In this document: piece after piece, positions 1 to 64,000 of the stretch | Position numbering within the stretch: the first letter of the stretch is position 1 | How the letters are laid out: each line of letters begins with the position of its first letter | Source: a virus | DNA: 64,000 nt | Reading direction: 5' to 3' (one strand) | Virus record (IMG/VR): IMGVR_UViG_3300044825_001871 | Coordinates: 92,236-156,235 of that record | The notes under the pieces: model-generated | Databases searched by the model: none | What the model saw: the letters and a program-made list of their open reading frames with translations, nothing else | What the model was told of the DNA's origin: nothing | Made by a program: the position numbers and the translations under genes

Positions 1-956
1 TTATCTTCATTCTGGACTGGTCTGGTTCAATGAGTGAATTCATCCTGGATGCTTATAAGCAACTGCTGAATCTCATTTGGTTCTGTCGTAAGGTGAATAT
101 TCCTTTCGAGGTTTATGCTTTCACTTTGGACGCTCATTCGTATATTGAATTGCAGCCACATCATCCTCCTGTTTATGAAAAAGTTGCGGGCGTGCTTTCC
201 CCTGAGGCATCTTTCCGACTGATGAATTTTTTCACCAGTAAAGTAAACAATCGAGTTCTTGATGAGCAACTGAAGAATATCTGGTGTGCTTGTTATTCTT
301 ATCAGAAGCGTTCTGGTGCTGTTCCTCCTCACCTGGACCTTTCGGGTTCTCCTATCGGAGAAAGTATGATGGCACTTCATGCTCTGATTCCTGATTTCCA
401 GGCAAAAAATAAACTTCAGAAGGTAAATGTTATCTTCCTGACTGATGGTGAAGGTTATCAGAATTCAGTAACGGTTGCTCGTAAGGGTACTTACCATAAT
501 TCCCCCGAATATATTGGTAATACAAAGCACGCTCGCACTGCAATTCGTGATCGTAAGACTGGTCGCGTTTATCCTGCTCTGGATTATGATAACTTCCCTC
601 GCTATGCTAAAGTTCTTCTGCATACTGTGAAAGATAGGTTTCCGACAGTAAATCTGATTAACTTCCGTATTACTCCTGGTCGTGATTTTGCGACGTGCTA
701 TCGTTGGTATGGTAGTGGTCAGGAGAACTATGAAAAAGTGAAATCTGATTATCGTAAAAACGGTTGCGTTCAATTTGGTGAAACTGGTTTCGATCAATTT
801 AACGTGATTGCCTCATCTTCTCTCGCACAAGATGAAGAGTTTACTGTTCCAGAGAATGCAACGAAAGCACAAATCAAAACTGCCTTCACTAAAGTTCTTG
901 GAAAGAAAAAGACTAACAAGAAAATTCTGGGTTCTTTTATCAGTCTTGTTGCTTAA
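1..956 (+). CDS. VWA-domain protein, CobT-like partner of CobS (5' end outside window)
   Basis: The reading frame is open from the first base, so the gene starts upstream of the window. Codons at 15-29 read DWSGS, a complete MIDAS metal-binding motif (DxSxS) of a von Willebrand factor A domain, so the first internal Met at 30 is not the true start. A second VWA hallmark, FLTDGEG, lies near 433-453. VWA proteins of this kind work with MoxR-type AAA+ ATPases as metal-insertion or remodelling chaperones, as CobT does with CobS in cobaltochelatase. A CobS homologue lies 1.2 kb downstream, which supports this pairing. The cobalamin role in phage is inference. It ends just before a strong terminator. 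Confidence 0.8.
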   Translation, partial: IFILDWSGSMSEFILDAYKQLLNLIWFCRKVNIPFEVYAFTLDAHSYIELQPHHPPVYEKVAGVLSPEASFRLMNFFTSKVNNRVLDEQLKNIWCACYSYQKRSGAVPPHLDLSGSPIGESMMALHALIPDFQAKNKLQKVNVIFLTDGEGYQNSVTVARKGTYHNSPEYIGNTKHARTAIRDRKTGRVYPALDYDNFPRYAKVLLHTVKDRFPTVNLINFRITPGRDFATCYRWYGSGQENYEKVKSDYRKNGCVQFGETGFDQFNVIASSSLAQDEEFTVPENATKAQIKTAFTKVLGKKKTNKKILGSFISLVA

Positions 957-962
957 TCACTT

Positions 963-988
963 GGGGGATTTTATAATCCCCTTTTTTT
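963..988 (+). terminator. Rho-independent terminator after the VWA gene
   Basis: Stem GGGGAT / ATCCCC (964-969 and 976-981) is followed by a run of seven T. The T-run merges into the late promoter at 988. Confidence 0.85.
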
Positions 989-995
989 ATAAATA
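988..995 (+). promoter_or_regulatory. T4-type late promoter TATAAATA
   Basis: An exact TATAAATA octamer lies 20 nt before the start of the gene at 1015. A block of about 25 nt including this octamer is repeated before the related gene at 15494. Confidence 0.8.
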
Positions 996-1014
996 ACTAA
1001 AAAGTATTCATAAA

Positions 1015-2037
1015 ATGGACGCACAAGAACTTCGCAATCTTCAAGAAGCATATATTGAGGTTTACCAGAATCTTGATGAGGAAGGTGCAACTTCTAAAAG
1101 ATTGGCAGATGTTGCTGATGACAGAATTGGAGATTTGCCACGAACACATCATATTCATCATCGTAGAGGAACAGCTTCTTTAAGAACTTTGTCGAATTTG
1201 CATTTTAATGCAAAAGAGAGAGCACAAGGTAGATACCCTGAGAAATCAGGTCTTAGAAGGGGTGCTGGTGGGGCAGGAGTTCCAGATAGACCAGGAGATT
1301 CTGTAACATCTCTACGAGATACTCGTAGAGGTGCAGCACGCAAACTGCTTGACCTAGAGGCAAATAGAAAAAAACCATTAACCCCAAGTGAACGTCCAAT
1401 ACCTATTAGAAGCAGACCAACTCCTCCCACAAGTGGACCAACTAGTAGAACAAAAACTCCATTAACACCAAAAACTAGAGACGAAAGAGCAGCAGCAGCA
1501 GGATTCAAAGGTCAAGGATCTCTTCCAAAAGGTAAAAAACTCTATAGACAAACTGCTCGTGGTGTTACAACTGGAGATGATCCAATGAAAGTATTACAGT
1601 CAGCAGCACAGCAAAAAGAACATTATGACCTCTACGACATCATCCTCTCACACCTTCTTGATGAGGGATATGCAGAAACCGTCGAAGCAGCAGAAGTAAT
1701 GATGGTGAATATGAGTGAAGAGTGGAGAGAGAATATTATGATTGCTGAAGGAATGACTATGAAAGACTTCAAGGCAAATCGTCGGAAAAATAAAAGAAGA
1801 GATGCTTCTGCTGATGCTGTGAAGAGAGGTCACGTAGGTAAGGAATGGTATAACAGTGGTAGAAGATATTCTCCAGATGAAGCAAAGAGAATGCGTTCAA
1901 ACCTGGATGATGAAGAAAGACGTACAAGACATCGTAGTGCTGTAGATCCTGATAATGAGAATGATGATAACTTCTCTGCAGACAAGACGAAGAACCCCAA
2001 GAAACTTCGTAAGCAAAAAGCAATGGGTGAACACTGA
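1015..2037 (+). CDS. Putative capsid-targeted internal (cargo) protein
   Basis: 340 residues, very basic and low in complexity in the middle (Pro, Arg, Thr rich, about 85-190). The N-terminus reads LRNLQE followed by AY, which resembles the capsid-targeting peptides of T4 internal proteins with their L/I-x-E gp21 protease site. Residues about 203-240 carry a helical module DIILSHLLDEGYA...VNMSEEW that recurs in the protein at 15494. The last residues are Lys/Arg rich and end KKLRKQKAMGEH. No enzyme domain is recognised. A late promoter and the CTS-like start suggest a virion protein; packaging is inference. Confidence 0.7.
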   Translation: MDAQELRNLQEAYIEVYQNLDEEGATSKRLADVADDRIGDLPRTHHIHHRRGTASLRTLSNLHFNAKERAQGRYPEKSGLRRGAGGAGVPDRPGDSVTSLRDTRRGAARKLLDLEANRKKPLTPSERPIPIRSRPTPPTSGPTSRTKTPLTPKTRDERAAAAGFKGQGSLPKGKKLYRQTARGVTTGDDPMKVLQSAAQQKEHYDLYDIILSHLLDEGYAETVEAAEVMMVNMSEEWRENIMIAEGMTMKDFKANRRKNKRRDASADAVKRGHVGKEWYNSGRRYSPDEAKRMRSNLDDEERRTRHRSAVDPDNENDDNFSADKTKNPKKLRKQKAMGEH

Positions 2038-2061
2038 AGATCACTTCCCAAACCGTCCACT

Positions 2062-2084
2062 GACCCCGCAAGGGGTCTTTTTTT
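2062..2084 (+). terminator. Rho-independent terminator
   Basis: Perfect stem GACCCC-gcaa-GGGGTC (2062-2077) followed by seven T. Confidence 0.9.
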
Positions 2085-2085
2085 G

Positions 2086-2107
2086 TGTTATGATTACGGA
2101 GTAATCA
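2086..2107 (+). promoter_or_regulatory. Extended -10 promoter with dyad, upstream of cobS
   Basis: TGTTATGAT (2086-2094) is an extended -10 element with no clear -35 box. It overlaps a perfect 7-bp dyad, TGATTAC-gga-GTAATCA (2091-2107). The cobS start follows 10 nt later. The dyad could be an operator or an RNA hairpin in the leader. Confidence 0.5.
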
Positions 2108-2116
2108 ACCAAACCG

Positions 2117-3238
2117 ATGCCTTCCAAATCTAACATTATGATCGACCAAGCAATCTCCATTCTGAAGGAAAAGTTCGGCACCGAGTTTGGTGCTGATGCT
2201 GTCAAAGAAGTGGCAGATGAACTGAATACTTCTTATGCGACTCTCTCCAAGTATCTAAATCAATACAAGGTGGGTCGTGGTAAATGGAATCTGGAGCAAA
2301 CCGTGCAAGACCTTGAAGAAACTTACAACTCTCCTGCTGCAGAAGGTTCCGATACGGTTCCTGGTGTGGCAACTATGAATTCTGTCGTTCAAAATCTTAT
2401 TCCCAACAAAGATGCTACCTTCGTCAGCTTTGGTAACTTTTCGGATATTAAAAAAGTTATTCAGTCTGGTCTATTCTATCCTGCTTTCATCACTGGTCTT
2501 TCTGGCAACGGAAAAACTTTCGGTGTGGAACAGTCTTGTGCCCAACTTGGTCGGGAACTGATTCGGGTCAACATCACCATCGAAACTGATGAGGATGACC
2601 TGATTGGTGGTTTCCGTCTCGTAAATGGGGAAACTGTATGGCACAATGGTCCTGTGGTAGAAGCAATGGAACGTGGTGCAATTCTTCTGCTCGATGAGAT
2701 TGACCTGGCATCCAACAAGATTATGTGTCTGCAGTCTGTCCTTGAGGGTAAAGGTGTATTCCTCAAGAAAATCGGTAAGCATATTGTACCCAAGGCAGGT
2801 TTCAATGTGATTGCGACTGCTAACACCAAGGGTAAGGGTAGTGATGATGGTCGTTTCATTGGCACCAATGTTCTCAACGAGGCATTCCTGGAACGATTCC
2901 CCATCACCTTCGAGCAAGAGTATCCTACTATCTCTGTTGAGACTAAAATCTTGACTAAAGTTGCAGAGTCTCTCAGCATTCCTATGATTGGCGAGCACAC
3001 TGATTTTATCAAGCACCTTTGCACTTGGTCTGAGATTATTCGCAAGACCTTCAATGATGGTGGTATTGATGAAGTCATCAGCACTCGTCGTCTGGTTCAT
3101 ATCATCAAGGCATACTCTATCTTCGGTAAGAAAGACAAAGCAATCAAGGTTTGTCTGAATCGTTTTGATGATGAAACCAAAACAACCTTTGTTGAGTTGT
3201 ATGATAAGATTGATGTTGATTTCCAAACGCCTTCTTAA
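2117..3238 (+). CDS. cobS: CobS-like MoxR-family AAA+ ATPase
   Basis: 373 residues. Residues 1-75 form a helix-turn-helix-like N-terminal region (ELNTSYATLSKYLNQYKVG). The AAA+ core has Walker A GLSGNGKT at about 125-132 and Walker B ILLLDEID at about 189-196, followed by the MoxR/CobS-type region ATANTKG and the arginine-finger region FLERFPI. In bacteria CobS with CobT and CobN inserts cobalt during cobalamin synthesis, and cobS is a common cyanomyovirus gene. The VWA partner is upstream, so an ATPase/VWA chaperone pair is plausible. Whether the substrate is cobaltochelatase or a virion component cannot be read from the sequence. Confidence 0.9.
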   Translation: MPSKSNIMIDQAISILKEKFGTEFGADAVKEVADELNTSYATLSKYLNQYKVGRGKWNLEQTVQDLEETYNSPAAEGSDTVPGVATMNSVVQNLIPNKDATFVSFGNFSDIKKVIQSGLFYPAFITGLSGNGKTFGVEQSCAQLGRELIRVNITIETDEDDLIGGFRLVNGETVWHNGPVVEAMERGAILLLDEIDLASNKIMCLQSVLEGKGVFLKKIGKHIVPKAGFNVIATANTKGKGSDDGRFIGTNVLNEAFLERFPITFEQEYPTISVETKILTKVAESLSIPMIGEHTDFIKHLCTWSEIIRKTFNDGGIDEVISTRRLVHIIKAYSIFGKKDKAIKVCLNRFDDETKTTFVELYDKIDVDFQTPS

Positions 3239-3245
3239 GAGTCCA

Positions 3246-3274
3246 TTGACACATATCAGTCTGTTTGATATAAT
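3246..3274 (+). promoter_or_regulatory. Sigma70-type promoter with internal dyad
   Basis: TTGACA (3246-3251), 17-nt spacer, TATAAT (3269-3274): a consensus promoter. A perfect 6-bp dyad, ATATCA-N7-TGATAT (3253-3271), fills the spacer and the first half of the -10. It drives the gene at 3328 and probably the clamp genes. Confidence 0.85.
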
Positions 3275-3276
3275 TG

Positions 3277-3305
3277 GGGGAGGTAAAAAAGTGCCTTCCC
3301 TCTTT
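3277..3305 (+). terminator. Terminator overlapping a transcription start
   Basis: Stem GGGGAGG / CCTTCCC (3277-3283 and 3294-3300, one G-U pair) followed by TCTTTTT. It would end cobS transcripts. The predicted start site of the promoter at 3246-3274 lies inside the left arm, so new transcripts should lack part of the stem. Confidence 0.65.
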
Positions 3306-3327
3306 TTGTCCTTTACTGTAAAATGCA

Positions 3328-3816
3328 ATGACTGAAAACTTTAAGAGCACTTATGAAAGTTCAATTCCTAATCAAGATTTCTGGGAAGAAGATGGTATTA
3401 GTCTAACTGGAAATCCTTGCCCCTCAGCAGATACGATCATCTTTGGATCACGACTTCCTGGTGGTCTTGGTGAAGATCATCTATCATTGAATATGCCTTC
3501 TACTTTTAATTTGGAAATGCCCGAAGATACAAACAAAAACGGTTTTTGGAAATACAACGAAGATAAAATCCTGAAACAACTTGAAGAATATATTGCAAGT
3601 ACTTATCGCCAGCATTATGTCGATCGAACTGGTGGCGGTAAAGAGCAAACTCTTGATAAGATCAAGCACAATCGCCGCGAAGGATTCTGTGCTGGTAATG
3701 TAACGAAGTATATTGATCGTTATGATACAAAAGGAACTCCACGAGCAGATCTTTTTAAAGTTCTTCACTATACTATTCTTCTGATCAACCATCTCGACCT
3801 TATTGAAAATAAGTGA
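3328..3816 (+). CDS. DUF3310 / SaV-like phage protein
   Basis: 162 residues. The C-terminal half (about 90-158) matches the DUF3310 pattern: HYVDR..., then GFCAGNVTKYIDRYDTKG and DLFKVLHYTILLIN. Some family members are annotated as nucleotide kinases (T7 gp1.7-like), but the biochemical role here is unknown. The N-terminal 85 residues are unique and acidic. It is first in the clamp operon, directly downstream of a consensus promoter, and its stop lies 2 nt before the gp45 start. Confidence 0.75.
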   Translation: MTENFKSTYESSIPNQDFWEEDGISLTGNPCPSADTIIFGSRLPGGLGEDHLSLNMPSTFNLEMPEDTNKNGFWKYNEDKILKQLEEYIASTYRQHYVDRTGGGKEQTLDKIKHNRREGFCAGNVTKYIDRYDTKGTPRADLFKVLHYTILLINHLDLIENK

Positions 3817-3818
3817 TT

Positions 3819-4484
3819 ATGAAACTCTCTGATAAAACTCTGACCCTACTGAAGAACTTTTCTTCAATTAATCAGTCCATTCTTTTCAAGGAAGGTAGCA
3901 ACCTACGGACAATTTCTGTGATGAAAAACATCCTAGCAGAAGCAACAATTGAAGAAGAACTGCCTAAAGATTTTGGTATCTATGACTTGAACCAGTTTCT
4001 GAATGGTCTCAATCTCCACCAAAATGCTGAACTTGATTTCCAGAATGATGGTTATGTAGTAATTAAAGAAGGCAAGTCTCGTTCTAAGTATTTCTTCGCA
4101 GACCCTAACGTAATCATTACTCCTCCCGAAAAGGATATTGTTCTGCCAAGTGAAGATGTTTGTTTCCTTCTTGATACCAAAGAACTTGATAAACTGCTTA
4201 AAGCTGCTTCTGTCTATCAACTTCCTGACTTGTCTGTGGTTGGTGAAGCAGGTGTGGTGAAACTGGTAGTTCGTGATAAGAAGAATGATACTTCTAATGA
4301 CTTTTCCGTGATTGTTGGCGAAACTGATGAAGTATTCTCCTTTAACTTCAAGGTAGAGAATATCAAGATTCTTCCTGGTTCTTATGAGGTAGTTATCTCA
4401 CGTAAACTTTTGTCGCGCTTCAAGAATACTGGATTTGATGTTAGTTATTGGATTGCATTAGAACCAGATAGTCAGTTTAGTTGA
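3819..4484 (+). CDS. 45: DNA polymerase sliding clamp gp45
   Basis: 221 residues. It aligns with T4 gp45 over its whole length: N-terminus MKLSDKTLTLLKNFSSIN, middle IYDLNQFLNGL, C-terminus ALEPDSQF. The trimeric clamp tethers the gp43 polymerase to DNA and also activates late transcription in T4. A GTG two codons upstream (3813) extends the frame, but the ATG at 3819 matches the T4 N-terminus and is preferred. The downstream neighbour is a homing endonuclease that separates it from gene 44. Confidence 0.93.
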   Translation: MKLSDKTLTLLKNFSSINQSILFKEGSNLRTISVMKNILAEATIEEELPKDFGIYDLNQFLNGLNLHQNAELDFQNDGYVVIKEGKSRSKYFFADPNVIITPPEKDIVLPSEDVCFLLDTKELDKLLKAASVYQLPDLSVVGEAGVVKLVVRDKKNDTSNDFSVIVGETDEVFSFNFKVENIKILPGSYEVVISRKLLSRFKNTGFDVSYWIALEPDSQFS

Positions 4485-4488
4485 TATG

Positions 4489-4530
4489 AAAGTATCTTAT
4501 TATATAAATAATAATGTAATAAGATACTTT
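4489..4530 (+). promoter_or_regulatory. Late promoter in the loop of a hairpin that covers the start of the endonuclease gene
   Basis: A perfect 14-bp inverted repeat (4489-4502 with 4517-4530) leaves a 14-nt loop containing an exact TATAAATA (4503-4510). The right arm ends 2 nt before the ATG at 4533. Read-through transcripts from gene 45 should hide the ribosome site in the hairpin. Transcripts started from the late promoter would lack the left arm and be translatable. T4 regulates several late-translated genes in this way. Confidence 0.8.
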
Positions 4531-4532
4531 TT

Positions 4533-5099
4533 ATGTTTATCTATAAAATAACCAATAGACAAACTCAAGAGTTTTATGTAGGTCAAACTATAAAAAATAT
4601 TGAGTATAGATTTAGAAAACATAAAGAAATATCTATTCGTGGTGGTGGATATAAACTTCATAGTGCTATGAGAAAGTATGGTGTAGAAAATTTTATTATT
4701 GAAATTTTGGATACTGCTACTAACTTAGACGAATTAAATGAAAAAGAAATCTACCATATAGACACACTTAAACCTTATTATAACATTCTTCCCGGAGGTC
4801 AAATCAGATTATCTGAAAGTTCTATTAGAAAAATGCGAGAAAGTTTAACTGGAAAAAAACAACCAAAAGAACTCGTTGCAAAAAGATTTAAAAAATTAAG
4901 AGAACTTGAAAATGACAAACAATTCCTAATTGAGAGGGGAAAAAGTGTAAGTGAATCAAAGAAAAAAACATATTTAATAGAAAATGTTTATTTTACTGGA
5001 TTGGAAGAAGTTGCTAAACATCACAACATAAGTTATACTTGTGCCAGAGCAAGAGTAAAATCATCTTCTTCTACTTGGGAAAATTGGATTAAACTTTAA
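4533..5099 (+). CDS. GIY-YIG homing endonuclease (Seg-like)
   Basis: 188 residues. The GIY-YIG nuclease module is at the N-terminus: MFIYKITN, then FYVGQT (Y and G of the second half), a basic stretch, YKLHSAMRKYG, and the catalytic Glu in LNEKEIYHI at about 70. The C-terminal half carries a basic region with RKMRESLTGKKQ and a modular DNA-binding tail. It is AT-richer than its neighbours and splits the conserved 45-44 gene pair, typical of a freestanding mobile endonuclease. Its target is unknown. Confidence 0.88.
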   Translation: MFIYKITNRQTQEFYVGQTIKNIEYRFRKHKEISIRGGGYKLHSAMRKYGVENFIIEILDTATNLDELNEKEIYHIDTLKPYYNILPGGQIRLSESSIRKMRESLTGKKQPKELVAKRFKKLRELENDKQFLIERGKSVSESKKKTYLIENVYFTGLEEVAKHHNISYTCARARVKSSSSTWENWIKL

Positions 5100-5109
5100 T
5101 TTCTATGTT

Positions 5110-5622
5110 ATGAACATCTTCGTTACTTCTCCATTTCCGGCTGAGAGTGCCATTTGTCTCCCTGACAAACACATCGTTAAGATGCCCCTAGAGTGCTGTC
5201 AGATGCTCTCTATCGTGGCATCAGAGAAGTGGGGGCATGGGTATGGAACTCTCCCTAAGACGGACGGAACCCCCTACAAGACGGACAGGGGAGCGTTCCG
5301 CAATCATCCCTGCACCAAGTGGGCACTGGAGAGTATCCATAATGCCTACTGGTTAATCAAGTGGGGATTGAACTTGTCTGATGAATACTGCCTGCGGTAT
5401 AATAAAACCCACTCCTGTTACAAGACTCTTGTGGATGCATACTATTTGTTTCCCAAGGGTAAGATTACAGAAGTGACTCCATTTGCTCGTGCTATGCCAG
5501 AGGAATGGAAGTTTGACGGCACTATTGACACATTTGAAGCATACAAAAGGTATATCGCATCCAAACCTTGGGTGTCTGAAAACTATCTTCGTATGCCTGA
5601 GCGCAAACCTAACTGGGTCTAA
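5110..5622 (+). CDS. Conserved phage protein of unknown function
   Basis: 170 residues. The N-terminus reads MNIFVTSPFP and DKHIVKMPLECCQML, followed by NHPCTKWALES and a region rich in aromatic residues. This pattern is found in many large phages; I do not recognise a proven function. It shows no membrane segment and no signal peptide. It lies between the endonuclease insertion and gene 44, with 3 nt to the gene 44 start, so it is probably co-transcribed with the clamp-loader genes. GC content is slightly higher than in the endonuclease gene. Confidence 0.7.
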   Translation: MNIFVTSPFPAESAICLPDKHIVKMPLECCQMLSIVASEKWGHGYGTLPKTDGTPYKTDRGAFRNHPCTKWALESIHNAYWLIKWGLNLSDEYCLRYNKTHSCYKTLVDAYYLFPKGKITEVTPFARAMPEEWKFDGTIDTFEAYKRYIASKPWVSENYLRMPERKPNWV

Positions 5623-5625
5623 ATT

Positions 5626-6570
5626 ATGACAAGTGAATTTCTTTTTGTGGAGAAATACCGCCCTCAAGTAATTGAGGATTGTATTCTTCCTGATGATACT
5701 AAAAAAACATTTAAGGAGTTTGTGGAGAAGGGAGAGATTCCGAATCTTCTTCTCGCAGGACCTCCTGGTATTGGTAAAACTACCATTGCAAAAGCATTGT
5801 GTAATGAGTTGGGAGCAGATTTCTATGTCATCAACGGATCCGACGAAGGACGTTTCCTGGATACTGTACGGAACCAAGCAAAGAACTTCGCTTCGACCGT
5901 CTCACTTACGGGATCTTCTAAACACAAAGTCATCATCATCGATGAGGCGGATAACACAGGCAATGACGTACAACTCCTACTACGGGCGAATATTGAGGCA
6001 TTTTATAACAACTGCCGATTCATCTTCACCTGCAACTACAAGAACAAAATTATTGAACCTCTTCACTCCCGATGTGCCGTTATCGACTTTACCATCAAAG
6101 GGAAGCAAAGAGTTCAACTTGCAGGAAGTTTCTTTCAACGACTTCAAACAATATTGGATGCGGAAAAGATTGAGTACGATCAAAAAGTCGTTGCTGAACT
6201 TGTTACAAAACATTTCCCCGACTTCCGTAGGGTTCTGAATGAAATTCAACGATACTCTACTGGCGGTAAAATTGATTCTGGTATTCTCGCATCTTTCTCT
6301 GATGTTTCCGTAAATGAACTCGTCAAAAATCTCAAAGACAAAAACTTTACAGAGGTTCGTAAATGGGTGGTCTCCAACCTGGATAACGATGCTAGTAGTC
6401 TACTTCGCCGGATTTATGACGCCTCTTTTGATAACCTTTCACCCCAATCTATTCCTGCTGCCGTTCTTGTTATTGCTAAGTATCAATACCAATGTGCGTT
6501 CGTGGCTGACCAGGAAGTAAATCTTCTTGCTGCTCTTACTGAAATTATGTGCGAGTGTGAGTTCAAATGA
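5626..6570 (+). CDS. 44: Clamp loader large subunit gp44 (AAA+ ATPase)
   Basis: 314 residues. Walker A GPPGIGKTT is at about 45-53, the DEAD-like Walker B IIIDEAD near 104-110, and the clamp-loader SRC motif (LHSRC) near 146-150. With gp62 it opens and loads the gp45 clamp at primer ends. The gene overlaps the downstream methylase by 4 nt. In most T4-like phages gene 62 follows directly; here a Dam gene intervenes. Confidence 0.95.
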   Translation: MTSEFLFVEKYRPQVIEDCILPDDTKKTFKEFVEKGEIPNLLLAGPPGIGKTTIAKALCNELGADFYVINGSDEGRFLDTVRNQAKNFASTVSLTGSSKHKVIIIDEADNTGNDVQLLLRANIEAFYNNCRFIFTCNYKNKIIEPLHSRCAVIDFTIKGKQRVQLAGSFFQRLQTILDAEKIEYDQKVVAELVTKHFPDFRRVLNEIQRYSTGGKIDSGILASFSDVSVNELVKNLKDKNFTEVRKWVVSNLDNDASSLLRRIYDASFDNLSPQSIPAAVLVIAKYQYQCAFVADQEVNLLAALTEIMCECEFK

Positions 6571-7424
6571 CTTCGAATAAATCATTAAAAACTGCCTTGC
6601 GTTACCCTGGCGGTAAGAGTAGGGCAGTCGCTAAGATGGGACCATACTTTCCAGACCTTCGCAACTATGATGAGTTTCGGGAACCATTTCTTGGAGGTGG
6701 AAGTGTTGCAATTTATATCACTAAAAAATATCCCAGTGTAGATATTTGGGTTAATGATCTTTATGAACCACTTGTAAACTTCTGGCAGCAACTCCAGATT
6801 TTTGGATATGATTTGAAAAGTGAACTTGTTGACTTAAAGAAGGCAAATAATACTCCAGACAAAGCAAGAGAACTTTTCCTTCAATCAAAGGAACGGATCA
6901 ATGACAAAACTGTGTCAAATTTTGATCGTGCTGTGGCTTTTTATATTGTCAATAAGTGTAGTTTCAGTGGTCTTACAGAGAGTTCATCATTTTCAGAGCA
7001 AGCATCCAATTCAAACTTTAGTTTGCGTGGAATTGAAAAACTACCTGAGTACTCTGTATTAATTGAAAAATGGCGTATAACTAATTATTCCTATGACTAT
7101 CTGATGGATGGTAATAAGAGTGCTTTTATGTATCTCGATCCTCCTTATGATATTAAGGATAATCTCTATGGGAACAAGGGATCAATGCATAAAGGATTTG
7201 ATCACGATAAGTTTGCTGCCGATTGTGATGCTAATAATATGGATCAATTGGTAAGTTATAACTCAGATCAACTTGTCAAAGATCGTTTTAAGAACTGGAA
7301 CGCTGCAGAGTTTGATTTGACTTATACGATGCGTTCGGTTGGTGAATATATGCGCGAACAAAAAAATCGTAAAGAATTGCTGCTATTTAATTATGGAATT
7401 GAAGGACTGGCTGAACTCAATTAA
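6567..7424 (+). CDS. dam: D12-class DNA adenine-N6 methyltransferase (Dam-like)
   Basis: 285 residues. Motif X is LRYPGGKSRAV (about 11-21), the SAM-binding motif I is EPFLGGGSVAI (about 38-48), and the catalytic motif IV is DPPYD (about 191-195). This set defines the Dam/M.DpnII class that methylates adenine, often in GATC. It overlaps gene 44 by 4 nt and gene 62 by 32 nt, so it is fully embedded in the clamp-loader operon. Likely roles are protection from host restriction or marking of phage DNA. The recognition site cannot be predicted. Confidence 0.9.
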   Translation: MTSNKSLKTALRYPGGKSRAVAKMGPYFPDLRNYDEFREPFLGGGSVAIYITKKYPSVDIWVNDLYEPLVNFWQQLQIFGYDLKSELVDLKKANNTPDKARELFLQSKERINDKTVSNFDRAVAFYIVNKCSFSGLTESSSFSEQASNSNFSLRGIEKLPEYSVLIEKWRITNYSYDYLMDGNKSAFMYLDPPYDIKDNLYGNKGSMHKGFDHDKFAADCDANNMDQLVSYNSDQLVKDRFKNWNAAEFDLTYTMRSVGEYMREQKNRKELLLFNYGIEGLAELN

Positions 7425-7770
7425 TTCTACAAAAGAAAATTTGATGGAGGATTCCTCCACAATCAAAGAATATTCTCCCTATGTTATTAATCGATGTTTA
7501 TCTGGGTATATTGATTGCGTTCTCTTCGCAAATGAAATGAATATGAATCATAGTCTTGATAAAGATATGCAATATTCATTTTATCTAAATATTATAAGAA
7601 AAAGGAAGAGATTTTCTCCCTGGCTCCGTAAAGATGAAATCCAAGACTTAGAATATGTAAAAAAATACTATGGTTATAGTAACGAAAAGGCATATCAAGC
7701 ACTGAAAATTTTGTCGAGAGAGCAAATCAACTTTATTAAACAACGACTTGAAACTGGCGGAACAAAATGA
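7393..7770 (+). CDS. 62: Clamp loader small subunit gp62
   Basis: 125 residues from the ATG at 7393 (MELKDWLNSIN). Identity rests on position between 44 and regA, size and pattern (YSPYVINRCLSGYIDCVLFA), which matches cyanophage gp62. It assembles with four gp44 subunits to load the clamp. A longer frame from 7339 would lie deeper inside the methylase gene and is unlikely. The stop overlaps the regA start (ATGA). Confidence 0.85.
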   Translation: MELKDWLNSINSTKENLMEDSSTIKEYSPYVINRCLSGYIDCVLFANEMNMNHSLDKDMQYSFYLNIIRKRKRFSPWLRKDEIQDLEYVKKYYGYSNEKAYQALKILSREQINFIKQRLETGGTK

Positions 7771-8207
7771 CAACCCAAACAATTGAACCACAAGTAAATT
7801 GGTCACAGGACCAAATGGTGGAAGTTATTCTAAATGAACCTGATGATTTTTTAAAGGTTCGTGAGACTTTGACTCGTATCGGAGTTGCCTCTAGGAAGGA
7901 GAAAAAACTCTACCAGTCTTGCCATATTCTTCACAAACAGGGAAGATATTATATTGTTCACTTTAAAGAACTATTTGCTCTTGATGGCAAACATGCTAAT
8001 CTTACTGTAAATGACGTTCAGAGACGTAATCGTATTGTTCGTCTTCTTGCTGATTGGGGATTGATTACTGTGATTGATCAAGATAAGGTTGCTGATATTG
8101 CTCCCCTGAATCAAATTAAAGTTCTTGCTTATAAGGATAAAGGGGATTGGATTTTGGAACAGAAATATAATATTGGTAAAAAAGGAAAAGCAGTAGATCC
8201 CGAATAA
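7767..8207 (+). CDS. regA: RegA translational repressor
   Basis: 146 residues. It aligns closely with T4 RegA: DDFLKVRETLTRIGVASRK, LYQSCHILHKQGRYYIVHF and a WGLI block. RegA binds translation-initiation regions of early mRNAs, including those of the clamp genes. It carries about 20 extra residues at the N-terminus compared with T4 RegA, where homology begins near residue 18. It is translationally coupled to gene 62 by a 4-nt overlap. Confidence 0.93.
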   Translation: MTTQTIEPQVNWSQDQMVEVILNEPDDFLKVRETLTRIGVASRKEKKLYQSCHILHKQGRYYIVHFKELFALDGKHANLTVNDVQRRNRIVRLLADWGLITVIDQDKVADIAPLNQIKVLAYKDKGDWILEQKYNIGKKGKAVDPE

Positions 8208-8255
8208 ATAGTAATGTGCCATTCGTGCGGCACTCTACAAAAGTCGGAACACCCT

Positions 8256-8292
8256 AAAGAGAAGTTCGGTTTTTACCGTTCTTCTCTTTTTT
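8256..8292 (+). terminator. Terminator after regA
   Basis: Stem AGAGAAG-ttCGGT / ACCG-ttCTTCTCT (8258-8270 and 8275-8287), with a TT/TT internal loop, then a T-run. A smaller hairpin, GTGCC / GGCAC, lies just upstream at 8216-8233. Confidence 0.8.
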
Positions 8293-8366
8293 GATTTTTG
8301 GTTAAATAGTAATGGATGCCGAAAGGGTCCACACAACACAAACTCGCTTTTAAAGGAGCTACCATA

Positions 8367-8801
8367 ATGACTAACCTAACAAGGTATACTGCTGCGGATC
8401 TTCCTGCTCTGATGGATAGAATTACGCGCAATTCAATCGGAATGGATGAATATTTTGATCGTCTATTTCATCTTCACGAAACAACTTCTAACTACCCGCC
8501 ATATAATCTAGTTCAAGTTAGTAACGTAGAATCGAGACTTGAATTAGCACTCGCTGGATTTAAAAAGAAAGAAGTTTACGTTTACACGCAAGATGGAAAA
8601 CTTTTTATTGAGGGACAAAAGGAAGATAAGGAAACTGATACCAACTACGTCCATAAGGGATTGGCTCAACGATCTTTCAAGAGAGCGTGGACGATGGCAG
8701 ATGATACAGAAGTCGCAGATGTATCCTTTGAAGATGGACTCCTCTCTGTCAACTTGAAAAAAATTGTTCCCGATCATCATAAGAGAAAAGATTATCTATA
8801 A
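8367..8801 (+). CDS. hsp20: Hsp20-family small heat-shock protein
   Basis: 144 residues from the ATG at 8367, which follows a good AGGAG ribosome site. An upstream ATG at 8316 lacks one. The alpha-crystallin domain covers about 45-140: LELALAGFKKKEVYV, GKLFIEGQK, GLAQRSFKRAWTMADD and the C-terminal DGLLSVNLKKIV. Hsp20 is nearly universal in T4-like cyanophages and probably acts as a holdase chaperone during infection or assembly. A TATAAATA at 8797-8804 overlaps the stop codon and could serve the next gene. Confidence 0.93.
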   Translation: MTNLTRYTAADLPALMDRITRNSIGMDEYFDRLFHLHETTSNYPPYNLVQVSNVESRLELALAGFKKKEVYVYTQDGKLFIEGQKEDKETDTNYVHKGLAQRSFKRAWTMADDTEVADVSFEDGLLSVNLKKIVPDHHKRKDYL

Positions 8802-8824
8802 ATATAACTGAATATCGTCGGCGC

Positions 8825-8866
8825 GAGGGGACCCTGGCAAAATCCAGGTTGACTCCCCTCTTTTTT
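8825..8866 (+). terminator. Two-part stem-loop terminator
   Basis: Outer stem GAGGGG / CCCCTC (8825-8830 and 8855-8860) and inner stem CCTGG / CCAGG (8833-8837 and 8844-8848), followed by TTTTTT. Confidence 0.85.
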
Positions 8867-8898
8867 CTTGCTAGAATACTTAGAGGTATGGAGTAAAA

Positions 8899-9267
8899 AT
8901 GACGGTAAAACTTGCTCTTTTAAAATCGGGCGAAGACGTAATTGCTGACGTTCAAGAAATGGTAGTGGGTAAAGAACCCGAACAAAAAGTAGTTGGATAT
9001 ATTTTTAATAAACCTTGTAGCATTAAAATGCGAGTCAGGGAAGAAGATAATGATAAGGAAAAAACTGATTCAGTAAAAATCAGATTGACTCCTTGGATCA
9101 TACTAACAAAGGATACTAAAATCCCAGTATCTTTAGATTGGGTAATTACTCTTGTTGATCCAATAGATCAACTTCTAAAAATGTATCAAGAGGACATCTT
9201 AAACAATGGAAAAGATAATCAAAGTATTAGTTCTAATGAATCAGCAAATCCTGATATCTCAAATTGA
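8899..9267 (+). CDS. Hypothetical protein, first of a tandem paralogue pair
   Basis: 122 residues. The N-terminus, MTVKLALLKSGEDVIADVQE, begins a small beta-rich domain that ends with SLDWVITLVDPIDQLLKMYQ. The gene downstream (9206) has the same plan: KVLVLMNQQILISQIEEV... and KILTLVDPTPNLLEKYQ. The two overlap by 62 nt in different frames. The overlapping part encodes a hydrophilic Asn/Ser-rich tail of this protein. No function is recognised. It lies between hsp20 and the polymerase. Confidence 0.8.
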   Translation: MTVKLALLKSGEDVIADVQEMVVGKEPEQKVVGYIFNKPCSIKMRVREEDNDKEKTDSVKIRLTPWIILTKDTKIPVSLDWVITLVDPIDQLLKMYQEDILNNGKDNQSISSNESANPDISN

Positions 9268-9466
9268 GGAAGTTGGTGCTGACATTGGAGAACCAGATTG
9301 CAAGCTAGTTACTCCTTTTGTCATAAAAAATGATATGATGTTGGAACCATTTCTTAGTCGATATACAAAACAAAATACATTTATGATGAGTTCCGACAAG
9401 ATTCTTACTCTTGTGGATCCTACGCCCAATTTACTTGAAAAATACCAGGACTTGATTAAAGAATGA
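9206..9466 (+). CDS. Hypothetical protein, second of a tandem paralogue pair
   Basis: 86 residues. Alignment with the preceding gene product starts at the first residues (MEKIIKVLVLMN against MTVKLALLKS), which supports this start despite the 62-nt overlap. Shared end: ILTLVDPTPNLLEKYQ. The stop overlaps the gene 43 start by 4 nt, so translation is probably coupled to the polymerase. Confidence 0.75.
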   Translation: MEKIIKVLVLMNQQILISQIEEVGADIGEPDCKLVTPFVIKNDMMLEPFLSRYTKQNTFMMSSDKILTLVDPTPNLLEKYQDLIKE

Positions 9467-11964
9467 CTCAACGCTTTTATACTAATGTTCAATTGATTGG
9501 AAATCAAATTCTTGTTCGTGGAGTTGAAAATGGAAAAAGATTTGAAAATAGAGATGAGTTTTACCCAACCCTATTTGTAAAAACCAAAAAAGATTCAAAA
9601 TATCGAACCTTAAGTGGGGAATTTGTAGAACCAATAAAACCCGGAACAATTAAAGATTGTCGCGAGTTTTATAAAAAGTATGAAAGCGTAGATGGATTTG
9701 AGATCTATGGGAATGACAGGTACATCTGTCAATATATTTCCGAAAAATATCCAGAGGATGAAATTAAGTTTGATATTAGTAAAATCAAACTTGTAACTCT
9801 AGATATTGAGGTTGCTTCTGAAGGAGGATTCCCCGATGTAGAATCTTGTTCTGAGGAAATTCTTGCAATTAGTATTCAGGATTACACTACTAAAGAGATT
9901 ATTACTTGGGGAGTTAAACCATTTAAACACAATCGTAAGGACTTGACTTACCATTATTGTCCTTCTGAATATGAACTTCTCAATAATTTTATCAATTATT
10001 GGATGTTTAATGTTCCTGATGTTATTACTGGGTGGAACATTCAACTTTATGATGTCCCTTATATTTGTAAGCGTCTCAATCGGGTTCTTGGTGAAAAACT
10101 AATGAAGCGTTTTTCTAACTGGGGACTTGTAACTGAAGGAGAAACTTATATTCAAGGAAGAAAGCACACTACATTTGATATTGGTGGTCTTACTCAACTT
10201 GATTATCTTGACCTCTATAAGAAGTTTACATATAAGGCACAGGAATCATATCGTCTTGATTATATTGCCGAAGTCGAGTTAGGACAGAAAAAACTTGATC
10301 ACTCTGAGTTTGATACCTTTAAGGACTTTTATACGCAGGGGTGGCAAAAATTCATTGAATATAACATCATTGACGTAGAACTTGTTGACCGTTTGGAAGA
10401 CAAGATGAAACTCATTGAGTTGGCACTTACAATGGCATATGACGCAAAGGTGAACTATGCCGATGTTTTTTACCAAGTTCGTATGTGGGATAACATTATC
10501 TACACCTATCTAAAGAAAAGAAATATTGTTATTCCCCCAAAAAATAAAACACAGAAGAATGAAAAGTATGCAGGTGCTTATGTAAAAGAACCAGTTCCTG
10601 GAATGTATGATTGGGTTGTGAGTTTTGACTTGAACTCACTGTACCCGCACTTGATTATGATGTATAACATAAGTCCAGAAACTCTTCTGGAAGAAAAGCA
10701 TCCAACGGTTAATGTTGATAAAATTCTAAATCAGTCTATTAACTTTGAGATGTATAAAGATTATGCAGTTTGTGCAAACGGGGCAATGTTCCGTAAAGAC
10801 ATTCGTGGATTTCTTCCTGAGTTGATGGAAAAGATCTATAATGAACGGGTGATCTTTAAGAAAAAGATGCTTGCTGCAGAGCAAGAATATGAAAAAACAA
10901 AAAACAAAGAGTTGATTAAAGAGATTGCTCGTTGTAACAATATTCAGATGGCACGTAAGATTCAACTTAACTCTGCTTATGGTGCTATTGGTAATCAATA
11001 TTTCCGTTACTACAAACTAGCAAACGCTGAGGCAATTACATTGTCGGGTCAGGTTTCTATTCAATGGATTATGAACAAAGTCAATTCTTACTTGAATAAA
11101 ATTCTTAAAACAGGAAGTGAGGATTATGTTATTGCTTCAGATACTGACTCCTTGTATATTAATATGGGTCCTTTGGTTGAAAATGTATTCGAGGGAAGAG
11201 AGAAAACTACTGAAAGCATTGTTTCGTTCCTTGATAAGGTCTGTTCGATGGAATTTGAAAAATATATTGAAAGTTCTTATCAAGAATTGGCGGATTATGT
11301 GAACGCATATGAACAGAAAATGTTTATGAAGCGTGAGTGTGTCGCTGAGCGTGGTATTTGGACTGCAAAGAAACGATACATTCTTAGTGTTTGGGATAGT
11401 GAAGGCGTTAGGTATAAAGAACCTAAATTGAAAATTAAAGGTATTGAGGCAATTAAGTCTTCTACTCCAGCACCTTGTCGTAAGATGCTGAAAGAATCTT
11501 TCAGCATTATGATGAGTGGAACAGAAGATGATATGATTAGTTTTATCGATAAATGTCGCCTTGAATTTAGGACACTTCCCCCAGAGTCTATCTCTTTCCC
11601 AAGGTCAGCTTCTGACGTTCAGAAGTACTCTTCTTCATCTGACATTTACATTAAGGGAACTCCGATTCATGTTCGTGGAGCACTTTTATTCAATCACTAT
11701 ATCAAACAGAATAAGTTGACTAACAAATATTCTCTTATTCAGAATGGGGAAAAGATCAAGTTTGTTTACCTTAAGAAACCAAATACTATTCACGAAAATG
11801 TGATTACATTCATCCAAGACTTTCCAAAGGAACTCAATCTTGACAAATATATAGACTATGAACTACAGTTTGAAAAAGCATTTCTAGAACCACTTAAGAT
11901 TATTCTTGATTCTATTGGATGGAATGTTGAAAAAACCTCAAGTTTGGAATCATTTTTCTTTTGA
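9463..11964 (+). CDS. 43: Family B DNA polymerase gp43
   Basis: 833 residues, the size usual for cyanomyoviruses. The 3'-5' exonuclease has Exo I TLDIEVAS (about 109-116) and Exo II GWNIQLYDVPYICKR. Polymerase motif A is DLNSLYPHLI (about 389-398), motif B is KIQLNSAYGAIG (about 499-510) and motif C is ASDTDSLYIN (about 558-567). It replicates the phage genome with gp45, gp44/62, gp41 and gp61. No intron or intein is visible. The gene overlaps its neighbours by 4 nt and 1 nt. Confidence 0.97.
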   Translation: MTQRFYTNVQLIGNQILVRGVENGKRFENRDEFYPTLFVKTKKDSKYRTLSGEFVEPIKPGTIKDCREFYKKYESVDGFEIYGNDRYICQYISEKYPEDEIKFDISKIKLVTLDIEVASEGGFPDVESCSEEILAISIQDYTTKEIITWGVKPFKHNRKDLTYHYCPSEYELLNNFINYWMFNVPDVITGWNIQLYDVPYICKRLNRVLGEKLMKRFSNWGLVTEGETYIQGRKHTTFDIGGLTQLDYLDLYKKFTYKAQESYRLDYIAEVELGQKKLDHSEFDTFKDFYTQGWQKFIEYNIIDVELVDRLEDKMKLIELALTMAYDAKVNYADVFYQVRMWDNIIYTYLKKRNIVIPPKNKTQKNEKYAGAYVKEPVPGMYDWVVSFDLNSLYPHLIMMYNISPETLLEEKHPTVNVDKILNQSINFEMYKDYAVCANGAMFRKDIRGFLPELMEKIYNERVIFKKKMLAAEQEYEKTKNKELIKEIARCNNIQMARKIQLNSAYGAIGNQYFRYYKLANAEAITLSGQVSIQWIMNKVNSYLNKILKTGSEDYVIASDTDSLYINMGPLVENVFEGREKTTESIVSFLDKVCSMEFEKYIESSYQELADYVNAYEQKMFMKRECVAERGIWTAKKRYILSVWDSEGVRYKEPKLKIKGIEAIKSSTPAPCRKMLKESFSIMMSGTEDDMISFIDKCRLEFRTLPPESISFPRSASDVQKYSSSSDIYIKGTPIHVRGALLFNHYIKQNKLTNKYSLIQNGEKIKFVYLKKPNTIHENVITFIQDFPKELNLDKYIDYELQFEKAFLEPLKIILDSIGWNVEKTSSLESFFF

Positions 11965-12095
11965 TGGAAATACCCATAACTGAAAAAGAGTTTAAAAAGA
12001 TTATAGAGATTCTTGAAAAAACCAATGAAAAGGATCTTTATAACAAATTGTGGACTTTTAATTTTAATAGGAAAAATAAATTATGGACTTCTTAA
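11964..12095 (+). CDS. Small hypothetical protein between 43 and uvsX
   Basis: 43 residues, [16 protein letters not shown]..., mostly helical and charged. The start overlaps the gene 43 stop (tgATG) and the end overlaps the uvsX start by 13 nt. The tight packing and protein-like composition support a real gene; function unknown. Confidence 0.6.
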
Positions 12096-13090
12096 AGGAT
12101 ATTGTAAAAGAGATTGGTGATGATTTCACTAAATTGGCATCAGATATTGATGAAACGGAAACTTATGTTGATACAGGTTCGTACATTTTTAATGCACTGG
12201 TTTCAGGTAGCATATTTGGTGGTGTATCTGGCAATAAGATTACTGCTATTGCTGGAGAGTCTAGTACTGGAAAAACTTTCTTCAGCCTCGCCGTTGTTAA
12301 GAATTTTCTTGATACCAATCCCGATGGTTATTGTCTCTATTTTGATACTGAAGCCGCTATTACTAAATCACTTGTAGAATCCCGTGGAATTGATACTTCT
12401 CGTCTGGTTGTTGTTAACGTTGTTACTATTGAAGAGTTTCGTACTAAGGCGCTCAAAGCAGTAGACTTATACTTAAAAAAACCTGTAGAAGAACGCAAAC
12501 CTTGTATGTTTGTGTTAGACTCTCTGGGAATGCTTTCCACAGAGAAAGAAATCACTGATGCACTCAACGATAAGCAAGTTCGTGATATGACTAAATCGCA
12601 ACTTGTTAAGGGTGCTTTCCGAATGTTAACTCTTAAGCTAGGTCAAGCAAATGTTCCACTCATTGTCACAAATCATACATACGATGTCATCGGAGCTTAC
12701 GTACCAACGAAAGAAATGGGGGGAGGTTCTGGACTCAAATACGCAGCGTCTACGATCATCTATCTCAGCAAGAAAAAAGAAAAAGATGGAACGGAAGTGG
12801 TTGGAAACATTATCAAAGCTAAGACTGCTAAATCGCGTTTGAGTAAGGAGAACAAAGATGTTGAAGTCCGTCTGTATTATGATGAGCGCGGTCTTGATCG
12901 TTACTATGGTCTTCTGGAACTTGGTGAGATTGGTGGACTCTGGAAGAATGTAGCAGGACGCTATGAGATTGATGGTAAGAAACTTTATGCTAAACAGATT
13001 CTAAAAGAACCTGAAGTATATTTCACTGAAGAAGTGATGCAACAATTGGACGAAATCGCACGTAAGGAATTTAGTTATGGAGAAAGTTGA
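12083..13090 (+). CDS. uvsX: UvsX RecA-like recombinase
   Basis: 335 residues. Walker A is GESSTGKTF (about 58-66), Walker B is [11 protein letters not shown] (about 141-151), and the RecA-type region [19 protein letters not shown] follows. UvsX forms filaments on single-stranded DNA for recombination-dependent replication and repair. The length is shorter than T4 UvsX (about 390) but normal for cyanophages. It overlaps gene 41 by 14 nt. Confidence 0.93.
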
Positions 13091-14453
13091 GTTTCTAATC
13101 CTTAGAAACCTTTTACACAATGAAAAATATATTAGGAAAGTAATACCCTTTATTAAATCTGAATATTTTGAAGATCAAAATCAAAAAATTGTATTTGAAG
13201 AAATATTATCTTTTGTCCAAGAATATAATCAACCTGCAACAAAAGAAGTTCTCTGCATTGAGGTAGAAAAAAGAACAGATATTAACGAGCAGTCTTTTAA
13301 AGAAATCTCTCAAATTATTTCTTGTCTTGAAGATGTTCCCGCTGAGTTTAATTGGTTAATTGATACTACTGAAAAGTGGTGTAGAGATCGTGCCATTTAT
13401 TTGGCACTTATGGAGTCTATTCATATTGCAGATGGAAATGACGAAAAGAAGAATCGTGACAGCATTCCTTCTATTCTTTCTGATGCTCTTGCTGTAAGTT
13501 TTGATAATCATGTCGGTCATGATTATCTCCAAGACTACGAACAAAGATATGAGTCTTATCACAAAAAGGAGGATAAAATTGAATTTGATCTTGAATACTT
13601 TAACAAAATCACGAAAGGTGGTCTCCCTAACAAAACTCTTAACATCGCTCTTGCTGGTACGGGCGTCGGCAAGTCTCTATTCATGTGCCATGTGGCTAGC
13701 TCCGTCTTGCTCCAAGGGAGGAACGTTCTGTACATTACGCTGGAAATGGCAGAAGAACGCATTGCTGAAAGAATTGACGCAAACCTCTTGAATGTTCCCA
13801 TTCAAGATATTGTAGATCTTCCTAAGCAGATGTTTGAAAACAAGGTAACGAACCTTTCAAAGAAAACTCAAGGAACCTTAATTATTAAAGAGTATCCAAC
13901 TGCTTCCGCACATGCCGGACATTTTAAAGCGTTGTTGAATGAACTTGCACTTAAGAAATCATTCAGACCAGATATTATCTTTATTGACTACCTTAATATT
14001 TGTTCTTCTTCTAGGTATCGCGGCAATTCAAATATTAACTCTTACACTTTCGTGAAAGCAATCGCAGAAGAACTTCGTGGTCTTGCTGTAGAATTTAGTG
14101 TTCCTATTGTAAGTGCCACTCAGACCACTCGTTCCGGTTATGGTTCCTCTGATGTTGAACTAACTGATACCTCTGAGTCTTTCGGTCTTCCTGCAACTGC
14201 AGACTTAATGTTTGCTCTGATTTCCACAGAGGAACTTGAGGGTCTCGGGCAAATTTTAGTCAAGCAACTTAAGAATCGTTATAATGATCCAACCATTCAT
14301 AAGCGATTTGTTGTTGGTATTGACCGTGCCAAAATGCGTCTTTATGACTGCGAACAATCTGCTCAACAAGATATCCTTGACAATGGAAAGGATGAAGAGT
14401 ATGATTATGAAGAAAAGAAACCAAAGAAAACATTTGAAGGATTTAAATTCTAA
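13077..14453 (+). CDS. 41: Replicative DNA helicase gp41 (DnaB family)
   Basis: 458 residues. The N-terminal helical domain covers about 1-165. The RecA-like motor has Walker A AGTGVGKS (about 194-201), Walker [10 protein letters not shown], and the DnaB H4-like SATQTTRSG region near 345. The C-terminus is acidic and Lys-rich. It unwinds the fork and recruits gp61 primase. Confidence 0.95.
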
Positions 14454-14857
14454 TGACTATTGACCTTAAAAAATACGTTGACTTTGTTGATGCAACTACG
14501 TCAAATCCTAGCAAACAATATAGTGATTTTCTCACACGTCTCCACAGTCTTGAAGTGGAGGGATTTCCTACCGAGCGACTGCTTACTGCTGCTGTAGGAA
14601 TGTCTGCAGAAGCAGGTGAGTTTACTGAGATTGTAAAGAAAATGGTCTTTCAAGGTAAACCAGTAAATGAAGAAAATCTGTTTCACCTAAAGCGTGAACT
14701 TGGTGATATTATGTGGTATGTTTCTCAAGCGTGTATTGGACTTGATATTTCTCTTGAAGAAGTAATCCAAATGAACTTTGAGAAACTAAGTGCCCGTTAT
14801 CCTGAAGGTGCATTTAGTATTGAACGTTCTGAAAATCGTAAGGAGGGAGATCTGTGA
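14453..14857 (+). CDS. mazG: MazG-like NTP pyrophosphohydrolase
   Basis: 134 residues. The MazG signature ExxE...ExxD is visible: AEAGEFTEIVKK (about 54-65) and KRELGDIMWYV (about 83-93). Cyanophage MazG is usually proposed to act on (d)NTPs or (p)ppGpp to shape host metabolism; the substrate is debated. It overlaps gene 41 by 1 nt and the next gene by 4 nt, so it is in the replication operon. Confidence 0.88.
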   Translation: MTIDLKKYVDFVDATTSNPSKQYSDFLTRLHSLEVEGFPTERLLTAAVGMSAEAGEFTEIVKKMVFQGKPVNEENLFHLKRELGDIMWYVSQACIGLDISLEEVIQMNFEKLSARYPEGAFSIERSENRKEGDL

Positions 14858-15039
14858 CTAAAGAAAAGCAAGTAACAATCAAAATGGATGCTCGCACAGC
14901 AGCAGCAGTTCGCCAAGTTCTGTTTGATTCACAAAAAGGATATACTTACAATGAGGAAAGTGTTCCTCCTCGTATTGATGACATTCGTGGAGTGATCCAA
15001 CAACTTGATGATAACATTGGTGCTGTTCTTGGTGCTTAA
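14854..15039 (+). CDS. Small conserved hypothetical protein
   Basis: 61 residues, GTG start coupled to mazG by a 4-nt overlap and preceded by GGAGG. The first residues, MTKEKQVTIKMDARTAAAV, are amphipathic. The middle (YTYNEESVPPRID) and a helical C-terminus give no clear family. Confidence 0.7.
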   Translation: MTKEKQVTIKMDARTAAAVRQVLFDSQKGYTYNEESVPPRIDDIRGVIQQLDDNIGAVLGA

Positions 15040-15055
15040 ATAAATATTTTAAAAA

Positions 15056-15454
15056 ATGTCTTTAATTGGAAAAAGAAAAGGAAGACCAACTACAAAATAT
15101 CAGTTTGAGTTAATTTTAAAAAAGTTTTTGGTCTTTTTAAAAAGAGAACTTAAATTTAATTATAATATTCCAATTATTCTTGTGGATGATGTTGATTTTT
15201 CTAAAAACAATAAAACATTTGGTATAATGTATCCAGATAAAATTGTTATTAGTATTGTCAATCGTCATCCTATAGATATTTTAAGAACAGTAGCACACGA
15301 ATATATTCACCATAAGCAACAAAGTGAAGGTAAAAAACTAAATGGAAATGCAGGAAGTTCCAGTGAAAATGAAGCAAATGCAAAGGCGGGTGAGATAATA
15401 AGAAAATATGGAAATCTTCATCCAGAGTTATTTGACCTAATACCTATTAGATAA
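15056..15454 (+). CDS. Zincin-like metalloprotease candidate
   Basis: 132 residues. A zinc-binding HEYIH (HExxH) is at about 82-86 within RTVAHEYIHHKQQ. A possible third ligand is the Glu of SENEANAKAG about 22 residues later. The N-terminus is basic (GKRKGRPTTKYQ). Small HExxH proteins occur in many phages and may process virion or host proteins. No signal peptide is seen, so it should act in the cytoplasm or in the virion. It opens the accessory block after mazG. Confidence 0.75.
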   Translation: MSLIGKRKGRPTTKYQFELILKKFLVFLKRELKFNYNIPIILVDDVDFSKNNKTFGIMYPDKIVISIVNRHPIDILRTVAHEYIHHKQQSEGKKLNGNAGSSSENEANAKAGEIIRKYGNLHPELFDLIPIR

Positions 15455-15462
15455 TTTGTTTT

Positions 15463-15470
15463 TATAAATA
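15463..15470 (+). promoter_or_regulatory. T4-type late promoter TATAAATA
   Basis: An exact octamer 23 nt before the gene at 15494, embedded in the same block of about 25 nt that precedes the gene at 1015. Confidence 0.8.
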
Positions 15471-15493
15471 ACTAAAAAGTATTTGTAAAAAAA

Positions 15494-16213
15494 ATGTCTA
15501 GACTCACTGGAAATGATGCATATGGTCTGATGGAAGCATATTCTGCTGTTTATCAACCAAGACTAGAATTGACTGAGGAAGAAATTTGGGAAGAAGTTGA
15601 AAACTTTGTAAATGAACTCATAGAGGAAGGATATGATCTGAGTGAGTATACTTGGGAAGATATGTATGAAGCATATATCGAAGAGGCAAGAGCAGAAGGT
15701 GTAAAACCTTATAAACCACAGCCATTAAAACCATTACCTCAAGCAAAACCACTTTCTGGACAGAGGGGTGATGGAAGTGGATATAAAGATCGTACTGGAA
15801 AAACAGAAGGGCCTCTTATTACAGTAAATCCAGGAAATCCAGAAGAAGCAAGAAAAGCTTTAGAAAAAACTAAACAAAAACCACATACAAGAACTGGAAA
15901 CCCAACTAGGATTATGAGCCCTAATCTTTCTACCACTAGAGAGGTTGATGCTGTTCGTGGAATGGTTCAAGGTAAAGCGATCAATAATCCAACAGCATCT
16001 AGTTTGCCTAAAGGGTCATCGGCAAAACCAAAACTTTCTAGAGAAATTATAAGAAGACCTCAAGCAGAGGAAGTAGATGTATATGATGTTATTCTTTCTC
16101 ACTTGCTTGATGAAGGATATGCAAGTTCTGTAGATGCTGCAGAAGCAATTATGGTTAATATGAGTGAAGATTGGAGAGATATTATTATTGAAGAAATCCT
16201 TGGTGAAGCATAG
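15494..16213 (+). CDS. Putative capsid-targeted internal protein, ends at an amber codon before a conserved tail
   Basis: 239 residues. The CTS-like N-terminus reads AYGLME then AYSAVYQ, giving an L-x-E/A cleavage site as in T4 internal proteins. The LDEGY-type helical module occurs at the C-terminus (YDVILSHLLDEGYA, about 197-210, then VNMSEDW), with a more divergent copy (NELIEEGYDLSEY) at about 37-49. The middle is basic and Pro/Lys rich. The frame ends at a UAG (16211-16213) although the same frame continues with the conserved tail seen in the protein at 1015. A late promoter precedes it. Virion packaging is inference. Confidence 0.72.
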   Translation: MSRLTGNDAYGLMEAYSAVYQPRLELTEEEIWEEVENFVNELIEEGYDLSEYTWEDMYEAYIEEARAEGVKPYKPQPLKPLPQAKPLSGQRGDGSGYKDRTGKTEGPLITVNPGNPEEARKALEKTKQKPHTRTGNPTRIMSPNLSTTREVDAVRGMVQGKAINNPTASSLPKGSSAKPKLSREIIRRPQAEEVDVYDVILSHLLDEGYASSVDAAEAIMVNMSEDWRDIIIEEILGEA

Positions 16214-16282
16214 GGTCTTGGTGGCGTAACCAAGAATCCTAAGAAACTCCGTAAGCAAAAAGCAATGGGTGAGCACGGTTGA
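16214..16282 (+). other. In-frame continuation after the UAG: conserved KKLRKQKAMGEH tail
   Basis: Directly after the amber stop the same frame encodes 22 codons, GLGGVTKNPKKLRKQKAMGE..., then UGA. The protein at 1015 ends with the same KNPKKLRKQKAMGEH in normal frame, and the DNA is nearly identical over this part. It is either a readthrough extension or a recently truncated tail. Confidence 0.7.
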
Positions 16283-16307
16283 AAATCTAAATTATAAAAT
16301 TTATTGA

Positions 16308-16347
16308 CCCCCTCTTTCTAAATATAAGAAAGAGGGGGGATTTTTTT
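16308..16347 (+). terminator. Strong 12-bp terminator directly before the next start codon
   Basis: Perfect stem CCCCCTCTTTCT / AGAAAGAGGGGG (16308-16319 and 16327-16338) followed by seven T. The ATG of the next gene follows the T-run at once, and the only ribosome-site-like sequence (GAGGGGGGA) lies in the right arm. Confidence 0.9.
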
Positions 16348-17031
16348 ATGTTTGCTCTAAGAGGATTTCAATATGAAAAAAGTATTTTTAACATGTTGAT
16401 GCAAAATAATCTGACGGAACAAAGGTATAGCCCTGCGGCAAGTTCCCACGAATCAGACACTGCATTTAAAATTAAAAATAAAGTTTATAATTTAGAAGTT
16501 AAATTAGACCTAAACGCAGATTTTGGGCAAGGAACTTTAAGATATGATATCGATAATAAAACCTGGGTTACTTATTCTGACAATCGATCTATGAAAAAAA
16601 TATTAGACTTTTTTGAAGTTGCTGATTTTGCGAATGAATCTTGGAAAGGGGTAATTCCATATAGTAACTATAAACACGTTGACATTTATAAAAAAAGACC
16701 TCCTCAAAAAAGATTGTTACCACATGAAGATCTTTCGGATAGGAGAAATTTTACAGATAATTACAAAAAATTAACTGGAAATCCAATAGCAGATTATTAC
16801 AACAGCAAAGACGTGTATTATATTCAAATAGGAAAAAATAAAGGATTTTATTATATGGGGAAAGATATTGCTAATTTAGGAGTTCCCGAATTCAATCCAA
16901 CAGAGCAAAAAATAAGAATAAGAAGAAAAGAAGGTAGGTTTACTACTGCTATTCTTATAAGCACAAATGTCCCAAGCTCTTTATATAACTTAGATTATAA
17001 TGCAATATTTTTGATCAATAAAAATAAATAA
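16348..17031 (+). CDS. Hypothetical protein, possible PD-(D/E)XK nuclease
   Basis: 227 residues. Near residues 30-55 it shows SHESDTAFKIKNKVYNLEVK: an acidic residue, then a strand carrying E-x-K, the arrangement of a PD-(D/E)XK nuclease core. The Lys-rich remainder (KKRPPQKR, RIRRKEGRF) fits DNA binding. This fold guess is weak. The gene is AT-rich and has no ribosome site except one in the terminator stem, so its expression may be limited to transcripts that escape that hairpin. Confidence 0.6.
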   Translation: MFALRGFQYEKSIFNMLMQNNLTEQRYSPAASSHESDTAFKIKNKVYNLEVKLDLNADFGQGTLRYDIDNKTWVTYSDNRSMKKILDFFEVADFANESWKGVIPYSNYKHVDIYKKRPPQKRLLPHEDLSDRRNFTDNYKKLTGNPIADYYNSKDVYYIQIGKNKGFYYMGKDIANLGVPEFNPTEQKIRIRRKEGRFTTAILISTNVPSSLYNLDYNAIFLINKNK

Positions 17032-17051
17032 ATACTTAGAAACACTATAAG

Positions 17052-18338
17052 ATGAAGAAATTTTCCCAATTTATATTAGAAGCAAAAGAAACCAGAGCCT
17101 CCGAGCAAGCAAAAAAGCTTGGTCTGGTTGGTGATGGTCATGGGGATTGGTATAATTCTCAGGGAGAATTTGTTGCTAAAACTGTAGACGGGCAACTCAA
17201 ATTCTTTAATCAAGGACAGAGAGTGGGACAGAGAGATATTCCTCCAAAACCAGGCAAAGGAAGAGGAGCAGCAACAGCACAACAGCAAATTTCTCCTCAA
17301 CAATCTCAGGGACAGCAAATTTCTCCCCAAAGAATACCTATCGGACAAGAAGATCAAATGCCTGCTGATGATGAGTTTTTGACTATTGTTCTTGCCAAAT
17401 TTAATCCACCATCAAAGGAACATAAGAAGTTATTTACTGCAGCAAAAAGAGTTTCTTTAGGTGGAGAAGTAAGGATATATCCCTCACAAATACAAGATAA
17501 TAAAAAAAATCCATTAAGTGTGAATAGAAAGGTATATTATTTGAAAACAATGTTTCCAGAAATTAAAGATGATATCGTAAACAACCCAGAAATTAGAACT
17601 ATATTTGATGTTCTAATTGCCGCAAATGAAGATGGATATTCGAATGTAAATATTGTGGTTGGATCTGATCGCCAAGCTGAAATTCAAAATTTAGCAAATA
17701 AACATAATGGGAAATTTTATCAGTATAATGAAATAAAAGTAATTCCTACTGGAACATTTGATTCTGAGAAAGATGTTTCTGGCATTTCTTCTGGTATGAT
17801 GAGAAAGACTGCTGCTGATAATAATTTTAGAGAATTTAAAAGAGCAGTCCCTAAAACTATTGATGATGTTGATGCTAGAAAATTGTTTAATGAACTTAGA
17901 AAGGCAATGGGATTTAAAGAAAATGTTAAAGAAAATTATAATCTTTGGGAAATCGCTCCAGAATTAGATTTTAAAAATCTGAGGGAAAATTATATTCAGA
18001 ACAAAATTTTTAAAATAGGTGATATTGTTGAAAATATGAATACTGGATTAGTTGGTAAAGTTATGCGTAGGGGCACAAATTATTTAATTTGTGTTACCGA
18101 AAATGATGTTATGTTTAAATCTTGGATAAAAGACCTTGTTGAATATAGTGAAGTTAAAATGGATAAAATGTATAGAGAATCTGGGAAACCAAATACTCTT
18201 GTTGGTACAACTGGATATCTTAAGTATGCAGTTAAACAAACTCCAGGAGCTACTTTAGGAAAAGAAAATCTTCAACCTAAAGGTAAGGCATTTCTAAATT
18301 TCATAAATAAGTATAGAAAAAGTAAAGTAAGTGCTTAA
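17052..18338 (+). CDS. Capsid-targeted protein with nucleotidyltransferase-like domain
   Basis: 428 residues. Residues 1-11, MKKFSQFILEA, closely match the T4 internal-protein targeting peptide (MKTYQEFIAEA) with an I/L-x-E/A protease site. Next come a GDGHGDWYNSQGEFVAK module and a Gln-rich linker (about 73-100). A cytidylyltransferase-like domain covers about 108-285: TIVLAKFNPPSKEHKKLF, NIVVGSDRQAE and ISSGMMRK. The family HxGH motif is reduced to PSKEH. A KOW/SH3-like module (GDIVENMNTGLVGKVMRRG) follows at about 323. Probably an enzyme packaged in the head and injected; substrate unknown. Confidence 0.75.
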   Translation: MKKFSQFILEAKETRASEQAKKLGLVGDGHGDWYNSQGEFVAKTVDGQLKFFNQGQRVGQRDIPPKPGKGRGAATAQQQISPQQSQGQQISPQRIPIGQEDQMPADDEFLTIVLAKFNPPSKEHKKLFTAAKRVSLGGEVRIYPSQIQDNKKNPLSVNRKVYYLKTMFPEIKDDIVNNPEIRTIFDVLIAANEDGYSNVNIVVGSDRQAEIQNLANKHNGKFYQYNEIKVIPTGTFDSEKDVSGISSGMMRKTAADNNFREFKRAVPKTIDDVDARKLFNELRKAMGFKENVKENYNLWEIAPELDFKNLRENYIQNKIFKIGDIVENMNTGLVGKVMRRGTNYLICVTENDVMFKSWIKDLVEYSEVKMDKMYRESGKPNTLVGTTGYLKYAVKQTPGATLGKENLQPKGKAFLNFINKYRKSKVSA

Positions 18339-18343
18339 TTACG

Positions 18344-20836
18344 ATGTCTATTAATCCCCTGAATGATATTTCTAGAGTCTATCTAGAACAGGTTGCAATT
18401 AAGGAAGCAGTCGATCAAGATACTGATGGAGATACTGATTTTGCTGATGTTAGAATTGCTAGGATGATAGCATCTGGTGTTCCTAGAGAAGTTGCAATAC
18501 AAAAAACGAGAAATAAACCATACAATAAAAAAATAAAGTCAGTAAGGGAATCCCTGATTGGCAAACAGTCTGAAATTGATGCGAATAAGAATGGAAAAAT
18601 TGATTCCCAAGACTTTACAATCCTTCGTTCAACTAAAAAGAAAAGGCAAGTAAAAGAAGGTTTCTCAAATTGGAGAGAAGATCTGATTGAAATTGTAGAT
18701 AAAATTCCAAAAAATAAAAGTGAAGATGTAAGAATTACTGATAAGAAAGTTGATAATAAAATTGATATTAATCCAAGACTTGATCTTGGAGAAGCAGTAG
18801 AAAGTCTTGGCGGAACTCTTATTGAGATGATTGAAATTGATGAAGTAGATTATATTGTTGAAAGTGTTTATGAAGAATTGCTTGGGGAAGGATATGAAGA
18901 GGATGATATTGAGGAAGCACTTGAGTATGCTTTAGTTGAAGCAAAAGTAACTTTCGGACACGATACTTCTGAAACAAAAAAGAAAAAGGGAAGAAATCTT
19001 TTAGGTGCTGTTGGAAGACTTGCAAGACAAAAACTGTCTTCTAAATATCGTGGTGCTAAAAAAGCAGTAAGTTCAGCAGCTGTTAGTGGATTAAGAAACG
19101 TTGCTAGAGGAGCATTAGGTGCTGCTCGTAAATTAGAGGGAGACAAAAAACCAAGCCCAGTTCATTCGCGAGCAGGGACAAGATCGCCTTCGGTGCATCG
19201 CGGTGCTGGAGTTGGACAAAGAGAAAGAGTAAGCAGTGGATCTTATTCTGCCCCAAAACCAGAAGCACCAAAACCATCAGCAAAACCAGAACAAAGAAAA
19301 GCATCAACTCCAGTTTCTGATCCTTGGGAGGGATCTTATACATCCCAATCAAAAAAACCATCACCAAAACCTCAGGCAAAGACAACCAAAGTTCCTGCAA
19401 AAACTTCAGAACCGGCACCAGCACAAGGATTGAGTGCTAAACAAAAGGCAGCAGCCATAAGAGCACAACGTAGAAACATAAATATATCACCAGAAGATCT
19501 TCAGAGAGTTATTAGTAACGTAAAAGAAGATTACTGGAGTACTGTTGCTAAAGCATATAAGGAAAAATATGAATTACTTGAAAAAGCGGAAAGTGAGCAA
19601 CAACAAAAACTTTTCGGTCTTGCTCTTTCTGTAAAAAGAGGACAAACTTCAAGAGATAAGGTAAGTGATAGAGTTCTTGAAATTGTTGATAGTATGAGTG
19701 AGAAAAAAATTCGTGACTTTGCTAAAACTCCCCATAAAGGACTTCCTCATAAAATTGAAACAAAGGAAGAAGCAATAAGACAGGAATTTATTGCCCGAAT
19801 GGTGAGTAAAATTGAAGAGCAAAGTGGAGTTTATGTTGATGAAGAAAAACTTCAAAGTTCAATGAAGAAAGGTAAAAAAAAACTAGAAAGCAATACCCAA
19901 GTTTTTCACGATGTAGATGATAATCTTGTAGATCAGAGACATCCTGATGCTGCAAAAATTGATGTGATGAGAAAAACTGGCGGTGAGTGGAAAAGAGTAC
20001 AATCATTAACACCTAGTCAGTTTGCTCATCATAGACTAAGAAAACCTGGAGAACCTGTAAAGAAAGAAAATGATCCCGGTGATAAGTATGGGTTTAACCA
20101 GTTTAGAGACACTGAAAAATTCAAAAAAACAACAAAACCAAATAAACCAGTAGTTAGATTGGGAGATAGTTCAAGAAGACCAGCACAAAAAGAAGTTGTG
20201 ACTGCTCGTGGCGGATCTAAATTTGGAAGTAAAAAACCAAGCACCCCTATGGATAACCCTGGGGAATTTGCTAAAGATTTGAAAACTAGAATTGGTGTAA
20301 AAAATCTTGAAAGAAAGAACGTCCATTTTACTGGCGGAATGCGTAAGGGATCTGGACCTGAGAAAAAGGCTGAGGTTGTTAAAAAAATTGTGAAACCTGA
20401 TGTTAAGAAAGTCATTGCAACTGATGATCACTTACAGAATGTAAGACATATGGCAGCAGCGGCATCTGAGGTAGCACCTAAGGCAAAAGTTAGAGCATAT
20501 CAATCAAAACCTGCTACAAAAGCAAAAGGTAAAGTGAGGTCTGGTGATATTGTTCCGGTAAGAGTTGGTAAGGAAAGTGATTTGAATGATCCTAAAATTG
20601 GAATTAGAAAAAATACTTCTCCTTCAGGGTCACCAAAAGAAACACAAAGAAGAAGAAAGCAACAAAAGATGGGTGAAGCAGTTGATCTAAATCAACCCCA
20701 AGAGAAACCCCAAAATCCATCTGCGGTCAATCAAGTTTTACAAGCAAAAATAAAAGCAGATTCTGCAAAAAAAGAATTTGCCACCAAACAAAGAATGGCG
20801 GCACAAAAGGGCGTTGATTTATCTTCAATTTCCTAA
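18344..20836 (+). CDS. Large internal/structural protein with EF-hand-like loops and HAD phosphatase-like domain
   Basis: 830 residues, only 5 nt after the preceding gene. The N-terminus has an IKE/AV site that could be a capsid-targeting cleavage point. Two Ca-binding-type loops occur: DQDTDGDTDF (about 25-34) and DANKNGKIDSQDF (about 79-91). An LDEGY-like helical module (YEELLGEGYEEDD) is near 176. A long Pro/Lys/Ser-rich linker covers about 260-380. A HAD-like domain lies at about 520-700 with FHDVDDNLV (motif I), VHFTGG (motif II), a following Lys, and IATDDHLQNV (motif III). The C-terminus has RRRKQQKMGEA, like the tail of the related proteins. Likely a virion cargo protein. Confidence 0.72.
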   Translation: MSINPLNDISRVYLEQVAIKEAVDQDTDGDTDFADVRIARMIASGVPREVAIQKTRNKPYNKKIKSVRESLIGKQSEIDANKNGKIDSQDFTILRSTKKKRQVKEGFSNWREDLIEIVDKIPKNKSEDVRITDKKVDNKIDINPRLDLGEAVESLGGTLIEMIEIDEVDYIVESVYEELLGEGYEEDDIEEALEYALVEAKVTFGHDTSETKKKKGRNLLGAVGRLARQKLSSKYRGAKKAVSSAAVSGLRNVARGALGAARKLEGDKKPSPVHSRAGTRSPSVHRGAGVGQRERVSSGSYSAPKPEAPKPSAKPEQRKASTPVSDPWEGSYTSQSKKPSPKPQAKTTKVPAKTSEPAPAQGLSAKQKAAAIRAQRRNINISPEDLQRVISNVKEDYWSTVAKAYKEKYELLEKAESEQQQKLFGLALSVKRGQTSRDKVSDRVLEIVDSMSEKKIRDFAKTPHKGLPHKIETKEEAIRQEFIARMVSKIEEQSGVYVDEEKLQSSMKKGKKKLESNTQVFHDVDDNLVDQRHPDAAKIDVMRKTGGEWKRVQSLTPSQFAHHRLRKPGEPVKKENDPGDKYGFNQFRDTEKFKKTTKPNKPVVRLGDSSRRPAQKEVVTARGGSKFGSKKPSTPMDNPGEFAKDLKTRIGVKNLERKNVHFTGGMRKGSGPEKKAEVVKKIVKPDVKKVIATDDHLQNVRHMAAAASEVAPKAKVRAYQSKPATKAKGKVRSGDIVPVRVGKESDLNDPKIGIRKNTSPSGSPKETQRRRKQQKMGEAVDLNQPQEKPQNPSAVNQVLQAKIKADSAKKEFATKQRMAAQKGVDLSSIS

Positions 20837-20868
20837 ATAGAGAAGGATATCTTTTATAGGAGGTCATT

Positions 20869-21042
20869 ATGGGAGTATTAGTAGAGGTCGTAAAACCACT
20901 TCTTTTAGCAGCAATGAATTCTTGCCATACAAAAAGACTTGTTTGTGAACTTCTTGATCGTTATGTAAATACTACTGATAATGATATCGATGATCTAATT
21001 GCAGGCACAGTGAGAACTGCGCTTCTTAAAGGTTGTAAGTGA
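20869..21042 (+). CDS. Small hypothetical protein
   Basis: 57 residues, MGVLVEVVKPLLLAAM..., with an ideal AGGAGG ribosome site 5 nt before the ATG. It has two Cys and looks largely helical. It lies between the large structural gene and a terminator. Function unknown. Confidence 0.7.
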   Translation: MGVLVEVVKPLLLAAMNSCHTKRLVCELLDRYVNTTDNDIDDLIAGTVRTALLKGCK

Positions 21043-21064
21043 TTGATTTTTTAAAATAAATTAC

Positions 21065-21096
21065 AAAGGAGACCAAAAGTAAGGTCTCCTTTTTTT
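21065..21096 (+). terminator. Rho-independent terminator fused to a late promoter
   Basis: Stem AAAGGAGACC / GGTCTCCTTT (21065-21074 and 21083-21092); its T-run continues into TATAAATA. Confidence 0.9.
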
Positions 21097-21103
21097 ATAA
21101 ATA
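21096..21103 (+). promoter_or_regulatory. T4-type late promoter TATAAATA
   Basis: An exact octamer 32 nt before the gene at 21135. The first T is the last base of the terminator T-run. Confidence 0.8.
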
Positions 21104-21134
21104 TTCATATCAAATAATTTTTACGGGAAAAAAC

Positions 21135-21905
21135 ATGGCACTCTGGGGAGACAAAGATAACATTTTTTCTGGTGGAACAGTATCTTTAGATTACCAAACT
21201 GGCGTTGTTACTGGAAGTGGTACAACTTTTGGTAATGTTGGTGCCGCTGGAACTGGAGATGTTATCCGCTTTGGCGATGTTGTTGGTGGCACCTATTATG
21301 GTGATGCTGTAATCGTTGGTATTGCTAGCACCACTCAATTATCAATTGGTTCAACCAATGGTCTTAGTGGAGCTACCATTTCTGGAGCTCAGTTCACTGT
21401 AAACCAGGAACCAAAGTATACTATTCTTGATGTTTACTATAGTCAGAAGCACGAAGGTTCTGCTGGAGAGACAATCAATGCTGTTGTGACAACTGCATCT
21501 GCTCCTGGAGCATCAATCGGAACCAGCATCGTTGCTGTTGCTAGCACAACTGGAATTCTTGTTACAGATACTCTTACTGCTAGTGGTGGAGTCAGTGCTG
21601 TAGTTTCTTCAATCGGTGCTACAACTGTTTCACTTGGATCAACAATTTCAGCAGGAATCACGACTGGTGCAACTATTACATTTACACGTGTAACTGGTGG
21701 GCGCAATACTTATGTTGCTGGTGTTGCAACTGAGGGTGTTGGTGCTTCTGCTGGAACTGTATATGAAATTGGTGCAGGATGGGTTGGAGTTACCACCTAT
21801 AAGGATGCTGAAGGTAACTTGAGAGTTAAGAAGGAAATTCTTGTTGCAATGTCTGGTATCCAGACTGGAAACGTTCCTATCTATGACGCAGATCCAACTG
21901 TATGA
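21135..21905 (+). CDS. Putative virion structural protein
   Basis: 256 residues, rich in Gly, Thr, Ser, Val and Ala, with beta-strand repeats such as GIASTTQLSIGST and AVASTTGILVTDTL, typical of cyanophage tail or decoration proteins. The C-terminal third (GWVGVTTYKDAEGNLRVKKE) is a separate module. A late promoter directly upstream fits a structural role. It carries no signal peptide. The exact virion position is unknown. Confidence 0.72.
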   Translation: MALWGDKDNIFSGGTVSLDYQTGVVTGSGTTFGNVGAAGTGDVIRFGDVVGGTYYGDAVIVGIASTTQLSIGSTNGLSGATISGAQFTVNQEPKYTILDVYYSQKHEGSAGETINAVVTTASAPGASIGTSIVAVASTTGILVTDTLTASGGVSAVVSSIGATTVSLGSTISAGITTGATITFTRVTGGRNTYVAGVATEGVGASAGTVYEIGAGWVGVTTYKDAEGNLRVKKEILVAMSGIQTGNVPIYDADPTV

Positions 21906-21917
21906 TATTAATAGAAT

Positions 21918-22310
21918 ATGTTATTTGATGAGTTGAATGAGGATAACTTTCTTTTATTTGCTATTAAACATTATGAAAATCCTCAGGCAGTAACAAAAGA
22001 AGACTTTGAAAAAGACTTAAATCACTTTAAGTATATTAAAAGATTATTGAAACGATATAAGAATACAGGTCAGTTAAAATCTCATCTTCTTCTTAATCAT
22101 TTTATTATTCTTTATAATATTTTTGGTGATGCAACAACTCCTATGCTTTTCTATAAGATAGAAGAGGATTTGTGGTCCGCAATGAAAACATTTATTATAT
22201 TTCTTGGAAAACTGCCTGAGTATCCAAAATGTTATATTCACGACGTACAAGTTGATTTAAACTGTCTCTCCGAATTGTATAAAATCTACAATGAATCCCA
22301 AGAAACTTGA
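21918..22310 (+). CDS. Conserved phage protein of unknown function
   Basis: 130 residues, helical and rich in aromatic residues. Characteristic blocks are AIKHYENPQAVTKEDF, FKYIKRLLKRYKNTGQLK and LLLNHFIILYNIFGDATTP. I recognise the pattern as widespread in marine phages but know no function. It overlaps the next gene by 20 nt. Confidence 0.78.
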   Translation: MLFDELNEDNFLLFAIKHYENPQAVTKEDFEKDLNHFKYIKRLLKRYKNTGQLKSHLLLNHFIILYNIFGDATTPMLFYKIEEDLWSAMKTFIIFLGKLPEYPKCYIHDVQVDLNCLSELYKIYNESQET

Positions 22311-22503
22311 TAGAATTATTTCTATAATCAGAGAAGAAATGATGACAGCAAATCCTCCTGGAGGATCTGGTGCTTTTTCTGATTCTGGAGATCCAAAAAC
22401 TAGAGGTGGATTTAGTCCTGTGATGGGATTAAGAAGAAGACGAGGCCCACAAATCAAACTTCCACCTGGTTCTCGTAAAAGGTGGAAGAAATCGGAACAA
22501 TAA
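22291..22503 (+). CDS. Small basic conserved hypothetical protein
   Basis: 70 residues. An acidic helix (MNPKKLDRIISIIREEM) is followed by a Gly/Pro-rich segment and a strongly basic end (GLRRRRGPQIKLPPGSRKRW). The 20-nt overlap with the preceding gene and the strong composition support it as coding. Confidence 0.72.
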   Translation: MNPKKLDRIISIIREEMMTANPPGGSGAFSDSGDPKTRGGFSPVMGLRRRRGPQIKLPPGSRKRWKKSEQ

Positions 22504-22567
22504 ATAATAACAAAACTACTTGAGTTATTTGTTTCGGTAGTCTAGGAAATAATAACTCACTAAAGAG

Positions 22568-22975
22568 ATGTTTAATTCAAATACTTCTACAGACACTAAA
22601 ATTGCTGTTTTAGAAGAAAGACTTTCTTCATATGAGATTATGATGAGAAAGATTGACGAAGCAATACAGATTATGGGTAAAACTAGTCAAAATATTAGTA
22701 AAATGCTTGCTGTTCATGAAGAAAGAATAGAACAATCTCATAGAGCAGACGATTATATTGGCAGACTAATTGAAGAATTAAAATTAGAAAATAAAGATCA
22801 ACATGATGCAGTAACTGAAAGAATAGAAAAAATAGAAAGTAAACTAGAAGAAGTTATAAAGTTTCGTTGGATAATCATTGGAGTTTTTGCTGTTATTTCC
22901 TTTGGACTTTCTCAATCTCATATGGTTATAGATCTTCTAACACCAGATTCTTCTCAAGTACAAATAAAAAAATAA
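22568..22975 (+). CDS. Coiled-coil membrane protein, XhlA/holin-like
   Basis: 135 residues. About 1-98 forms a long amphipathic coiled coil (TKIAVLEERL..., ERIEKIESKLEEV). It is followed by one membrane segment, WIIIGVFAVISFGL (about 101-114), and a short tail. The plan resembles haemolysin XhlA or single-span phage membrane proteins associated with lysis. It does not lie beside the lysozymes at 57 kb, so the lysis role is only a possibility. Confidence 0.7.
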   Translation: MFNSNTSTDTKIAVLEERLSSYEIMMRKIDEAIQIMGKTSQNISKMLAVHEERIEQSHRADDYIGRLIEELKLENKDQHDAVTERIEKIESKLEEVIKFRWIIIGVFAVISFGLSQSHMVIDLLTPDSSQVQIKK

Positions 22976-23053
22976 ATAGTTGAGTGTTGGCGACAGGGCC
23001 AATGAAAACTAAAAATAAGACAACAATTTATTCCCTTCAAAAAATTACAAATT

Positions 23054-23083
23054 CAGTTATAAAGTGGACGTGTCTTATAACTG
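23054..23083 (+). repeat. Inverted repeat upstream of the gene 61 promoter
   Basis: Perfect 9-bp inverted repeat CAGTTATAA-N12-TTATAACTG, ending 9 nt before the -35 box. Candidate operator or RNA hairpin. Confidence 0.6.
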
Positions 23084-23092
23084 TTTTGTGTC

Positions 23093-23120
23093 TTGACAAG
23101 ACCAGATAGTCTGGTAGAAT
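23093..23120 (+). promoter_or_regulatory. Sigma70-type promoter with palindromic spacer
   Basis: TTGACA (23093-23098), 16-nt spacer, TAGAAT (23115-23120). The spacer contains a perfect dyad, ACCAGA-tag-TCTGGT (23101-23115), that touches the -10. It precedes gene 61 and the nrd genes. Confidence 0.82.
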
Positions 23121-23144
23121 AGATGGACACCTCACTGTATTGTC

Positions 23145-24113
23145 ATGGATTTTGTTGATGTTAAATACATCAATTTGATATCTGGTAGATTTCAAAAGTT
23201 TAAAAAAGTAAAACCCAATCTTTATAATTTTCGTTGTCCTATTTGTGGAGATTCGCAAAAGAATAAAAATAAAGCAAGGGGATATTTGTATCAGGTAAAA
23301 AATAATACAAATTTTAAATGCCATAACTGCGGTATCAACATATCTTTTAATAACTTTTTAAAGCAGATTGATAGTGTAATCTATAAGCAGTATACTTTTG
23401 AAAAGTTTAAAGAAGGACATACTGGAAAAAACTTTACAGTAGAAGAACCTGTATTTAAATTTGAAACGCCAAAGTTTAAATCAAAAATAAATTTACCTAA
23501 AGCATCATCAAACTTTGATGCAAAGAAGTATCTGGAAAGTAGAAAATTAAATCCAGATAACTATTATTACGCCGAAAAGTTTAAGGAGTGGACCAACTCT
23601 CTTCGCCAAACATTCGACAGCACAGATAAAGATGAACCAAGGATTATTATTCCTTTGTTTTATCAAAATAATCTAGTCGGATTTCAGGGAAGAGCACTTG
23701 GTCCCAGTAAGGTTAAATACATCACTATAATGCTTGACGATGACGCACCAAAAATCTATGGTCTCGATGAAGTCCAAAAAAGTGAAACTGTCTACATCAC
23801 CGAAGGTCCGTTCGACTCAACCTTCATTCGCAACGCAATTGCTTTGTGTGGAGCTGATGGTGATGTTACTAAGTGGGATATTCGCGATTGTGTTTGGATA
23901 TACGATAACGAACCACGTAATACAGAAATCCTATCAAGAATTTCCCGTGTTATCGAGGATGGACAAAAAGTTGTCATCTGGCCTTCAACAATAAAAGAGA
24001 AGGACATCAATGATATGGTTCTATCTGGACTTGATGTTCAGAGTGTGGTAGAATCTAATATCTACTCTGGATTAGAAGCAAAACTTAAATTTACTGCCTG
24101 GAAGAAAGTATGA
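23145..24113 (+). CDS. 61: DNA primase gp61
   Basis: 322 residues. The N-terminal zinc-binding domain reads CPICGDSQKNKNKARG and FKCHNCG (about 27-65). The TOPRIM core has YITEGPFDS (about 216-224) and the acidic motif VWIYDNEPRN (about 252-261). It makes RNA primers with gp41 helicase. It overlaps nrdA by 4 nt. Confidence 0.93.
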   Translation: MDFVDVKYINLISGRFQKFKKVKPNLYNFRCPICGDSQKNKNKARGYLYQVKNNTNFKCHNCGINISFNNFLKQIDSVIYKQYTFEKFKEGHTGKNFTVEEPVFKFETPKFKSKINLPKASSNFDAKKYLESRKLNPDNYYYAEKFKEWTNSLRQTFDSTDKDEPRIIIPLFYQNNLVGFQGRALGPSKVKYITIMLDDDAPKIYGLDEVQKSETVYITEGPFDSTFIRNAIALCGADGDVTKWDIRDCVWIYDNEPRNTEILSRISRVIEDGQKVVIWPSTIKEKDINDMVLSGLDVQSVVESNIYSGLEAKLKFTAWKKV

Positions 24114-26407
24114 GTAACGGTACAAAGGTTAAAAAACGTGATGGACGAATTGAGTCTCTTGACCTAGATAAAATGCATCTGATGGTCGAAGAATCCTGTA
24201 AGGGTCTTGCAGGGGTCTCTGCGAGTCAAGTTGAGATGACTTCTGGAATTCAATTCTATGATGGAATCACTACTGCAGAGATTCAAGAAATCCTAATTCG
24301 TAGTGCAAGTGATCTAATTGATCTTGAACATCCCAACTATCAATACGTTGCTGCACGTCTACTTCTTTTTTCTGTGCGCAAGCAACTGTATGGAAAAATG
24401 AAAGAACTTCCCACACTTGAGCAGCACATTATCCAATGTGTTACTGAGGAAGTTTATGATAATGACATTTATAATAAGTATTCTCAAGAAGAAATTAATC
24501 GCGCTGATTCTTATATTGACCATGACCGCGATTTCTTATTCACTTATGCGGGTCTACGTCAAGTTGTTGATAAGTACCTCGTACAAGATAGAAGTAGCGG
24601 TGGAGTATATGAGACTCCTCAGTTCATGTATATGATGATTGCTCTGACTATCTTTGCAGAGTATCCCAAAGAAACCAGAATGTCATATGTAAAGAGGTAT
24701 TATGACGCAATCAGCAAGCACAAAATCAACATCCCTACCCCCATTATGGCAGGCGTTAGGACGCCACTTAGACAATTCGCTAGCTGTGTTCTTGTTGATG
24801 TTGATGACACCCTCGATAGTATCTTTAGCAGTGATATGGCTATTGGTCGATACGTTGCACAAAGGGCGGGAATCGGCATCAACGCAGGTCGAATCCGTGG
24901 CATCAACAGCAAAATCCGTGGCGGAGAAGTGCAGCACACAGGTGTTGTCCCTTTCCTCAAAAAGTTTGAGGCAACTGTCCGATGCTGCACTCAAAATGGC
25001 ATCCGTGGTGGATCAGCAACTGTCCACTTCCCAATCTGGCACCAAGAAATAGAAGATATTCTAGTTCTTAAGAATAATAAGGGAACGGAAGATAATCGTG
25101 TCCGTAAACTTGATTACTCTATTCAGATTTCTAAGTTGTTCTATGAAAGATTTATTCAAGATGGTGAGATCACGCTTTTCTCTCCGCATGATGTACCTGA
25201 ACTTTATGATCGCTTTGGACTCCCTGGATTTGATGAACTCTACTGTGCGTATGAAAAAGATACGTCCGTTAAGAAAAAAACTGTTAAAGCACAGGAACTC
25301 ATCCTTAACCTTCTTAAAGAACGTGCGGAAACGGGTCGTATCTATATTATGAATATCGATCACTGTAACTCACATTCTTCTTTTAAAGATAAGGTTGAAA
25401 TGAGTAATCTTTGTCAAGAGATTACTCTACCAACTTACCCAGTTCAACATATTGATGATGAGAATGGCGAGATTGCTCTTTGTATTCTTTCTGCAATTAA
25501 TGTTGGTAAAGTCAAATCTGATGAAGAACTTGAGGAACTTTGTGATCTTTCTGTTCGTGGACTTGAAGAGTTAATTGATTATCAGAAGTATCCTGTACGT
25601 GCTGCAGAAATTGCTACAAAGGCACGTAGATCTCTTGGAGTAGGTTTTATTGGTCTCGCCCACTATTTGGCAAAACTTGGATTCAATTATGACTCTCAAG
25701 AAGCATGGGATGCGGTCCATGGACTTTCCGAATCTTTCCAATATTATCTTCTCAAGGCATCTAATCAACTTGCTAAAGAAAAAGGATATTGTGGATATTT
25801 TGGACGTACAAAGTATGCAGATGGTATTCTTCCTATCGATACTTACAAGAAAGACGTAGACGAAATTTCTTCTATTAAATTGCAACATGATTGGGAAACT
25901 CTTAGAGCATCAATCCTGGAACACGGTCTCAGACACTCAACATTGTCCGCACAGATGCCATCGGAGAGCAGTTCCGTTGTGTCAAATGCAACAAATGGAA
26001 TTGAACCCCCTCGCGGATTCCTGTCCATTAAAAAATCCAAGAAAGGTCCACTTAAGCAGATCGTTCCGCAGTACCAAACACTTAAGAACAATTATACGCT
26101 TTTGTGGGATATGCCTAGTAATACTGGTTATATTAATATTGTTGCTGTGATGCAAAAGTTCTTTGATCAGGCAATTTCTGGAAACTGGAGTTATAATCCA
26201 GAAAACTATGATAATAATGAAGTTCCTGTGTCAGTAATGGCAAATGACTTTTTGACTACATACAAGTACGGGTGGAAAACTTCATACTACCAAAACACTT
26301 ATGATATTAAGACTGATGAGGTAGTAGAAGAGAAACCCAATCTTCAAGATTTGCTAAGTGAGTTAAGTTCAGTAGAGGAGGGAGAGTGTGAATCCTGTGC
26401 AGTTTAA
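24110..26407 (+). CDS. nrdA: Ribonucleotide reductase class Ia, alpha subunit
   Basis: 765 residues, full length for class Ia. An N-terminal ATP-cone (KVKKRDGRIESLDLDKM), the substrate-site Cys in FASCVLVDVDD (about 222-232), the radical-site region MSNLCQEITLP (about 431-441) and a C-terminal Cys pair (ECESC) for thioredoxin or glutaredoxin reduction are all present. It converts ribonucleotides to deoxyribonucleotides with NrdB. No intron or intein is seen. Confidence 0.96.
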   Translation: MSNGTKVKKRDGRIESLDLDKMHLMVEESCKGLAGVSASQVEMTSGIQFYDGITTAEIQEILIRSASDLIDLEHPNYQYVAARLLLFSVRKQLYGKMKELPTLEQHIIQCVTEEVYDNDIYNKYSQEEINRADSYIDHDRDFLFTYAGLRQVVDKYLVQDRSSGGVYETPQFMYMMIALTIFAEYPKETRMSYVKRYYDAISKHKINIPTPIMAGVRTPLRQFASCVLVDVDDTLDSIFSSDMAIGRYVAQRAGIGINAGRIRGINSKIRGGEVQHTGVVPFLKKFEATVRCCTQNGIRGGSATVHFPIWHQEIEDILVLKNNKGTEDNRVRKLDYSIQISKLFYERFIQDGEITLFSPHDVPELYDRFGLPGFDELYCAYEKDTSVKKKTVKAQELILNLLKERAETGRIYIMNIDHCNSHSSFKDKVEMSNLCQEITLPTYPVQHIDDENGEIALCILSAINVGKVKSDEELEELCDLSVRGLEELIDYQKYPVRAAEIATKARRSLGVGFIGLAHYLAKLGFNYDSQEAWDAVHGLSESFQYYLLKASNQLAKEKGYCGYFGRTKYADGILPIDTYKKDVDEISSIKLQHDWETLRASILEHGLRHSTLSAQMPSESSSVVSNATNGIEPPRGFLSIKKSKKGPLKQIVPQYQTLKNNYTLLWDMPSNTGYINIVAVMQKFFDQAISGNWSYNPENYDNNEVPVSVMANDFLTTYKYGWKTSYYQNTYDIKTDEVVEEKPNLQDLLSELSSVEEGECESCAV

Positions 26408-26447
26408 AATTTCTTCAACGGAAGATCAGCAAACACAAATTAAAGGA

Positions 26448-27578
26448 ATGACTGTTTTTAATACAGAACAAGTTAATACCAAAAAACAACCAATGTTTTT
26501 TGGTAAACCTTTAGGAATTCAAAGATATGATTCATACAAATATCCCATATTCGATAAACTAACTACTCAGCAACTAGGATATTTCTGGAGACCCGAAGAG
26601 GTGTCTCTCCAGAAAGATCGTGGAGATTATCAAACACTTCGTCCAGAACAAAAACACATCTATACTTCTAACTTGAAGTATCAGATTATGCTTGATTCTA
26701 TTCAGGGACGTGGACCTGGTATGGCATTTATTCCATACTGCTCACTTCCTGAGTTGGAGGCATGTATGGAAGTGTGGGGATTCATGGAAATGATTCACTC
26801 ACGCTCATACACTTACATTATTAAAAATGTGTATTCTGATCCAAGTGAAGTGTTTGATAAAATTGTGACCGATGAGCGTATTCTGGAGCGTGCTAAGAGC
26901 GTTACAGAGTCTTATGATGACTTCATTCAATCATCACACCAGTATGGTGTATCCGATACTTGGATGCATAATCTTGAAGGAGTATCATACGCAAAGGAAT
27001 CACTCAACGATGTTAAACGAAAACTGTACAGAGCAGTCGCAAACGTTAATATTCTTGAAGGTATTCGCTTCTACGTTAGTTTTGCTTGTAGTTTCGCCTT
27101 TGGTGAACTCAAGCTCATGGAAGGTTCTGCCAAGATTATCTCTCTCATCGCAAGAGACGAAAACCAACATTTAGCTATTACTCAGAATATTCTGAATAAG
27201 TGGCGTGATGGTGACGATCCAGAAATGAAGCAGATTATGAAAGAAGAAGAGGAATGGACATATGCTATGTTTGATCGTGCTGTAAATGAAGAAAAGCGAT
27301 GGGCAGATTATCTGTTCAAGGATGGAAGTATGATTGGACTTAATGATAAACTTCTTCAGCAATATGTTGAATGGATTGCAAATCGTAGGATTAAGGCAAT
27401 TGGTCTTAAACCACAATATGATATTTCAGCAAATAATAATCCTCTTCCTTGGACTCAGCACTGGATTTCTTCTAAAGGTCTTCAGGTGGCACCACAAGAA
27501 ACGGAAGTTGAGTCCTATGTAGTAGGAGGAATTAAACAAGATGTTACCAAAAATACTTTCGCAGGATTCCAATTATGA
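26448..27578 (+). CDS. nrdB: Ribonucleotide reductase class Ia, beta subunit
   Basis: 376 residues from the ATG at 26448 (MTVFNTEQVNTKK), preceded by AAAGGA; this matches the length of the E. coli N-terminus. A start at 26388, overlapping nrdA by 20 nt, is possible and adds 20 residues. The radical tyrosine is conserved in IHSRSYTYII. The metal ligands LDSIQGR, the E of METIH and ARDENQH are in place, so this is a tyrosyl-radical di-iron subunit. Confidence 0.94.
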   Translation: MTVFNTEQVNTKKQPMFFGKPLGIQRYDSYKYPIFDKLTTQQLGYFWRPEEVSLQKDRGDYQTLRPEQKHIYTSNLKYQIMLDSIQGRGPGMAFIPYCSLPELEACMEVWGFMEMIHSRSYTYIIKNVYSDPSEVFDKIVTDERILERAKSVTESYDDFIQSSHQYGVSDTWMHNLEGVSYAKESLNDVKRKLYRAVANVNILEGIRFYVSFACSFAFGELKLMEGSAKIISLIARDENQHLAITQNILNKWRDGDDPEMKQIMKEEEEWTYAMFDRAVNEEKRWADYLFKDGSMIGLNDKLLQQYVEWIANRRIKAIGLKPQYDISANNNPLPWTQHWISSKGLQVAPQETEVESYVVGGIKQDVTKNTFAGFQL

Positions 27579-27690
27579 TGAATGGTGCGAGCAGGAAATC
27601 CTGAACGCATATAAGGAAGCAGCAGAATGTGATGATTATTTGTTTGGAGATTATGACTATTATAAAGAATGGATTGGTATAAGTACCTAA
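27541..27690 (+). CDS. Small acidic hypothetical protein overlapping nrdB
   Basis: 49 residues, MLPKILSQDSNYDEWCEQEI..., rich in Asp, Glu and Tyr. The start lies 38 nt inside nrdB, with AGGAGG 10 nt upstream. The downstream half is non-overlapping and reads as protein up to the terminator. Function unknown. Confidence 0.55.
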   Translation: MLPKILSQDSNYDEWCEQEILNAYKEAAECDDYLFGDYDYYKEWIGIST

Positions 27691-27701
27691 AATATTATAG
27701 A

Positions 27702-27729
27702 TAGGGGAGAGTAATCTCCCCTATTTTTA
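27702..27729 (+). terminator. Terminator directly before a start codon
   Basis: Perfect stem TAGGGGAGA-gtaa-TCTCCCCTA (27702-27723), then TTTTT and the ATG at 27729. Confidence 0.85.
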
Positions 27730-27890
27730 TGCCTAAAAATCAAATATCCAAAGAAGAACTTAGAGTTCGTGTATTAAAACTAAAAGATAATCTTTATAAG
27801 GATCATATTCGCCCAGAAATGGATATGAAAGGACTGGCACATAAATATCTGAACGAAGTCCTTGATATAATTGATGAGTATAGATATTGA
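27729..27890 (+). CDS. Small hypothetical protein
   Basis: 53 residues, charged and helical (KNQISKEELRVRVLKLKD..., HKYLNEVLDIIDEYRY). Its start follows the terminator T-run, and it overlaps the next gene by 17 nt. Function unknown. Confidence 0.65.
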   Translation: MPKNQISKEELRVRVLKLKDNLYKDHIRPEMDMKGLAHKYLNEVLDIIDEYRY

Positions 27891-28317
27891 CTATGACAAT
27901 CCATGGAGTTATAATGGAAATCCTTTTACTAGTGCTGACATAGGAGACTACTTTGGTTTTGTTTATCTAATAGAAAATAAACTAAACGGTAGAAAATACA
28001 TAGGAAGAAAGTACCTCTGGCAGTTTAGAACTCCGAAAGGAAAAAAACGTAAAGTAAAATCAGAATCTAATTGGAAAGAATACTATGGGTCTTGTCCAGA
28101 ACTTAAAGAAGACGTTGATAAATTGGGCAGAGAAAATTTTAGTCGAACTATCTTATCATTACATAAAACAAAAGGCAAAACAAACTACGAAGAGACACGA
28201 CAACTCTTCGTCAATAATGTCCTCACGGAAGGACTTGACAATGGAGAACCAGCATTCTACAATTCCAATGTCTTGTCCCGATACTTCCGAAAAGATTATT
28301 ATGAATGCAACGACTGA
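27874..28317 (+). CDS. GIY-YIG domain putative endonuclease
   Basis: 147 residues from the ATG at 27874. The nuclease signature is present as FGFVYLIENKLNGRKYIGRK (about 29-48), followed by basic KGKKRKVKSESNW and the YGSCPELKEDV region. The short length means it has only the catalytic module plus a small helical tail, like T4 Seg-related proteins. It is flanked by small overlapping genes. It may be mobile or may have a general nuclease role. Confidence 0.75.
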   Translation: MSIDIDYDNPWSYNGNPFTSADIGDYFGFVYLIENKLNGRKYIGRKYLWQFRTPKGKKRKVKSESNWKEYYGSCPELKEDVDKLGRENFSRTILSLHKTKGKTNYEETRQLFVNNVLTEGLDNGEPAFYNSNVLSRYFRKDYYECND

Positions 28318-28474
28318 AGATATTGTGGCACACGTAAGAACTTGGTCTCTTGATCGTGCAGCAGATATGAATATCAATAAAGAGGACGCTCGTGCTATTC
28401 TTGCAGAATTTTATGAGTGGATTGAACCTGAAGGAGATGAACTTGAGATTGTTTCATTAGAACCTGAAGATTGA
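28301..28474 (+). CDS. Small acidic hypothetical protein
   Basis: 57 residues from the ATG at 28301 (MNATTEDIVAHVRTW). Acidic and helical with LAEFYEWIEPEGDELE. It overlaps the preceding gene by 17 nt. A longer upstream extension in the same frame would lie inside the endonuclease gene and looks like an artefact. Confidence 0.65.
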   Translation: MNATTEDIVAHVRTWSLDRAADMNINKEDARAILAEFYEWIEPEGDELEIVSLEPED

Positions 28475-28505
28475 CAGAATCTAAATAAAAACTTATAATG
28501 TTAAA

Positions 28506-28530
28506 ATCCCTGTTATGAGCAGGGTTTTTT
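28506..28530 (+). terminator. Rho-independent terminator
   Basis: Stem CCCTG / CAGGG (28508-28512 and 28520-28524) followed by six T. Confidence 0.8.
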
Positions 28531-28629
28531 ATTATGAGAATTTGAATGTGATTTAGAGCCGTGGAGATTGCCTCTTGAGAAAGAGGTGTACCCCTTTCTC
28601 TATACGGATGTAGAGTTCAATCGATTTTA

Positions 28630-29280
28630 ATGTTAAACATCTTTACTGTAGCCGTTCCTCTTGTTGCAATGGTTACAACCAATACGGCATCACTGCCTTT
28701 CTCTAGTTATAAACTGCAAGGTCCTCCCCCTCCAGTGGATAAACCTTATTCCGTTATTAAAGAGTTTGAACCTGAGAAGACAGCAATCCTAGAGGTTGCA
28801 CCACCAAAGCCTAAAGAGAAAAGGCTAATTTGTAAAGGGTGTAATGAGAATGAAAATGCCACCCTGGCATTTCTCCAGGATTATGGTATAAAAGACAGAA
28901 ACGCCCTTGCTACTATTCTTGGAAATATTAAGCAAGAATCTATGTTCGTGCCTAATATTTGTGAAGGTGGTAGTAGGACTAGTTACCGTGGCTGCTGGCG
29001 TGGTTACGGACTAATCCAATGGACATCTGCCGATCGTTATTATGGATTGGGTGATTTTGCTAAGAAGTATGGTGGGGATCCATCAGCACTTCATACACAA
29101 TTACGTTATCTGACAAATGAGGTTCAGTGGCAAAGAATTGAGGAGAAAATGAAAACTCCTGGTAAATCAATAGATCGCTACATGAACTATGCGTACAGTT
29201 GGATTGGTTGGGGTATTCATGGTGCCCGAACACATTATGCCTATGAATATGTCAACAAACTGATTACGGTAGAGGTTTGA
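28630..29280 (+). CDS. Lysozyme-like cell-wall hydrolase (phage tail lysozyme family)
   Basis: 216 residues. Residues 1-20 are hydrophobic (LNIFTVAVPLVAMVTT) and may be a signal or signal-anchor, followed by a Pro-rich linker (about 33-65). The catalytic domain at about 72-210 has the Phage_lysozyme2 pattern: FLQDYGIKDRNALATILGNI, KQESMF (probable catalytic Glu) and GYGLIQWTSADR. It should cleave peptidoglycan after export or as part of the virion. It is separated from the other wall enzymes at 57 kb. Confidence 0.8.
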   Translation: MLNIFTVAVPLVAMVTTNTASLPFSSYKLQGPPPPVDKPYSVIKEFEPEKTAILEVAPPKPKEKRLICKGCNENENATLAFLQDYGIKDRNALATILGNIKQESMFVPNICEGGSRTSYRGCWRGYGLIQWTSADRYYGLGDFAKKYGGDPSALHTQLRYLTNEVQWQRIEEKMKTPGKSIDRYMNYAYSWIGWGIHGARTHYAYEYVNKLITVEV

Positions 29281-29300
29281 AAAATTAAATAAATTAACTG

Positions 29301-29330
29301 AAAAGAGGAGTGTAAAAACTCCTCTTTTTT
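29301..29330 (+). terminator. Rho-independent terminator
   Basis: 11-bp stem AAAAGAGGAGT / ACTCCTCTTTT (29301-29311 and 29318-29328) with a T-run. The near-symmetric stem may work on both strands. Confidence 0.88.
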
Positions 29331-29384
29331 AATATAAAAAAGACGTATATATACTTAATCCTAATTATTTTTTTGAGGAGTATT

Positions 29385-29582
29385 ATGTCTGAAACTACAC
29401 AACTAATTTCTGATGCATTTGCAACTTGGCAAATCGAAGATGAAAAATTTGTAAACGGAAATAGTGCGGCGGGCACCAGAGCACGTAAAGCACTTCAAGA
29501 ATTGACTAAACTTGCTAAGGCACGTAGAGGAGAAATCTCAGAAGAGAAGACTACCCGAAAGGAAGCAAAGGCATCTGCTTAA
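29385..29582 (+). CDS. Small basic protein, possibly DNA-binding
   Basis: 65 residues from the ATG at 29385, with GAGGAG upstream. The second half is Lys/Arg/Ala rich: NSAAGTRARKALQELTKLAK and ARRGEISEEKTTRKEAKA. This composition resembles histone-like small phage proteins. A start four codons upstream lacks a ribosome site. Confidence 0.7.
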   Translation: MSETTQLISDAFATWQIEDEKFVNGNSAAGTRARKALQELTKLAKARRGEISEEKTTRKEAKASA

Positions 29583-29589
29583 TAAATAT

Positions 29590-29618
29590 AGAGGAGTGGT
29601 TGCTACTCCTCTTTTTTT
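29590..29618 (+). terminator. Terminator directly before a start codon
   Basis: Perfect stem AGAGGAGT-N7-ACTCCTCT (29590-29612), then seven T in all and the ATG at 29619. Confidence 0.85.
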
Positions 29619-30050
29619 ATGTTCAATTTTAACTTCGGTAAGAAGAGACCAGATAAGAAGCAGATAATCCTTATAAGCGTCATACTCAGTGGTATCGTAG
29701 CAACCCTCTCACAATGCTCAGGAGTGCCCTCAGAGCGCCTCTGGGACCTCTTAGATGAGGTTCAGAGGACTCTGTTTCCTCAGACCATAATCAACGATGT
29801 TATAAGGCAAGATCCGAACCTTATAAAGCGAAGAGTAGAACGTGATGTTGATGAAGCAATCAGAGAATATGAACTCTTGACAGGAGACGATGGAACCTCT
29901 AGAATACCTTTGTCGAGGTTGATAGAGAAGTCTCTAGATACTTCTAAGTGTTATACTGAAGAGTGTAAGAAACTTGGAGGAGAAATGAGACTTTGTTCAC
30001 CTTGGGTAGATGGATGCTTAGACAGTTCTACAACTGACCTAAGTAAGTAG
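29619..30050 (+). CDS. Membrane-anchored hypothetical protein
   Basis: 143 residues. A basic N-terminus (FGKKRPDKKQ) is followed by one membrane segment, IILISVILSGIVATLS (about 16-31), then a mostly charged domain and four Cys near the end (CYTEEC, LCSPWVDGC). The positive-inside rule places the C-terminal domain outside the membrane, where disulfides could form. Function unknown. Base composition is higher in GC than its neighbours. Confidence 0.68.
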   Translation: MFNFNFGKKRPDKKQIILISVILSGIVATLSQCSGVPSERLWDLLDEVQRTLFPQTIINDVIRQDPNLIKRRVERDVDEAIREYELLTGDDGTSRIPLSRLIEKSLDTSKCYTEECKKLGGEMRLCSPWVDGCLDSSTTDLSK

Positions 30051-30098
30051 ACAAAGATTCTGAATCAGTGTATTATTAAAAGGTGGTTGAGAGATCAC

Positions 30099-30131
30099 TT
30101 GACAATCAAATCTAAGTCTGGTATGATTGTC
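30099..30131 (+). promoter_or_regulatory. Palindromic sigma70 promoter of the tRNA cluster (copy 1)
   Basis: TTGACA (30099-30104), 17-nt spacer, TATGAT (30122-30127). A perfect 8-bp inverted repeat, GACAATCA-N15-TGATTGTC (30101-30131), overlaps both boxes. An equivalent promoter lies at 31038. Confidence 0.85.
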
Positions 30132-30135
30132 TCAT

Positions 30136-30183
30136 AGGCAACAGGGGTCCAAACTCTGTGTAAGTCCTGCCCCTCCCATGCCT
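30136..30183 (+). ncRNA. Possible small structured RNA at the start of the tRNA transcript
   Basis: About 9 nt after the -10 box begins AGGCA-ac-AGGGG ... CCCCT-ccca-TGCCT, giving two stacked 5-bp stems around a 22-nt loop. It is not a tRNA by length or arms. It may be a leader hairpin or a tRNA remnant. Confidence 0.4.
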
Positions 30184-30213
30184 CTCAACGATGCACAAAC
30201 CTGGAGGTCTCTT

Positions 30214-30287
30214 GGGTTAGTAGCTCAGATGGATAGAGCCACTCACTTCTAATGAGTTGGTCGGGGGTTCGAGTCCCTCCTAACCCG
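30214..30287 (+). tRNA. tRNA-Arg (anticodon UCU)
   Basis: 74 nt. Acceptor GGGTTAG / CTAACCC, anticodon stem ACTCA / TGAGT around loop CTTCTAA, T-arm with GGTTCGAGTCC. Reads AGA, a codon frequent in this AT-rich phage. Confidence 0.95.
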
Positions 30288-30476
30288 TTGAAGATTAATC
30301 TTCATATATAAAAGTGATAGAGGGTAAGTCACTGTTATATCCTTATGAGGTATATCACACTTACTCCATCAAAATGTAGGAAGTGCAATCCCTCTCGCTG
30401 GTTACGACTAGATGAAGGAAAAGGTGATTCTGTCCGCACATAGAGATCCCTCCTACCACCACAAATATTGGTAGAT
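30288..30476 (+). other. Non-coding stretch between tRNA-Arg and the HNH gene
   Basis: No convincing gene. It contains the palindrome GAAGATTAATCTTC right after the tRNA (possible processing or termination signal), a hairpin AGTGA-N11-TCACT near 30313-30333, and further complementary segments such as AGAGGG and CCCTCT about 70 nt apart. A structured RNA is possible but not recognised. Confidence 0.5.
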
Positions 30477-30481
30477 ATGCT

Positions 30482-30489
30482 TATAAATA
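30482..30489 (+). promoter_or_regulatory. T4-type late promoter TATAAATA
   Basis: An exact octamer 20 nt before the ATG at 30510 of the HNH gene, which favours that start over the upstream in-frame ATG at 30477. Confidence 0.65.
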
Positions 30490-30509
30490 ATACTAGCAAG
30501 TTTACCAAA

Positions 30510-30974
30510 ATGAGAACAGACTTAGATCAAAAGAAAGATTACATTATTGATTCTTTACTTTCTGGAGTATCTCCAACAGAGTTATGCTTAGAATTAAATT
30601 GTAAAATTGATACCTTAAGGTCTAGGTATAAAAAATGGATACCTGACTATAAACCTGATTACACCAAACAAATCAGGCAATATGGTGGTAAGAATAAATG
30701 GAAATCTCTTTCTGAATATACAAAGTTTAAAGGTAAATCTTGCAAAAGAGATATACTACATAGACTATTAGTAGAAGAAAGAGGAAACAATTGTTCAGAA
30801 TGTGGTATCTCTTCTATTTGGAATGGAAAAAAATTAAGATTGCAAGTTGACCATATTAATGGTTCTCCTTATGATAATAATCCAAATAATCTAAGATTAT
30901 TATGCCCAAATTGTCATTCGCAAACTGAAACTTTTTCAAATAGAAACTCTTTAGCTTCAGTGGTGGAACGGTAG
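30510..30974 (+). CDS. HNH homing endonuclease in the tRNA cluster
   Basis: 154 residues from the ATG at 30510; an alternative start at 30477 lies before the late promoter. The N-terminal half has a helix-turn-helix-like region (SLLSGVSPTELCLELN). The HNH nuclease is C-terminal: NCSECG, LQVDHINGSPYDNN, NLRLLCPNCHSQ (two zinc Cys pairs and the DH/N/H triad). The last seven codons and the stop lie inside the tRNA-Leu gene. This suggests insertion of the endonuclease next to or into a tRNA array. Confidence 0.88.
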   Translation: MRTDLDQKKDYIIDSLLSGVSPTELCLELNCKIDTLRSRYKKWIPDYKPDYTKQIRQYGGKNKWKSLSEYTKFKGKSCKRDILHRLLVEERGNNCSECGISSIWNGKKLRLQVDHINGSPYDNNPNNLRLLCPNCHSQTETFSNRNSLASVVER

Positions 30975-31036
30975 ACACAGCGGACTTAGAATCCGCCGCC
31001 TTAAAAAGCGTGGAAGTTCAAATCTTCTCTGGAGCA
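30954..31036 (+). tRNA. tRNA-Leu (anticodon UAG)
   Basis: 83 nt with a long variable arm. Acceptor GCTTCAG / CTGGAGC (one G-U), anticodon stem GCGGA / TCCGC around loop CTTAGAA. Its 5' 21 nt are also the 3' end of the HNH gene. Confidence 0.94.
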
Positions 31037-31037
31037 C

Positions 31038-31070
31038 TTGACAATCAAACTTAAATAGTTTATGATTGTC
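31038..31070 (+). promoter_or_regulatory. Palindromic sigma70 promoter of the tRNA cluster (copy 2)
   Basis: TTGACA (31038-31043), 17-nt spacer, TATGAT (31061-31066). The same perfect inverted repeat as copy 1, GACAATCA-N15-TGATTGTC (31040-31070); spacer bases differ. tRNA-Gly begins 8 nt after the -10, so the transcript would start at or near the tRNA 5' end. Confidence 0.87.
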
Positions 31071-31074
31071 TTAT

Positions 31075-31145
31075 GCGGGTATAGTTTAGGGGTAAAATGC
31101 CATCCTTCCAAGTTGGAGTCACCGGTTCGATTCCGATTACCCGCT
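31075..31145 (+). tRNA. tRNA-Gly (anticodon UCC)
   Basis: 71 nt. Acceptor GCGGGTA / TACCCGC, anticodon loop CTTCCAA. One T-T mismatch in the anticodon stem and one mismatch in the T stem make it slightly degenerate. Confidence 0.88.
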
Positions 31146-31167
31146 CTGAACCTTACAAGGTTCTTAT

Positions 31168-31239
31168 TCCACAATAGCTCAGCGGTAGAGTCGGTGACTG
31201 TTAATCACTTGGTCCCTGGTTCGAATCCAGGTTGTGGAG
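31168..31239 (+). tRNA. tRNA-Asn (anticodon GUU)
   Basis: 72 nt. Acceptor TCCACAA / TTGTGGA, anticodon stem GGTGA / TCACT around CTGTTAA, T-arm CCTGG / CCAGG. Confidence 0.95.
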
Positions 31240-31240
31240 T

Positions 31241-31366
31241 TGATAGGATTGGAAATATCCGATTCTATCATAAGAGTCGGGATCATCATATCCGACTCAT
31301 TAAATCCTAAGTTTTCTTAGGTCGGGGACTTGATCACCCCCGCTCGTTGCAGAAAGTGTCTTCTGC
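31241..31366 (+). ncRNA. Run of five consecutive hairpins between tRNA-Asn and tRNA-Val
   Basis: In order: a 12-bp stem with two G-U pairs (31241-31252 with 31259-31270); GAGTCGG / CCGACTC (31274-31280, 31292-31298); CCTAAG-tttt-CTTAGG (31306-31321); CGGGG / CCCCG (31323-31327, 31338-31342); GCAGAA-N6-TTCTGC (31349-31366). None has a terminator T-run and no tRNA fits. The density suggests a structured non-coding RNA. Confidence 0.5.
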
Positions 31367-31391
31367 GGGTGGTGGGCACTCATCACCTTTC

Positions 31392-31463
31392 GGGCGATTA
31401 ACTCAGCGGTAGAGTAATTCCCTTACAAGGAATGAGTCACTGGTTCGATTCCAGTATCGCCCA
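31392..31463 (+). tRNA. tRNA-Val (anticodon UAC)
   Basis: 72 nt. Acceptor GGGCGAT / ATCGCCC, anticodon stem ATTCC / GGAAT around CTTACAA, T-arm ACTGG / CCAGT. Confidence 0.95.
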
Positions 31464-31491
31464 CTTGATAAATACTTAGAAAAAGAGTATA

Positions 31492-32013
31492 ATGGAAAAA
31501 CTGTTTAAACTCTTAAGTGATGCTCAGGCATCACTTTTTGTTCTATTTCATAAAACTTGGGTCTATCATTGGAATGTTGTTGGAAAGGACTTTCAACAAC
31601 TTCATACTCTTTTTGGAGAGCAGTATAATACTATCTTTAAAGAAATTGATAGATTATCAGAGCATATGAGATATTTGAACGTAAAACCTTTGAGTAGTTT
31701 AAATCGTGTTCTTGAAGTATCCAAAATCAAGGAAGCATCAAGTTCTGCGAATGCTGAAGGAATGATTTCTGACCTTCTTCAATCAAATATTGATTTTTGT
31801 GATATGATGGGTAAAATATCTGAAGAAGCAGAAGAACAAAAGTCATATGCTACAGCAAATCTAGTTCAGGATTTAATGGAGTCTCACGGCAAGTTTGTTT
31901 GGATGCTCCGTTCATTTTCAGATACAAGTTCAAAAAGAGTTCAAGAAGAAGTAGAAGAAGAAATCATCGAAGAAGTTATTGAAGAAATAGAAGAAGAAAC
32001 AACTGAAGAATAA
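31492..32013 (+). CDS. Dps-like ferritin-family protein
   Basis: 173 residues. Dps signature in YHWNVVGKDFQQLHTLF and IDRLSEHM. Compared with Listeria Dps, ferroxidase ligands His26, His38, Asp53 and Glu57 are kept, but the position of the second Asp (42) is Gly, with Glu at 43. The core (1-145) is the usual length. The last 25 residues are almost all Glu, Ile and Val (EEVEEEIIEE), an acidic tail. Dps proteins store iron and protect DNA from oxidation; here it may protect replicating phage DNA during continued photosynthesis. The start follows tRNA-Val by 28 nt with a GATAAATA late-promoter-like sequence. Confidence 0.85.
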   Translation: MEKLFKLLSDAQASLFVLFHKTWVYHWNVVGKDFQQLHTLFGEQYNTIFKEIDRLSEHMRYLNVKPLSSLNRVLEVSKIKEASSSANAEGMISDLLQSNIDFCDMMGKISEEAEEQKSYATANLVQDLMESHGKFVWMLRSFSDTSSKRVQEEVEEEIIEEVIEEIEEETTEE

Positions 32014-32021
32014 TTGAAATT

Positions 32022-32279
32022 ATGGAAAACTTAAAAATAAGATGCCGTACTTGCGGTAGAGAGTTGGAAGGACATCCAACAAGAACTATAACTTGTGGTT
32101 GCTCAAATATGGCAACAATTCGTGGAGATAAGATTTCAGCACTTGACTTATCTCAGATTGTTATGTTAAACTGTTTAAAACAAAATCAAAGTAAAGGTGT
32201 GTTGTCATCGCAAGACATTGCTTGGCAAGAGGCACGTCGTCAACGTAAAGTGAGACGACTTGATTTTGAAGTCCGCTGA
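32022..32279 (+). CDS. Small zinc-ribbon-like protein
   Basis: 85 residues. Four Cys (CRTCG at about 8-12 and TCGC near 25-28) could bind zinc, followed by a helical basic tail (EARRQRKVRRLDFE). No known family is certain. It lies 8 nt after the Dps gene and 10 nt before tRNA-Ser. Confidence 0.72.
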   Translation: MENLKIRCRTCGRELEGHPTRTITCGCSNMATIRGDKISALDLSQIVMLNCLKQNQSKGVLSSQDIAWQEARRQRKVRRLDFEVR

Positions 32280-32289
32280 GGACTTTATT

Positions 32290-32373
32290 GGAAAGGTGTC
32301 CGAGTGGTTTAAGGAAACGGTCTTGAAAACCGTCGTGTTAATAGCACCGTGGGTTCGAATCCCACTCTTTCCG
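32290..32373 (+). tRNA. tRNA-Ser (anticodon UGA)
   Basis: 84 nt with a long variable arm. Acceptor GGAAAGG / TCTTTCC (one G-U), anticodon stem ACGGT / ACCGT around CTTGAAA. Confidence 0.94.
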
Positions 32374-32401
32374 CTTAAAAATATTTTTTATATAATACAA
32401 A

Positions 32402-33700
32402 ATGGAATTGACGGAACAAGTTAAAAATTTTTTAAATTCTATTTCCGAGGATGAATCTTTATATCCTTACATAACTAGTAATAAAAAATTTATTCCTGGT
32501 GAGTCAAATGTTTATTATTCTGGACCTTATTGGGACAATCGTGAAATTGAAACTATTTTTCATTCATTTTTGAAGGGTAAGTGGTTGGCTTCAGGTGAAG
32601 AGGTAAATAAATTTGAAAATAAATTTTCTAAAAAATTTAATAAAAAATATTCTTTAATGGTTAATTCTGGAAGTTCAGCAAATCTAATAATGATTGCTGC
32701 ACTCAAAAAAAGATTCGGGTGGAAAGATGGTGATGAAATTATAGTATCATGTGTTGGATTTCCAACTACAATTGCTCCAATCGTTCAAAATAAATTAACC
32801 CCTGTTTTTGTTGATATCAATTTTTCTGATCTTAATTGGGATTTAAAACAAATTGAAGATAAAATAACTTCAAAAACTAAATCCATTTTTTCTTCTCCCG
32901 TTTTAGGTAATCCTTATAACTTTGATCAGATTATTGATATCTGCGAAAAAAATAAAATTTATATGGTTGCCGATAATTGCGACTCTCTTGGTAGTAAATG
33001 GAATGATAAGTATTTAACTGATTATGCGATTGCAGCATCTTGTTCTTTTTATGCAGCACATCATATTTGCACAGGTGAAGGTGGAATGATATCTAGTGAT
33101 GACGAAGAATTGATTAATATTTCTCGTAGTCTTGCTTGGTGGGGTAGAGATTGTCATTGTATGGGTTCTCAAAATCTTCTTTCATGTGGTGTATGTGGTA
33201 AGAGATTTGATAATTGGATTCAAAACTATGATGGAATAATAGATCACAAATATGTCTATAGCCAGATGGGTTACAACCTAAAACCTATGGACTTTCAGGG
33301 GGCAGTTGGATCTGTTCAAATTGAAAAGTTTGAAGAGATTCACTATCTTCGTAGATTGAACAAGGTAAAAATTCAAGAATACTTTGAAAAGATCCCTGGA
33401 GTTCATAGTATTAATGAACTACCACAAGCAGAAACTAGTTGGTTTGGTGTCCCTGTTATTTGTGATTCAAAAGATATTAAAAATAGATTAATAAATTACT
33501 TAGAATCTAATAAAATCCAAACAAGAAATTATTTTGCTGGAAATATATTGATGCACCCTGGGTATAATCATTTAGATGATTATACAAAATATTCAAATGC
33601 ATCTAAAGTATTAGAAAAAGTATTTTTTGTTGGGTGCTCTCCAACTATTACTGAACCTATGATAGAATATATTGGAGAAATTGTATCTAAATTCAAATAA
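32402..33700 (+). CDS. DegT-fold 3-dehydrase resembling E1 (RfbH/DdhC) of 3,6-dideoxysugar synthesis
   Basis: 432 residues. The fold is PLP-dependent DegT/DnrJ (NSGSSANLIM near 91-100, GEGGMISSDDEE near 222). In FYAAHHICTGEGG the usual PLP lysine is replaced by His (about 217-218), as in the E1 dehydrase of CDP-sugar 3-deoxygenation. A Cys cluster, GRDCHC and SCGVCGKRF (about 248-268), matches the iron-sulfur region of E1. The DHKYVYSQMGYNLK block supports this assignment. It would remove the 3-OH of a 4-keto-6-deoxy sugar. First gene of the glycan cluster. Confidence 0.82.
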   Translation: MELTEQVKNFLNSISEDESLYPYITSNKKFIPGESNVYYSGPYWDNREIETIFHSFLKGKWLASGEEVNKFENKFSKKFNKKYSLMVNSGSSANLIMIAALKKRFGWKDGDEIIVSCVGFPTTIAPIVQNKLTPVFVDINFSDLNWDLKQIEDKITSKTKSIFSSPVLGNPYNFDQIIDICEKNKIYMVADNCDSLGSKWNDKYLTDYAIAASCSFYAAHHICTGEGGMISSDDEELINISRSLAWWGRDCHCMGSQNLLSCGVCGKRFDNWIQNYDGIIDHKYVYSQMGYNLKPMDFQGAVGSVQIEKFEEIHYLRRLNKVKIQEYFEKIPGVHSINELPQAETSWFGVPVICDSKDIKNRLINYLESNKIQTRNYFAGNILMHPGYNHLDDYTKYSNASKVLEKVFFVGCSPTITEPMIEYIGEIVSKFK

Positions 33701-33706
33701 GTAAAT

Positions 33707-34495
33707 ATGATTTATGTTACTGGATCAAATGGATTAATAGGAAAACGATTTTTAGAACTATATAAAGGTCCAATCACTACAATTTCGTATAGAGATGATC
33801 CGCAAGATATATTTAAATCGCATAAAAAATCTTGTTTAATTCACTTTGCTTGGAGTTCTTCAATAAAAAATAGTTATTATGAGTTTGAAAAATTTATAAA
33901 GTATGATGTAATTAATAGTAAAAAAATATTTGATTTTTATTCAAAGAAAAATCCAAATGGTAAAATAATTTTTACATCTAGTTCTCCCGCTCTTTATACT
34001 GGATATGAAAGAACAGTTGATGAAAATACTTTAGTAAACTCAAAAACCCTTTATGGAGACCTTAAAATACAAGTTGAAAATATTTTGAAAACCGTTGAGT
34101 GTGAAACTATTGTATTAAGAGTTTCTAATATATGGGGAGGAAAAAATTTACCATTAAATAGACCTAATGGTTTAGTTGATAAACTTTTTAACATAGTTAA
34201 TACTGAAAATGTACTTGAACTTTACGCAAATTTAGACACTAGAATTGACATAATACATGTTGATGATTTTATTGAATTGATTCAAAAGTGTATAGAAAAA
34301 AAATTAAATATAAAGCATGAAATGTTTGTTGTTGGTTCGCAAAGTTTAACAATTAAAGAAATTTTATCTACAATTTCATCTTTTGGTTATTTAAATATCA
34401 AGTTAAATAAAAAAGAATGTAAGTCTTACATACATGTGGAAAATCGTAGAGTGAGTTTAATGTTTAATTGGAAACCAAAAATTAAATTAATATGA
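33707..34495 (+). CDS. NAD(P)-dependent sugar epimerase/reductase (extended SDR)
   Basis: 262 residues. Rossmann motif YVTGSNGLIGKRF (about 3-15), HFAWSS, catalytic Ser/Tyr/Lys pattern in TSSSPALYTG and LYGDLK (YxxxK). It is shorter than most family members. Its position after the E1-like dehydrase suggests it reduces the 4-keto group of the dideoxysugar, as RfbJ-type enzymes do; this is inference. It overlaps the next gene by 4 nt. Confidence 0.8.
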   Translation: MIYVTGSNGLIGKRFLELYKGPITTISYRDDPQDIFKSHKKSCLIHFAWSSSIKNSYYEFEKFIKYDVINSKKIFDFYSKKNPNGKIIFTSSSPALYTGYERTVDENTLVNSKTLYGDLKIQVENILKTVECETIVLRVSNIWGGKNLPLNRPNGLVDKLFNIVNTENVLELYANLDTRIDIIHVDDFIELIQKCIEKKLNIKHEMFVVGSQSLTIKEILSTISSFGYLNIKLNKKECKSYIHVENRRVSLMFNWKPKIKLI

Positions 34496-35379
34496 AATTT
34501 ATAATTTACGCTCCATTGGAAATCAACGATTGTGGAGGTTGTACAGCTCTTTATAATCTTGCTCAGATATTAATAGACTGGGGATATGATGCTTATGTGT
34601 TTTCTTGGGATTTACAAATCTCATCATTACTTGACACTTCTGTATTAATTAATAATATACCTATTGCTACTCATGACATAATTGATATTGAAAATGATAT
34701 TGTAATATATCCTGAAATTATTGAAGGAAATCCTCTTGGAATTAAAAAATGTGTTAGATGGATTCTTTATTATCTAAATCCCACAGATTTTTCTTCTACT
34801 TGGGGAGAAAATGATCTATGGGTATATTGGTCAGCAGAATACATAACAAAAAATCGTGACCTTGATGAACAGATAATGAACATTTACCATTTAAATAAAA
34901 AATGGGTTCGTGATAATAGTATTAAAGACAGAACTGAAGAATTTTATATTATTAGAAAAGGACGTAATAGGTATAGTGAAACTAATAAAATTCACTCAAA
35001 TGAATCTATTTTATTAGAGGATATCTGTAAAACTCAGAAAGATTATATTTCTTATTATCAAAAAGGACGTATTTTATATTCTTATGATCCTCATACATTT
35101 CATTTAATTATATCCGCCTTATGCGGGTGTGTTTCTGTGGTTCAACCGATGGATGGAGTTTCTAGAAATGAATGGTCTAAACATCTTCCAGGGCATCAAT
35201 TTCTTCCTGAAATAGATGGATCTACTTTTTGGCCAGGAATTGCTTATGGGATTGATGATTTAGAACTTGCATCATCTACGATAGACTTATTACCATTAGT
35301 ATTTAAAAAACAGTCAGAAGCATCTGTAAATACAGTTAGAAATTTTTTAGAAAAAGTTCATTCTCATTTTAAAATTTAA
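34492..35379 (+). CDS. Putative GT-B type glycosyltransferase
   Basis: 295 residues. The N-terminus, FIIYAPLEINDCGGCTALYN, has the Gly-rich loop typical of GT4-like enzymes. The C-terminal half contains YSYDPHTFHLIISALCGCVSVV, which resembles a donor-binding region. Family assignment is tentative. It is the third gene of the first glycan block, followed by a gap with a new promoter. Confidence 0.6.
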   Translation: MKFIIYAPLEINDCGGCTALYNLAQILIDWGYDAYVFSWDLQISSLLDTSVLINNIPIATHDIIDIENDIVIYPEIIEGNPLGIKKCVRWILYYLNPTDFSSTWGENDLWVYWSAEYITKNRDLDEQIMNIYHLNKKWVRDNSIKDRTEEFYIIRKGRNRYSETNKIHSNESILLEDICKTQKDYISYYQKGRILYSYDPHTFHLIISALCGCVSVVQPMDGVSRNEWSKHLPGHQFLPEIDGSTFWPGIAYGIDDLELASSTIDLLPLVFKKQSEASVNTVRNFLEKVHSHFKI

Positions 35380-35415
35380 TAATTTCTTCAACACTTTCTT
35401 GATATCAACACATAG

Positions 35416-35451
35416 TTGACAAGTTTAAAGCACTTACTAGAATAACTAGTA
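35416..35451 (+). promoter_or_regulatory. Sigma70-type promoter with dyad over the -10
   Basis: TTGACA (35416-35421), 16-nt spacer, TAGAAT (35438-35443). A perfect dyad, TACTAG-aataa-CTAGTA (35435-35451), is centred on the -10. Drives the small-gene block. Confidence 0.78.
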
Positions 35452-35469
35452 GTATTCAACTTAAACCTT

Positions 35470-35619
35470 ATGGATCAACACACCTATGATAATTGGGTGA
35501 AGATCAAAGAAACCTTTGAAACTTCTGGCAATACCGACAATATGTTTTATAAAAGAGCAGTTGAAATAGTTAAAACTAGAAGAGACCCTTTGGCAAAGTT
35601 TCTTGGAGATGAAAAGTGA
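35470..35619 (+). CDS. Small hypothetical protein
   Basis: 49 residues, MDQHTYDNWVKIKETFE..., soluble and charged. It follows a consensus promoter by 19 nt and overlaps the next start by 1 nt. Function unknown. Confidence 0.68.
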   Translation: MDQHTYDNWVKIKETFETSGNTDNMFYKRAVEIVKTRRDPLAKFLGDEK

Positions 35620-35819
35620 TGGATCCTCACGATGAGTTTGTTAGTCGTTCTGAAGTTCAGGAGATGATCGATGCAGCAATACGACGACACAATCGTAATG
35701 CTTCTATCATTAGTATGTGCGTTGGTTGGGTGGTTCTTGCTTTATTTGCTGAGGGACTTTTAAGGTTAGTTGGAGTTATTCCTCCTATTTTTCCATGGCT
35801 AAATATTACTCTGAAATAA
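35619..35819 (+). CDS. Small single-span membrane protein
   Basis: 66 residues from the ATG at 35619. A soluble N-terminus (SRSEVQEMIDAAIRRHNR) is followed by a membrane segment, ASIISMCVGWVVLALFAEGL (about 28-47), and a hydrophobic end. It overlaps both neighbours. Confidence 0.7.
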   Translation: MDPHDEFVSRSEVQEMIDAAIRRHNRNASIISMCVGWVVLALFAEGLLRLVGVIPPIFPWLNITLK

Positions 35820-35974
35820 TTGGAATTGTTTTTTTACTAGTATTTGCTGCTACTATGTTCTACCAAGGAACTTGTATTTTGCGAGGACAGAGAGGTTATT
35901 CTTTGAGAGACTATCTAAAGCAGGATAGTAATAACATGCGTAAAAGAATAGAAGAATTATTAAAAGACAAATGA
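35795..35974 (+). CDS. Small membrane protein
   Basis: 59 residues, MAKYYSEIIGIVFLLVFAAT: one N-terminal membrane segment, then a basic cytoplasmic tail (RGQRGYSLRDYLKQ). It overlaps the preceding gene by 25 nt and the next by 4 nt. Confidence 0.65.
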   Translation: MAKYYSEIIGIVFLLVFAATMFYQGTCILRGQRGYSLRDYLKQDSNNMRKRIEELLKDK

Positions 35975-36084
35975 TAACAGAAGAAGATTTGGAGAATTTG
36001 CAGCAAAGAGTTCTTCAGAAAAAAATGGAAGAACTGTTTGAAGAACCATCAACTTATGAAGATGAGGACGAAGAAAATGTTTAA
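35971..36084 (+). CDS. Small acidic hypothetical protein
   Basis: 37 residues, MITEEDLENLQQRVLQKK..., very acidic at the C-terminus. ATGA overlap with the preceding gene and an 8-nt overlap with the next favour a real coupled gene. Confidence 0.5.
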   Translation: MITEEDLENLQQRVLQKKMEELFEEPSTYEDEDEENV

Positions 36085-36169
36085 AACACTTTTTATTTTC
36101 ACTTTCATTTATGCTACATTGATTGCGTCTTGGATTTATTGGGGACTTACACATGCATATCCACAATAA
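36077..36169 (+). CDS. 30-residue membrane peptide
   Basis: MFKTLFIFTFIYATLIASWI and ten more residues: nearly the whole peptide is one membrane helix. It overlaps the preceding gene by 8 nt and the following gene by 17 nt. Confidence 0.45.
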   Translation: MFKTLFIFTFIYATLIASWIYWGLTHAYPQ

Positions 36170-36353
36170 ACAAAGATATAATTTTGCTATGTCTTCTTTT
36201 ATAAGAATGTACGGGCATTCTGTACTACATAATCATGATATTAAACAGTTTTGTATCGAATGGTCTAACTGTGAAGTAAATGCTCCTTTATCAGGACTTG
36301 ACGAAGTGGATCAGTACATGTATTATGAATATAAGAACTGGAGGGGAAGATGA
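36153..36353 (+). CDS. Small hypothetical protein
   Basis: 66 residues from the ATG at 36153. His/Tyr/Asn rich (MHIHNKQRYNF, MYGHSVLHNHDIKQF). A shorter start at 36189 is possible. Function unknown. It overlaps the next gene by 4 nt. Confidence 0.58.
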   Translation: MHIHNKQRYNFAMSSFIRMYGHSVLHNHDIKQFCIEWSNCEVNAPLSGLDEVDQYMYYEYKNWRGR

Positions 36354-36466
36354 TTTTTCACATCGTAGAATCACTCGCTTCAAATCCATTATTTCTTTTT
36401 CTATGTGGAATGGGGTTGACAGTTGTTCCTTTTGCTGGTATTATGTTTATACATAGAGATAAGTAA
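36350..36466 (+). CDS. 38-residue membrane peptide
   Basis: MIFHIVESLASNPLFLFLCG..., one membrane helix (about 14-33) and a basic end. GAGGGG lies 4 nt before the ATG. The stop abuts the tRNA-Pro gene with no gap. Confidence 0.58.
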   Translation: MIFHIVESLASNPLFLFLCGMGLTVVPFAGIMFIHRDK

Positions 36467-36538
36467 CGGGGTGTAAGTCAGCGGTAGACGGCTTGCTTTG
36501 GGAGCAAGAAGACAGAGGTTCGATCCCTCTCACCCCGA
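36467..36538 (+). tRNA. tRNA-Pro (anticodon UGG)
   Basis: 72 nt. Acceptor CGGGGTG / CACCCCG, anticodon stem CTTGC / GCAAG around TTTGGGA, T-arm AGAGG / CCTCT. Confidence 0.95.
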
Positions 36539-36553
36539 CTCATAAAATACTTT

Positions 36554-36787
36554 ATGAAAATGAATCAAGAACTTAACGAACTTCAAACATTTACAATCGA
36601 ACAGTTTCAATCAAATTTTGACAATTTAATGGATAGAGTTGAAAATGGCGAATCGTTTATCATTACGAGTGAGCACGGAAACGCTGTTATAGTTCCGTAT
36701 AAAGAAGTGATAAGTATATGTAACGAAGCAAATGTGGATTTTGAAGAGATAGTTAAGATTCACACAGACCACGAAGAAGGGTCTTGA
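36554..36787 (+). CDS. Phd/YefM-like antitoxin, no toxin partner
   Basis: 77 residues. It matches the Phd/YefM pattern: FTIEQFQSNFDNLMDRVENG, then ESFIITSEHGNAVIVPYKE, with the usual short length. Antitoxins of this family bind DNA with the N-terminal part and neutralise RelE/Doc-type toxins with the C-terminal tail. No toxin-sized gene is adjacent: the next features are a promoter and two tRNAs. It may repress promoters or counter a host toxin. Confidence 0.78.
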   Translation: MKMNQELNELQTFTIEQFQSNFDNLMDRVENGESFIITSEHGNAVIVPYKEVISICNEANVDFEEIVKIHTDHEEGS

Positions 36788-36819
36788 CGAAGGGTTCCAA
36801 ATCTCCTATAATGATTTGG
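36784..36819 (+). promoter_or_regulatory. Sigma70-type promoter with dyad flanking the -10
   Basis: TTGACG (36784-36789), 17-nt spacer, TATAAT (36807-36812). A perfect 7-bp dyad, CCAAATC-N9-GATTTGG (36797-36819), encloses the -10. tRNA-Ile starts 14 nt after the -10. Confidence 0.85.
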
Positions 36820-36825
36820 TCTTAA

Positions 36826-36897
36826 GGGGGTGTCGCATAAAGGTCAATGCGCTCTGCTTATAACGGAGTCATCCTGGTTCAAGTCCAGGCATCCCTA
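36826..36897 (+). tRNA. tRNA-Ile (anticodon UAU)
   Basis: 72 nt. Acceptor GGGGGTG / CATCCCT (two G-U pairs), D stem GCAT / ATGC, anticodon stem CTCTG / CGGAG around CTTATAA, T-arm CCTGG / CCAGG. It reads AUA directly; most bacteria use a modified CAU tRNA instead. Confidence 0.88.
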
Positions 36898-36901
36898 CTT
36901 T

Positions 36902-36974
36902 GCTGGTTTAGCTCTCTGGAGAAAGCACTGCCCTCATAAGGCAAGACAGGTCGGTTCGATCCCGACAACCAGCA
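36902..36974 (+). tRNA. tRNA-Met or Ile2 (anticodon CAU)
   Basis: 73 nt. Acceptor GCTGGTT / AACCAGC, anticodon loop CTCATAA on a 4-bp stem TGCC / GGCA, T-arm GTCGG / CCGAC. The sequence alone does not decide between elongator Met and lysidine-type Ile. Confidence 0.88.
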
Positions 36975-36976
36975 TA

Positions 36977-36996
36977 GGACAGAAACTCTACTGTCC
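36977..36996 (+). terminator. Hairpin after the tRNA pair
   Basis: Stem GGACAG / CTGTCC with an 8-nt loop. Only a weak pyrimidine tract (GTCTT) follows, so it may be a processing or weak termination signal. Confidence 0.45.
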
Positions 36997-36999
36997 GTC

Positions 37000-37028
37000 T
37001 TGACTTCTCTAAGTCAACCCCTTATAAT
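37000..37028 (+). promoter_or_regulatory. Sigma70-type promoter with dyad over the -35
   Basis: TTGACT (37000-37005), 17-nt spacer, TATAAT (37023-37028). A perfect 7-bp dyad, TTGACTT-ctct-AAGTCAA (37000-37017), covers the -35. Drives the gene at 37051. Confidence 0.85.
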
Positions 37029-37050
37029 ACTAAGGTCAACATTCAAAACA

Positions 37051-37266
37051 ATGACTCTCACAGCAAAATTCAAGAAAGACGTTCAAACCCTTCGTGGCGC
37101 GGCAAATGGCGATTTCTACCTTGATGTAAAGAATCCGAAACTCTACAAAAAGGTTCGCCGCTACTACGAAAACGAAGGTGTAGTATTTTCTGGTGATCCT
37201 TTGGATGATTATGAAATGCTTATGGAATATGTTCTTGCTGATCTGGAATCTGTTGAGGTAGCATGA
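37051..37266 (+). CDS. Small conserved hypothetical protein
   Basis: 71 residues from the ATG at 37051, 23 nt after a consensus promoter. Blocks: KKDVQTLRGAANGDFYLDVK, KVRRYYENEGVVF and an acidic helix (LMEYVLADLESVEV). Function unknown. It overlaps the next gene by 4 nt. Confidence 0.75.
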   Translation: MTLTAKFKKDVQTLRGAANGDFYLDVKNPKLYKKVRRYYENEGVVFSGDPLDDYEMLMEYVLADLESVEVA

Positions 37267-37505
37267 AAACCAAAGTTCTTTTGGAACGAGAAGGATATCG
37301 CTTTATAGAAGCAGGTATTATTGAAATCAACGGTAAACCTGATTATCGTATGCAAAAACAAAACGAATATACTAAACGTTGGAATGACATTTATCTTTTT
37401 GATAATGGTTTACAATGTACTACTGCTATGGAAGACATTGACTATGCGCGTTGGTTAGATCCAGATAGAGTTCCATGTTATATTGCAGACGATGAGGATG
37501 ATTAA
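37263..37505 (+). CDS. Hypothetical protein
   Basis: 80 residues, mixed alpha/beta and acidic at the end (IADDEDD). Coupled to the preceding gene by ATGA overlap. No family is recognised. Confidence 0.7.
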   Translation: MKTKVLLEREGYRFIEAGIIEINGKPDYRMQKQNEYTKRWNDIYLFDNGLQCTTAMEDIDYARWLDPDRVPCYIADDEDD

Positions 37506-37553
37506 ATAGTCACGGATGGACTTTAACAGCACTGGTCGGGAGCAAAACCTCTT

Positions 37554-37781
37554 ATGTCTAAATCTGATTTACTTCGGTGGATTGGAAATATTCTTCTCAT
37601 AATCGGTTATCAAACTATGTTATGGGGAGATTTTAAATATGGTTTAATAATAAAAGTTATTGGAGGACTACTCACAGTACCTTTCGCTATTAAACTTAAA
37701 CTTTGGGATGTACTATTTCTATGTGCATTTTTTGGTATCTCCGAAATATCAAAATTAACCCAACTTTTCTTAGTTTCTTAA
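37554..37781 (+). CDS. Small two-span membrane protein
   Basis: 75 residues. Hydrophobic segments: LLRWIGNILLIIGYQTML (about 6-23) and VIGGLLTVPFAI plus LWDVLFLCAFFGI (about 35-63). It may be a membrane-modifying protein. Function unknown. Confidence 0.68.
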   Translation: MSKSDLLRWIGNILLIIGYQTMLWGDFKYGLIIKVIGGLLTVPFAIKLKLWDVLFLCAFFGISEISKLTQLFLVS

Positions 37782-37812
37782 AACTAAGTGGTGGAGTCAA
37801 AATGACCCTATT

Positions 37813-37908
37813 ATGAGTTTACGTCATCTCTCAAATGCCGTTGGTGCGGATGGGACTCTCTCCCGCCTGGTTTCCAATTTCCAGTCAAAGAATTGGTGGC
37901 GAGCCTGA
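37813..37908 (+). CDS. Possible very small protein
   Basis: 31 residues, MSLRHLSNAVGADGTLSRLV..., ending KNWWRA. Composition looks protein-like, but no ribosome site is clear. The stretch could be leader RNA instead. Confidence 0.35.
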   Translation: MSLRHLSNAVGADGTLSRLVSNFQSKNWWRA

Positions 37909-37915
37909 ATTACTG

Positions 37916-37943
37916 AGGTGGGTTGCATAAACCCACCTTTTTT
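37916..37943 (+). terminator. Rho-independent terminator
   Basis: 9-bp stem AGGTGGGTT / AACCCACCT (37916-37924 and 37930-37938) followed by a T-run. It isolates the small-gene block from the glycan operon. Confidence 0.9.
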
Positions 37944-37976
37944 AGTATACTATATACAAAGAGTTTAATTTAATCT

Positions 37977-39029
37977 ATGAGCGATTATAAGAAGACAGCA
38001 CTTGTTTTTGGTGCTGGTGGCTTTATTGGAAGTCATATGGTAAAGAGACTGAGAGCAGAGGGATACTGGGTACGTGGTGTAGATTTGAAGCGACCAGAGT
38101 TCTCTGAAACCGAAGCACATGAGTTTATTCAGGGTGACCTAAGAGATGCTGCTTTCGTAGAAAAAGTTGTTCAATTTAAAGGATATCTTGGGAACTTTTA
38201 TCATTTTGTAGCATCAAAATATATTGACACTTTTGATGAAGTTTATCAATTTGCTGCCGATATGGGTGGAGCAGGTTTCGTTTTTACTGGCGAAAACGAT
38301 GCGGATATCATGCATAATTCTGCCACCATTAATCTTAATTTTCTTGAGGCACAACGTAAACTCAATGATTTTAGGGGAGTGAATAAAACCAGAATTTTTT
38401 ATTCTAGTTCTGCCTGCATGTATCCAGAGCACAATCAACTTGACCCAGATAATCCCGATTGTCGTGAAGAGTCGGCATATCCAGCTAACCCAGATTCTGA
38501 ATATGGATGGGAAAAACTCTTCTCAGAGCGACTGTACTTTGCTTATCATCGCAATTATGGCATTCCAGTTAGGGTTGCTCGCTACCACAATATTTTCGGT
38601 CCCGAAGGAACCTGGGAAGGTGGAAGAGAGAAAGCACCTGCAGCAATCTGCCGTAAAGTAGCTTCTTTACCTCAAGAGGGTGGCACTATTGAAGTGTGGG
38701 GAGATGGTAAACAGACCCGCTCATTCCTTTATATTGATGAATGTATCGAAGCAACTAGGCGTCTGATGGATGGCGATTTTATTGGACCTGTTAATATTGG
38801 TTCAGAAGAAATGGTCACTATCAATCAACTTGTAGATACTGCCGCAAAAGTTTCTTCTAAGAATGTGAATAAAGAATATAATCTAGATGCTCCTACTGGA
38901 GTTCGTGGAAGAAACTCAAATAATGATCTTATTCGCGAAAAACTTGGTTGGGATTATTCTCAGAGTTTGGAAGAAGGGATTTCCAAGACATATGAATGGA
39001 TTAATTCTCAAGTTAATACGATTGATTGA
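37977..39029 (+). CDS. gme: GDP-mannose 3,5-epimerase
   Basis: 350 residues. Extended SDR with NAD motif FGAGGFIGSHM (about 11-21), the GME-specific block ADMGGAGFVFTGENDA (about 90-105), SSACMYPEH and the catalytic Tyr/Lys in SEYGWEKL. It converts GDP-D-mannose to GDP-L-galactose or GDP-L-gulose in the cytoplasm. It is the first gene of the long glycan operon after a terminator. Codon use and GC are higher than in the following glycosyltransferase genes. Confidence 0.92.
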   Translation: MSDYKKTALVFGAGGFIGSHMVKRLRAEGYWVRGVDLKRPEFSETEAHEFIQGDLRDAAFVEKVVQFKGYLGNFYHFVASKYIDTFDEVYQFAADMGGAGFVFTGENDADIMHNSATINLNFLEAQRKLNDFRGVNKTRIFYSSSACMYPEHNQLDPDNPDCREESAYPANPDSEYGWEKLFSERLYFAYHRNYGIPVRVARYHNIFGPEGTWEGGREKAPAAICRKVASLPQEGGTIEVWGDGKQTRSFLYIDECIEATRRLMDGDFIGPVNIGSEEMVTINQLVDTAAKVSSKNVNKEYNLDAPTGVRGRNSNNDLIREKLGWDYSQSLEEGISKTYEWINSQVNTID

Positions 39030-39043
39030 TTTTTCTTTTGAAT

Positions 39044-39967
39044 ATGAAAAAAATTTATTTGGTGAATACACCTGATTATCCTACTAAAGGAACTCATTAC
39101 TTAATGAGTATGAAATTTGTTAATGGATTTTCTTTATATGGGTTAGAAACATATACTTTAGACACATTTGATGGGGTAGAAGATTCTGATGAACAGATTT
39201 TCTTAGTGTGTGATAATTTTTACGACCAAAGAAAATCTGATTGGATGGATGACTTTGATTATTTGTCCAAAAAATTTGAAAAGACTACCTGGATTTTTTG
39301 GACATTTCATAATGTTCTAAACAATCATTACCGAGATAGATTGTTCCCGTTCAAGAAATATATTTTTACGGGCGAATATTATAGGAAACCTGATTTTTCA
39401 TACTTTGGTGAGCACTTCCGTGAATATGTGAATCATCCAAACTATGTTGCTCTTCCCTTTGCTGCTAGCATAAATCCAATCGATTTGGATACTATCCTAT
39501 CTTTTAGAAATGATGTATACGATTGTGGATTCTCTGGTTGTAGGTATAAAGAGGAATGGTCTAGGAAACTCTCAGAAAAATACAATTGCTACATTCATTA
39601 TTGGCCTCCATTTTTGGAAGAAAGTGAGCGAATTAGTAAGGCATTTTTAACTTCCAAAATATGCCTAGGATTTAATTCTGATGATAATATCAGAAATGGA
39701 CTGCCAACAGAGAGGGTTTTTGAGGGAATTGCCTATGGTTGTGTTGTTTTAACTGACTGTGAGATGGCTGTAGAAGCAACAGATGGAGTTGCTGTTTATG
39801 TTTCTGATTATGATGACCTTCAAGAAAAGGTTGAATTCTATTTGACTAATGAGGATGCTAGAAAGGAAAAGCAAAAATTAGGATATGAATTTGCAAAAAA
39901 TAAAGGTACGTATTATAATGTCGTAAAGGATTTCTTAAATTCAATTCAAAAACTACATGGAAATTGA
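39044..39967 (+). CDS. Glycosyltransferase (GT-B, group 1-like)
   Basis: 307 residues from the ATG at 39044. The N-terminal half is aromatic-rich. The C-terminal domain has CLGFNSDDNIRNGLPTERVF, then EGIAYGCVVLTD, a donor-binding pattern of GT-B enzymes. Acceptor and donor unknown. Confidence 0.75.
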   Translation: MKKIYLVNTPDYPTKGTHYLMSMKFVNGFSLYGLETYTLDTFDGVEDSDEQIFLVCDNFYDQRKSDWMDDFDYLSKKFEKTTWIFWTFHNVLNNHYRDRLFPFKKYIFTGEYYRKPDFSYFGEHFREYVNHPNYVALPFAASINPIDLDTILSFRNDVYDCGFSGCRYKEEWSRKLSEKYNCYIHYWPPFLEESERISKAFLTSKICLGFNSDDNIRNGLPTERVFEGIAYGCVVLTDCEMAVEATDGVAVYVSDYDDLQEKVEFYLTNEDARKEKQKLGYEFAKNKGTYYNVVKDFLNSIQKLHGN

Positions 39968-39969
39968 AA

Positions 39970-40710
39970 ATGAATAGAATTAATAATTTTAATGAACTTG
40001 AACTTAAAGTAGTAAGTTGGTTAAAGGATTATACTATTGAGTATAATATAAAATCTCTTGTCATTGGTGTTTCTGGTGGTATTGATTCTGCAGTCTCTTC
40101 AACCATTGCTGCTAAAACAGGACTTCCTGTTTATGCTATTGGTATGCCAATCCTTCAAAAAGAAGAACAAAAAAATCTTTCAGAAGTTCATCTGAATTGG
40201 CTTAAAGAAAATTTTGATAATGTAAATGTTTTACGTTACGATCTTACTGATGTTTTTAATGTCTTTAAGAAAACCATGAACGGTTATGGCGAGAGTTCTC
40301 ATGCTCTTGCTAATAGTCGCTCACGTCTCCGTATGGTAACACTTTACCAAGTGGCAACAACCGTTGGTGGTATTGTTGTTGGTACTGGAAATAAAGTTGA
40401 AGATTATGGAGTTGGTTTCTATACTAAGTATGGTGATGGTGGAGTTGATATTGCTCCTATTGCTGACCTATACAAAACCGAAGTATGGGAACTTGGAAAA
40501 CATTTTGGTATCGATGAACGTATTATTAATGCCGCTCCTACAGATGGTTTATGGGATGATGGAAGAACCGATGAAGACCAAATCGGGTGTTCTTATGAAG
40601 TTCTGGAGGAGGCCATGGAACTTGGAACTGGTCCTGGAGTAGATATTCTTAATAAATTTAATAAACAAAATCAACATAAAATGCAACCCATTCCTACTTT
40701 TAAACTATGA
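39970..40710 (+). CDS. nadE: NAD synthetase (NadE-like)
   Basis: 246 residues from the ATG at 39970. The PP-loop SGGIDSAVSS is at about 34-43. Diagnostic NadE blocks are NSRSRLRMVTLYQVA, VVGTGNKVEDYGVGFYTKYG and APIADLYKTEVWELG. It amidates deamido-NAD to NAD, with ammonia as nitrogen donor since no glutaminase domain is present. It is placed inside a glycan operon, overlapping ugd by 4 nt. Roles could be cofactor supply for the NAD-dependent sugar enzymes or restoring NAD after host defence depletion. Confidence 0.9.
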   Translation: MNRINNFNELELKVVSWLKDYTIEYNIKSLVIGVSGGIDSAVSSTIAAKTGLPVYAIGMPILQKEEQKNLSEVHLNWLKENFDNVNVLRYDLTDVFNVFKKTMNGYGESSHALANSRSRLRMVTLYQVATTVGGIVVGTGNKVEDYGVGFYTKYGDGGVDIAPIADLYKTEVWELGKHFGIDERIINAAPTDGLWDDGRTDEDQIGCSYEVLEEAMELGTGPGVDILNKFNKQNQHKMQPIPTFKL

Positions 40711-41870
40711 AGATTGGAGTAATCGGAGCTGGGAGACTTGGCATTTGCTTTGCTCTCCTTTGCGAACAGTCTGGATATGAAGTTCTTGTCTCTGATGTTA
40801 GAGAAGACTACGTTGAAAGTCTTAATCAAAGAGAAATTGTCACTAATGAACCTGAAGTTCAAAGTCTTTTAAAAGTTGCTAAAAACTTTAGAGCAACTTC
40901 AGATAATAGAGAAGTTATCAGAGAGTGTGATTTAATTTACACTCTCGTTGCTACGCCATCTTTGGAAGATGGTTCCTATGACGTTTCCTCTGTCTGGAGT
41001 GTTGTTGATGACTTTAATCGAGAACAATTAACTAGGAAAAAATATTTTGTAGTTGGGTGTACAGTAAATCCTGGCGATTGCGATAATTTCCGCAAACAAC
41101 TTCCTAATAATGTAAAGGTTTTTTATAACCCTGAGTTTATTGCTCAAGGTTCGATTGTAAATGACCTTCGTAATGCTGATATGGTTCTACTTGGTACAGA
41201 TTCTAGTAATGGTTCTGATGATAAAACCATTACTGATATTAGAACTTTGTATCAAAAAATTCAAACTACGCGAGCAATTATATGTACTATGTCAACTACC
41301 GCAGCAGAAATTACTAAAATTGCTGTTAATTGTTTCCTGACCACAAAAATTAGTTACGCAAACATGTTAGGTGATGTCCTTCATCTAGCAGATTGTGGTG
41401 ATGAAGTTGTAAGTGTTCTTAATGCTATAGGAACTGATAGTAGAATTGGTAGAAAGTATCTCAATTATGGATTGGGTTATGGTGGACCTTGCTTACCTAG
41501 AGACAACAGGGCTTTTGCTGCATTTGCAAATAGTGTTGGTTTAGACTATAATCTAGGTACAGTCACCGACAAAATAAACGAACAACATGCTAAGTTTGTT
41601 TGTGATTTTTATCTAAAAATGAATAAAGATAATAAACCATTCTATTTTGATTACATTACCTATAAGAAGGGAACTGATATCTTAACTGAAAGTCAACAGT
41701 ATAGACTTTGCCTTGATTTGTTAAATAGTGGTTGTTCAGTCTATATTCATAATGATAAAAGAATTTTTAATGAAGTTTATGATTATTTGACTGAAAAGTA
41801 CGAAGACAGAGTAAAATTTGTCGATGATAAAAATAACATTACAGAACCAATATTTATTGTAAATCTATGA
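40707..41870 (+). CDS. ugd: UDP-glucose/GDP-mannose dehydrogenase family enzyme
   Basis: 387 residues. N-terminal NAD site IGVIGAGRLGICFALL, the YNPEFIAQGS block (about 145), and the catalytic Cys in GLGYGGPCLPRDNRAFAAF (about 255-273). It oxidises a nucleotide sugar C6 to the uronic acid. Which sugar nucleotide it uses is not certain. It overlaps the neighbours on both sides by 4 nt. Confidence 0.88.
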   Translation: MKIGVIGAGRLGICFALLCEQSGYEVLVSDVREDYVESLNQREIVTNEPEVQSLLKVAKNFRATSDNREVIRECDLIYTLVATPSLEDGSYDVSSVWSVVDDFNREQLTRKKYFVVGCTVNPGDCDNFRKQLPNNVKVFYNPEFIAQGSIVNDLRNADMVLLGTDSSNGSDDKTITDIRTLYQKIQTTRAIICTMSTTAAEITKIAVNCFLTTKISYANMLGDVLHLADCGDEVVSVLNAIGTDSRIGRKYLNYGLGYGGPCLPRDNRAFAAFANSVGLDYNLGTVTDKINEQHAKFVCDFYLKMNKDNKPFYFDYITYKKGTDILTESQQYRLCLDLLNSGCSVYIHNDKRIFNEVYDYLTEKYEDRVKFVDDKNNITEPIFIVNL

Positions 41871-42778
41871 TTGGGTACGATAGACTAGGAACAAATGGAA
41901 GATTTGGTAATCAACTGTTCCAATATGCTGCTTTAAGAGGTATTGCCGCTAATCGTGGATTCGATTGGTGTATACCGCCAGATGAACATCAGACATTAGC
42001 TAACTATGGAATTCATCATCCATTCAAGTTGACTAATCTAAAAGATAATAACATTGGATTTATTAATCCTAATGTTTCTCCTAGAAACTGTTATAGTTTT
42101 GAACACCTTTGTGCCAGTAATCCTGATACAAAAAACGTAACAGAAAATTCATTTTTATTTGATGAAGAACTATTCAATAATATTGAAGATGGTTCAAACC
42201 TTGATGGATATCTTCAGTCTGAGAAATACTTTAAGAATGTGGAAGATGAACTCCGTGAAGACTTTGAATTTATTGATGAAATTCTAAATCCATGTAAGGA
42301 ATTTATTTCTTCTGTTGGTGAAGTTATTTTTCTTCATGTTAGAAGAGGTGATAATATTGGTAGAGAAGATTATCACCCTGTGTTGAGTTTTGAATATTAC
42401 AAAAAAGCACTTGAACATTTTGATTCTGGTGTCAATGTTCTTGTATGTTCTGATGATATTGAATGGTGTAAGGAGCAAGAATTTTTTAATGATGATAGAT
42501 TTTTAATGAATGATACCGTTGAGAAATATTCACATCAGTGTCAAGAAGGAGATGGTCAGTTTAGAAATTCTCTAGTTCCATATACTGATTTGTGTCTTAT
42601 GTCTCTATGTAATGGGGCAATTCTTTCTCCAAGCACTCTTGGTTGGTGGGGTGCGTGGTTACAAAAATCTAATGACAAAAAAATTGTTGTGCCACAAAAT
42701 TGGTTTGGACCCAAATTGTCCATGAATGATACCTCCGACTTAATACCTGAAGAGTGGATTATTCTAGATGAAAATTGA
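41867..42778 (+). CDS. GT11 family glycosyltransferase (fucosyltransferase-like), copy 1
   Basis: 303 residues. GT11 motifs: GRFGNQLFQYAALRGIA near the N-terminus, FLHVRRGDNIG (about 160-170) and SPSTLGWWGAWL near 256-267. GT11 enzymes usually transfer L-fucose from GDP-fucose in alpha-1,2 linkage. A second copy lies at 45937. It overlaps the next gene by 11 nt. Confidence 0.88.
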   Translation: MIGYDRLGTNGRFGNQLFQYAALRGIAANRGFDWCIPPDEHQTLANYGIHHPFKLTNLKDNNIGFINPNVSPRNCYSFEHLCASNPDTKNVTENSFLFDEELFNNIEDGSNLDGYLQSEKYFKNVEDELREDFEFIDEILNPCKEFISSVGEVIFLHVRRGDNIGREDYHPVLSFEYYKKALEHFDSGVNVLVCSDDIEWCKEQEFFNDDRFLMNDTVEKYSHQCQEGDGQFRNSLVPYTDLCLMSLCNGAILSPSTLGWWGAWLQKSNDKKIVVPQNWFGPKLSMNDTSDLIPEEWIILDEN

Positions 42779-43580
42779 TTTAAGTAATTGTACTTTTATT
42801 ATTCCTATTCAAATAGAAAGTGACGACAGGTTGAGGAACGTCATTACCTCAACTTGTTTTTTATTATCGAACTTTGATACTAAAATCATAATAAAAGAAC
42901 TTGATAGAGAATCTGTTTTTGCTGAAAAAGCTTTGCCGCAGATAGAGGAATTTTGTGGAGATGTATCGAATCTAACTCATATTTTTGAAAAGTCTACCTC
43001 AGATTCCTTTCACAGACAGAAAGTTCTGAATGATATGATACTGGAATCTTCAACTAAAGTTGTCGTTAACTATGATTGTGATATCATACTCCCGATAGAG
43101 AGTTATGTTAAATCCTATCAAGCCATAGTTGATGATGAATTAGATGTAGTTTATCCTTATGGTGACGGTGATTATCAAGTTCAAGTATTTGCTGATGATG
43201 AAATAGTCACAGATTTTTTGGTTAATGATTTTAATTTTAAATACTTAGAGGAAAAATCAAAAATTCATGATGCTAAGTATGGATTTTGTCAGTTCTTCAA
43301 TCGCAAAGTCTATATTGATGGTGGAATGGAAAATGAAAACTTCGTTGCTTATGCTCCTGAAGATGTTGAAAGATATTATAGGTATGTCACTTTAGGATAT
43401 AGAGTTGGGAGATTGCCATCTTTTGTGTACCACTTAGAGCATAAAAGAACTCATAATTCTTGGTTTAATAATCCAATGATGGATTCTAATTCTTCTGAAT
43501 GGGAGAAGATTAAGACTATGAATAAATCTGAACTTATTGAATATTACAAAAATCAAGAATATTTGAAAAAAAGAAAATGA
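42768..43580 (+). CDS. GT-A type glycosyltransferase, copy 1
   Basis: 270 residues. N-terminus TFIIPIQIESDDRLRNVITS; DxD-like motif NYDCDIILP (about 103-111); galactosyltransferase-like NENFVAYAPEDVERYYR near 190. The gene at 45141 is a clear paralogue with the same N-terminus and C-terminus (HLEHKRTHNSWFNNP against HFEHQRTHNSHYHNP). Confidence 0.82.
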   Translation: MKIDLSNCTFIIPIQIESDDRLRNVITSTCFLLSNFDTKIIIKELDRESVFAEKALPQIEEFCGDVSNLTHIFEKSTSDSFHRQKVLNDMILESSTKVVVNYDCDIILPIESYVKSYQAIVDDELDVVYPYGDGDYQVQVFADDEIVTDFLVNDFNFKYLEEKSKIHDAKYGFCQFFNRKVYIDGGMENENFVAYAPEDVERYYRYVTLGYRVGRLPSFVYHLEHKRTHNSWFNNPMMDSNSSEWEKIKTMNKSELIEYYKNQEYLKKRK

Positions 43581-44326
43581 AACTTTTTTATATAAACTAC
43601 TCCGATATAAACTATCGCGAGCATCAAGAAAATCTTATCTCACATGTTGTTTCAAATAGTATCTTCGATGCTGTAATACCATTTTCTAGAGAGTGGTTAG
43701 AAACTACTGATTTTTATTTAAGAAATAAAAAAATATTAGATAAGGATAGGTTGTCTGGATATGCTTTGTGGAAACCTTATATTATCCTCGAAGCGTTTAA
43801 CCTTATTGGGGAAGGAGATGTAATAGTTTATATGGACTGTGGTGACGTTCCTTATCCGGGAATAAAGGAATGTATCCTTGATTATATGAGAGATAATGAC
43901 CAGTATTTTGTGTCTCAAAATCACACTGGAGTGAACAAGTGGTTTACTAAGAGGGATTGTTTCTACTACATGAATTGTGATGAGGAACGATATTGGAATT
44001 CCATACAACTAGAAGATGGATTTATGGCATTTAAAAAAACAGACTTCAATGTTAAATTGTTAGAAGAGTTTATTCATTATTGCTCTGATGAAAGAATCGT
44101 AACTGATATTCCAAATCAATGTGGCCTAGATAATTTTGAAGGATTTCAGGACCATAGGCATGACCAAAGTGTGATAACTAATCTACAGTTAAAGTACAAT
44201 CTCCCTTGTGTAATGGGACATACTGGAGTGAGAAATTTTATTCAATGGAATGTTTTAGAGCATAAAGATGGAGTTGAATATTCAAATGGTGTTTATGAGT
44301 GGGGTGAGGACGGATGCATAGTATAG
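43577..44326 (+). CDS. Putative glycosyltransferase
   Basis: 249 residues. A DxD-like VYMDCGD (about 77-83) follows SGYALWKPYIILEAF; a C-terminal HRHDQSVITNL block is found in capsule-type glycosyltransferases. It overlaps its neighbours by 4 and 13 nt. Family assignment is moderate. Confidence 0.7.
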   Translation: MKLFYINYSDINYREHQENLISHVVSNSIFDAVIPFSREWLETTDFYLRNKKILDKDRLSGYALWKPYIILEAFNLIGEGDVIVYMDCGDVPYPGIKECILDYMRDNDQYFVSQNHTGVNKWFTKRDCFYYMNCDEERYWNSIQLEDGFMAFKKTDFNVKLLEEFIHYCSDERIVTDIPNQCGLDNFEGFQDHRHDQSVITNLQLKYNLPCVMGHTGVRNFIQWNVLEHKDGVEYSNGVYEWGEDGCIV

Positions 44327-45144
44327 TCTTAACGGTTCATAATAAGGATTGGTTGCTACCTAAAGTTCTAAAGGGAATTGTTGATAACACGGTCTCTCCA
44401 TATGAATTGGTAATAGTTCTTGATGGGTGTACCGATTCTTCAGAGCAAATAGTAGATAATTTTGTAAAAAGTACTCCAGATGTAAAGGTAAAGATTGTAC
44501 ATACTCCAGATGTATTTGAGACCAAAGCAAACAATGCTGGACTACGTGAATGTGAAGGAGATAAGGTTATTATCGTTCAGGATGATATGGTCATTAAAGA
44601 GACTGGTTGGAATGATAGACTTGAGAAACCTTTCGACGAATTTATAGATGTCTTTGCGGTTACATCACGTTCCGCTTTTAATTATAGATTTAATCAAAAC
44701 AGTGTTCATATTAATTTGTCAGAAGAAGAAGATTTGAGTATTGATAATTGCTGGAGTGATATATTTGGATATGAGTCTCATATTAATAGGGATGAGGGGT
44801 TGAGTAGAAATATATTTGCTGTAAGGAATAATGTGTGCCGTGGTCCTTTAATGATAGACCATGCTGATATGATTAAGTTAAATTATTTTGATGAGGTCTT
44901 TGCTCCTCAAGATCAAGATGATGCTGATTTATGTTACAGAGCCTTTAAGGAACTGGGCAAAGTTGTTGGAGCATATTGGATTGATTATGAATCAGATAAT
45001 AGTTGGGGAAGTACTCGACCTGATGGCAGGAATCCAGCATCTTGGTTATTGAAGGCACATCACAAAAATACTAGAATAGTATTTGATAGGCATAAGGATA
45101 TTATTTTTCATGAAAACCATGACCAAAATAGGGTTCTCAAATGA
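44314..45144 (+). CDS. GT2 family glycosyltransferase
   Basis: 276 residues. Classic GT2 start: IVLTVHNKDWLLPKVLKGIV (about 4-23), VIVLDGCTDSSEQIV, VIIVQDDMVI (DxD-like, about 88-97), and DQDDADLCYRA near 208. Transfers a sugar from a nucleotide donor at the cytoplasmic membrane face. Overlaps neighbours by 13 and 4 nt. Confidence 0.85.
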   Translation: MHSIVLTVHNKDWLLPKVLKGIVDNTVSPYELVIVLDGCTDSSEQIVDNFVKSTPDVKVKIVHTPDVFETKANNAGLRECEGDKVIIVQDDMVIKETGWNDRLEKPFDEFIDVFAVTSRSAFNYRFNQNSVHINLSEEEDLSIDNCWSDIFGYESHINRDEGLSRNIFAVRNNVCRGPLMIDHADMIKLNYFDEVFAPQDQDDADLCYRAFKELGKVVGAYWIDYESDNSWGSTRPDGRNPASWLLKAHHKNTRIVFDRHKDIIFHENHDQNRVLK

Positions 45145-45950
45145 ACTTAACTTATATCTTTCCGGTTCGTATTGAATCTGATGATAGACTAAGAAATATA
45201 ATAACTTCTATTTCTTATCTACTTTATCATTTTCCGAAGTCTAAAGTGTTGGTAAAGGAGGTTGATTCTGAATCTGTTTTTAAAAAACACGCTTTACCAA
45301 AAATTAAAGAGTTTGTTTCTGTTGATAATCTGAATCATATTTTTGAAAAAAGTGATGACCCGCTTTTTTATAAAACTAAAATTCTCAATGACCTAATACT
45401 TGAATCTGATACAGAAGTAATCGCAAGTCATGATGTTGATGTTGTATATCCAAAGCAAAGTCACCTTTTAGCATATGATATGATTTTAAATGGAAATGCT
45501 GATTTGGTGTATCCTTATGGATGTGGAGCCTTTCAGTTTCAAGTTAATTATTCTGACCAACTTTTTGAGTCTTTTACAAAAGATTATGATGTTAGTCAAC
45601 TCAATTTACATTCCAAGAAGCAAGCATCTAGCATAGGGTGGACGCAATTTTATTCTAGAAAGTCTGTGATAAATGCTGGATTGTGGAATGAAAATTTTGT
45701 CTCATGGGGAGAGGAAGATTCTGAATTCTATTTTAGGTTTAGTACTTTGGGTTATAATATTGAAAGAATAAACGACTATATCTATCACTTTGAGCATCAA
45801 CGAACTCATAACTCGCATTATCATAATCCTAAATATATCGATAATCATAATCTTTGGCAGTGGATAAGAACTCAAAGTAGAGAGCAATTGGTTTCTTATC
45901 TTACTTCTCAAGAATATTTGAAGCAGAGGTTAAAGAATGTTAGCATTTAA
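45141..45950 (+). CDS. GT-A type glycosyltransferase, copy 2
   Basis: 269 residues, paralogue of the gene at 42768: YIFPVRIESDDRLRNIITSI, DVDVVYPKQ acidic motif, GLWNENFVSWGEEDSEFYFR. It overlaps the second GT11 gene by 14 nt. Together with 45937 it repeats the 41867-43580 gene pair in reversed order. Confidence 0.82.
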   Translation: MNLTYIFPVRIESDDRLRNIITSISYLLYHFPKSKVLVKEVDSESVFKKHALPKIKEFVSVDNLNHIFEKSDDPLFYKTKILNDLILESDTEVIASHDVDVVYPKQSHLLAYDMILNGNADLVYPYGCGAFQFQVNYSDQLFESFTKDYDVSQLNLHSKKQASSIGWTQFYSRKSVINAGLWNENFVSWGEEDSEFYFRFSTLGYNIERINDYIYHFEHQRTHNSHYHNPKYIDNHNLWQWIRTQSREQLVSYLTSQEYLKQRLKNVSI

Positions 45951-46746
45951 TCATTTGGGTAAACTGGGACAACTTGGAAATCAGATGTTCCAGTACGCAG
46001 CATTGCGTGGTATAGCGCATCACAAAAATTACGAATGGTGTATTCCAAATCATAAGGAAGTTGTAGTCGATGCTCTTGGTAATAAACTTAGGATTGAATT
46101 ATTTGATTGCTTTAAATTACCAAATGTTAATCAAAATAATCTAGGATTGTTAGACCGTGGGCATTCTCCAATAGTTTTTGAGAAACAATTTCATTTTGAT
46201 GAGGATTTATATAATCTTTGTTCCAATGAAGTTTCTCTTTATGGATTTTTTCAATCTGAAAAATGGTTCAAGAATATTGAAAGTCAAATACGAGAAGATT
46301 TTACTTTTATTGATGAAATATCTGGGCCATGTAAAGAGATGATGGAGGAAATTGAAAATCCAATTTCTCTTCATATTAGAAGAGGAGATTTCTTGATTAA
46401 CTCATCCAACCACTTTAATCTATCCTTAGACTATTATGAGCAAGCATTATCTTGCTTTGATACTGATAGGTGTGTTATAATATTCTCTGATGATGTTGAC
46501 TGGTGTAAAAATCAAGCACTATTTTCTGATGATAGGTTTTTAGTATCTGAAAGTAAGAGTAGTTATGTTGACTTATGTTTAATGACCATGTGCTCTGATG
46601 CTATCATAGCCAATAGCACTTTTAGTTGGTGGGGAGCATGGTTATCAAATTCAAAAAAAGTGGTTGCCCCTCAAAAGTGGTTTGGTCCAAGCAATTCAGA
46701 TAAAAATACTAAAGATTTATACCCAAATGAGTGGATTATTATATGA
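45937..46746 (+). CDS. GT11 family glycosyltransferase, copy 2
   Basis: 269 residues. GQLGNQMFQYAALRGIAHH, SLHIRRGDFL and ANSTFSWWGAWL are the GT11 motifs; paralogue of 41867. Shorter by about 34 residues. Confidence 0.87.
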   Translation: MLAFNHLGKLGQLGNQMFQYAALRGIAHHKNYEWCIPNHKEVVVDALGNKLRIELFDCFKLPNVNQNNLGLLDRGHSPIVFEKQFHFDEDLYNLCSNEVSLYGFFQSEKWFKNIESQIREDFTFIDEISGPCKEMMEEIENPISLHIRRGDFLINSSNHFNLSLDYYEQALSCFDTDRCVIIFSDDVDWCKNQALFSDDRFLVSESKSSYVDLCLMTMCSDAIIANSTFSWWGAWLSNSKKVVAPQKWFGPSNSDKNTKDLYPNEWIII

Positions 46747-47414
46747 ATGATATTAAAGAGTTTCGTGACATTGTTCTATCAAACTTTGAAGGAAGAGAAA
46801 ATATTTTTTTGATTCAAGTTGGATCGAATGATGGTTCAGATAATAACTTTATGGAAGATCCTGTAAGGGACTTGATAGAAGATGATGATAGGTTTTTCTC
46901 TGTATTGATTGAACCGCAAAAAAATGAATTTGGAAGACTAAAAGATAATTACTCAAACCAGAAAGATAGAATTGATTTTCTAAATGTTGCTATTTCTCAT
47001 GTTGATGGTCCTGTAAAATTATATAAGAATATAGACCATGAAGGAACGTCTGGGCATTCCACTCTTCTCCTGAGACAGAATGACCAAAATACCCTCTTTG
47101 ATGAAAATCATTATGAATTAGTTGATGGGATTACAGTTTCTACTTTGATGAAGTCATATGAAAATTCAGTTGATATTTTAGTTATAGATACTGAAGGTTT
47201 TGATATGGAAATTGTAAAACAATTTATTGGGGAGAAAATATATCCAAAAATAATTTACTTTGAAAGACCCCATCCAAATCCAAATGATGATAGATTAAAC
47301 ACAGTTAAATGTGGGTATGACGAATTAAACAATTTGTTGAATGACCTAACGAGTCTTGGCTATAATTCAAAAATTCTTTCAGGTAATGTCCTCTGTATTA
47401 AGTTAAATGAATAA
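46743..47414 (+). CDS. FkbM-family methyltransferase
   Basis: 223 residues from the ATG at 46743. SAM-binding FLIQVGSNDGSDNN (about 19-32), the FkbM-type LIEPQKNEF and the acidic VIDTEGFDMEIVKQF. Likely O-methylates a sugar of the glycan. It overlaps both neighbours. Confidence 0.8.
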   Translation: MNDIKEFRDIVLSNFEGRENIFLIQVGSNDGSDNNFMEDPVRDLIEDDDRFFSVLIEPQKNEFGRLKDNYSNQKDRIDFLNVAISHVDGPVKLYKNIDHEGTSGHSTLLLRQNDQNTLFDENHYELVDGITVSTLMKSYENSVDILVIDTEGFDMEIVKQFIGEKIYPKIIYFERPHPNPNDDRLNTVKCGYDELNNLLNDLTSLGYNSKILSGNVLCIKLNE

Positions 47415-48039
47415 TGATGTAAGTTTTTCTGAAGTTTTTAAAAATGAATTCTATCAAAGGATGATTTCTCCTGCTGGAAATAATCCAGTAAGAAATCGTG
47501 CTGATAGTTTTTTGAAGATATTTCAACTTCTAGAACAAAAGAAGAATAAAAATTTTTATATTGTCGAGACTGGAACTACTAGAGCGGATCATGGCCACCT
47601 TGCTTTTGGTGATGATGGGGCATCAACATATATCTTTGACCAGTTTGTAAATCACTATGATGGGAAGGTATATTCCGTTGATATAAATCAATCCAATGTT
47701 GATTACTGTTCAACCTTAGTTTCCGAAAAAACAGAAGTTGTTTGTTCTGATTCTGTTAAATTTCTATGGAGTTTACCTAAGAGTAAGAAAATAGATTTTC
47801 TTTATCTAGATTCGTATGATATTGAGAGAGATAATCCACACCCATCTCAATTGCATCATGTAAAAGAACTTTGTGCAGCAATAGATAAGTTGAAGAGTGG
47901 CTCAATAGTTGCGGTTGATGACCACGATGCCTTTTTTACTGGATGTAAAATTGGTAAGGGTAATTATGTAAAAGACTTTATGGATGACATTGGAGCAACT
48001 CTCATTTACGAAGGTTATCAAATAGTTTGGGTATTATGA
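47407..48039 (+). CDS. Class I SAM-dependent methyltransferase-like protein
   Basis: 210 residues. IVETGTTRADHG (about 50-61) is motif-I-like, then VYSVDINQSN and DFLYLDSYD, and AVDDHD near 168. This fits the Methyltransf_24 type associated with surface polysaccharides. Substrate unknown. Confidence 0.68.
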   Translation: MNNDVSFSEVFKNEFYQRMISPAGNNPVRNRADSFLKIFQLLEQKKNKNFYIVETGTTRADHGHLAFGDDGASTYIFDQFVNHYDGKVYSVDINQSNVDYCSTLVSEKTEVVCSDSVKFLWSLPKSKKIDFLYLDSYDIERDNPHPSQLHHVKELCAAIDKLKSGSIVAVDDHDAFFTGCKIGKGNYVKDFMDDIGATLIYEGYQIVWVL

Positions 48040-48764
48040 CTGACATTTTTTTAAAAGCATATCATGGTGGACTTGGGGATAGTCTGCAGTTTTCAACTTT
48101 ACCAGAAGAGTTCGCAAAACAACATGGGAAAAAGACTTATATCTTAGAGAGTGCCCCATTCAGAAATTCAGAAATTTATGAATTGGTTTGGGGAAAAAAT
48201 CCATATGTTGAAGGTAAAAAAGAGGGCCCTTGGAATGCTGGCGATATTCCAGAAATTCCATACTCAAACATTATGGGAAACACAATTCTGAATTGGGAAA
48301 AGTTTCATGGACTAAATCCGACTAATACTCGCCCCAAGATTTATTATGAACCAGAAAAACATGATGATGTAAAAGATATTTTTATTGTTGATTTTAGTTG
48401 TATTAGTATTGATTATGATAAAAATCAACTTAAAAGTATTTTTGAAAATCTAAAAAATGAATACCCAGATAGAAAATTTGTCTCCGTGTATTTCACGAAG
48501 CAAGTTTCTGATGGAAAACATAATACGTATGATGTTGGATTTGATGGATACATTGAGGTTGAGAATATATTCAGATATTGTGATTTAATTTCTTCCGCAT
48601 ATGGTTTAGTTGCTCTAAGTAGTGGCGCTAGTCATCTGAGTTCTGCTCTTAAACAATACTCTCCAAATCTTAAGAGTATTTGTATTATGCCAGAAAAATG
48701 GTATAATACCCACAAAGAGCGTGGACTTTTTCTTTTTGATAACATTGATTATCTAACTTACTAA
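48036..48764 (+). CDS. Putative GT-B (GT9-like) glycosyltransferase
   Basis: 242 residues from the ATG at 48036, coupled to the previous stop (ATGA). FLKAYHGGLGDSLQFSTLP resembles the start of GT9 heptosyltransferase-like proteins; a C-terminal GLVALSSGASHLSSAL block fits the donor site. Tentative. Confidence 0.6.
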   Translation: MTDIFLKAYHGGLGDSLQFSTLPEEFAKQHGKKTYILESAPFRNSEIYELVWGKNPYVEGKKEGPWNAGDIPEIPYSNIMGNTILNWEKFHGLNPTNTRPKIYYEPEKHDDVKDIFIVDFSCISIDYDKNQLKSIFENLKNEYPDRKFVSVYFTKQVSDGKHNTYDVGFDGYIEVENIFRYCDLISSAYGLVALSSGASHLSSALKQYSPNLKSICIMPEKWYNTHKERGLFLFDNIDYLTY

Positions 48765-48765
48765 T

Positions 48766-49743
48766 ATGAAATTTTTAATTACAGGAATTACTGGATTTGC
48801 TGGACCTCATCTGGCAAATCTTCTTTATGAAAATGGGCATCAAATTTATGGATTAATTCGCCGTACTAATGGTATGGAGAGTGATATTCGTGATGTTGTG
48901 AGAGATGAAGTTTATAATTCAATAACTTTTCTTTATGGAGATCTTTGTAACTATAGATCCATGCGGAAAGTTTTTGAAGAAAATCAGTTTGATGGAGTAT
49001 TTCATCTTGCCGCACAATCACATCCTCCAACAAGTTTCATTGACCCTATTGGGACAATGGAAACTAATGTAATTGGTAGTGCGAATCTCATTCAGGTAAT
49101 TCAGGACCATCAACTAGAATGTAAATTGATGTTCTGTTCTACATCAGAAGTTTACGGAAATGTTGGACAGGATGGAAGAAAGATTCATTGGGAAGATACA
49201 ATTTTTCCAGCAAATCCCTATGGTGCTTCAAAGGCCGCTACAGACCTTTATCTTCAGGAAAGAATGCATAATGGATTCCTAAAAGGATTCATCACTCGCG
49301 CATTCTCTCATACTGGACCCCGTAGGGGAAGAATATTCTCAATCTCATCTGATGCTTATCAAATTGCCAGAATGATGAAAGGTCTTCAAGAACCTGTTCT
49401 TAAAGTTGGTAATCTTGAGACTACTCGTGTAGTAATGGATGTTCGTGATACTGTTCGAGCATATTATCTCGCAATGATTAATAAAGATGTAGTAAATCAT
49501 GTTTTTAATATCTGTGGGGATACTCCTCGCAAAATGCAGTTCTTTACTGATAAACTGATTGAAATTTCTGGTTTAAAAAATGTAGAACAAAAAATTCATG
49601 AACCTTTTTGGAGACCTCATGAAATTTATTATCAACATGGTGATGCTACAAACTTAGTTGAAATGACTGGGTTTAAAGAAGAATATGATATTGATACGAC
49701 TTTAGAAGATCTTCTCATGTACTGGTACAACAAAATTCAATGA
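48766..49743 (+). CDS. gmd: GDP-mannose 4,6-dehydratase family enzyme
   Basis: 325 residues. ITGITGFAGPHLANLL (about 5-20), the FHLAAQSHPPTSF block (about 78-90), STSEVYGNVG and the YxxxK pair in NPYGASKAA. The arrangement fits Gmd or the related GDP-6-deoxymannose reductase; the dehydratase is more likely from the VYGNVG and RVVMDVRD patterns. It makes GDP-4-keto-6-deoxymannose, a precursor of fucose, rhamnose-type or dideoxy sugars. It overlaps the next gene by 4 nt. Confidence 0.85.
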   Translation: MKFLITGITGFAGPHLANLLYENGHQIYGLIRRTNGMESDIRDVVRDEVYNSITFLYGDLCNYRSMRKVFEENQFDGVFHLAAQSHPPTSFIDPIGTMETNVIGSANLIQVIQDHQLECKLMFCSTSEVYGNVGQDGRKIHWEDTIFPANPYGASKAATDLYLQERMHNGFLKGFITRAFSHTGPRRGRIFSISSDAYQIARMMKGLQEPVLKVGNLETTRVVMDVRDTVRAYYLAMINKDVVNHVFNICGDTPRKMQFFTDKLIEISGLKNVEQKIHEPFWRPHEIYYQHGDATNLVEMTGFKEEYDIDTTLEDLLMYWYNKIQ

Positions 49744-50141
49744 CAACAGTTTTTGTTAATGGTACGTTTGATGTCCTCCATAGAGGACATCTTGAACTTT
49801 TAAGATACGCTAAGTCTTTGGGTGATTATGTTGTTGTTGGTATAGATACGGATTATCGGGTAAAGGAAAAGAAGGGGCAATCTAGACCAATCAATAATGC
49901 TGCAGATAGAGCATTTATGTTAATCAATTTAAAATCAGTTGATGAGGTTAGATTCTTTAGTACTGATAAAGAATTAGAAGATTTGGTAAAATCTGTAAAA
50001 CCTGATATAATGGTCGTTGGTTCTGACTGGAAAGATAAATCTGTAATTGGTTCATACTACGCAGCTAAACTTTTATTTTTTGATAGGATAGATGAATACT
50101 CAACCACAAAAATCATTCAGGGTATTATTGATAGGGGATAG
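49740..50141 (+). CDS. HldE C-domain-like (RfaE2) sugar-phosphate adenylyltransferase
   Basis: 133 residues. Cytidylyltransferase-fold motif VFVNGTFDVLHRGHLELL (HxGH) at about 4-21 and VVGSDWKDKS near 96-105; C-terminal STTKIIQGI as the ISSTxxR-like region. In host HldE this domain adenylates heptose 1-phosphate and is fused after the kinase. Here it is a separate gene placed before the kinase and overlapping it by 50 nt. Confidence 0.85.
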   Translation: MTTVFVNGTFDVLHRGHLELLRYAKSLGDYVVVGIDTDYRVKEKKGQSRPINNAADRAFMLINLKSVDEVRFFSTDKELEDLVKSVKPDIMVVGSDWKDKSVIGSYYAAKLLFFDRIDEYSTTKIIQGIIDRG

Positions 50142-50853
50142 TTGCGTAGATGAATATGTCTATGGTACATGTGATAGATTAAGTCCAGAAGCCCCTGTTC
50201 CAGTTCATCTCTATAAAGAAACAAAAAAATTTATAGGGATGGCACATAATGTATATTTGAATCTTTTATCTTTTGGACTTGATTGTGACTTCCATACGAA
50301 TGATCCAGAAAAACTTATTAAAAGAAGATTCATTGATTTGAAGTCCATGACTCAAATTATGAGACATGATGTAGGAACTCACGTTGAATGTAAACCAGTT
50401 GATTCTTTTCTAGATTATGATGCCATTGTTATATCCGACTATGATAAGGGTCTCATAGATCCAGTTTCAATAAAGAAACTTTGTGAAAATTTTTCTGGAC
50501 CTATTTTTGTTGATAGTAAGAGAAAGGATTTGAGTATCTTTCCAAATGCCATTATAAAGATAAATCAATATGAAGCAGAGCAAGCAAAAATATCAGATTC
50601 TAACAAACTAATTGTTACTCATGGAAAGTCTGGAGCAACTTATGATGGTGTTAGATTTGAGGCACCTCATGTGGATGTATATGACGTAACGGGTGCTGGG
50701 GATATTTTCTTGGCATCTCTTTGTTATTTTTATCTAACTACTAGAGATTTTTATGTGTCGATACCGAAGTGTATAAATTTAGCTACTAAATCGGTTCAGC
50801 ATTTGGGTTCTTATGTTCTTACTGAAGGTGATATAAATGAAGTACGTAATTGA
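50092..50853 (+). CDS. HldE N-domain-like (RfaE1) PfkB carbohydrate kinase
   Basis: 253 residues, shorter than HldE kinase domains (about 310). RLSPEAPVPV (about 24-33) and the catalytic VTGAGDIFLASL (about 208-219) are clear. The usual GGAANVA is changed to IGMAHNVY, so the first sugar-binding Gly pair is altered. It could phosphorylate a heptose 7-phosphate at C1. It overlaps the adenylyltransferase by 50 nt in a different frame and the next gene by 17 nt. Confidence 0.8.
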   Translation: MNTQPQKSFRVLLIGDSCVDEYVYGTCDRLSPEAPVPVHLYKETKKFIGMAHNVYLNLLSFGLDCDFHTNDPEKLIKRRFIDLKSMTQIMRHDVGTHVECKPVDSFLDYDAIVISDYDKGLIDPVSIKKLCENFSGPIFVDSKRKDLSIFPNAIIKINQYEAEQAKISDSNKLIVTHGKSGATYDGVRFEAPHVDVYDVTGAGDIFLASLCYFYLTTRDFYVSIPKCINLATKSVQHLGSYVLTEGDINEVRN

Positions 50854-51151
50854 TATTGATGGGACAATATGTACCATTACCAATGGTAATTATGAACTTG
50901 CCATCCCAATTCAATCTAGAATTGAAAAAATAAATAAGTTATATGATGAAGGAAACCATATAACTTACTCAACCGCGAGAGGTATGGGTAGATTTAAAGA
51001 TTCAAGAATTCTTTCCTATGAGAATTTTTATGATCTTACTTATTCTCAGTTAAAATCTTGGGGATGTAAATTTCACGAACTTCATCTTGGAAAACCCTCT
51101 GGGGATTATTACATTGACGATAAAGGTATGAATTCAAATGACTTCTTCTGA
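50837..51151 (+). CDS. HAD-like phosphatase of surface-glycan type
   Basis: 104 residues. Motif I is VIDIDGTICT (about 4-13), motif II is the Thr/Ser region YSTARGMG, and acidic motif III is YIDDKGM near 93. Small HAD proteins of this type occur in capsule and heptose clusters. It may dephosphorylate a sugar phosphate. Overlaps both neighbours. Confidence 0.8.
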   Translation: MKYVIDIDGTICTITNGNYELAIPIQSRIEKINKLYDEGNHITYSTARGMGRFKDSRILSYENFYDLTYSQLKSWGCKFHELHLGKPSGDYYIDDKGMNSNDFF

Positions 51152-51494
51152 AATTAAATTTGTCCCTAAAGGATGGGGATTTGAGAAATGGATTGTAAAC
51201 TCTGAAAAATACTGCGGTAAACTTCTTTATCTTGTGAAGGGTAAAAAATGTTCGTGGCATTATCATGCTCTAAAAGACGAGACATTTTTTGTTCAATCTG
51301 GTAAAATAATACTATATCATAGTTTTGGTGATAATATTGAACTAGCAGAAAAAAAAGTTCTTAGTAGAGGAGAAAAATTTCATATACCAATTGGACTAAG
51401 GCATAGAATGTATGCCTTAGAAGATACTGAATTATTTGAATTTTCGACAGAACACTTTGATAGTGATAGTATTAGAATTCTCAATGGCGATTAA
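51138..51494 (+). CDS. Cupin-domain protein (sugar isomerase type)
   Basis: 118 residues. Begins with PKGWGFEKWIVNSEKYCGKL, then metal-binding SWHYHALKDETFFV (HxH...E) and HIPIGLRHRM (His). It resembles the small mannose-6-phosphate isomerase type II cupins. The substrate is unknown; its place in the operon suggests a sugar phosphate or nucleotide sugar. Confidence 0.82.
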   Translation: MTSSEIKFVPKGWGFEKWIVNSEKYCGKLLYLVKGKKCSWHYHALKDETFFVQSGKIILYHSFGDNIELAEKKVLSRGEKFHIPIGLRHRMYALEDTELFEFSTEHFDSDSIRILNGD

Positions 51495-52296
51495 TCAAAT
51501 GGATAAAAACAAATCAGCGTATAAGTTACGAAATATCGGTCCCATATATTATCTCAATCTGGATAGTCAACCAGAAAGAAGGGAATATATGGAGCAGCAA
51601 TTTGATTATTGGCAAATTGAAAATTATACTCGTATTTCTGCTTATGATGGTAGAGATGATGATCTAAGTGATATTATTCGAGGAAGATATCCTGAGACAA
51701 TGAGCTCAGGTGAAATTGGTTGCGTTACTTCTCACCTTAAAGCAATTAAACATTGGTATGAAACTTCGGATTCTCCTTATGCGATTATTATGGAGGATGA
51801 TTGTAATCTTGACCTAGTTAAATATTGGAATTTTACTTGGGATGATTTTTACTGCCGCATTCCTTATGATTGGGATGTCGTTCAGATTGCTATTATTTGT
51901 ACGGGAGACCTTCACGTAATCCTTCATAAAAGATTCGTAAATGACTTTTCAACTGCCTGTTATATGATAACCAGGCATCATGCTGAAAAACTTTTAAGAT
52001 TTCATACGAAGGGCGATAAGTATAAGTTAGACAATGGGGTTAAACCTAGACCCGTTGCCGATGACTTGATTTATAATTCTGCTAATACTTATAGTATTCC
52101 TTTGCTTTTCTATAAAATAGAACTTGGATCTACTATACATCCAGAACATATTGAGACCTTTCATAGGGGAAATTATAATGGTCTTTTAGATTTTTGGAGC
52201 CAAAGAGGTTCCGATTTGACTATCGAAACTCTTATGAATTATGATCCATATCTTGGTAGAGTGATTGAGAATTCCTCTGTTCAACAAAGCACTTGA
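51484..52296 (+). CDS. GT25-like LPS glycosyltransferase
   Basis: 270 residues from the ATG at 51484. IYYLNLDSQPERREYM (about 17-32), SSGEIGCVTSHLKAI (about 73-87) and AIIMEDDCNLD (about 100-110) are GT25 features. It is the last gene of the glycan operon. Sixteen codons upstream in frame lie inside the cupin gene and are unlikely to be used. Confidence 0.85.
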   Translation: MAINQMDKNKSAYKLRNIGPIYYLNLDSQPERREYMEQQFDYWQIENYTRISAYDGRDDDLSDIIRGRYPETMSSGEIGCVTSHLKAIKHWYETSDSPYAIIMEDDCNLDLVKYWNFTWDDFYCRIPYDWDVVQIAIICTGDLHVILHKRFVNDFSTACYMITRHHAEKLLRFHTKGDKYKLDNGVKPRPVADDLIYNSANTYSIPLLFYKIELGSTIHPEHIETFHRGNYNGLLDFWSQRGSDLTIETLMNYDPYLGRVIENSSVQQST

Positions 52297-52321
52297 CTGA
52301 TCCCAGAGAAAGTGTTAAGAT
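52293..52321 (+). promoter_or_regulatory. Sigma70-type promoter of the porin gene
   Basis: TTGACT (52293-52298), 17-nt spacer, TAAGAT (52316-52321). The -35 starts inside the stop region of the preceding gene. The leader is about 70 nt. No dyad is evident. Confidence 0.7.
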
Positions 52322-52395
52322 AAATACCGTGATGTGACAATGCCGCAATTACTTGCAAAGTTACATAATGTCCTATAGAACAAAAACAAATTTTT

Positions 52396-53862
52396 ATGAA
52401 ACTCAAACAACTGATGCTTGCACCTGTTGCTCTGGGAATGGTTGCTCCTGTTGCTGCAAATGCTGCAGACCTCAATATGGCAGCAGTCAACCAATACTCT
52501 TCTGAGCAGGTTACAAGCGTCTCACAACTGTCTGATGTTCAACCCACCGATTGGGCTTATCAGGCACTCAGCAACCTTGTAGAGCGTTATGGTTGCGTTG
52601 CTGGTTATCCCAACGGCACCTATGGTGGCGGTAAAGCAATGACTCGCTTTGAAGCAGCAGCACTTCTAAATGCTTGCCTGGATCGTGTAACTGAAAACAC
52701 TGATGAACTCAAGCGTCTTGCTGATGAGTTCCGCAATGAACTGACTGTAATTCAAGGTTCTGTTTCTAAACTGGAAACTCAGGTTGGTCAACTGGAAGCA
52801 ACCCAGTTCTCTACCACTACCAAACTCCGTGGTGAAGCAAACTTCGTTCTTGGTGGTGTTCCTGGTTATGATACCAAAGGTGGTGATGTAACTCACGCTG
52901 CATTTAACTACGATCTGCGTTTGAACCTGGATACTTCGTTCACTGGTAAGGATCTACTCAAGACCCGTTTGCGTTCTGCTAACTTCAGCAGTGATCCTTT
53001 TGGTTCCAGTTCTTCTCTGTTCAAACTGGATAAAGCAGACAACACTTCCAGTGAAGTTGGCAACAATGTAGTTATTGATCGTCTGTACTATTCATTCCCT
53101 GTGTTCAACGGAAGCACTACTTTGACTGCTGGTGCAGCAGTTCGTAACACTGAGATTGCCTGGATGCCTTCTGCATATAAGTCTGGTATTCTTGACTTCT
53201 TTGCTGTTGCTGGTACTCCTGGTGTTTATAACAAGGCAACTGGTGCTGGTTTTGGTGTTCAGTATGGTAAAAAAGGTATTGTTGCTGGTGTAAACTATGT
53301 TGCACAAGCAGGTCAAGATAGCACTCGTGGTGAGTTTGATGAGACTGGTGCTCTGAATACTCTCGCACAAATTGGTTATCGTGGTACTAACTGGGGTGCT
53401 GCATTTGGTTATCGTTATGGTACTGAAGGCACCCGTGTTCGTACTTATAACGGTTTTGATGGTGCTTCCGGTACTCTGGTTCCTGGGCAAACCTCTAACG
53501 GTTATGCTCTGAACGCATACTGGCAACCTAAGAAGTCTGGTATTGTTCCTTCTGTCTCCGCAGGTTATGGTTGGAACACTGTAAGTGGTACTCCTAGTGC
53601 TGCTACCGATAGTCAGTCTTGGTTTGCTGGTCTTCAGTGGGAAGACGTGTTTGTTGGCGGTAACTCTGCTGGTGTTGCTATCGGTCAAGCACCTACTGGT
53701 GAGAACCTTGAAAAGGCAACGATGCTTGAAATCTTCTATAAGTATCAAGTATCTGACAACATCAGCATCACTCCCGCTATCTTCTATGCTAGCGATAATC
53801 AGCGTCTTGCTGATAACTCCTCTAATTTTGGTGGTGTAATTCAAACTACCTTCAAGTTCTGA
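52396..53862 (+). CDS. Cyanobacterial-type outer-membrane porin (SLH plus OprB-like barrel)
   Basis: 488 residues. The signal peptide ends near ANAAD (about 22-24). An SLH domain follows (LSDVQPTDWAYQALSNLVER at about 46-65, GYPNGTYGGGKAMTRFEAAA), then a coiled coil (about 100-135, LKRLADEFRNELTVIQGSV), then a beta-barrel ending in aromatic TTFKF. This is the architecture of host cyanobacterial major porins, which also mediate iron or solute uptake. GC content and codon use are higher than the glycan genes, pointing to host origin. A strong terminator follows. Confidence 0.93.
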   Translation: MKLKQLMLAPVALGMVAPVAANAADLNMAAVNQYSSEQVTSVSQLSDVQPTDWAYQALSNLVERYGCVAGYPNGTYGGGKAMTRFEAAALLNACLDRVTENTDELKRLADEFRNELTVIQGSVSKLETQVGQLEATQFSTTTKLRGEANFVLGGVPGYDTKGGDVTHAAFNYDLRLNLDTSFTGKDLLKTRLRSANFSSDPFGSSSSLFKLDKADNTSSEVGNNVVIDRLYYSFPVFNGSTTLTAGAAVRNTEIAWMPSAYKSGILDFFAVAGTPGVYNKATGAGFGVQYGKKGIVAGVNYVAQAGQDSTRGEFDETGALNTLAQIGYRGTNWGAAFGYRYGTEGTRVRTYNGFDGASGTLVPGQTSNGYALNAYWQPKKSGIVPSVSAGYGWNTVSGTPSAATDSQSWFAGLQWEDVFVGGNSAGVAIGQAPTGENLEKATMLEIFYKYQVSDNISITPAIFYASDNQRLADNSSNFGGVIQTTFKF

Positions 53863-53884
53863 TAAACTACTCATAACTTGAGTG

Positions 53885-53913
53885 AAACCACTCCTTTTTG
53901 GAGTGGTTTTTTA
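53885..53913 (+). terminator. Rho-independent terminator after the porin
   Basis: 10-bp perfect stem AAACCACTCC-ttttt-GGAGTGGTTT (53885-53909) followed by TTTATT. Confidence 0.92.
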
Positions 53914-53928
53914 TTGGTTAATCAAAAC

Positions 53929-53970
53929 CTTAACCAAACCTTAGTGGACTTTAAGATTGTCTTCTAGTAT
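53929..53970 (+). promoter_or_regulatory. Pho-box-like promoter of pstS
   Basis: CTTAACC (53929-53935) and CTTAGTG (53940-53946) are spaced by 11 bp, with a third related block ACTTTAAG (53948-53955), and TAGTAT (53965-53970) as -10. No -35 box is present. Direct repeats of CTTAACC type at 11-bp spacing are the form of cyanobacterial PhoB/SphR sites. Confidence 0.6.
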
Positions 53971-54010
53971 CATTACTTACGAAGTCAATTCACTTCTAAA
54001 CAAACTTTTT

Positions 54011-54973
54011 ATGAAACTCAAAAACTTTATTGCTATTGGTCTGGTTGCTGCTCCTGCCGCTACTCTTGCCGGATCTACTTTGAATGGTGCTGGTGCTACC
54101 TTCCCTGCACCAATTTATCAACGATGGTTCCAAGATTATGCACGAACTTCTGGGAGTAGGGTTAATTATCAGTCCGTTGGTTCTGGTGCTGGTGTTCGCC
54201 AATTCATTGCGGGAACGGTTGATTTCGCCGCAAGTGACGAACCAATCAAACCCGCAGAAGCGGTAAAGGTAAAGCGTGGTGTTGTTCAAATTCCGATGGT
54301 GGGTGGAACGATTGCTGTTGCTTACAATAAACCTGGATGTAAACTGAAACTGACTCAGAAGCAGACTGTTGATGTCTTCTCTGGACGTATTAAGGATTGG
54401 AAGGCACTTGGTTGTGCTGCTGGTCCCGTGACTGTGGTTCACCGTTCTGATGGTTCTGGAACTACTTTCGCATTCACTAACTCTCTAGATGCATTTGGTG
54501 GTTGGGCTCCTGGTGTCGGCAAGGCAGTCAAATGGCCTACTGGTGTTGGTTCAAAAGGTAACGAAGGTGTTTCTGGAACTATCAAGAACACTGCTGGTGC
54601 GATTGGTTATGTGAACACTGGATTTGTTCGTGCTAATAAGCTCCAAGCCGCTGTACTTCAAAACAAGGCAGGTAAGTTCGTTGGACCTTCTGCTGCAACT
54701 GGTTCCGCTGCTCTAAATGGTATTACTTTGGACTCTAACCTTGCTGGTGAAAATCCCAATCCTGCAGGTGTAAATGCTTATCCTATTTCTACTCTGACTT
54801 GGATTCTTGCATATAAGAAAGGTAATGGTGCAAAAACAGATGATATTCGTGCCGCTATTAATTATGCTCTGAGCACTAATGCACAATCTATTGCTGATGA
54901 TCTTGGATATGTTCCTCTTTCTGGAAGTATCCTAAACAAAGCACGTCTCGCCGTTGGACGTATTGGTAAATAA
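54011..54973 (+). CDS. pstS: Phosphate ABC transporter substrate-binding protein
   Basis: 320 residues from the ATG at 54011 (MKLKNFIAIGLVAAPAATLAG), which gives a signal peptide. Phosphate-binding blocks: GAGATFPAPIYQRW, DFAASDEP and RSDGSGTTFAF. PstS captures phosphate in the periplasm for the host Pst transporter. It is a common cyanophage gene, here with a Pho-box-like promoter. Confidence 0.95.
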   Translation: MKLKNFIAIGLVAAPAATLAGSTLNGAGATFPAPIYQRWFQDYARTSGSRVNYQSVGSGAGVRQFIAGTVDFAASDEPIKPAEAVKVKRGVVQIPMVGGTIAVAYNKPGCKLKLTQKQTVDVFSGRIKDWKALGCAAGPVTVVHRSDGSGTTFAFTNSLDAFGGWAPGVGKAVKWPTGVGSKGNEGVSGTIKNTAGAIGYVNTGFVRANKLQAAVLQNKAGKFVGPSAATGSAALNGITLDSNLAGENPNPAGVNAYPISTLTWILAYKKGNGAKTDDIRAAINYALSTNAQSIADDLGYVPLSGSILNKARLAVGRIGK

Positions 54974-55009
54974 TGTAGGCATTTATACTTACTAAAGTCA
55001 GCATTTTCT

Positions 55010-55039
55010 AACAAGGGTGGGTTTCCCCCCTTGTTTTTT
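55010..55039 (+). terminator. Rho-independent terminator after pstS
   Basis: Stem AACAAGGG / CCCTTGTT (55010-55017 and 55028-55035) and a T-run. Confidence 0.88.
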
Positions 55040-55059
55040 CTTTAGATTTGCTATATAAT
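55031..55059 (+). promoter_or_regulatory. Promoter of the hli genes
   Basis: TTGTTT (55031-55036), 17-nt spacer, TATAAT (55054-55059). The -35 overlaps the pstS terminator right arm and T-run. Confidence 0.6.
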
Positions 55060-55085
55060 TGTGTTGTAAATCTTTACAAAAGAGA

Positions 55086-55295
55086 ATGACTGTAACAACC
55101 AATGAGCGTGGTCAAATGAATATGTTTGCTAAAGAACCCTCAATGTATATGACAAAAGAAGATCTTGAGCGTTATGGTATCGAACCCTATGCTGAGAAAG
55201 CGGAGAAAATGAATGGACGCTGGGCAATGGTCGGCTTTGTTGCTGGCATCGTTTCTTATGCTATCACTGGCAACTTCTTCTTCGGTATCATCTGA
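55086..55295 (+). CDS. hli: High-light-inducible protein
   Basis: 69 residues from the ATG at 55086. The chlorophyll-binding helix reads AEKMNGRWAMVGFVAGIVSY (E-x-x-N-G-R-x-A-M). It would bind chlorophyll or carotenoid in the thylakoid and protect photosystem II during infection. A start nine codons upstream lacks a ribosome site. Confidence 0.94.
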   Translation: MTVTTNERGQMNMFAKEPSMYMTKEDLERYGIEPYAEKAEKMNGRWAMVGFVAGIVSYAITGNFFFGII

Positions 55296-55381
55296 TGATT
55301 GAACTAATTTTCACTACTACTTCAGTTGCATTTCTAGTTCTTTTGAGTTATTCTGTAGAGAAAGTTTGCGAAACTTACTAA
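55295..55381 (+). CDS. 28-residue membrane peptide
   Basis: MIELIFTTTSVAFLVLLSYS and eight more residues: one membrane helix. Its start overlaps the hli stop by 1 nt and its stop overlaps the next start by 1 nt, which supports coupled translation. Confidence 0.5.
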   Translation: MIELIFTTTSVAFLVLLSYSVEKVCETY

Positions 55382-55656
55382 TGAGTGCTGATATGCTTGG
55401 GCAACTTGGAGTTGCCCTCCAAAAACTTAACTGGGATCGTAATGATGAACTGTTGGTTGAAATTGGAGGTGTGGCGGTAACAGGAACTTCTACACATCCA
55501 GATGCAAATCCAAAATGGGCAAAACCATTTGGAACTGTAACTTATCAGAACGATGCTTTTATTGTTATTAAAAATAAAAGTCGTTCTCCAAAACAGACAT
55601 CTAATCCAAATCCAGAACTTAAACAAAAACATTTGTATCAAGGAGAAAAACAATGA
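55381..55656 (+). CDS. Conserved hypothetical protein
   Basis: 91 residues from the ATG at 55381 (MSADMLGQLGVAL). Blocks LNWDRNDELLVEIGGVAVTG and AKPFGTVTYQNDAFIVI suggest a small beta-rich domain, with a Lys/Pro/Asn-rich tail. Overlaps the second hli gene by 4 nt. Confidence 0.7.
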   Translation: MSADMLGQLGVALQKLNWDRNDELLVEIGGVAVTGTSTHPDANPKWAKPFGTVTYQNDAFIVIKNKSRSPKQTSNPNPELKQKHLYQGEKQ

Positions 55657-55772
55657 ACAAAATTTTTACTGAAAAAGCGGAACGTATTAACGGTTGGGCT
55701 GCAATGATTGGATTTATTGCTGCTACCGGTTCTTACCTTGTTACCGGACAAATTATTCCTGGTGTATTTTGA
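55653..55772 (+). CDS. hli: Short high-light-inducible protein
   Basis: 39 residues. EKAERINGWAAMIGFIAATG keeps the E-x-x-N-G-x-x-A-M-I-G chlorophyll-binding core with Arg replaced by Trp. AAGGAG lies 7 nt before the ATG. A minimal Hli variant with almost no N-terminal extension. Confidence 0.88.
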   Translation: MNKIFTEKAERINGWAAMIGFIAATGSYLVTGQIIPGVF

Positions 55773-55783
55773 TGGAGGTTAAA

Positions 55784-56311
55784 ATGCGTAAAGAACAGTA
55801 TCAAGTTCCTCAAGTACAATTTGTATTTCGTGAAAAAGGTGAATTTGTAACTCGTACAACTGCAGATCTGTTCGATGGAAAGCGTGTGGTCGTATTTAGT
55901 TTGCCTGGTGCTTTCACTCCTACTTGCAGTGCCTATCAGTTACCTGGATTCGAAGAGAAATACGACGACTTTATTAGTCTTGGCATCGACGATATTTACT
56001 GCATCTCTGTTAATGATGGGTTTGTGATGAATGCCTGGGCACAAGACCAGAACATTGAAAAAGTAAAACTCATTCCAGACGGCAATGCTTACTTCACACG
56101 TTCTATGGGAATGCTTGTCAATAAGTCTAACCTTGGTTTCGGTGATCGCTCTTGGCGTTATGCTGCAATCGTGGATAATGGAATCATCGAGAAACTTTTC
56201 ATTGAGGCAGGTCAGCGCGACAATGCCGACACAGATCCTTATGAAGTATCGACACCTGAAAATGTCTATACTTATGTCAAATCTACAATTCTTGAAGAAG
56301 AATTTGTTTGA
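55784..56311 (+). CDS. Peroxiredoxin (Prx5-like)
   Basis: 175 residues from the ATG at 55784, preceded by GGAGG. VVVFSLPGAFTPTCSAYQLP (about 38-57) carries the peroxidatic Cys in PTCS; a GFEEKYDDF helix follows. It reduces hydrogen peroxide or lipid peroxides, fitting the neighbouring photoprotection genes. A longer in-frame extension upstream overlaps hli and is unlikely. Confidence 0.88.
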   Translation: MRKEQYQVPQVQFVFREKGEFVTRTTADLFDGKRVVVFSLPGAFTPTCSAYQLPGFEEKYDDFISLGIDDIYCISVNDGFVMNAWAQDQNIEKVKLIPDGNAYFTRSMGMLVNKSNLGFGDRSWRYAAIVDNGIIEKLFIEAGQRDNADTDPYEVSTPENVYTYVKSTILEEEFV

Positions 56312-56334
56312 TATTTAAATTTAAATAAACAAAG

Positions 56335-56360
56335 AAGCGTCCAAAAGGACGCTTTTTTTA
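56335..56360 (+). terminator. Terminator fused to a late promoter
   Basis: Perfect stem AAGCGTCC-aaaa-GGACGCTT (56335-56354) and a T-run that runs into TATAAATA. Confidence 0.9.
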
Positions 56361-56366
56361 TAAATA
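56359..56366 (+). promoter_or_regulatory. T4-type late promoter TATAAATA
   Basis: An exact octamer 24 nt before the C39-like peptidase gene; places the lysis block under late control. Confidence 0.8.
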
Positions 56367-56390
56367 TCTTCAGTGTTTAAGTAATATTCA

Positions 56391-57062
56391 ATGACTCTAG
56401 ATCTTCATAACTTTTTCAAATTTTATGATGATAGTAATGTGAATCATGTAGCAGCAGTTCAATGGTTAGAAGATAATCTACCTGCCGAATTTATGGATGA
56501 CTCAGAGACTGAGTGGGTTGGTATTTTTAGAACAAAACCACCAACTCCAGAAGTTCTTGCAGTTCCTTATTTCAACCAAGTAGACAATTACAGAGATGCA
56601 CATAGAACTTGCAACTCTTCATCGTGTGCTATGTGCCTTGCTTTCCTCAAGCCAGGAAGCATCAAAGGTGATGATGAATACGTTAAAAAAGTATTCGCAA
56701 TTGGTGATACGACTGATCACTCCGTACAGACAAAAGTTCTTGCTGGTTATGGAGTTAAGTCTCATTTTAGTTACAATCTTTCTTTTGCTGATATTGATAA
56801 AAGCCTTGATGCTGGGAAACCTGTCGTTATTGGTATTCTCCACCGCGGCTCTTTATCTAATCCTACTGGTGGCCACATGTGTGTAGTTATCGGCAAAACT
56901 CCAGATGGAAAGGGATATTTTGTTAACGATCCATATGGATCTTTAAATGATAATTATACTGGTCCTGTGACTAACGGTAAGAAAACTATTTACACTAAAG
57001 CAGTTCTTAAGCACCGTTGGTGTCCAGGAGGCAATGATGGGTGGGGAAGAATCTTCGATTAA
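56391..57062 (+). CDS. C39-like cysteine peptidase with lysis-type N-terminal module
   Basis: 223 residues. Residues 4-32 (DLHNFFKFYDD..., VQWLEDNLP) are the same module found at the start of the lysozyme at 57161. The C39/papain-like domain (about 60-215) has PYFNQVDNYRDA, the probable nucleophile Cys in RTCNSSSCAM, the His in TGGHMCVVIG and NDPYGS. Likely cleaves peptide bonds in peptidoglycan. No signal peptide; a holin would be needed if it acts from inside. Confidence 0.82.
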   Translation: MTLDLHNFFKFYDDSNVNHVAAVQWLEDNLPAEFMDDSETEWVGIFRTKPPTPEVLAVPYFNQVDNYRDAHRTCNSSSCAMCLAFLKPGSIKGDDEYVKKVFAIGDTTDHSVQTKVLAGYGVKSHFSYNLSFADIDKSLDAGKPVVIGILHRGSLSNPTGGHMCVVIGKTPDGKGYFVNDPYGSLNDNYTGPVTNGKKTIYTKAVLKHRWCPGGNDGWGRIFD

Positions 57063-57174
57063 TTTTAAAAGAAAGATGCTTAAAGTAATTAAGGATCTTA
57101 CAAATAACGGAAAACATAAAGAAGCAAACGAACTTTATCAAAAGTATTTCGGAGGAAAACATGGCAAGAATTGA
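57034..57174 (+). CDS. Small hypothetical protein between the two wall enzymes
   Basis: 46 residues, MMGGEESSINFKRKMLKVIK..., basic and helical. GGAGG lies 3-6 nt before its tandem ATG codons. It overlaps the preceding gene by 29 nt and the following by 14 nt. Confidence 0.5.
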   Translation: MMGGEESSINFKRKMLKVIKDLTNNGKHKEANELYQKYFGGKHGKN

Positions 57175-57853
57175 CTTACATAACTTTTTTAAATTTTATG
57201 ATGAAAAAAATCCTAATCACGTTAAAGCAGTTCAGTGGTTAGAAGATCATTTACCAAATAAGTTTCTTGAAGATAATGTAGACTGGGCTGAAATCTATCG
57301 TGGAAAAAAGTCTAGTGCTGCAGTAGCATCTACATCAACTTCTCCTGCTCCTGCAGCATCTTCTTCACCTGCTCCAGTGGGTGGTGATGATGTGCCAATG
57401 ATGGGAATTAAGTTAATTAAAGAATTTGAAGGATGTCATTTAAATGCATATCCCGACCCTCTTACAGGCGGACTTCCAATTACAATTGGTTGGGGTTCTA
57501 CAAGAGATAAAAATGGACAACCATTCCAAATGGGTGATTCAATCACTCAAGCGGAAGCAGATGAATTGTTAATTACTCAGTGTAAGAACCAGTTCCTCCC
57601 TGCTCTAAGAAAAATTCCACATTGGGGTGAAATGTCAGATGGAAAAAGAGGCGCTCTGCTCAGCTTTGCTTATAATCTTGGTGCCGGTTTTTACGGCGGT
57701 GATAACTTTAATACTATTACTAAACGCCTGAAAAATAAAGAGTGGGATTTAGTTCCCGATGCTCTTTATCTCTATCGCAATCCTGGGTCTAACGTAGAAG
57801 CAGGTTTAGCACGTAGAAGAAAGGCAGAAGGTGAAGCTTGGAAAAAAGGTTAA
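57161..57853 (+). CDS. GH24 endolysin (T4 lysozyme-type muramidase)
   Basis: 230 residues. N-terminal module (IDLHNFFKFYDEKNPNH, VQWLEDHLP) shared with the upstream peptidase, then an Ala/Pro/Ser linker (about 52-78). The GH24 domain at about 83-228 has catalytic Glu in IKEFEGCHLNAYPDP and TIGWGST, and GALLSFAYNLGAG. It hydrolyses the glycan strands of peptidoglycan. Confidence 0.92.
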   Translation: MARIDLHNFFKFYDEKNPNHVKAVQWLEDHLPNKFLEDNVDWAEIYRGKKSSAAVASTSTSPAPAASSSPAPVGGDDVPMMGIKLIKEFEGCHLNAYPDPLTGGLPITIGWGSTRDKNGQPFQMGDSITQAEADELLITQCKNQFLPALRKIPHWGEMSDGKRGALLSFAYNLGAGFYGGDNFNTITKRLKNKEWDLVPDALYLYRNPGSNVEAGLARRRKAEGEAWKKG

Positions 57854-57871
57854 CCTTACAAACTCACTAAA

Positions 57872-58297
57872 ATGGACCCTCAAAAGAAAAAAGAAGCTTG
57901 TATGAGTCAAATTATTCGTATTGCGATTTTGGGTTGGTCTGCCGCACTTCTTACGGCAAGTTATGCTGGTGCTCTTGCTAAGATGGACCCAACATTTATA
58001 GCAACGGTGTTTACTGCATCTGCTGCTACTTTTGGAATTAATACTATGAAGAAAGGTGGAGATGATGATGATGAAAAAAAGACTGAAGCAAAAAGAGAGG
58101 AGTTTGTAGAAACACCTCCAACACCTTCTACAGAGGCAGTAGTAGAACCAGTAGTAGAGGCAGTAGTTGAAGAAATAACTGTCGAACAACCATTGGTCCA
58201 AACTGGTTATAAAGAAGAAACTTCTCTTGAAGAAAGAGTTGAAGCTTTAGAAGCAAAAGTTGATGAAGAAAAACCCTATTCAAGAGGAGATCTCTAA
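57872..58297 (+). CDS. Two-span membrane protein, holin candidate
   Basis: 141 residues (a start at 57902, MSQIIRIAILG, is also possible). Two membrane segments, IIRIAILGWSAALLTASYAG (about 14-33) and FIATVFTASAATFGI (about 42-56), precede a long acidic tail (about 60-141). Position directly after two wall hydrolases suggests a holin; this is inference. Confidence 0.7.
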   Translation: MDPQKKKEACMSQIIRIAILGWSAALLTASYAGALAKMDPTFIATVFTASAATFGINTMKKGGDDDDEKKTEAKREEFVETPPTPSTEAVVEPVVEAVVEEITVEQPLVQTGYKEETSLEERVEALEAKVDEEKPYSRGDL

Positions 58298-58419
58298 TGG
58301 CAAAGTCTGCTAACAAAGGTAAAAAAGGTTCTGGTGGTGCTGGGTCTGCTAATAATAAGAAGCAGAACTCTGGTAATGCCAATGCCAAAAAGGCAAAGAA
58401 TGGTGGTAAGAAAAAGTGA
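58297..58419 (+). CDS. Very basic low-complexity peptide
   Basis: 40 residues, almost only Lys, Gly, Ala, Asn and Ser (MAKSANKGKKGSGG...). AGAGGAGA lies upstream and the start overlaps the previous stop by 1 nt. It may bind nucleic acid or a membrane. Function unknown. Confidence 0.65.
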   Translation: MAKSANKGKKGSGGAGSANNKKQNSGNANAKKAKNGGKKK

Positions 58420-58595
58420 TGGGATTCATCGCTTTTATGATTGTTGGATACACTGAGATTTCTCCAGGTGAATGCCAACTTGAATATTTTCGTTATAATG
58501 AAATACACTCACTAGTTGTACCATGCCAAGAGAATGGAATACTCCAAAGAGGGAGTGTTGGAATGCTCCAATCCATAAAATACTCCAAGCCATAG
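58419..58595 (+). CDS. Small hypothetical protein
   Basis: 58 residues, MGFIAFMIVGYTEISPGECQ..., hydrophobic start then Cys-containing segment. The start overlaps the preceding stop. Its 3' third overlaps the next gene by 73 nt, so the C-terminal part is less certain. Confidence 0.45.
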   Translation: MGFIAFMIVGYTEISPGECQLEYFRYNEIHSLVVPCQENGILQRGSVGMLQSIKYSKP

Positions 58596-58723
58596 ACAAT
58601 CACACCCGTCTTTTTATGGAGACGGGTGATTTTTGGCATGAAGAACAGGCCCAGATCTTGAGAAAATATGTAAAAGATTTGAAAGTCTGGATTCATAAAC
58701 AAGAAGGATGGTGGGATGAATGA
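58523..58723 (+). CDS. Small conserved hypothetical protein
   Basis: 66 residues, MPREWNTPKRECWNAPIHKI..., Trp-rich and helical, ending QEGWWDE. Overlaps the next gene by 4 nt. Function unknown. Confidence 0.62.
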   Translation: MPREWNTPKRECWNAPIHKILQAIDNHTRLFMETGDFWHEEQAQILRKYVKDLKVWIHKQEGWWDE

Positions 58724-59466
58724 AAAAATTTCTCACAACAATCGGTTTATCTTTAACTTTAACACTTCCTGCAATAGCAAATTCACTTGAACCAAAACAA
58801 CCTACAGTAAGACCTTACAGTGCAGAGGCAATGGGTTGTATGATACTTTTAGAATGTACAGAAGGTCTTGAAAAGTTATCTGCAGAATCTGAATTTTTAA
58901 AAGATCAGGATTTTGATCCTTTCAGAGAAGAAATAGTTAGGATTGTAACTGCTCTGGATAAACTTGAAGTTCCTGTTTATGTCGCACCAGAAAGATATTT
59001 CACTCCAAGAACAGTTGGTCTTTATAAACCAAATTATAATCGGTTCTTTATTAATGAAACTCTATTGAAAGATGAAAGAGAATTTCTTGGAACCTTAAGA
59101 CATGAAGGTTGGCATGTTGTTCAAGATGCTATGGGTGGTGGACTAAAAACTTCTTTTATGGCACAGGTTCATCAAGATAGTGAAATACCTGCCTGGGTAA
59201 TGAAAAATACACGATTAACTTATGAATCTATGATGCAGAGTCGTGCTATTCCTTGGGAAGCAGATGCCAACTGGGCAGAAGAGCAACTCAATCAAACTGC
59301 TAGGTATCTTGAAATGGCAGCACAAGGTCCATTGTGGGAACAGGTAACTCCAACTCCACTCACAAAAGAATGGTTGATTGGATGTGGATGGATGAAACCC
59401 CAAGATGGTTTGTATCCTTATTATCCAAATAAGAAAGTCCAGTATTGTACAGAAGGTAAGTATTGA
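58720..59466 (+). CDS. Secreted zincin-like metalloprotease candidate
   Basis: 248 residues. A signal peptide (MKKFLTTIGLSLTLTLPAIA) precedes a domain with zinc motif HEGWH in LRHEGWHVVQDA (about 127-138) and a possible third ligand Glu in PWEADANWAEEQL near 179. Acts outside the cytoplasm if exported. It could act on envelope proteins at lysis or in receptor alteration. Confidence 0.78.
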   Translation: MKKFLTTIGLSLTLTLPAIANSLEPKQPTVRPYSAEAMGCMILLECTEGLEKLSAESEFLKDQDFDPFREEIVRIVTALDKLEVPVYVAPERYFTPRTVGLYKPNYNRFFINETLLKDEREFLGTLRHEGWHVVQDAMGGGLKTSFMAQVHQDSEIPAWVMKNTRLTYESMMQSRAIPWEADANWAEEQLNQTARYLEMAAQGPLWEQVTPTPLTKEWLIGCGWMKPQDGLYPYYPNKKVQYCTEGKY

Positions 59467-59618
59467 TGGATCAGTTCCCTTGGGGTGTTGTTATAATATT
59501 ATCCTGCGGACTTGCTTTCACCGCATACATCATTTACTACATATTAAAGTTAGCACACGAGGAGATGCAAAATGAAGAATCTAGCAATCATTCTGTCAGC
59601 GACGAGTCTGGCAATTAG
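59466..59618 (+). CDS. Small single-span membrane protein
   Basis: 50 residues. MDQFPWGVVIILSCGLAFTA followed by YIIYYILKL gives one long membrane helix, then an acidic tail. The start overlaps the preceding stop (ATGA) and the 3' end overlaps the next gene by 47 nt. Confidence 0.65.
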   Translation: MDQFPWGVVIILSCGLAFTAYIIYYILKLAHEEMQNEESSNHSVSDESGN

Positions 59619-59784
59619 CGGAGCACTTTGTTATGGTGCTTATGTAACTTATAAAAAAGCAGAAGCAATTCTTAATAATCCAGAAGAATTTGTTGGTGCT
59701 GTTGTAGAGAAACAAGTCTCTAAAGCATTTGAAAAACTACCTATTCCTAAACTAAATACTCAGAAGTTCGGATTACCTTTCTAA
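59572..59784 (+). CDS. Small membrane-anchored hypothetical protein
   Basis: 70 residues. N-terminal hydrophobic segment LAIILSATSLAISGALCYGA (signal anchor), then a helical charged part and PIPKLNTQKFGLPF. GAGGAG lies 9 nt before the ATG. Overlaps the nuclease gene by 1 nt. Confidence 0.7.
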   Translation: MKNLAIILSATSLAISGALCYGAYVTYKKAEAILNNPEEFVGAVVEKQVSKAFEKLPIPKLNTQKFGLPF

Positions 59785-60215
59785 TGGCAGATAAAGATCC
59801 TTATGTTTATAGAATCAAATCAGTAAGTAGAGTAGTTGATGGTGACACAATCGATGCTGATATTGACCTTGGTTTCGATATTTCTCTTACTAAGCGAATA
59901 CGTCTTGCTGGCGTTGATACTCCAGAAAGTCGCACAACTGACAAAGCAGAAAAAGCACTTGGATTAGATGCAAAGAATTGGTTGAAGCATCGTTTGGAAG
60001 AGGTAAAAGACATCATTATTCGCACAGAACTTCCAGATTCTACTGAAAAGTATGGTAGAATCATTGGACATCTTTATATTAATGGTGAAGAAGTATCTTT
60101 GAATAATCAAATGATTACTGAAGGATACGCTCTTGCTTATGACGGCGGAACAAAAGATAAAGACTGGAAACCTCTTCGTGAAATCAGAAGAAGAAATGGA
60201 ACTCTTGTAGAATGA
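59784..60215 (+). CDS. Staphylococcal nuclease-like (SNase) protein
   Basis: 143 residues. SNase pattern: RVVDGDTIDADID (about 16-28), RIRLAGVDTPESR (catalytic Arg and Glu, about 39-51), KYGRIIGHL (second Arg, about 90-98). No signal peptide is seen, so it may act in the cytoplasm, for example in host DNA breakdown, or be released at lysis. Confidence 0.88.
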   Translation: MADKDPYVYRIKSVSRVVDGDTIDADIDLGFDISLTKRIRLAGVDTPESRTTDKAEKALGLDAKNWLKHRLEEVKDIIIRTELPDSTEKYGRIIGHLYINGEEVSLNNQMITEGYALAYDGGTKDKDWKPLREIRRRNGTLVE

Positions 60216-60451
60216 AACTTCTCATCTTAGACGTATTAATAGTTCTAAGACTATTAACTAATGATGGGATAATGCTTGAGAATAGAAGACCTATACCTAA
60301 ACGTCAACCGCCAGAGGTTATACGTTTTGTTAGGAGACCCGCACGAAGAGGGCGTAAAAAATCTTTACAATTTGATACTAATTTGTTAAATAGTAAGGAT
60401 TTGTTTAAGTTGTTACAAAATGACAACGGCACCAACAAAAGAAAAGCGTAA
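60212..60451 (+). CDS. Small basic hypothetical protein
   Basis: 79 residues. Hydrophobic start (MKLLILDVLIVLRLL) then a strongly basic Pro/Arg-rich part (RPIPKRQPPEVIRFVRRPAR). Overlaps both neighbours. Function unknown. Confidence 0.55.
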   Translation: MKLLILDVLIVLRLLTNDGIMLENRRPIPKRQPPEVIRFVRRPARRGRKKSLQFDTNLLNSKDLFKLLQNDNGTNKRKA

Positions 60452-60554
60452 AGAAGAAAAGGATAATATTTTTCTAGAAATTCTTTATAATGTTTTAGTT
60501 CAATTGCCAGCAGTGATTGTTGTGTGGATTATTTCTAAATTTACTTCAGATTGA
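60420..60554 (+). CDS. Small membrane peptide
   Basis: 44 residues, charged N-terminus (TKEKRKEEKDN) and one membrane helix (VLVQLPAVIVVWIISKF). Its end overlaps the 3' end of the convergent minus-strand gene by 9 nt. Confidence 0.55.
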   Translation: MTTAPTKEKRKEEKDNIFLEILYNVLVQLPAVIVVWIISKFTSD

Positions 60555-61403
60555 AAACTTAGCAGATAATTTTTTAGCAATCTTTTTAGCGGGGGCAAAG
60601 AGAGACTTAAATCTTTCTTTGCCTTCTTTTGTGAATTTATCTTTGATAATATCATCAATAATAATTTTATTATCAATCTCATAGAGAGCATTGATTTCGA
60701 CTTGATCGCGGATATATTGTTCTACATTAGTTACTTGTTCTATTAGACGAGTTCCTTCGGAAGAGTATTCGAAGATATCAATGTGCCCACCTTCTGCTAG
60801 GACGTAATGCAAAACTGGTTTGACTTGTTTGATTTTAATCTTAAACTTATTCTTTGTTGCTTCTTTGATGATTGGTTCCGCTGCATTTTTAACTACATTC
60901 AAAACTGTTGTAGATACCATTGTTGCCGCAGTAGTTACTACTGCGACAGCACCAGCCGTAGCAACAAGAGAAGGATCAGGTAAATTAATATCGATTCCAC
61001 TGATAGTAAAGGTTGGTGTAGTTGGTTTATCTGCAGGTATTTCTGCTATTGGAGTTTGTGGTTGTTGAGTTAATTGTTGAACAGCAGGTGGAAGTTCTGG
61101 TGGTTTAGTATCTGGTAATCCTCTTTCTTTTGGTTTTTCTTCCTGCTGTTGTTTTTCACGATCTGCTTTTACAGCAGCATCAAATTCTTCTTGTGTTGGT
61201 ACATTAATTACAGGATAAGGAATTTTTGGACTTGGCATTTCAAACACTGGTAATGCCAATCCTTTAGTCACTGGAGCATCTATACTTTGTGATATTGGTG
61301 GTTCTATTTTTGGAATAATACTTGGACCACTAATACCAATTTTTGGTATTTCGGACTTTATTGTGGTTATATTAGTACTACTTAGTTGTTGTATTGGTTC
61401 CAT
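60546..61403 (-). CDS. Hypothetical protein of the minus-strand operon, with internal hydrophobic segment
   Basis: 285 residues. The first 130 residues are rich in Pro, Ile, Ser and Gln (PKIEPPISQSIDAPV, a Lys/Glu/Gln stretch near 80-92). A hydrophobic segment, SLVATAGAVAVVTTAATMV, is at about 149-167. The C-terminal 100 residues are charged (DQVEINALYEIDNKII...) and end in a basic helix (APAKKIAKKLSAKFSI). It has no signal peptide. Last gene of the four-gene operon, overlapping the one upstream by 26 nt. Function unknown. Confidence 0.75.
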   Translation of the reverse strand: MEPIQQLSSTNITTIKSEIPKIGISGPSIIPKIEPPISQSIDAPVTKGLALPVFEMPSPKIPYPVINVPTQEEFDAAVKADREKQQQEEKPKERGLPDTKPPELPPAVQQLTQQPQTPIAEIPADKPTTPTFTISGIDINLPDPSLVATAGAVAVVTTAATMVSTTVLNVVKNAAEPIIKEATKNKFKIKIKQVKPVLHYVLAEGGHIDIFEYSSEGTRLIEQVTNVEQYIRDQVEINALYEIDNKIIIDDIIKDKFTKEGKERFKSLFAPAKKIAKKLSAKFSI

Positions 61404-61947
61404 TTGGATACCTCACAACTACGTCAGCACAGATTTTGTAGTATGGACTATCGGGATGAAATGTAATTCCTGTCTTAATCGCCTCACCGCATTTTAATAA
61501 TCTAACTAATTCAAAATCTAATCTTGCTTTATCAGTTTCTGCTTGCTGTCTGGCAATTTCAGTTGCTGCTCTTTTTCTGCACAAGTCCATTAGATTCACA
61601 TCCAATGGAATATTCAAACCAGCAGAAATTCCCCAGTTACCATTTCTTGAAGCAAAACTTTCTGGATCATCACTATTATTGCCACTATGCATTAAAAACG
61701 GGGAGATACTGAATGTTGCTCCTTGACAACTAACTCCACCACCATAAGTATTTAAAGCATAAGGACCTTGTAATACCTGAACCGCCTGGTTTGTTACGTT
61801 ACCAGTAGCAGATGCAGAAGGACCAGCAATATTAGTATTAGAAGGAGCGGGAGTGCTTTGTGCAAATGCAGTCCCTGTTGAAATTATTGCGTAAAGACAG
61901 AAATTGATGTAGTGGTTGATTGAGTTTCTGTGGTGCGATCTATCCAT
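61378..61947 (-). CDS. Secreted hypothetical protein of the minus-strand operon
   Basis: 189 residues. A signal peptide ends at STGTAFAQ (about 23-30). The mature protein is Ser/Asn/Thr/Gly rich (PAPSNTNIAGPSASATGNVT) with GISAGLNIPLDVNLMDLCRK and a helical part (ARQQAETDKARLDFELVRL), and Cys at about 79, 128, 157 and 176. It may form an exported complex with its neighbours. Its start overlaps the upstream gene by 64 nt. Confidence 0.72.
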   Translation of the reverse strand: MDRSHHRNSINHYINFCLYAIISTGTAFAQSTPAPSNTNIAGPSASATGNVTNQAVQVLQGPYALNTYGGGVSCQGATFSISPFLMHSGNNSDDPESFASRNGNWGISAGLNIPLDVNLMDLCRKRAATEIARQQAETDKARLDFELVRLLKCGEAIKTGITFHPDSPYYKICADVVVRYPNGTNTTTK

Positions 61948-62243
61948 GTCTCTTTTGCCACTCCAGGGCCAAGGTAGGTTTCTGAAAACTGGAATGGAGC
62001 ACCTTGAGTCATAATTGAATACCCAGCACCCCGCTGAGGTACACCAGGAATGTTAATGTTAGTTCCAGTTACAGTATACGATTCGCCAGTTGTATATTCA
62101 ACTTGACGAATTGTTTCTATTACTTTTGTAGTTGATTCTGTGGTTGCATTGATTGTACCCCTAGTAAAATTAGGCACAACACTTTCAGCTAGGGCAGGAC
62201 AAGAAAACCCTAGCAGGAGCAACCCTGCTAGGATATTTTTCAT
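61884..62243 (-). CDS. Secreted hypothetical protein, paralogue of the next upstream gene
   Basis: 119 residues. Signal peptide MKNILAGLLLLGFSCPALAE. The mature part shares the order SYTVTGTNINIPG..., YSIMTQGAPFQFSET and a Thr/Ser-rich end with the protein at 62240-62731. Beta-strand-rich; could be a surface fibre, pilus-like or envelope protein. Overlaps the upstream gene by 4 nt. Confidence 0.75.
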   Translation of the reverse strand: MKNILAGLLLLGFSCPALAESVVPNFTRGTINATTESTTKVIETIRQVEYTTGESYTVTGTNINIPGVPQRGAGYSIMTQGAPFQFSETYLGPGVAKETWIDRTTETQSTTTSISVFTQ

Positions 62244-62731
62244 TTGAATACGCTCAGTTCAATACTACGTTGTCCTGTAGCAGTAGTACCAGCACCACCA
62301 GCAGTAACAGTAGGAACACCTGTGGCAGAGAGAGTTCCTGCGAGTGAACCTTTATCTCCACCTGGTTGAGTGATACTATCACCATAAAGATTTGGCGAAC
62401 CAACAACACCATTAGTAACAGTTTGAGAGGTTACTGGTACATCACCGATGGCAGCAGTTTCTGAAAATGTGAATGCTTGTCCATCAGTATTGATTTCATA
62501 AGTTCCGTCAGTGATAGATGCTGGGGTTGTTGCGGAACCAGAACCAACTCCACCGAGTGTAGTTACTTTAATATTCGTTCCTGATGCTGAGTATGAACTA
62601 CCAATTCTTGTAGATTGAATCGCAGCACCATCAACTTTTAATTGGACGGAATCAGTAATTCTTGATGTAATTTCAGCAGCATTAACTGGAATGGTAAAGA
62701 ATAACGAAAAGGCTAATAGAAGTCTTTTCAT
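62240..62731 (-). CDS. Secreted hypothetical protein, first gene of the minus-strand operon
   Basis: 163 residues from the ATG at 62731 (complement), with signal peptide MKRLLLAFSLFFTIPVNAAE. The mature part has SYSASGTNIKVTTLGG, YEINTDGQAFTFSET and a Gly/Thr/Ala-rich C-terminus (PTVTAGGAGTTATGQRS). Longer upstream extension in frame (to 62821) has no signal function and crosses the psbA promoter. Paralogue of the next gene. Confidence 0.75.
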   Translation of the reverse strand: MKRLLLAFSLFFTIPVNAAEITSRITDSVQLKVDGAAIQSTRIGSSYSASGTNIKVTTLGGVGSGSATTPASITDGTYEINTDGQAFTFSETAAIGDVPVTSQTVTNGVVGSPNLYGDSITQPGGDKGSLAGTLSATGVPTVTAGGAGTTATGQRSIELSVFK

Positions 62732-62778
62732 TTTCTTGTTGTGATAAACACTATTCTTATTTAGCAGGATAAAGGTGG

Positions 62779-62807
62779 TTGACACAGGCGGCAAACCGTA
62801 GTATGAT
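62779..62807 (+). promoter_or_regulatory. psbA: Sigma70-type promoter upstream of psbA
   Basis: TTGACA (62779-62784), 17-nt spacer, TATGAT (62802-62807). The leader to psbA is about 160 nt and contains the inverted segments CACCCGTT and ATGGGTGT near 62870-62888. No strong dyad lies over the promoter. Confidence 0.75.
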
Positions 62808-62975
62808 AAATAGGTAAACAAATGTTACGGATTTCTCATAAATCTTAACATTGTTAAACACCCGTTAACCGAGACCTATGGGTGTATAAATTACGTCTCT
62901 CATATCTCAGTTAAGGGTACTGAGAAATAGTAACTCCACCATTTCCCTGATGGTCTTACTACTCTTTTAAAACAA

Positions 62976-63872
62976 ATGACTGCTTCAATCGCTTCACGCC
63001 GTTCTGGCGAAAACCTCTGGGAACAATTCTGCCAGTGGGTAACTTCAACCGATAACCGTCTTTATGTCGGTTGGTTCGGAGTTCTCATGATTCCTTGCTT
63101 ACTTGCTGCTACGACTTGTTTCATCATCGCATTCATCGGTGCTCCTCCTGTGGACATTGATGGTATCCGTGAACCTGTATCTGGTTCACTCATGTACGGA
63201 AACAACATCATCTCTGGTGCTGTAATTCCTTCGTCCAACGCAATTGGACTGCACTTTTATCCTATCTGGGAAGCTGCTTCTCTTGATGAGTGGCTCTATA
63301 ACGGTGGTCCATTCCAACTTGTTGTGTTCCACTTTCTGATTGGTATTTACGCCTATATGGGTCGTGAGTGGGAACTTTCTTATCGTCTTGGTATGCGTCC
63401 TTGGATCTGCGTTGCTTATAGCGCACCTGTTGCTGCTGCGAGTGCAGTGTTCCTGGTCTATCCTTTCGGTCAAGGTTCTTTCTCTGATGCGATGCCTCTG
63501 GGTATCTCTGGTACGTTCAACTACATGCTTGTCTTCCAAGCAGAACACAATATCCTGATGCACCCCTTCCACATGCTTGGAGTTGCTGGTGTGTTCGGTG
63601 GTTCACTTTTCAGTGCTATGCACGGTTCACTGGTGACTTCTTCACTGGTTCGTGAAACTACTGAGAACGAGTCACAGAACTATGGATACAAGTTCGGTCA
63701 AGAAGAAGAGACCTACAACATCTTGGCTGCCCACGGTTACTTCGGTCGCCTGATCTTCCAATACGCCACGTTCAACAACTCTCGTTCGCTACACTTCTTC
63801 CTTGCTGCTTGGCCTGTAGTTGGAATCTGGTTTGCTGCTCTTGGTGTTTCCACGATGGCTTTTAACCTCAAT
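62976..63872 (+). CDS. psbA: Photosystem II D1 protein, exon 1
   Basis: 299 residues of D1, matching cyanobacterial PsbA to MAFNLN, where the protein should continue with GFNFNQS but the DNA switches to unrelated sequence with a stop 8 codons later (RRGPVLAI). An intron therefore begins at about 63873, and exon 2 (about 60 codons) lies beyond the window. The residue equivalent to D1-130 is Glu (GREWELS), as in the high-light D1 form. The protein keeps photosystem II repaired during infection. It is divergent from the minus-strand operon. Confidence 0.95.
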
Positions 63873-64000
63873 CGTCGGGGTCCCGTCTTAGCAATTTGAC
63901 GGTAAACTTTGGGTGAATTGCTGGAAGCCCTCCATAAATGGGTAATCAGCAGCCAAGTCCAAGACGCTTCTTGGAAAGGTTCAGAGACTAGTCGGTTTTC
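63873..64000 (+). other. Group I intron in psbA (5' part)
   Basis: Classic group I core elements are visible: P element GAATTGCTGGAA (about 63915-63926), Q/R region AATCAGCAGCCAAG (about 63943-63956) and S region GTTCAGAGACTA (about 63979-63990). The exon ends with U (AAU), as expected for a group I 5' splice site. The intron runs off the end of the window. S-PM2-type cyanophages are known to carry a group I intron in psbA. Confidence 0.9.

Follow-up and report, generated by a model that had tools for sequence, protein, structure and literature searches.

Gene layout

The sequence analyzed here (the window) is a 64,000-nucleotide part of the 156 kb record of a T4-like cyanophage. The open reading frames and N-termini named in the original prediction, at 17052, 15494, 18344 and 1015, were all four present as stated; the genes are referred to below by these start positions. 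The genes and the boxes upstream of them are as follows:

989-995, + strand: ATAAATA late-promoter-like box upstream of 1015
1015-2037, + strand: 340-amino acid protein with the N-terminus MDAQELRNLQE/AY (NLQE/AYIEVY around the proposed site), a C-terminal segment in common with 15494 and a match to S-SCSM1 gp089
15464-15470, + strand: ATAAATA late-promoter-like box upstream of 15494
15494-16213, + strand: 239-amino acid protein with the N-terminus MSRLTGNDAYGLME/AYSAVY and a possible gp21 site after E14, conserved in the family
17024-17034, + strand: a pair of overlapping ATAAATA boxes, late-promoter-like, 17-21 nt before the start of 17052
17052-18338, + strand: 428-amino acid nucleotidyltransferase, cytidyltransferase/NMNAT-like, with a candidate capsid-targeting sequence (CTS)
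18344-20836, + strand: large low-complexity protein of 830 amino acids with a conserved N-terminus and a likely HAD-like domain; its homolog in S-SCSM1, gp280, is a virion protein

The boxes sit 17-23 nt upstream of their genes, and the leader of 1015, TTTATAAATAACTAAAAAGTATT, is identical to that of 15494. Over the window as a whole the frequency of ATAAATA is not above chance, and it is the position upstream of 17052, 15494 and 1015 that suggests a role as late promoters.

Candidate N-terminal targeting sequence

17052-17084, + strand: candidate CTS of the nucleotidyltransferase, MKKFSQFILE/A, in which gp21 is predicted to cleave after E10, at the 17081/17082 junction

Proteins ipII and ipIII of coliphage T4 (NC_000866) start with MKTYQEFIAEA. 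The likeness of the 17052 N-terminus, MKKFSQFILEA, to this peptide had been pointed out in the original prediction; the match is far above chance and functionally exact at residues 4, 7, 8 and 10. Mutagenesis of the IPIII CTS in T4 assigned residues 4 and 7 to targeting, and residues 8 and 10 to processing (PMC9026906). The 17052 product carries the whole pattern (aromatic residue at 4, F7, I/L8 and E10) at its N-terminus.

Comparison of N-termini across relatives, chosen beforehand as one that could refute the prediction, found the tag conserved in 51 orthologs that had been collected without using it. M1, K2, F4, F7 and E10 are present in 100% of these, residue 8 is I or L throughout, A11 is found in 50 of the 51, and the variable positions are 3, 5, 6 and 9. 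Homologs in P-HM1 and S-PM2 are without the tag, and that of the S-N03 kinase is degenerate. The genome also encodes the gp21 prohead protease (G000 80997-81647; Peptidase_S77, 1.0e-35).

Distribution of the tag

A scan of viral contigs revealed at least 119 stretches carrying the tag. Nearly all matches (122 of 123) open an ORF at their own ATG and none lies inside a longer frame, as against only 12 of 29 matches opening an ORF at ATG with a register-permuted control pattern. A second permuted pattern, MKxxFxFhxEA, was rejected as a clean control because it also catches real tags with F4, and was reused as a test of residue 4; with this residue left free in the pattern, F occupied it in 109 of 116 gene starts. 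The 117 tagged proteins fell into 35 clusters that, beyond residue 12, show no detectable similarity to one another. Among the tagged cargo in related phages we found SAM lyase, kinase, HAD phosphatase, acetyltransferase and DUF6267 proteins, along with others. Gp21 was seen in 5 of 13 tag-bearing partial contigs and in 1 of 9 controls, an underpowered comparison. A DUF6267 search of the phage's own genome gave no match, but the control likewise matched nowhere.

Since the tag is found on many unrelated proteins of related phages, it would mark the carried-protein set of the T4-like phages. We think it fairly likely that the T4 CTS code is a general modular address of environmental T4-like phages, loading many unrelated proteins into the head, among them likely enzymes of anti-defence and takeover (SAM lyase, kinase, NMNAT-like, HAD, acetyltransferase and DUF6267), so that the carried and injected set may be readable from N-termini alone. 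A conserved targeting tag would account for the entry of enzymes into cyanophage heads, and yields a testable list of candidates for delivery by cyanophages at the onset of infection; as dozens of unrelated proteins of related viruses bear the same tag, head-carried and probably injected effectors should be predictable from metagenomes.

Nucleotidyltransferase

17097-17234, + strand: small "GHG" module after the CTS, about residues 16-61, N-terminal match to phrog_3561
17367-17921, + strand: nucleotidyltransferase domain (residues 106-290) containing the motifs FNPPSKEH and ISSGMMR (invariant residues, confident model and fold search)
17973-18146, + strand: small beta-rich C-terminal domain, residues 308-365 (phrog_4808 and phrog_22379; strands in the model)

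The nucleotidyltransferase domain of the original prediction was borne out by profile search, with a match to the PHROG cytidyltransferase family (phrog_395, 2e-86), and by fold. Foldseek placed the 17052 model close to NaMN/NMN adenylyltransferases (E 2.8e-5 to an NaMN adenylyltransferase), which points to a Rossmann-like nucleotidyltransferase fold; phosphopantetheine adenylyltransferases score close to these in the same search. Residues F117, N118, P119, P120, H124, R207 and R251 are invariant in the family, and the (T/H)xGH and ISSxxxR motifs were both recognized, the family consensus being GRFNPPTxGH and the window protein reading FNPPSKEH, with E for G. Judged from the modelled fold, the enzyme may catalyze an NMN-adenylyltransferase-like reaction. 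Pfam returned a single weak and irrelevant match for 17052, and neither family profile found a match among the sequences of solved structures. The idea of an NAD-recycling pathway gained no support from a nicotinamide phosphoribosyltransferase: no member of the NAPRTase/NAMPT family was found in the genome record. The GHG module also adjoins the CTS in the Cas9-annotated protein and the kinase of S-CREM2.

Proteomics

NMNAT-like enzymes have already been reported from cyanophage virions. The virion proteomes published for S-SM1, S-SCSM1, S-SZBM1 and S-CREM2, four in all, include homologs of 17052; the S-SCSM1 ortholog, gp281 (45% identity), was detected in the virion by mass spectrometry. Five proteins of S-CREM2 bear the tag, a SAM lyase, a kinase and a cytidylyltransferase among them, and mass spectrometry detected every one in the virion; none of the 167 undetected proteins is tagged (Fisher 6.5e-4). 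The pattern behind these counts was loosened post hoc, after inspecting the S-CREM2 N-termini (e.g. L at 4, F at 8). A stricter pattern (F/Y at 4, I/L/M at 8 only) gave three matches, all of them virion proteins. The F-x-x-F-[IL]-x-E core is also present in the S-SCSM1 NMNAT, the S-SZBM1 cytidylyltransferase and the S-CRM01 kinase, all three reported from virions; S-SCSM1 gp030 is tagged, yet has no virion-detected label.

The authors of the cyanophage proteomes themselves noted that co-purification was possible and could not be excluded. Tagged proteins might then be abundant infection proteins that are just carried along when virions are purified, with some other role for their shared N-terminus. 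We consider this very improbable, since detection in the virion coincides with a tag matching the experimentally defined targeting and cleavage residues of T4, and has been repeated in several cyanophage proteomes obtained independently. In the literature searched, we found no account of the tag as an explanation for the enzymes in cyanophage virions.

Proposed role in the head

The best explanation of these results, to which we give a probability of roughly 80%, is that the 17052 protein is head cargo and that a T4-type CTS, modular across related phages, makes up its first 10-11 residues. This was built upon observed or computed properties, namely tag conservation, gene-start position, spread over unrelated proteins, gp21 in the genome and the fold of the enzyme, as well as the coincidence of the tag with virion proteins detected by mass spectrometry. 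At the level of sequence the assignment of 17052 as a T4-type tagged head protein is strongly supported; scaffold binding, cleavage, ejection (injection) and the reaction catalyzed are what we infer. Binding to the scaffold core during its assembly would be the task of F4 and F7; there gp21, a core-resident protease, would cut the protein after E10. The mature protein, starting at A11, would stay inside the DNA-filled head and would then probably leave it by ejection together with the genome, so that an NMN-adenylyltransferase-like enzyme is delivered as infection begins.

Perhaps the tag is instead a scaffold-core anchor for head assembly only, its bearers being structural or scaffold-associated and inactive in the new host, and the enzyme domain a moonlighting or relic fold. 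Such a role would suit DSL-LC03, in which the C-terminal domain and the CTS are kept and the enzyme domain is gone, and the low-complexity, scaffold-like character of 15494 and 18344. It appears improbable to us in view of the nucleotidyltransferase catalytic motifs, which are invariant in the family, and of the many different enzymes among the cargo across phages, as expected of delivered effectors; furthermore, T4 CTS fusions are packaged and then delivered into the host (PMC9026906).

Low-complexity, probable head proteins

18344-18409, + strand: conserved N-terminus MSINPLNDISRVYLEQVAIKE/A, different from a T4-type CTS, with a possible gp21 site after E21; NDIS[KR]VYL is conserved in the family
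19586-19753, + strand: DUF3008 domain, residues 415-470 (Pfam, 1.7e-12)
19889-20578, + strand: likely HAD-like domain, about residues 516-745, with polynucleotide-kinase-phosphatase-like motifs (phrog_415, E 0.011)

Sites of the same kind had also been proposed for 15494, 18344 and 1015. The F/Y4-x-x-F7-[IL]-x-E10 N-terminus is absent from all three, which have only the L/I-x-E/A site; conservation within families, for 15494 and 18344, is the part of the proposal that stood. The 15494 site is kept in 10 of 11 ortholog N-termini (background, 0.15), with E replaced by K in ortholog L026. The 18344 N-terminus reads ...VAIKE/AV, and [LIVM]xE[AGSTKE] is found in 14 of 16 members of its family against a background of 0.39, despite indels. 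None of the orthologs of 1015 extends to the N-terminus; its C-terminus has 48% identity to residues 185-230 of the S-SCSM1 virion protein gp089. Pfam revealed nothing in 15494, 16348 and 1015 up to E 1.

The bare L-x-E/A site was rejected as a marker of head proteins. Within the first 25 residues, [LIM]-x-E-[AGS] occurs in 4 of 52 virion proteins and 8 of 167 others in S-CREM2 (p=0.31), and in 5 of 47 and 10 of 235, respectively, in S-SCSM1 (p=0.08), a non-significant enrichment. This, together with the E to K change in L026 and the lack of the site in S-SCSM1 gp280, gives a chance of somewhat under one half that none of 15494, 18344 and 1015 is a substrate of gp21, their L/I-x-E/A strings having arisen by chance in E-rich helical N-termini. 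Set against it are the persistence of the sites within families, well above the same-protein background, and the presence in the S-SCSM1 virion of the homologs gp280 and gp089 (LSE/AYAAVY), the latter related to 15494. We conclude that 15494 and 18344 probably belong to the internal or core proteins of the head, each with a conserved N-terminus of its own and a plausible protease site. As these N-termini are not targeting sequences of the T4 type, the way by which the two proteins would enter the head is no more than plausible.

S-SCSM1 gp279, a virion protein of 69 amino acids, is a stand-alone DUF3008 homolog matching the 415-470 stretch of 18344. The HAD domain of the original prediction is likely: D-x-D, T-A-R, K and DD are invariant in 14 sequences of the family, and the relative L139 matches phrog_415 at 1.7e-7. 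Pfam gave no HAD match for 18344 itself, and its fold search was weak (best Foldseek E 0.05). The EF-hand-type loops proposed for the same protein are a weak reading, EF-hand (E 0.21) and dockerin (E 0.052) both scoring below the cut-off.

Comparison with known systems

The 17052 tag is like that of T4 IPII and IPIII (and Alt), an N-terminal tag of 10 residues with the same functional residues 4, 7, 8 and 10; as with the T4 internal proteins, gp21 is encoded in the genome and diverse cargo has only the tag in common. T4 IPI is an anti-restriction inhibitor. The T4 internal proteins are small (95-193 amino acids), whereas the cargo here is a nucleotidyltransferase of 428, and position 4 is Y in IPII and IPIII but only F in the 17052 family. 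According to an earlier description, T4 alt, gp67 and gp68 are missing from cyanomyoviruses (PMC2984593). The ejection proteins of SPN3US and φKZ-like phages are likewise found in the virion and have N-terminal propeptides that a prohead protease cuts, but these propeptides, mostly >100 residues, are far longer than the T4 CTS.

The HAD motifs of 18344 are those of the 3'-phosphatase of T4 polynucleotide kinase, with weak profile and fold similarity that is clearer for L139; in contrast to the T4 enzyme, 18344 has no significant direct match, no kinase domain was seen in it, and the domain is attached to a long low-complexity protein of head type.

The NMNAT/cytidylyltransferase-like cyanophage virion proteins (T4-GC190; S-SM1, S-SCSM1, S-SZBM1 and S-CREM2) are of the same family as 17052 and were reported from virions by mass spectrometry. 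While those reports leave undecided how, or whether, these proteins are packaged, the present analysis has identified on them, from their N-termini, a putative targeting sequence.

Gene arrangement and relatives

The window covers bases 92,236-156,235 of a 156,235-base viral record, which comes from a T4-like cyanophage. The ORFs starting at window positions 1015, 15494, 17052 and 18344 are all present, with the N-termini described in the original prediction. The nearest isolates show ~75-79% DNA identity to the window, over parts of the region only. The interval from mazG to the gp61 primase has a counterpart in Synechococcus phage S-SCSM1: there, five protein genes in a row (gp089, gp282, gp281, gp280 and gp279) carry virion-protein annotations based on mass spectrometry. 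Gp281 is an NMNAT with 45% identity to 17052, gp280 matches 18344, and the DUF3008 stretch of 18344 matches the small virion protein gp279. Gp089 shares a C-terminal segment with 1015 and resembles 15494 at its N-terminus (L-x-E-AYxxVY). Since most 1015 matches in the compared loci stop short of its N-terminus, its C-terminal segment, similar to that of 15494, may represent a recurring domain; among the orthologues retrieved, none extends to the N-terminus of 1015. Other features of the window are:

989-1040 and 15455-15500, identical leader TTTATAAATAACTAAAAAGTATT of 1015 and 15494, the C-termini of which are similar (LSHLLDEGYA...NMSE.WR)
16305-16347, strong hairpin and T run (terminator-like), immediately before the ATG of the 16348 ORF
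16348-17031, 227-aa protein (phrog_26930), no match in a Pfam search; an ESD...LEVKL stretch recalls PD-(D/E)XK nucleases by eye
17-23 nt upstream of 1015, 15494 and 17052, ATAAATA late-promoter-like boxes

Boxes of this type lie within 45 nt upstream of 11 window genes in all; across the window overall the motif is no commoner than chance.

The targeting sequence and enzyme domain of 17052

The N-terminus of 17052, MKKFSQFILEA, had been likened to that of T4 ipII and ipIII (MKTYQEFIAEA in the T4 record). In T4 IPIII the first 10 residues are sufficient for incorporation, residues 4 and 7 being the main targeting positions and 8 and 10 those for processing (PMC9026906). A set of 51 distinct orthologues of 17052 was assembled from named phages or by searching with peptides that exclude the tag; in it M1, K2, F4, F7 and E10 are invariant (100%), residue 8 is always I or L, and A11 occurs in 50/51, whereas residues 3, 5, 6 and 9 vary. 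The tag is conserved across relatives at the positions defined experimentally in T4, which bears out the likeness to a T4-type capsid-targeting sequence (CTS). Proteins so tagged would bind the scaffold, be cleaved by the prohead protease and be injected. The genome record encodes a gp21 protease (Peptidase_S77, E 1.0e-35) surrounded by portal, gp22 and gp23.

The nucleotidyltransferase-like domain proposed for this protein was also confirmed, by a PHROG cytidyltransferase match (2e-86), by fold and by residues invariant in the family (F117-N-P-P120, H124, R207 and R251). Most of residues 110-290 are modelled with confidence. In the structural comparison NaMN/NMN adenylyltransferases rank first (E 2.8e-5), and phosphopantetheine adenylyltransferases score only slightly lower. 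A search of the genome record for NAPRTase/NAMPT family members found none.

Proteins 15494 and 18344

These proteins were predicted to carry the same kind of site. Both lack the F-x-x-F core and are therefore not T4-type CTS proteins. Their N-termini are conserved, each within its own family, and an [LIVM]-x-E site occurs in 10/11 orthologues of 15494 and 14/16 of 18344 (backgrounds in the same proteins, 0.15 and 0.39). As candidate protease sites these are suggestive only, because bare L-x-E/A sites fail to separate virion from other proteins in S-CREM2 and S-SCSM1. The HAD-like domain claimed for 18344 is upheld in part: D-x-D, T-A-R, K and DD are invariant in 14 sequences, and a clearer relative (L139; phrog_415, 1.7e-7) itself carries a CTS, but direct profile and fold support is weak. 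HAD motifs are not apparent by eye in the homologue, S-SCSM1 gp280.

The tag on unrelated proteins

A degenerate DNA pattern encoding M-K-x-F-x-x-F-h-x-E-A was run against viral contigs and gave at least 119 stretches. Among 123 matches listed, 122 stand at the start of an open frame that has 50 or more codons or continues to the end of the contig, and no match is internal to a longer frame. A register-permuted control specifying equally many bases matched 29 times across the entire collection, and 12 of these matches open such a frame; several control matches resemble tags one residue shorter. With residue 4 unspecified, F stands at position 4 in 109/116 gene starts. The 117 tagged proteins (≥50 residues) among the matches listed fall into 35 clusters, between which BLAST found no similarity beyond residue 12. 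Among the cargo identified are cytidyltransferases, DUF6267, a GNAT acetyltransferase, DUF192, a DPBB lytic domain and a HAD resembling polynucleotide kinase-phosphatase; an M78-like metallopeptidase is weakly supported. Two further clear tags occur in the window's own genome:

17106-17552 of the whole record (L090), 148-aa protein, MKTFKEFLEEA; tblastn against annotated phages found no counterpart
78736-79056 of the whole record (L093:18736-19056), 106-aa protein, MKSFKQFISES, phrog_1742, between portal and gp21; the S-SCSM1 orthologue, gp030, is tagged and has no virion-detected label

In phage DSL-LC03, a 90-aa gene annotated cytidyltransferase (7908-8180) keeps the tag (MKSFLEFISEA) and C-terminal domain and has lost the enzyme domain. 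Two tagged proteins (L116:3736-4152:+ and L148:1208-1858:-) appear ADP-ribosyltransferase-like by eye (YHGT..., HYTS...); neither had a Pfam match. In several phages (L101, L248, L080) the cytidyltransferase has DUF6267, by eye KxDG nucleotidyltransferase-like, beside it or fused to it; in L101 DUF6267 has a tag of its own, and the two may act together.

Virion proteomes

S-CREM2, for which a proteome table is published (PMC10665884), has 219 proteins, 52 detected in virions and 167 other. The pattern M-x(1-3)-[FYL]-x-x-F-[LIMVF]-x-E, relaxed (L at 4, F at 8) once these N-termini were known, matches five of the 219: 5/52 virion-detected versus 0/167 other (Fisher 6.5e-4; 4.4e-5 for non-structural virion proteins versus undetected ones). 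A stricter form ([FY] at position 4, [ILM] at position 8) gives three matches, all virion. The five include a SAM lyase (S-AdoMet_lyase, 2.3e-19), a kinase and a cytidylyltransferase. A sixth virion protein, annotated Cas9, has the tag core at residues 19-26, then the small GHG module that follows the CTS in 17052. The Cas9/Csn1 annotation of the virion protein S-CREM2 gp12 (L079:7704-10313:-) looks doubtful; Pfam gave no match at E up to 0.05.

Tags also begin proteins reported in virions of S-CRM01 (kinase, MISFDQFLSEK), S-SZBM1 (cytidylyltransferase, MRFRQFIIEA) and S-SCSM1 (NMNAT, MKSFLQFLKEA); a cytidylyltransferase is also in the S-SM1 virion (PMC3037559). Counter-examples are S-SCSM1 gp030, tagged but without a virion-detected label, the untagged P-HM1 and S-PM2 homologues and the degenerate tag of the S-N03 kinase.

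Comparison with T4

NMNAT-like proteins in cyanophage virions have already been reported, with a co-purification caveat (PMC10665884 among sources), and the CTS is known from T4 (PMC9026906). A literature search on capsid targeting and cyanophage together, with preprints and most subscription papers outside its reach, found only a T4 review. New here, with earlier priority elsewhere conceivable, are the recognition of the tag, the match between its conserved positions and T4 mutagenesis, its occurrence on unrelated proteins and its co-occurrence with detection in virions. Cyanomyoviruses are reported to have no alt, gp67 or gp68 (PMC2984593). The T4 gp23 site is SFLTE/AE; the candidate in this phage's own gp23, at residue 59, is NLME/SP.

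Follow-up and report, generated by a model that had tools for sequence, protein, structure and literature searches.

The gene at 15494 and its surroundings

The DNA analysed here (64,000 nucleotides, called the window) makes up the 3' end of a virus record of 156 kb, which is a single contig. The virus is a T4-like cyanophage whose relatives include S-CREM1, S-SZBM1 and S-SRM01. The features at the locus and at its paralogue are as follows.

15463–15483, plus strand: T4-type late-promoter-like element TATAAATA with its flank, identical to 988–1008 upstream of the paralogue at 1015
15494–16213, plus strand: ORF of 239 residues for a late- or virion-type cyanophage protein, ending at UAG
16211–16213, plus strand: amber codon; L159, L092 and L131, the module copies nearest to the window, have GAG (Glu) here, and L001 has AAT (Asn)
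16214–16279, plus strand: putative relic, in frame, of the C-terminal module GxGGVTKNPKKLRKQKAMGEH(D/G), with UGA (16280–16282) after it
1990–2034, plus strand: the same module, translated as the C-terminus of the paralogous protein 1015–2037
16308–16345, plus strand: terminator-like hairpin with T-run, at the same place in L001, L178 and L221
16211–17024, plus strand: variable cassette of the C-terminal tail and the downstream ORF (16348–17031); L001 has an unrelated tail and ORF between near-identical flanks, and only the hairpin is common

The 15494 protein ends with EEILGEA just before TAG. Past the TAG, the same frame runs for 22 codons (GLGGVTKNPKKLRKQKAMGEHG) up to TGA. According to the profile comparison, the N-terminal part of the protein matches phrog_3708 (E = 1.2e-23), and phrog_22522 is also matched (E = 4.3e-6). 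A conserved C-terminal domain, DVYDVILSHLLDEGY...MVNMSEDW, is present, and this DIILSHLLDEGY...MVNMSE domain is found in dozens of cyanophage loci. As the N-terminal segment and the C-terminal domain both match, the protein fits a modular late protein family of cyanophages (phrog_3708/phrog_22522-like). No domain was detected in a Pfam search of the protein.

A cytidylyltransferase-like protein (phrog_395; 17052–18338) is encoded next to the locus. Its N-terminus is MKKFSQFILEA, which we presume to resemble T4 capsid-targeting peptides. A putative cytidylyltransferase was detected in the virions of the cyanophage S-SM1 (PMC3037559). We infer a virion or head-internal role for the 15494 protein.

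The exact 21-nt element upstream of both paralogues occurs twice in the window, against 0.04 occurrences expected, and TATAAATA by itself shows no enrichment in the window. The T4 late promoter is TATAAAT (PMC3037559), and such sharing of the element would be expected of a late promoter. On the 3' side, the terminator-like hairpin with its T-run (16308–16348) abuts the ATG of the next ORF. In L178 the hairpin is kept with paired changes (CTC/GAG to CTA/TAG). A G-rich arm could mask a ribosome-binding site.

The tail module

The module beyond the stop has the consensus G-x-G-[GST]-VTKNPKKLRKQKAMGE and occurs at internal or C-terminal positions of many late-type proteins of T4-like cyanophages. 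The original prediction that the in-frame codons after the UAG match the tail of the 1015 protein was confirmed: 41 nt of the tail match 1990–2030 with 3 mismatches, and shuffled sequences yielded 0 such matches. The match is far above chance. It had also been claimed that RKQQKMGEA ends the protein at 18344. This motif is actually located at about residue 775 of 830, and it is not the same module, its resemblance being partial and weaker.

Fifty-six distinct DNA versions of the module were compared, the window included. A stop at the codon before the first glycine is present in the window only (0 of the 55 others). The nearest versions, L159, L092 and L131, differ from the window at 2–3 positions in 60 nt, so that the divergence is small, and all three carry GAG at the position of the stop. 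The strongly conserved residues are all intact after the stop. Two residues of the window tail are unusual: a change from P to L is absent from all 55 other versions, and G occupies a position where all 11 of the MGEH copies have D.

The same module is present in SCREM1_219 of S-CREM1 and SSZBM1_194 of S-SZBM1 (93% and 88% DNA identity, respectively). The S-SRM01 proteins QPX48234.1 and QPX48196.1 and the S-CREM1 and S-SZBM1 proteins (Kyanoviridae) have the same module or the conserved domain, with parts of the phrog_3708/22522 type. In these hypothetical proteins of Kyanoviridae the module is translated, either internally or terminally, whereas in the window it lies behind a stop.

Relatives at the same locus

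The closest relative, L001, shows about 99% identity over 13000–16210 (about 3.2 kb). Beyond 16210 it is unrelated except for the hairpin, and similarity resumes at 17024–17025 (87%, for the rest of the contig). The L001 tail has about 104 residues of another kind, in sense from the first codon, and the downstream ORF is also different. An apparent internal duplication of about 50 residues was observed in this tail (L001 3718–4032; RAQRRSAARGMI...GPEGYLRH and RRRSEARDII...GPEGYLRH).

In L221 the gene is located at the same position in a syntenic stretch, with 85–93% identity in most of the aligned pieces. Its ORF is open throughout, EEILDEA-EGSYG...GSGSVTRNPKKLRKQRAMGEID followed by the stop, with about 100 codons that the window lacks separating the two parts. 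The 3' untranslated sequence and the hairpin are common to L221 and the window. Thus a relative with a sense codon at the site continues into the same tail, which is what a truncated allele with a relic tail requires.

In the syntenic L178, whose downstream protein is 58% identical, the family protein ends soon after the conserved domain and has no tail. About ten further members of the family stop directly after the domain, ending SI[IL]G. Because L178 and these members end right after the domain, the tail is dispensable, and a short form of the protein is tolerated. Four endings are therefore seen at one protein position: a short one, a long one carrying the module, a long one carrying a tail of another kind, and the cut one of the window.

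A separate observation concerns the helicase gene. In L212 (2044–5001) a split intein seems to have broken up a gp41/DnaB-like helicase gene. The N part comes first, then a GIY-YIG-like endonuclease that stands free, then a protein of the DIILSHLLDEGY domain family, and last the intein C part, which ends HN before SSSDVEL. The window helicase (13077–14453) is uninterrupted. Gaps in the BLAST alignments at window positions 13658 and 14141–14148 in L183, L184, L235, L246 and L254 suggest similar inserts.

The missing linker

More than 40 distinct linkers before the module begin with AEGSYG (DNA GAAGCAGAAGGTTCT or GAAGCAGAAGGTTC), and linkers other than that of L221 have 67–94 residues. Several linkers end at CAGAGGGTCCT. 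In other phages, the ends of EGPGG-type linkers form imperfect 11-nt direct repeats, CAGAAGGTTCT (EGS) and CAGAGGGTCCT (EGP), with 9 of 11 positions matching. In the window, EEILGEA passes directly to TAG-GLGGVTKNP, with about 100 codons fewer than in L221, and the joint reads CATAGGGTCTT. Both substitutions at the joint strengthen a quasi-palindrome, TAGGGTCTTGGT...ACCAAGAATCCTA (16205–16245), for which chance or template switching is possible.

Proposed origin of the amber codon

All the relatives seen have a sense codon at this position, the linker is missing in the window, and the 3' end is shared. The 15494 gene is most likely a truncated allele: its hypervariable C-terminus would recently have suffered a linker deletion and a nonsense change, which left an untranslated relic. 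The ancestor would have had ...EEILDEA, a linker of about 70–95 codons starting with EGSYG, and the module ...EGPGGVTKNPKKLRKQKAMGEHD with its stop, as in present relatives. The linker was probably lost by slippage between the imperfect repeats CAGAAGGTTCT and CAGAGGGTCCT, and the GAG left at the joint would have become TAG. Because the three closest versions carry GAG, the UAG looks most simply like GAG changed by one substitution. A slippage deletion and two substitutions would yield the window sequence. Ribosomes would then stop at the UAG, resulting in a 239-residue protein ending after the conserved domain, and the module 3' of the stop would be an untranslated relic, too young for decay.

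Some points count against this proposal. The conserved residues of the module are intact as if translated, though the divergence from the nearest copies is too small to reveal selection. Besides the deletion, the proposal requires two substitutions in the 11-nt joint, and QPGSGS precedes the module in L221, which is thus not the exact parent form. An intermediate allele, with the linker lost and the sense codon kept, was not found in a scan of viral contigs. Among known cases, phage alleles truncated by a nonsense change, and relics of phage genes, likewise have a stop in one lineage, sense codons in relatives and recognizable sequence on the 3' side, and the 15494 case differs from them in the loss of a linker just before the stop.

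Alternative explanations

The original prediction left programmed readthrough and a very recent truncation side by side. Truncation gained support from the sense codons of the relatives, the GAG of the nearest copies and the full-length L221; sense codons in relatives with UAG in this phage alone had been named beforehand as the sign of a simple mutation, and this is the pattern observed. If the readthrough were programmed, a few percent of ribosomes would insert an amino acid at the UAG and continue through the 22 residues of the module, so that a small share of the protein would carry the tail. The tail is indeed in frame with every strongly conserved residue retained, and the late-promoter-like element points to a gene of the virion type. 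The base at +4 is G; in E. coli and yeast, low readthrough goes with U at this position (PMC5289835). However, the stop is conserved in none of the 55 other versions, L001 and L221 are in sense, and GGU CUU after the UAG does not fit CARYYA. The absence of an amber-reading tRNA from the nine in the window was correctly predicted, and no CUA anticodon is present among all 11 tRNAs of the 156-kb record (two located elsewhere); a suppressor tRNA in the remainder of the record was accordingly rejected. The structure around the stop (16190–16285) is not significant against shuffles (z = −0.72), and 16205–16345 folds more strongly mainly through the terminator-like hairpin. A hairpin spanning the stop, TAGG.TCTTGGT/ACCAAGA.TCCTA, was considered as a stimulatory structure, yet it folds no better than shuffles; its pairing is improved by both joint substitutions, which may be chance. 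Because the linker between the domain and the module is also missing, even readthrough would fail to give back the protein in its usual, known form. We regard programmed readthrough as very improbable. An alternative code with TAG as an amino acid was also rejected: UAG ends 15 of the 159 ORFs of at least 80 residues, which is normal for a rare, ordinary stop, and after TAG-ended ORFs the next in-frame stop is mostly within 30 codons.

Programmed readthrough proteins include Q-beta A1 and the luteovirus readthrough protein. Both share with the window an in-frame stop and an in-frame extension, but in the window the stop is not conserved, no stimulatory element was found, and the extension is putative. 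Nothing relevant on readthrough in cyanophages was found in a literature search. Some leak at the 15494 UAG is possible, as at any UAG. It is very improbable that a small fraction of the protein copies still receives the basic KNPKKLRKQKAMGE module through a low level of readthrough in the cyanobacterial host; if so, a formerly fixed C-terminus would have become rare through the deletion and the stop.

The joint or the UAG might also be an artefact of metagenome assembly from mixed strains, or of sequencing. The UAG is seen in one metagenomic contig only, two unusual substitutions are located exactly at the joint, and this genome has the module at another place too. Neither the joint nor the same UAG was found in other records in the scan of viral contigs, a set that may omit near-identical records. 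Against this, the tail end, 3' untranslated sequence and hairpin match L221, the downstream ORF matches L178, and the gene order is the same in both; the joint is thus in a normal locus. In addition, an imperfect repeat of 11 nt would be too short for the usual assembly k-mers to collapse. An artefact is improbable. A recombination joint, at which a foreign tail end (AGGGTC...) was fused to ...GAAGCAT and the UAG was made in one step, with no earlier short allele in sense, is somewhat less improbable but still unlikely. The TAG straddles the joint, and the locus swaps whole cassettes of tail plus gene between near-identical flanks, as in the window and L001. However, the GAG of the nearest copies gives TAG by one substitution, and a foreign tail is unnecessary, L221 having the same 3' end in the same locus. 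Recombination is a variant of the truncated allele proposed above, with the same protein outcome.

Implications

A conserved in-frame tail past a stop may be a fresh relic, and such a tail alone is no evidence of readthrough. The four endings of one gene, in near-identical or syntenic loci, indicate that the C-termini of abundant cyanophage late proteins turn over fast.

Follow-up and report, generated by a model that had tools for sequence, protein, structure and literature searches.

The final 64 kb of a cyanophage record totalling 156,235 bases, hereafter the window, contained one operon on the minus strand, which raised the question of what function a separate set of mostly exported proteins performs for the virus. 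The operon (60546–62731) was composed of four genes, g1 to g4, and was flanked by small plus-strand genes on one side and psbA on the other. The first gene, g1 (62240–62731, minus strand), started from an ATG at 62731 and encoded a putatively secreted protein of 163 aa. It was followed on the same strand by g2 (61884–62243; 119 aa), g3 (61378–61947; 189 aa), and g4 (60546–61403; 285 aa). The products of g2 and g3 were likewise predicted to be secreted, that of g2 being beta-rich, and g4 encoded a Pro-rich protein with one transmembrane segment. The operon is interpreted here as the envelope-disrupting arm of a marine cyanophage lysis module, acting at the outer-membrane step, and the chances that this reading is correct are judged to be about even.

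Successive genes of the operon overlapped by 4 nt (g1/g2), 64 nt (g2/g3), and 26 nt (g3/g4), exactly as an earlier sequence-only reading of the window had described for four minus-strand genes beside psbA, and the first 64 nt of g3 were shared with g2 out of frame. The remaining minus-strand ORFs of at least 100 aa all overlay plus-strand ORFs, in line with the description of the locus as the sole minus-strand operon. The arrangement was not a product of chance, because the order and direction of g1–g4 recurred in 118 metagenomic loci and those of g1–g2–g3 in about 280. A strong hairpin, CCTAGCAGGAGCAACCCTGCTAGG, was located at 62207–62234 within the signal-peptide codons of g2, shortly after its start; it could serve the translational control of g2 or be a chance occurrence.

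As a gene set, the operon was not new. Significant profile matches were obtained to phrog_564 (g1), phrog_650 and Pfam DUF6322 (g2), phrog_848/1755 (g3), phrog_9426/570 (g4), and, for a further gene of the window, DUF6450 (PF20048), and all of these PHROG and DUF families were listed as function unknown. The statement of the sequence-only reading that no known family could be recognised was thus incorrect, since g1–g2–g3–g4 also corresponded, by annotation and profiles, to T4-GC 237–236–235–234 in Syn33 and P-SSM2, with homology, a conserved g1–g2–g3 order, and an adjacent g4. A cluster of T4-GC 218, 219, 234, 235, and 237 was reported in all but one (S-PM2) of 16 cyanomyoviruses, and it was labelled hypothetical and supposed to be 'clustered for functional reasons' (Sullivan et al. 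2010, PMC3037559). The proteins g1, g3, and g4 and the DUF6450 protein belonged to GC 237, 235, 234, and 218 of this cluster, respectively, the assignment of T4-GC 218 to DUF6450 being a profile match of the present analysis, and GC 236, which corresponds to g2, was located between 235 and 237. However, g4 of the window was flipped into the direction of the operon, whereas it was convergent with g1–g3 in most marine phages. The article gave no function for the cluster, and a T7-like counterpart, a late promoter, and a link to lysis were not found in its text. In the literature searched, neither the names DUF6322 and DUF6450 nor functional experiments on g1–g4 or DUF6450 were found.

The protein features were largely preserved among relatives. 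Sec-type signal peptides with an A-x-A-type cleavage site were present in 267 of 268 relatives of g1, 342 of 435 of g2, and 70 of 71 of g3, in agreement with the earlier proposal of three signal peptides. The proposed paralogy of g1 and g2 also held: the two window proteins matched each other by BLASTP (E = 1e-5), their profiles detected each other's families with E values down to 1e-27, and both carried the pattern SYxxxGTNI...GxxFxFSET. In g3, the cysteines C74, C123, C153, and C173 were invariant in 71 of 71 aligned relatives, as expected for a disulfide-bonded periplasmic protein, which g3 is predicted to be. In the P-SSM2 group (P-SSM2 itself being L010, 5001–6104), g3 contained an insertion of about 90 residues between the beta part and the helix, and the length of the g3 insert varied by clade. 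The fourth protein, g4, showed the Pro-rich N-terminus and the hydrophobic segment described for it earlier; the segment was single, spanned residues ~146–164, and was followed by a basic stretch.

The AlphaFold model of g2, built from 54 sequences, contained long beta hairpins with strands at residues 28–51 and 94–118 (pLDDT 78, pTM 0.34). When the model was compared with solved structures, it resembled the long beta-hairpins of oligomeric pores with a best Z of 4.2, which was not significant. The assignment of g2 to a pore-forming-toxin fold was rejected, as this Z value lay among those of common long hairpins. The BFVD matches of g2 at E <= 0.001 were mostly relatives from cyanophages and marine phages, and one other match fitted poorly. 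For g3, only a 42-residue helix (117–158) was well predicted in a model with a pLDDT of 64 and a pTM of 0.38 overall; a TolC-like fold, suggested by eye, was rejected given this poor model, in which the helix alone was matched (best Z 3.8). A sequence search of solved structures (PDB) gave nothing significant.

One alternative is that g1 and g2 are fibre-like or decoration proteins of the virion, attached by g3 and g4 and used at entry. The beta-rich model of g2 is consistent with this adsorption role, as are a late promoter motif at g1 and the location of the T7-like cassettes directly after tail-fibre genes. However, the Sec signal peptides of g1–g3 would not be expected on components of tailed virions, whose assembly is cytoplasmic, and in T4-like phages the genes form a separate antisense operon. 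Homology to tail or adsorption proteins, which the sequence-only reading had named as the result that would make these ordinary structural genes, was sought in Pfam, PHROGs, and PDB sequences, where no structural, tail, or fibre family was matched, and by fold comparison, where g2 reached a Z of at most 4.2. In addition, the cluster was still labelled hypothetical in the text of a study that included S-SM1 virion proteomics (Sullivan et al. 2010, PMC3037559). The virion proteomes of S-CREM1, S-CREM2, and S-SZBM1 provide no test of this role because these phages lack g2 and g3. Taken together, a virion function is considered quite unlikely, and the lysis role is retained as the preferred reading.

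A T4-type late promoter motif, GCTAAATA, was located on the minus strand at 62758–62765, ~33 nt upstream of the ATG of g1. On the plus strand, a sigma-70-like promoter, TTGACA-17-TATGAT (62779–62807), identified by consensus match only, was directed towards psbA and diverged from the late motif of the operon. When the late motif was scored as [AC]TAAATA at −50 to −20 of the start in distinct T4-like loci, with shuffles providing the expectation, it was found upstream of g1 in 171 of 212 loci against 13 expected, whereas no enrichment was found upstream of g2, g3, or g4 in T4-like loci. The window contained three minus-strand [AC]TAAATA sites, of which only that at 62758–62765 preceded an ORF, and 14 plus-strand matches that preceded genes. 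Since the motif occurred at g1 alone, g1–g4 are predicted to form a single late transcription unit; the late promoter motif at g1 is a new result of this analysis. The expression timing of g1–g4 was sought in published transcriptomes; no values for these genes were found in main-text passages of the P-HM2 study, and the published S-PM2 transcriptome concerns a phage without the module.

The g1–g4 cluster occurred in hundreds of marine T4-like cyanophages, and tblastn matches were obtained in 462 phage records for g3, 385 for g2, and 263 for g1, practically every record being that of a Synechococcus, Prochlorococcus, or marine phage. Among about 480 viral loci compared for layout, g1–g2–g3 was convergent with g4 in 160, all four genes ran in the same direction, as in the window, in 118, and T7-like cyanophages carried g4–DUF6450–g2–g3 without g1 in 137. 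In P-SSP7, P-SSP3, and S-TIP37, the last of these layouts was flanked by the tail-fibre genes on one side and the small terminase gene on the other, and in P-SCSP1u it occurred with g4 inverted. The counterpart region of T7 is occupied by its holin gene (17.5) and its spanin genes (18.5/18.7; Rz/Rz1). The g2/g3 overlap measured 64 nt at 150 of the 176 T4-like loci, and g2 and g3 also overlapped at 108 of the 109 T7-like loci. The relative frame of the two genes was the same throughout, with g3 read out of frame with g2 in T4-like and T7-like phages alike. That two unrelated virus families have such an arrangement in common speaks for transfer of the cassette between them and for a joint function of its predicted products. 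Many marine T4-like phages (~80 matches) had a further gene, T4-GC 219 (phrog_605; L009, 6441–7010; 189 aa), that separated g4 from DUF6450 and was found neither in the T7-like cassettes nor in the window.

A scan of cellular genomes gave 18 matches, which came from MAGs, single-cell genomes, and a single isolate assembly and in every case showed a phage-type gene order. A host origin of the operon was rejected, as these matches were taken as phage DNA and no host copy was seen. The flavobacterial RefSeq isolate Nonlabens xiamenensis 1Q3 held a g1–g2–g3/g4 cassette on a contig of 188,235 bases (L501; NZ_RMVE01000006), which is probably cyanophage DNA in the assembly. The spread of the cassette among unrelated phages, together with a position that varies between genomes (PMC3037559), is compatible with a mobile cassette of unrelated or selfish role, as was suggested in 2010 from a nearby 'plasmid stability' gene. 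This gene was neither seen at the window locus nor annotated in the T7-like cassettes, and the widely retained core of the cassette, which consists of exported proteins together with a membrane protein of two segments, speaks against a selfish element, which is therefore regarded as very improbable.

The lysis role was suggested by genes located ~2.2 kb from the operon. Three consecutive plus-strand genes encoded a Peptidase_C39_2 protein (56391–57062), a predicted peptidoglycan hydrolase matching the endolysin family phrog_10051 and the second hydrolase of the window, an endolysin of the Pfam family Phage_lysozyme (57161–57853), and the DUF6450 protein of the T4-GC 218 family (57872–58297), which started 19 nt past the lysozyme gene. 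A late promoter motif, TATAAATA (56359–56366, plus strand), lay upstream of these genes, 31 nt from the C39 endolysin gene. Both genes were present at 43 loci; at 39 of these, the window included, DUF6450 started 1–19 nt past the end of the phage lysozyme gene. The window DUF6450 protein had two hydrophobic segments with mean hydropathies of 1.7 and 1.4; its relatives also had two, and gene 43 of P-SSP7 was annotated with two TMHMM segments. Class II holins have two membrane segments, and DUF6450, being small, two-segmented, and adjacent to an endolysin, is a candidate holin, although this assignment is a guess from sequence features. The link to lysozyme was found mainly in the clade of the window; the majority of marine T4-like phages had genes such as hsp20, DNA polymerase, or photosynthesis genes beside the cluster, where no lysozyme gene was seen.

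Upstream of the hydrolases, the window contained a gene for an SLH/OprB-type porin (52396–53862) adjoining PstS (53957–54973), possibly paired outer-membrane and periplasmic phosphate-uptake genes, and a phage-encoded peroxiredoxin (Redoxin, phrog_2281; 55694–56311) was located between PstS and the endolysin genes. The porin and PstS genes, the export of the operon products, and the non-significant resemblance of the g2 model to hairpins of oligomeric pores (best Z 4.2) would suit a non-lytic remodelling of the infected cell envelope, by a nutrient-uptake pore or surface layer or by the blocking of superinfection. However, the promoter motif was of the late type, whereas genes for uptake or exclusion should be expressed early. 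A non-lytic function is also disfavoured by the constant association with DUF6450, seen in both virus families, and by that with lysozyme, seen in one clade. Such remodelling is thus considered unlikely.

The association was extended to 22 named cyanophages, whose whole genomes were searched for g2, g3, and DUF6450, the g2/g3 status of S-TIM5 being taken from a separate profile search. All three were present in 14 (P-SSP7, P-SSM2, P-SSM4, P-HM2, P-RSM4, S-SSM7, S-SM1, S-SM2, S-RSM4, Syn1, Syn9, Syn19, Syn33, and S-TIM5), and all three were absent, in the sense of falling below the cut-off, in eight (Syn5, P60, S-PM2, S-CBS4, PSS2, S-CREM1, S-CREM2, and S-SZBM1), an agreement that was partly inflated by common ancestry. 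Four of the latter (S-PM2, S-CREM1, S-CREM2, and S-SZBM1) were T4-like isolates that jointly lacked the three genes. The eight phages without the module must lyse their hosts by another route. The sharing of the cassette with T7-like phages, the DUF6450–lysozyme link, and the co-occurrence of g2, g3, and DUF6450 are new results of this analysis.

The proposed mechanism starts from gene content and order, their conservation, the late promoter motif, the signal peptides, and the linkage to DUF6450 and lysozyme, all of which are established by the sequence data. From these, we infer the localisation of each protein, complex formation, and membrane rupture, as well as the roles of DUF6450 as a holin and of g4 as an anchor. 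The operon would be transcribed late in infection from its own late promoter, and g1, g2, and g3 would be exported by the Sec pathway. The beta-rich g1 and g2 would then probably reside at the outer membrane, g3 would be a periplasmic protein that has a long helix and is stabilised by disulfides, and g4 would lie in the inner membrane, from which its Pro-rich segment could span the periplasm. The candidate holin DUF6450 and the lysozyme and C39 hydrolases would first clear the inner membrane and the peptidoglycan as barriers. With g4 as their anchor, the exported proteins would then rupture or permeabilise the outer membrane, so that the job of spanins would be done by unrelated proteins. In a bolder version, which is possible but doubtful, g1–g4 and DUF6450 would together form a multi-protein machine that ruptures the outer membrane independently of spanins. 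It would have been exchanged between the T4-like and T7-like cyanophages and would possibly work through an oligomeric outer-membrane beta pore and not through membrane fusion. The sequence-only reading had offered a surface structure or modification of the envelope during infection; the second of these was favoured by the signal peptides, the four invariant cysteines of g3, and the late-type motif at g1, as well as by the association with lysozyme and a holin-like gene, while no evidence supporting a surface structure was found.

A large flux of the ocean carbon cycle passes through the lysis of Prochlorococcus and Synechococcus by viruses, and to our knowledge no gene was previously known or proposed for outer-membrane breakage by viruses of ocean cyanobacteria. 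So far, the module is the strongest candidate for this step. No spanin gene was detected in 20 Prochlorococcus and Synechococcus phages, for which a fragile host outer membrane was suggested (Kongari et al. 2018, PMC6139136). Thirteen of the phages on that list that were tested here carried g2 and g3 (P-SSP7, P-SSM2, P-SSM4, P-HM2, Syn1, Syn9, Syn19, Syn33, S-RSM4, S-SM1, S-SM2, S-SSM7, and P-RSM4). The module, found in most of the spanin-less phages checked and in two unrelated virus families, therefore offers a testable alternative to the fragile-membrane idea.

The module was compared with the known spanin types. A lipobox-like motif, the mark of an o-spanin, was found in 0 of 268 g1, 1 of 435 g2, and 1 of 71 g3 sequences, and the 'GFSC' of g2 was rejected as a lipobox because it was not conserved across the g2 family. 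The uncleaved N-terminal segment and periplasmic coiled coil of an i-spanin were not recognised either: the signal of g3 was predicted to be of the cleavable type in 70 of 71 sequences, and the segment of g4 was central to C-terminal with basic residues after it, so that its predicted topology would be the reverse of that of an i-spanin. The lipobox and C-terminal membrane segment that a unimolecular spanin combines in one protein were absent from g1–g3. The overlapping, embedded, or adjacent gene arrangement of spanins was found in the conserved 64-nt out-of-frame overlap of g2 and g3. The module is not filed as a spanin because it lacks the defining sequence features of both spanin types, having no lipobox and the wrong anchors.

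Rz/Rz1 (of lambda, and 18.5/18.7 of T7) resembled the module in several respects: an out-of-frame overlapping pair of exported genes, cysteines in the periplasmic helical partner, one Pro-rich partner, and, for T7, the same slot in T7-like genomes. However, Rz/Rz1 combines a lipoprotein with an N-terminal membrane anchor, whereas the module carries cleavable signal peptides without a lipobox and has four partners in place of two, and no sequence similarity was found between them. The unimolecular spanin gp11 of T1 shares with the module a beta-rich periplasmic part, which is predicted for gp11 as well (PMC6139136), but gp11 joins a lipobox and a C-terminal membrane segment in a single protein and has no periplasmic cysteine. 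On the best reading of these sequence comparisons, the module would be spanin-like in role while not being a spanin by sequence.
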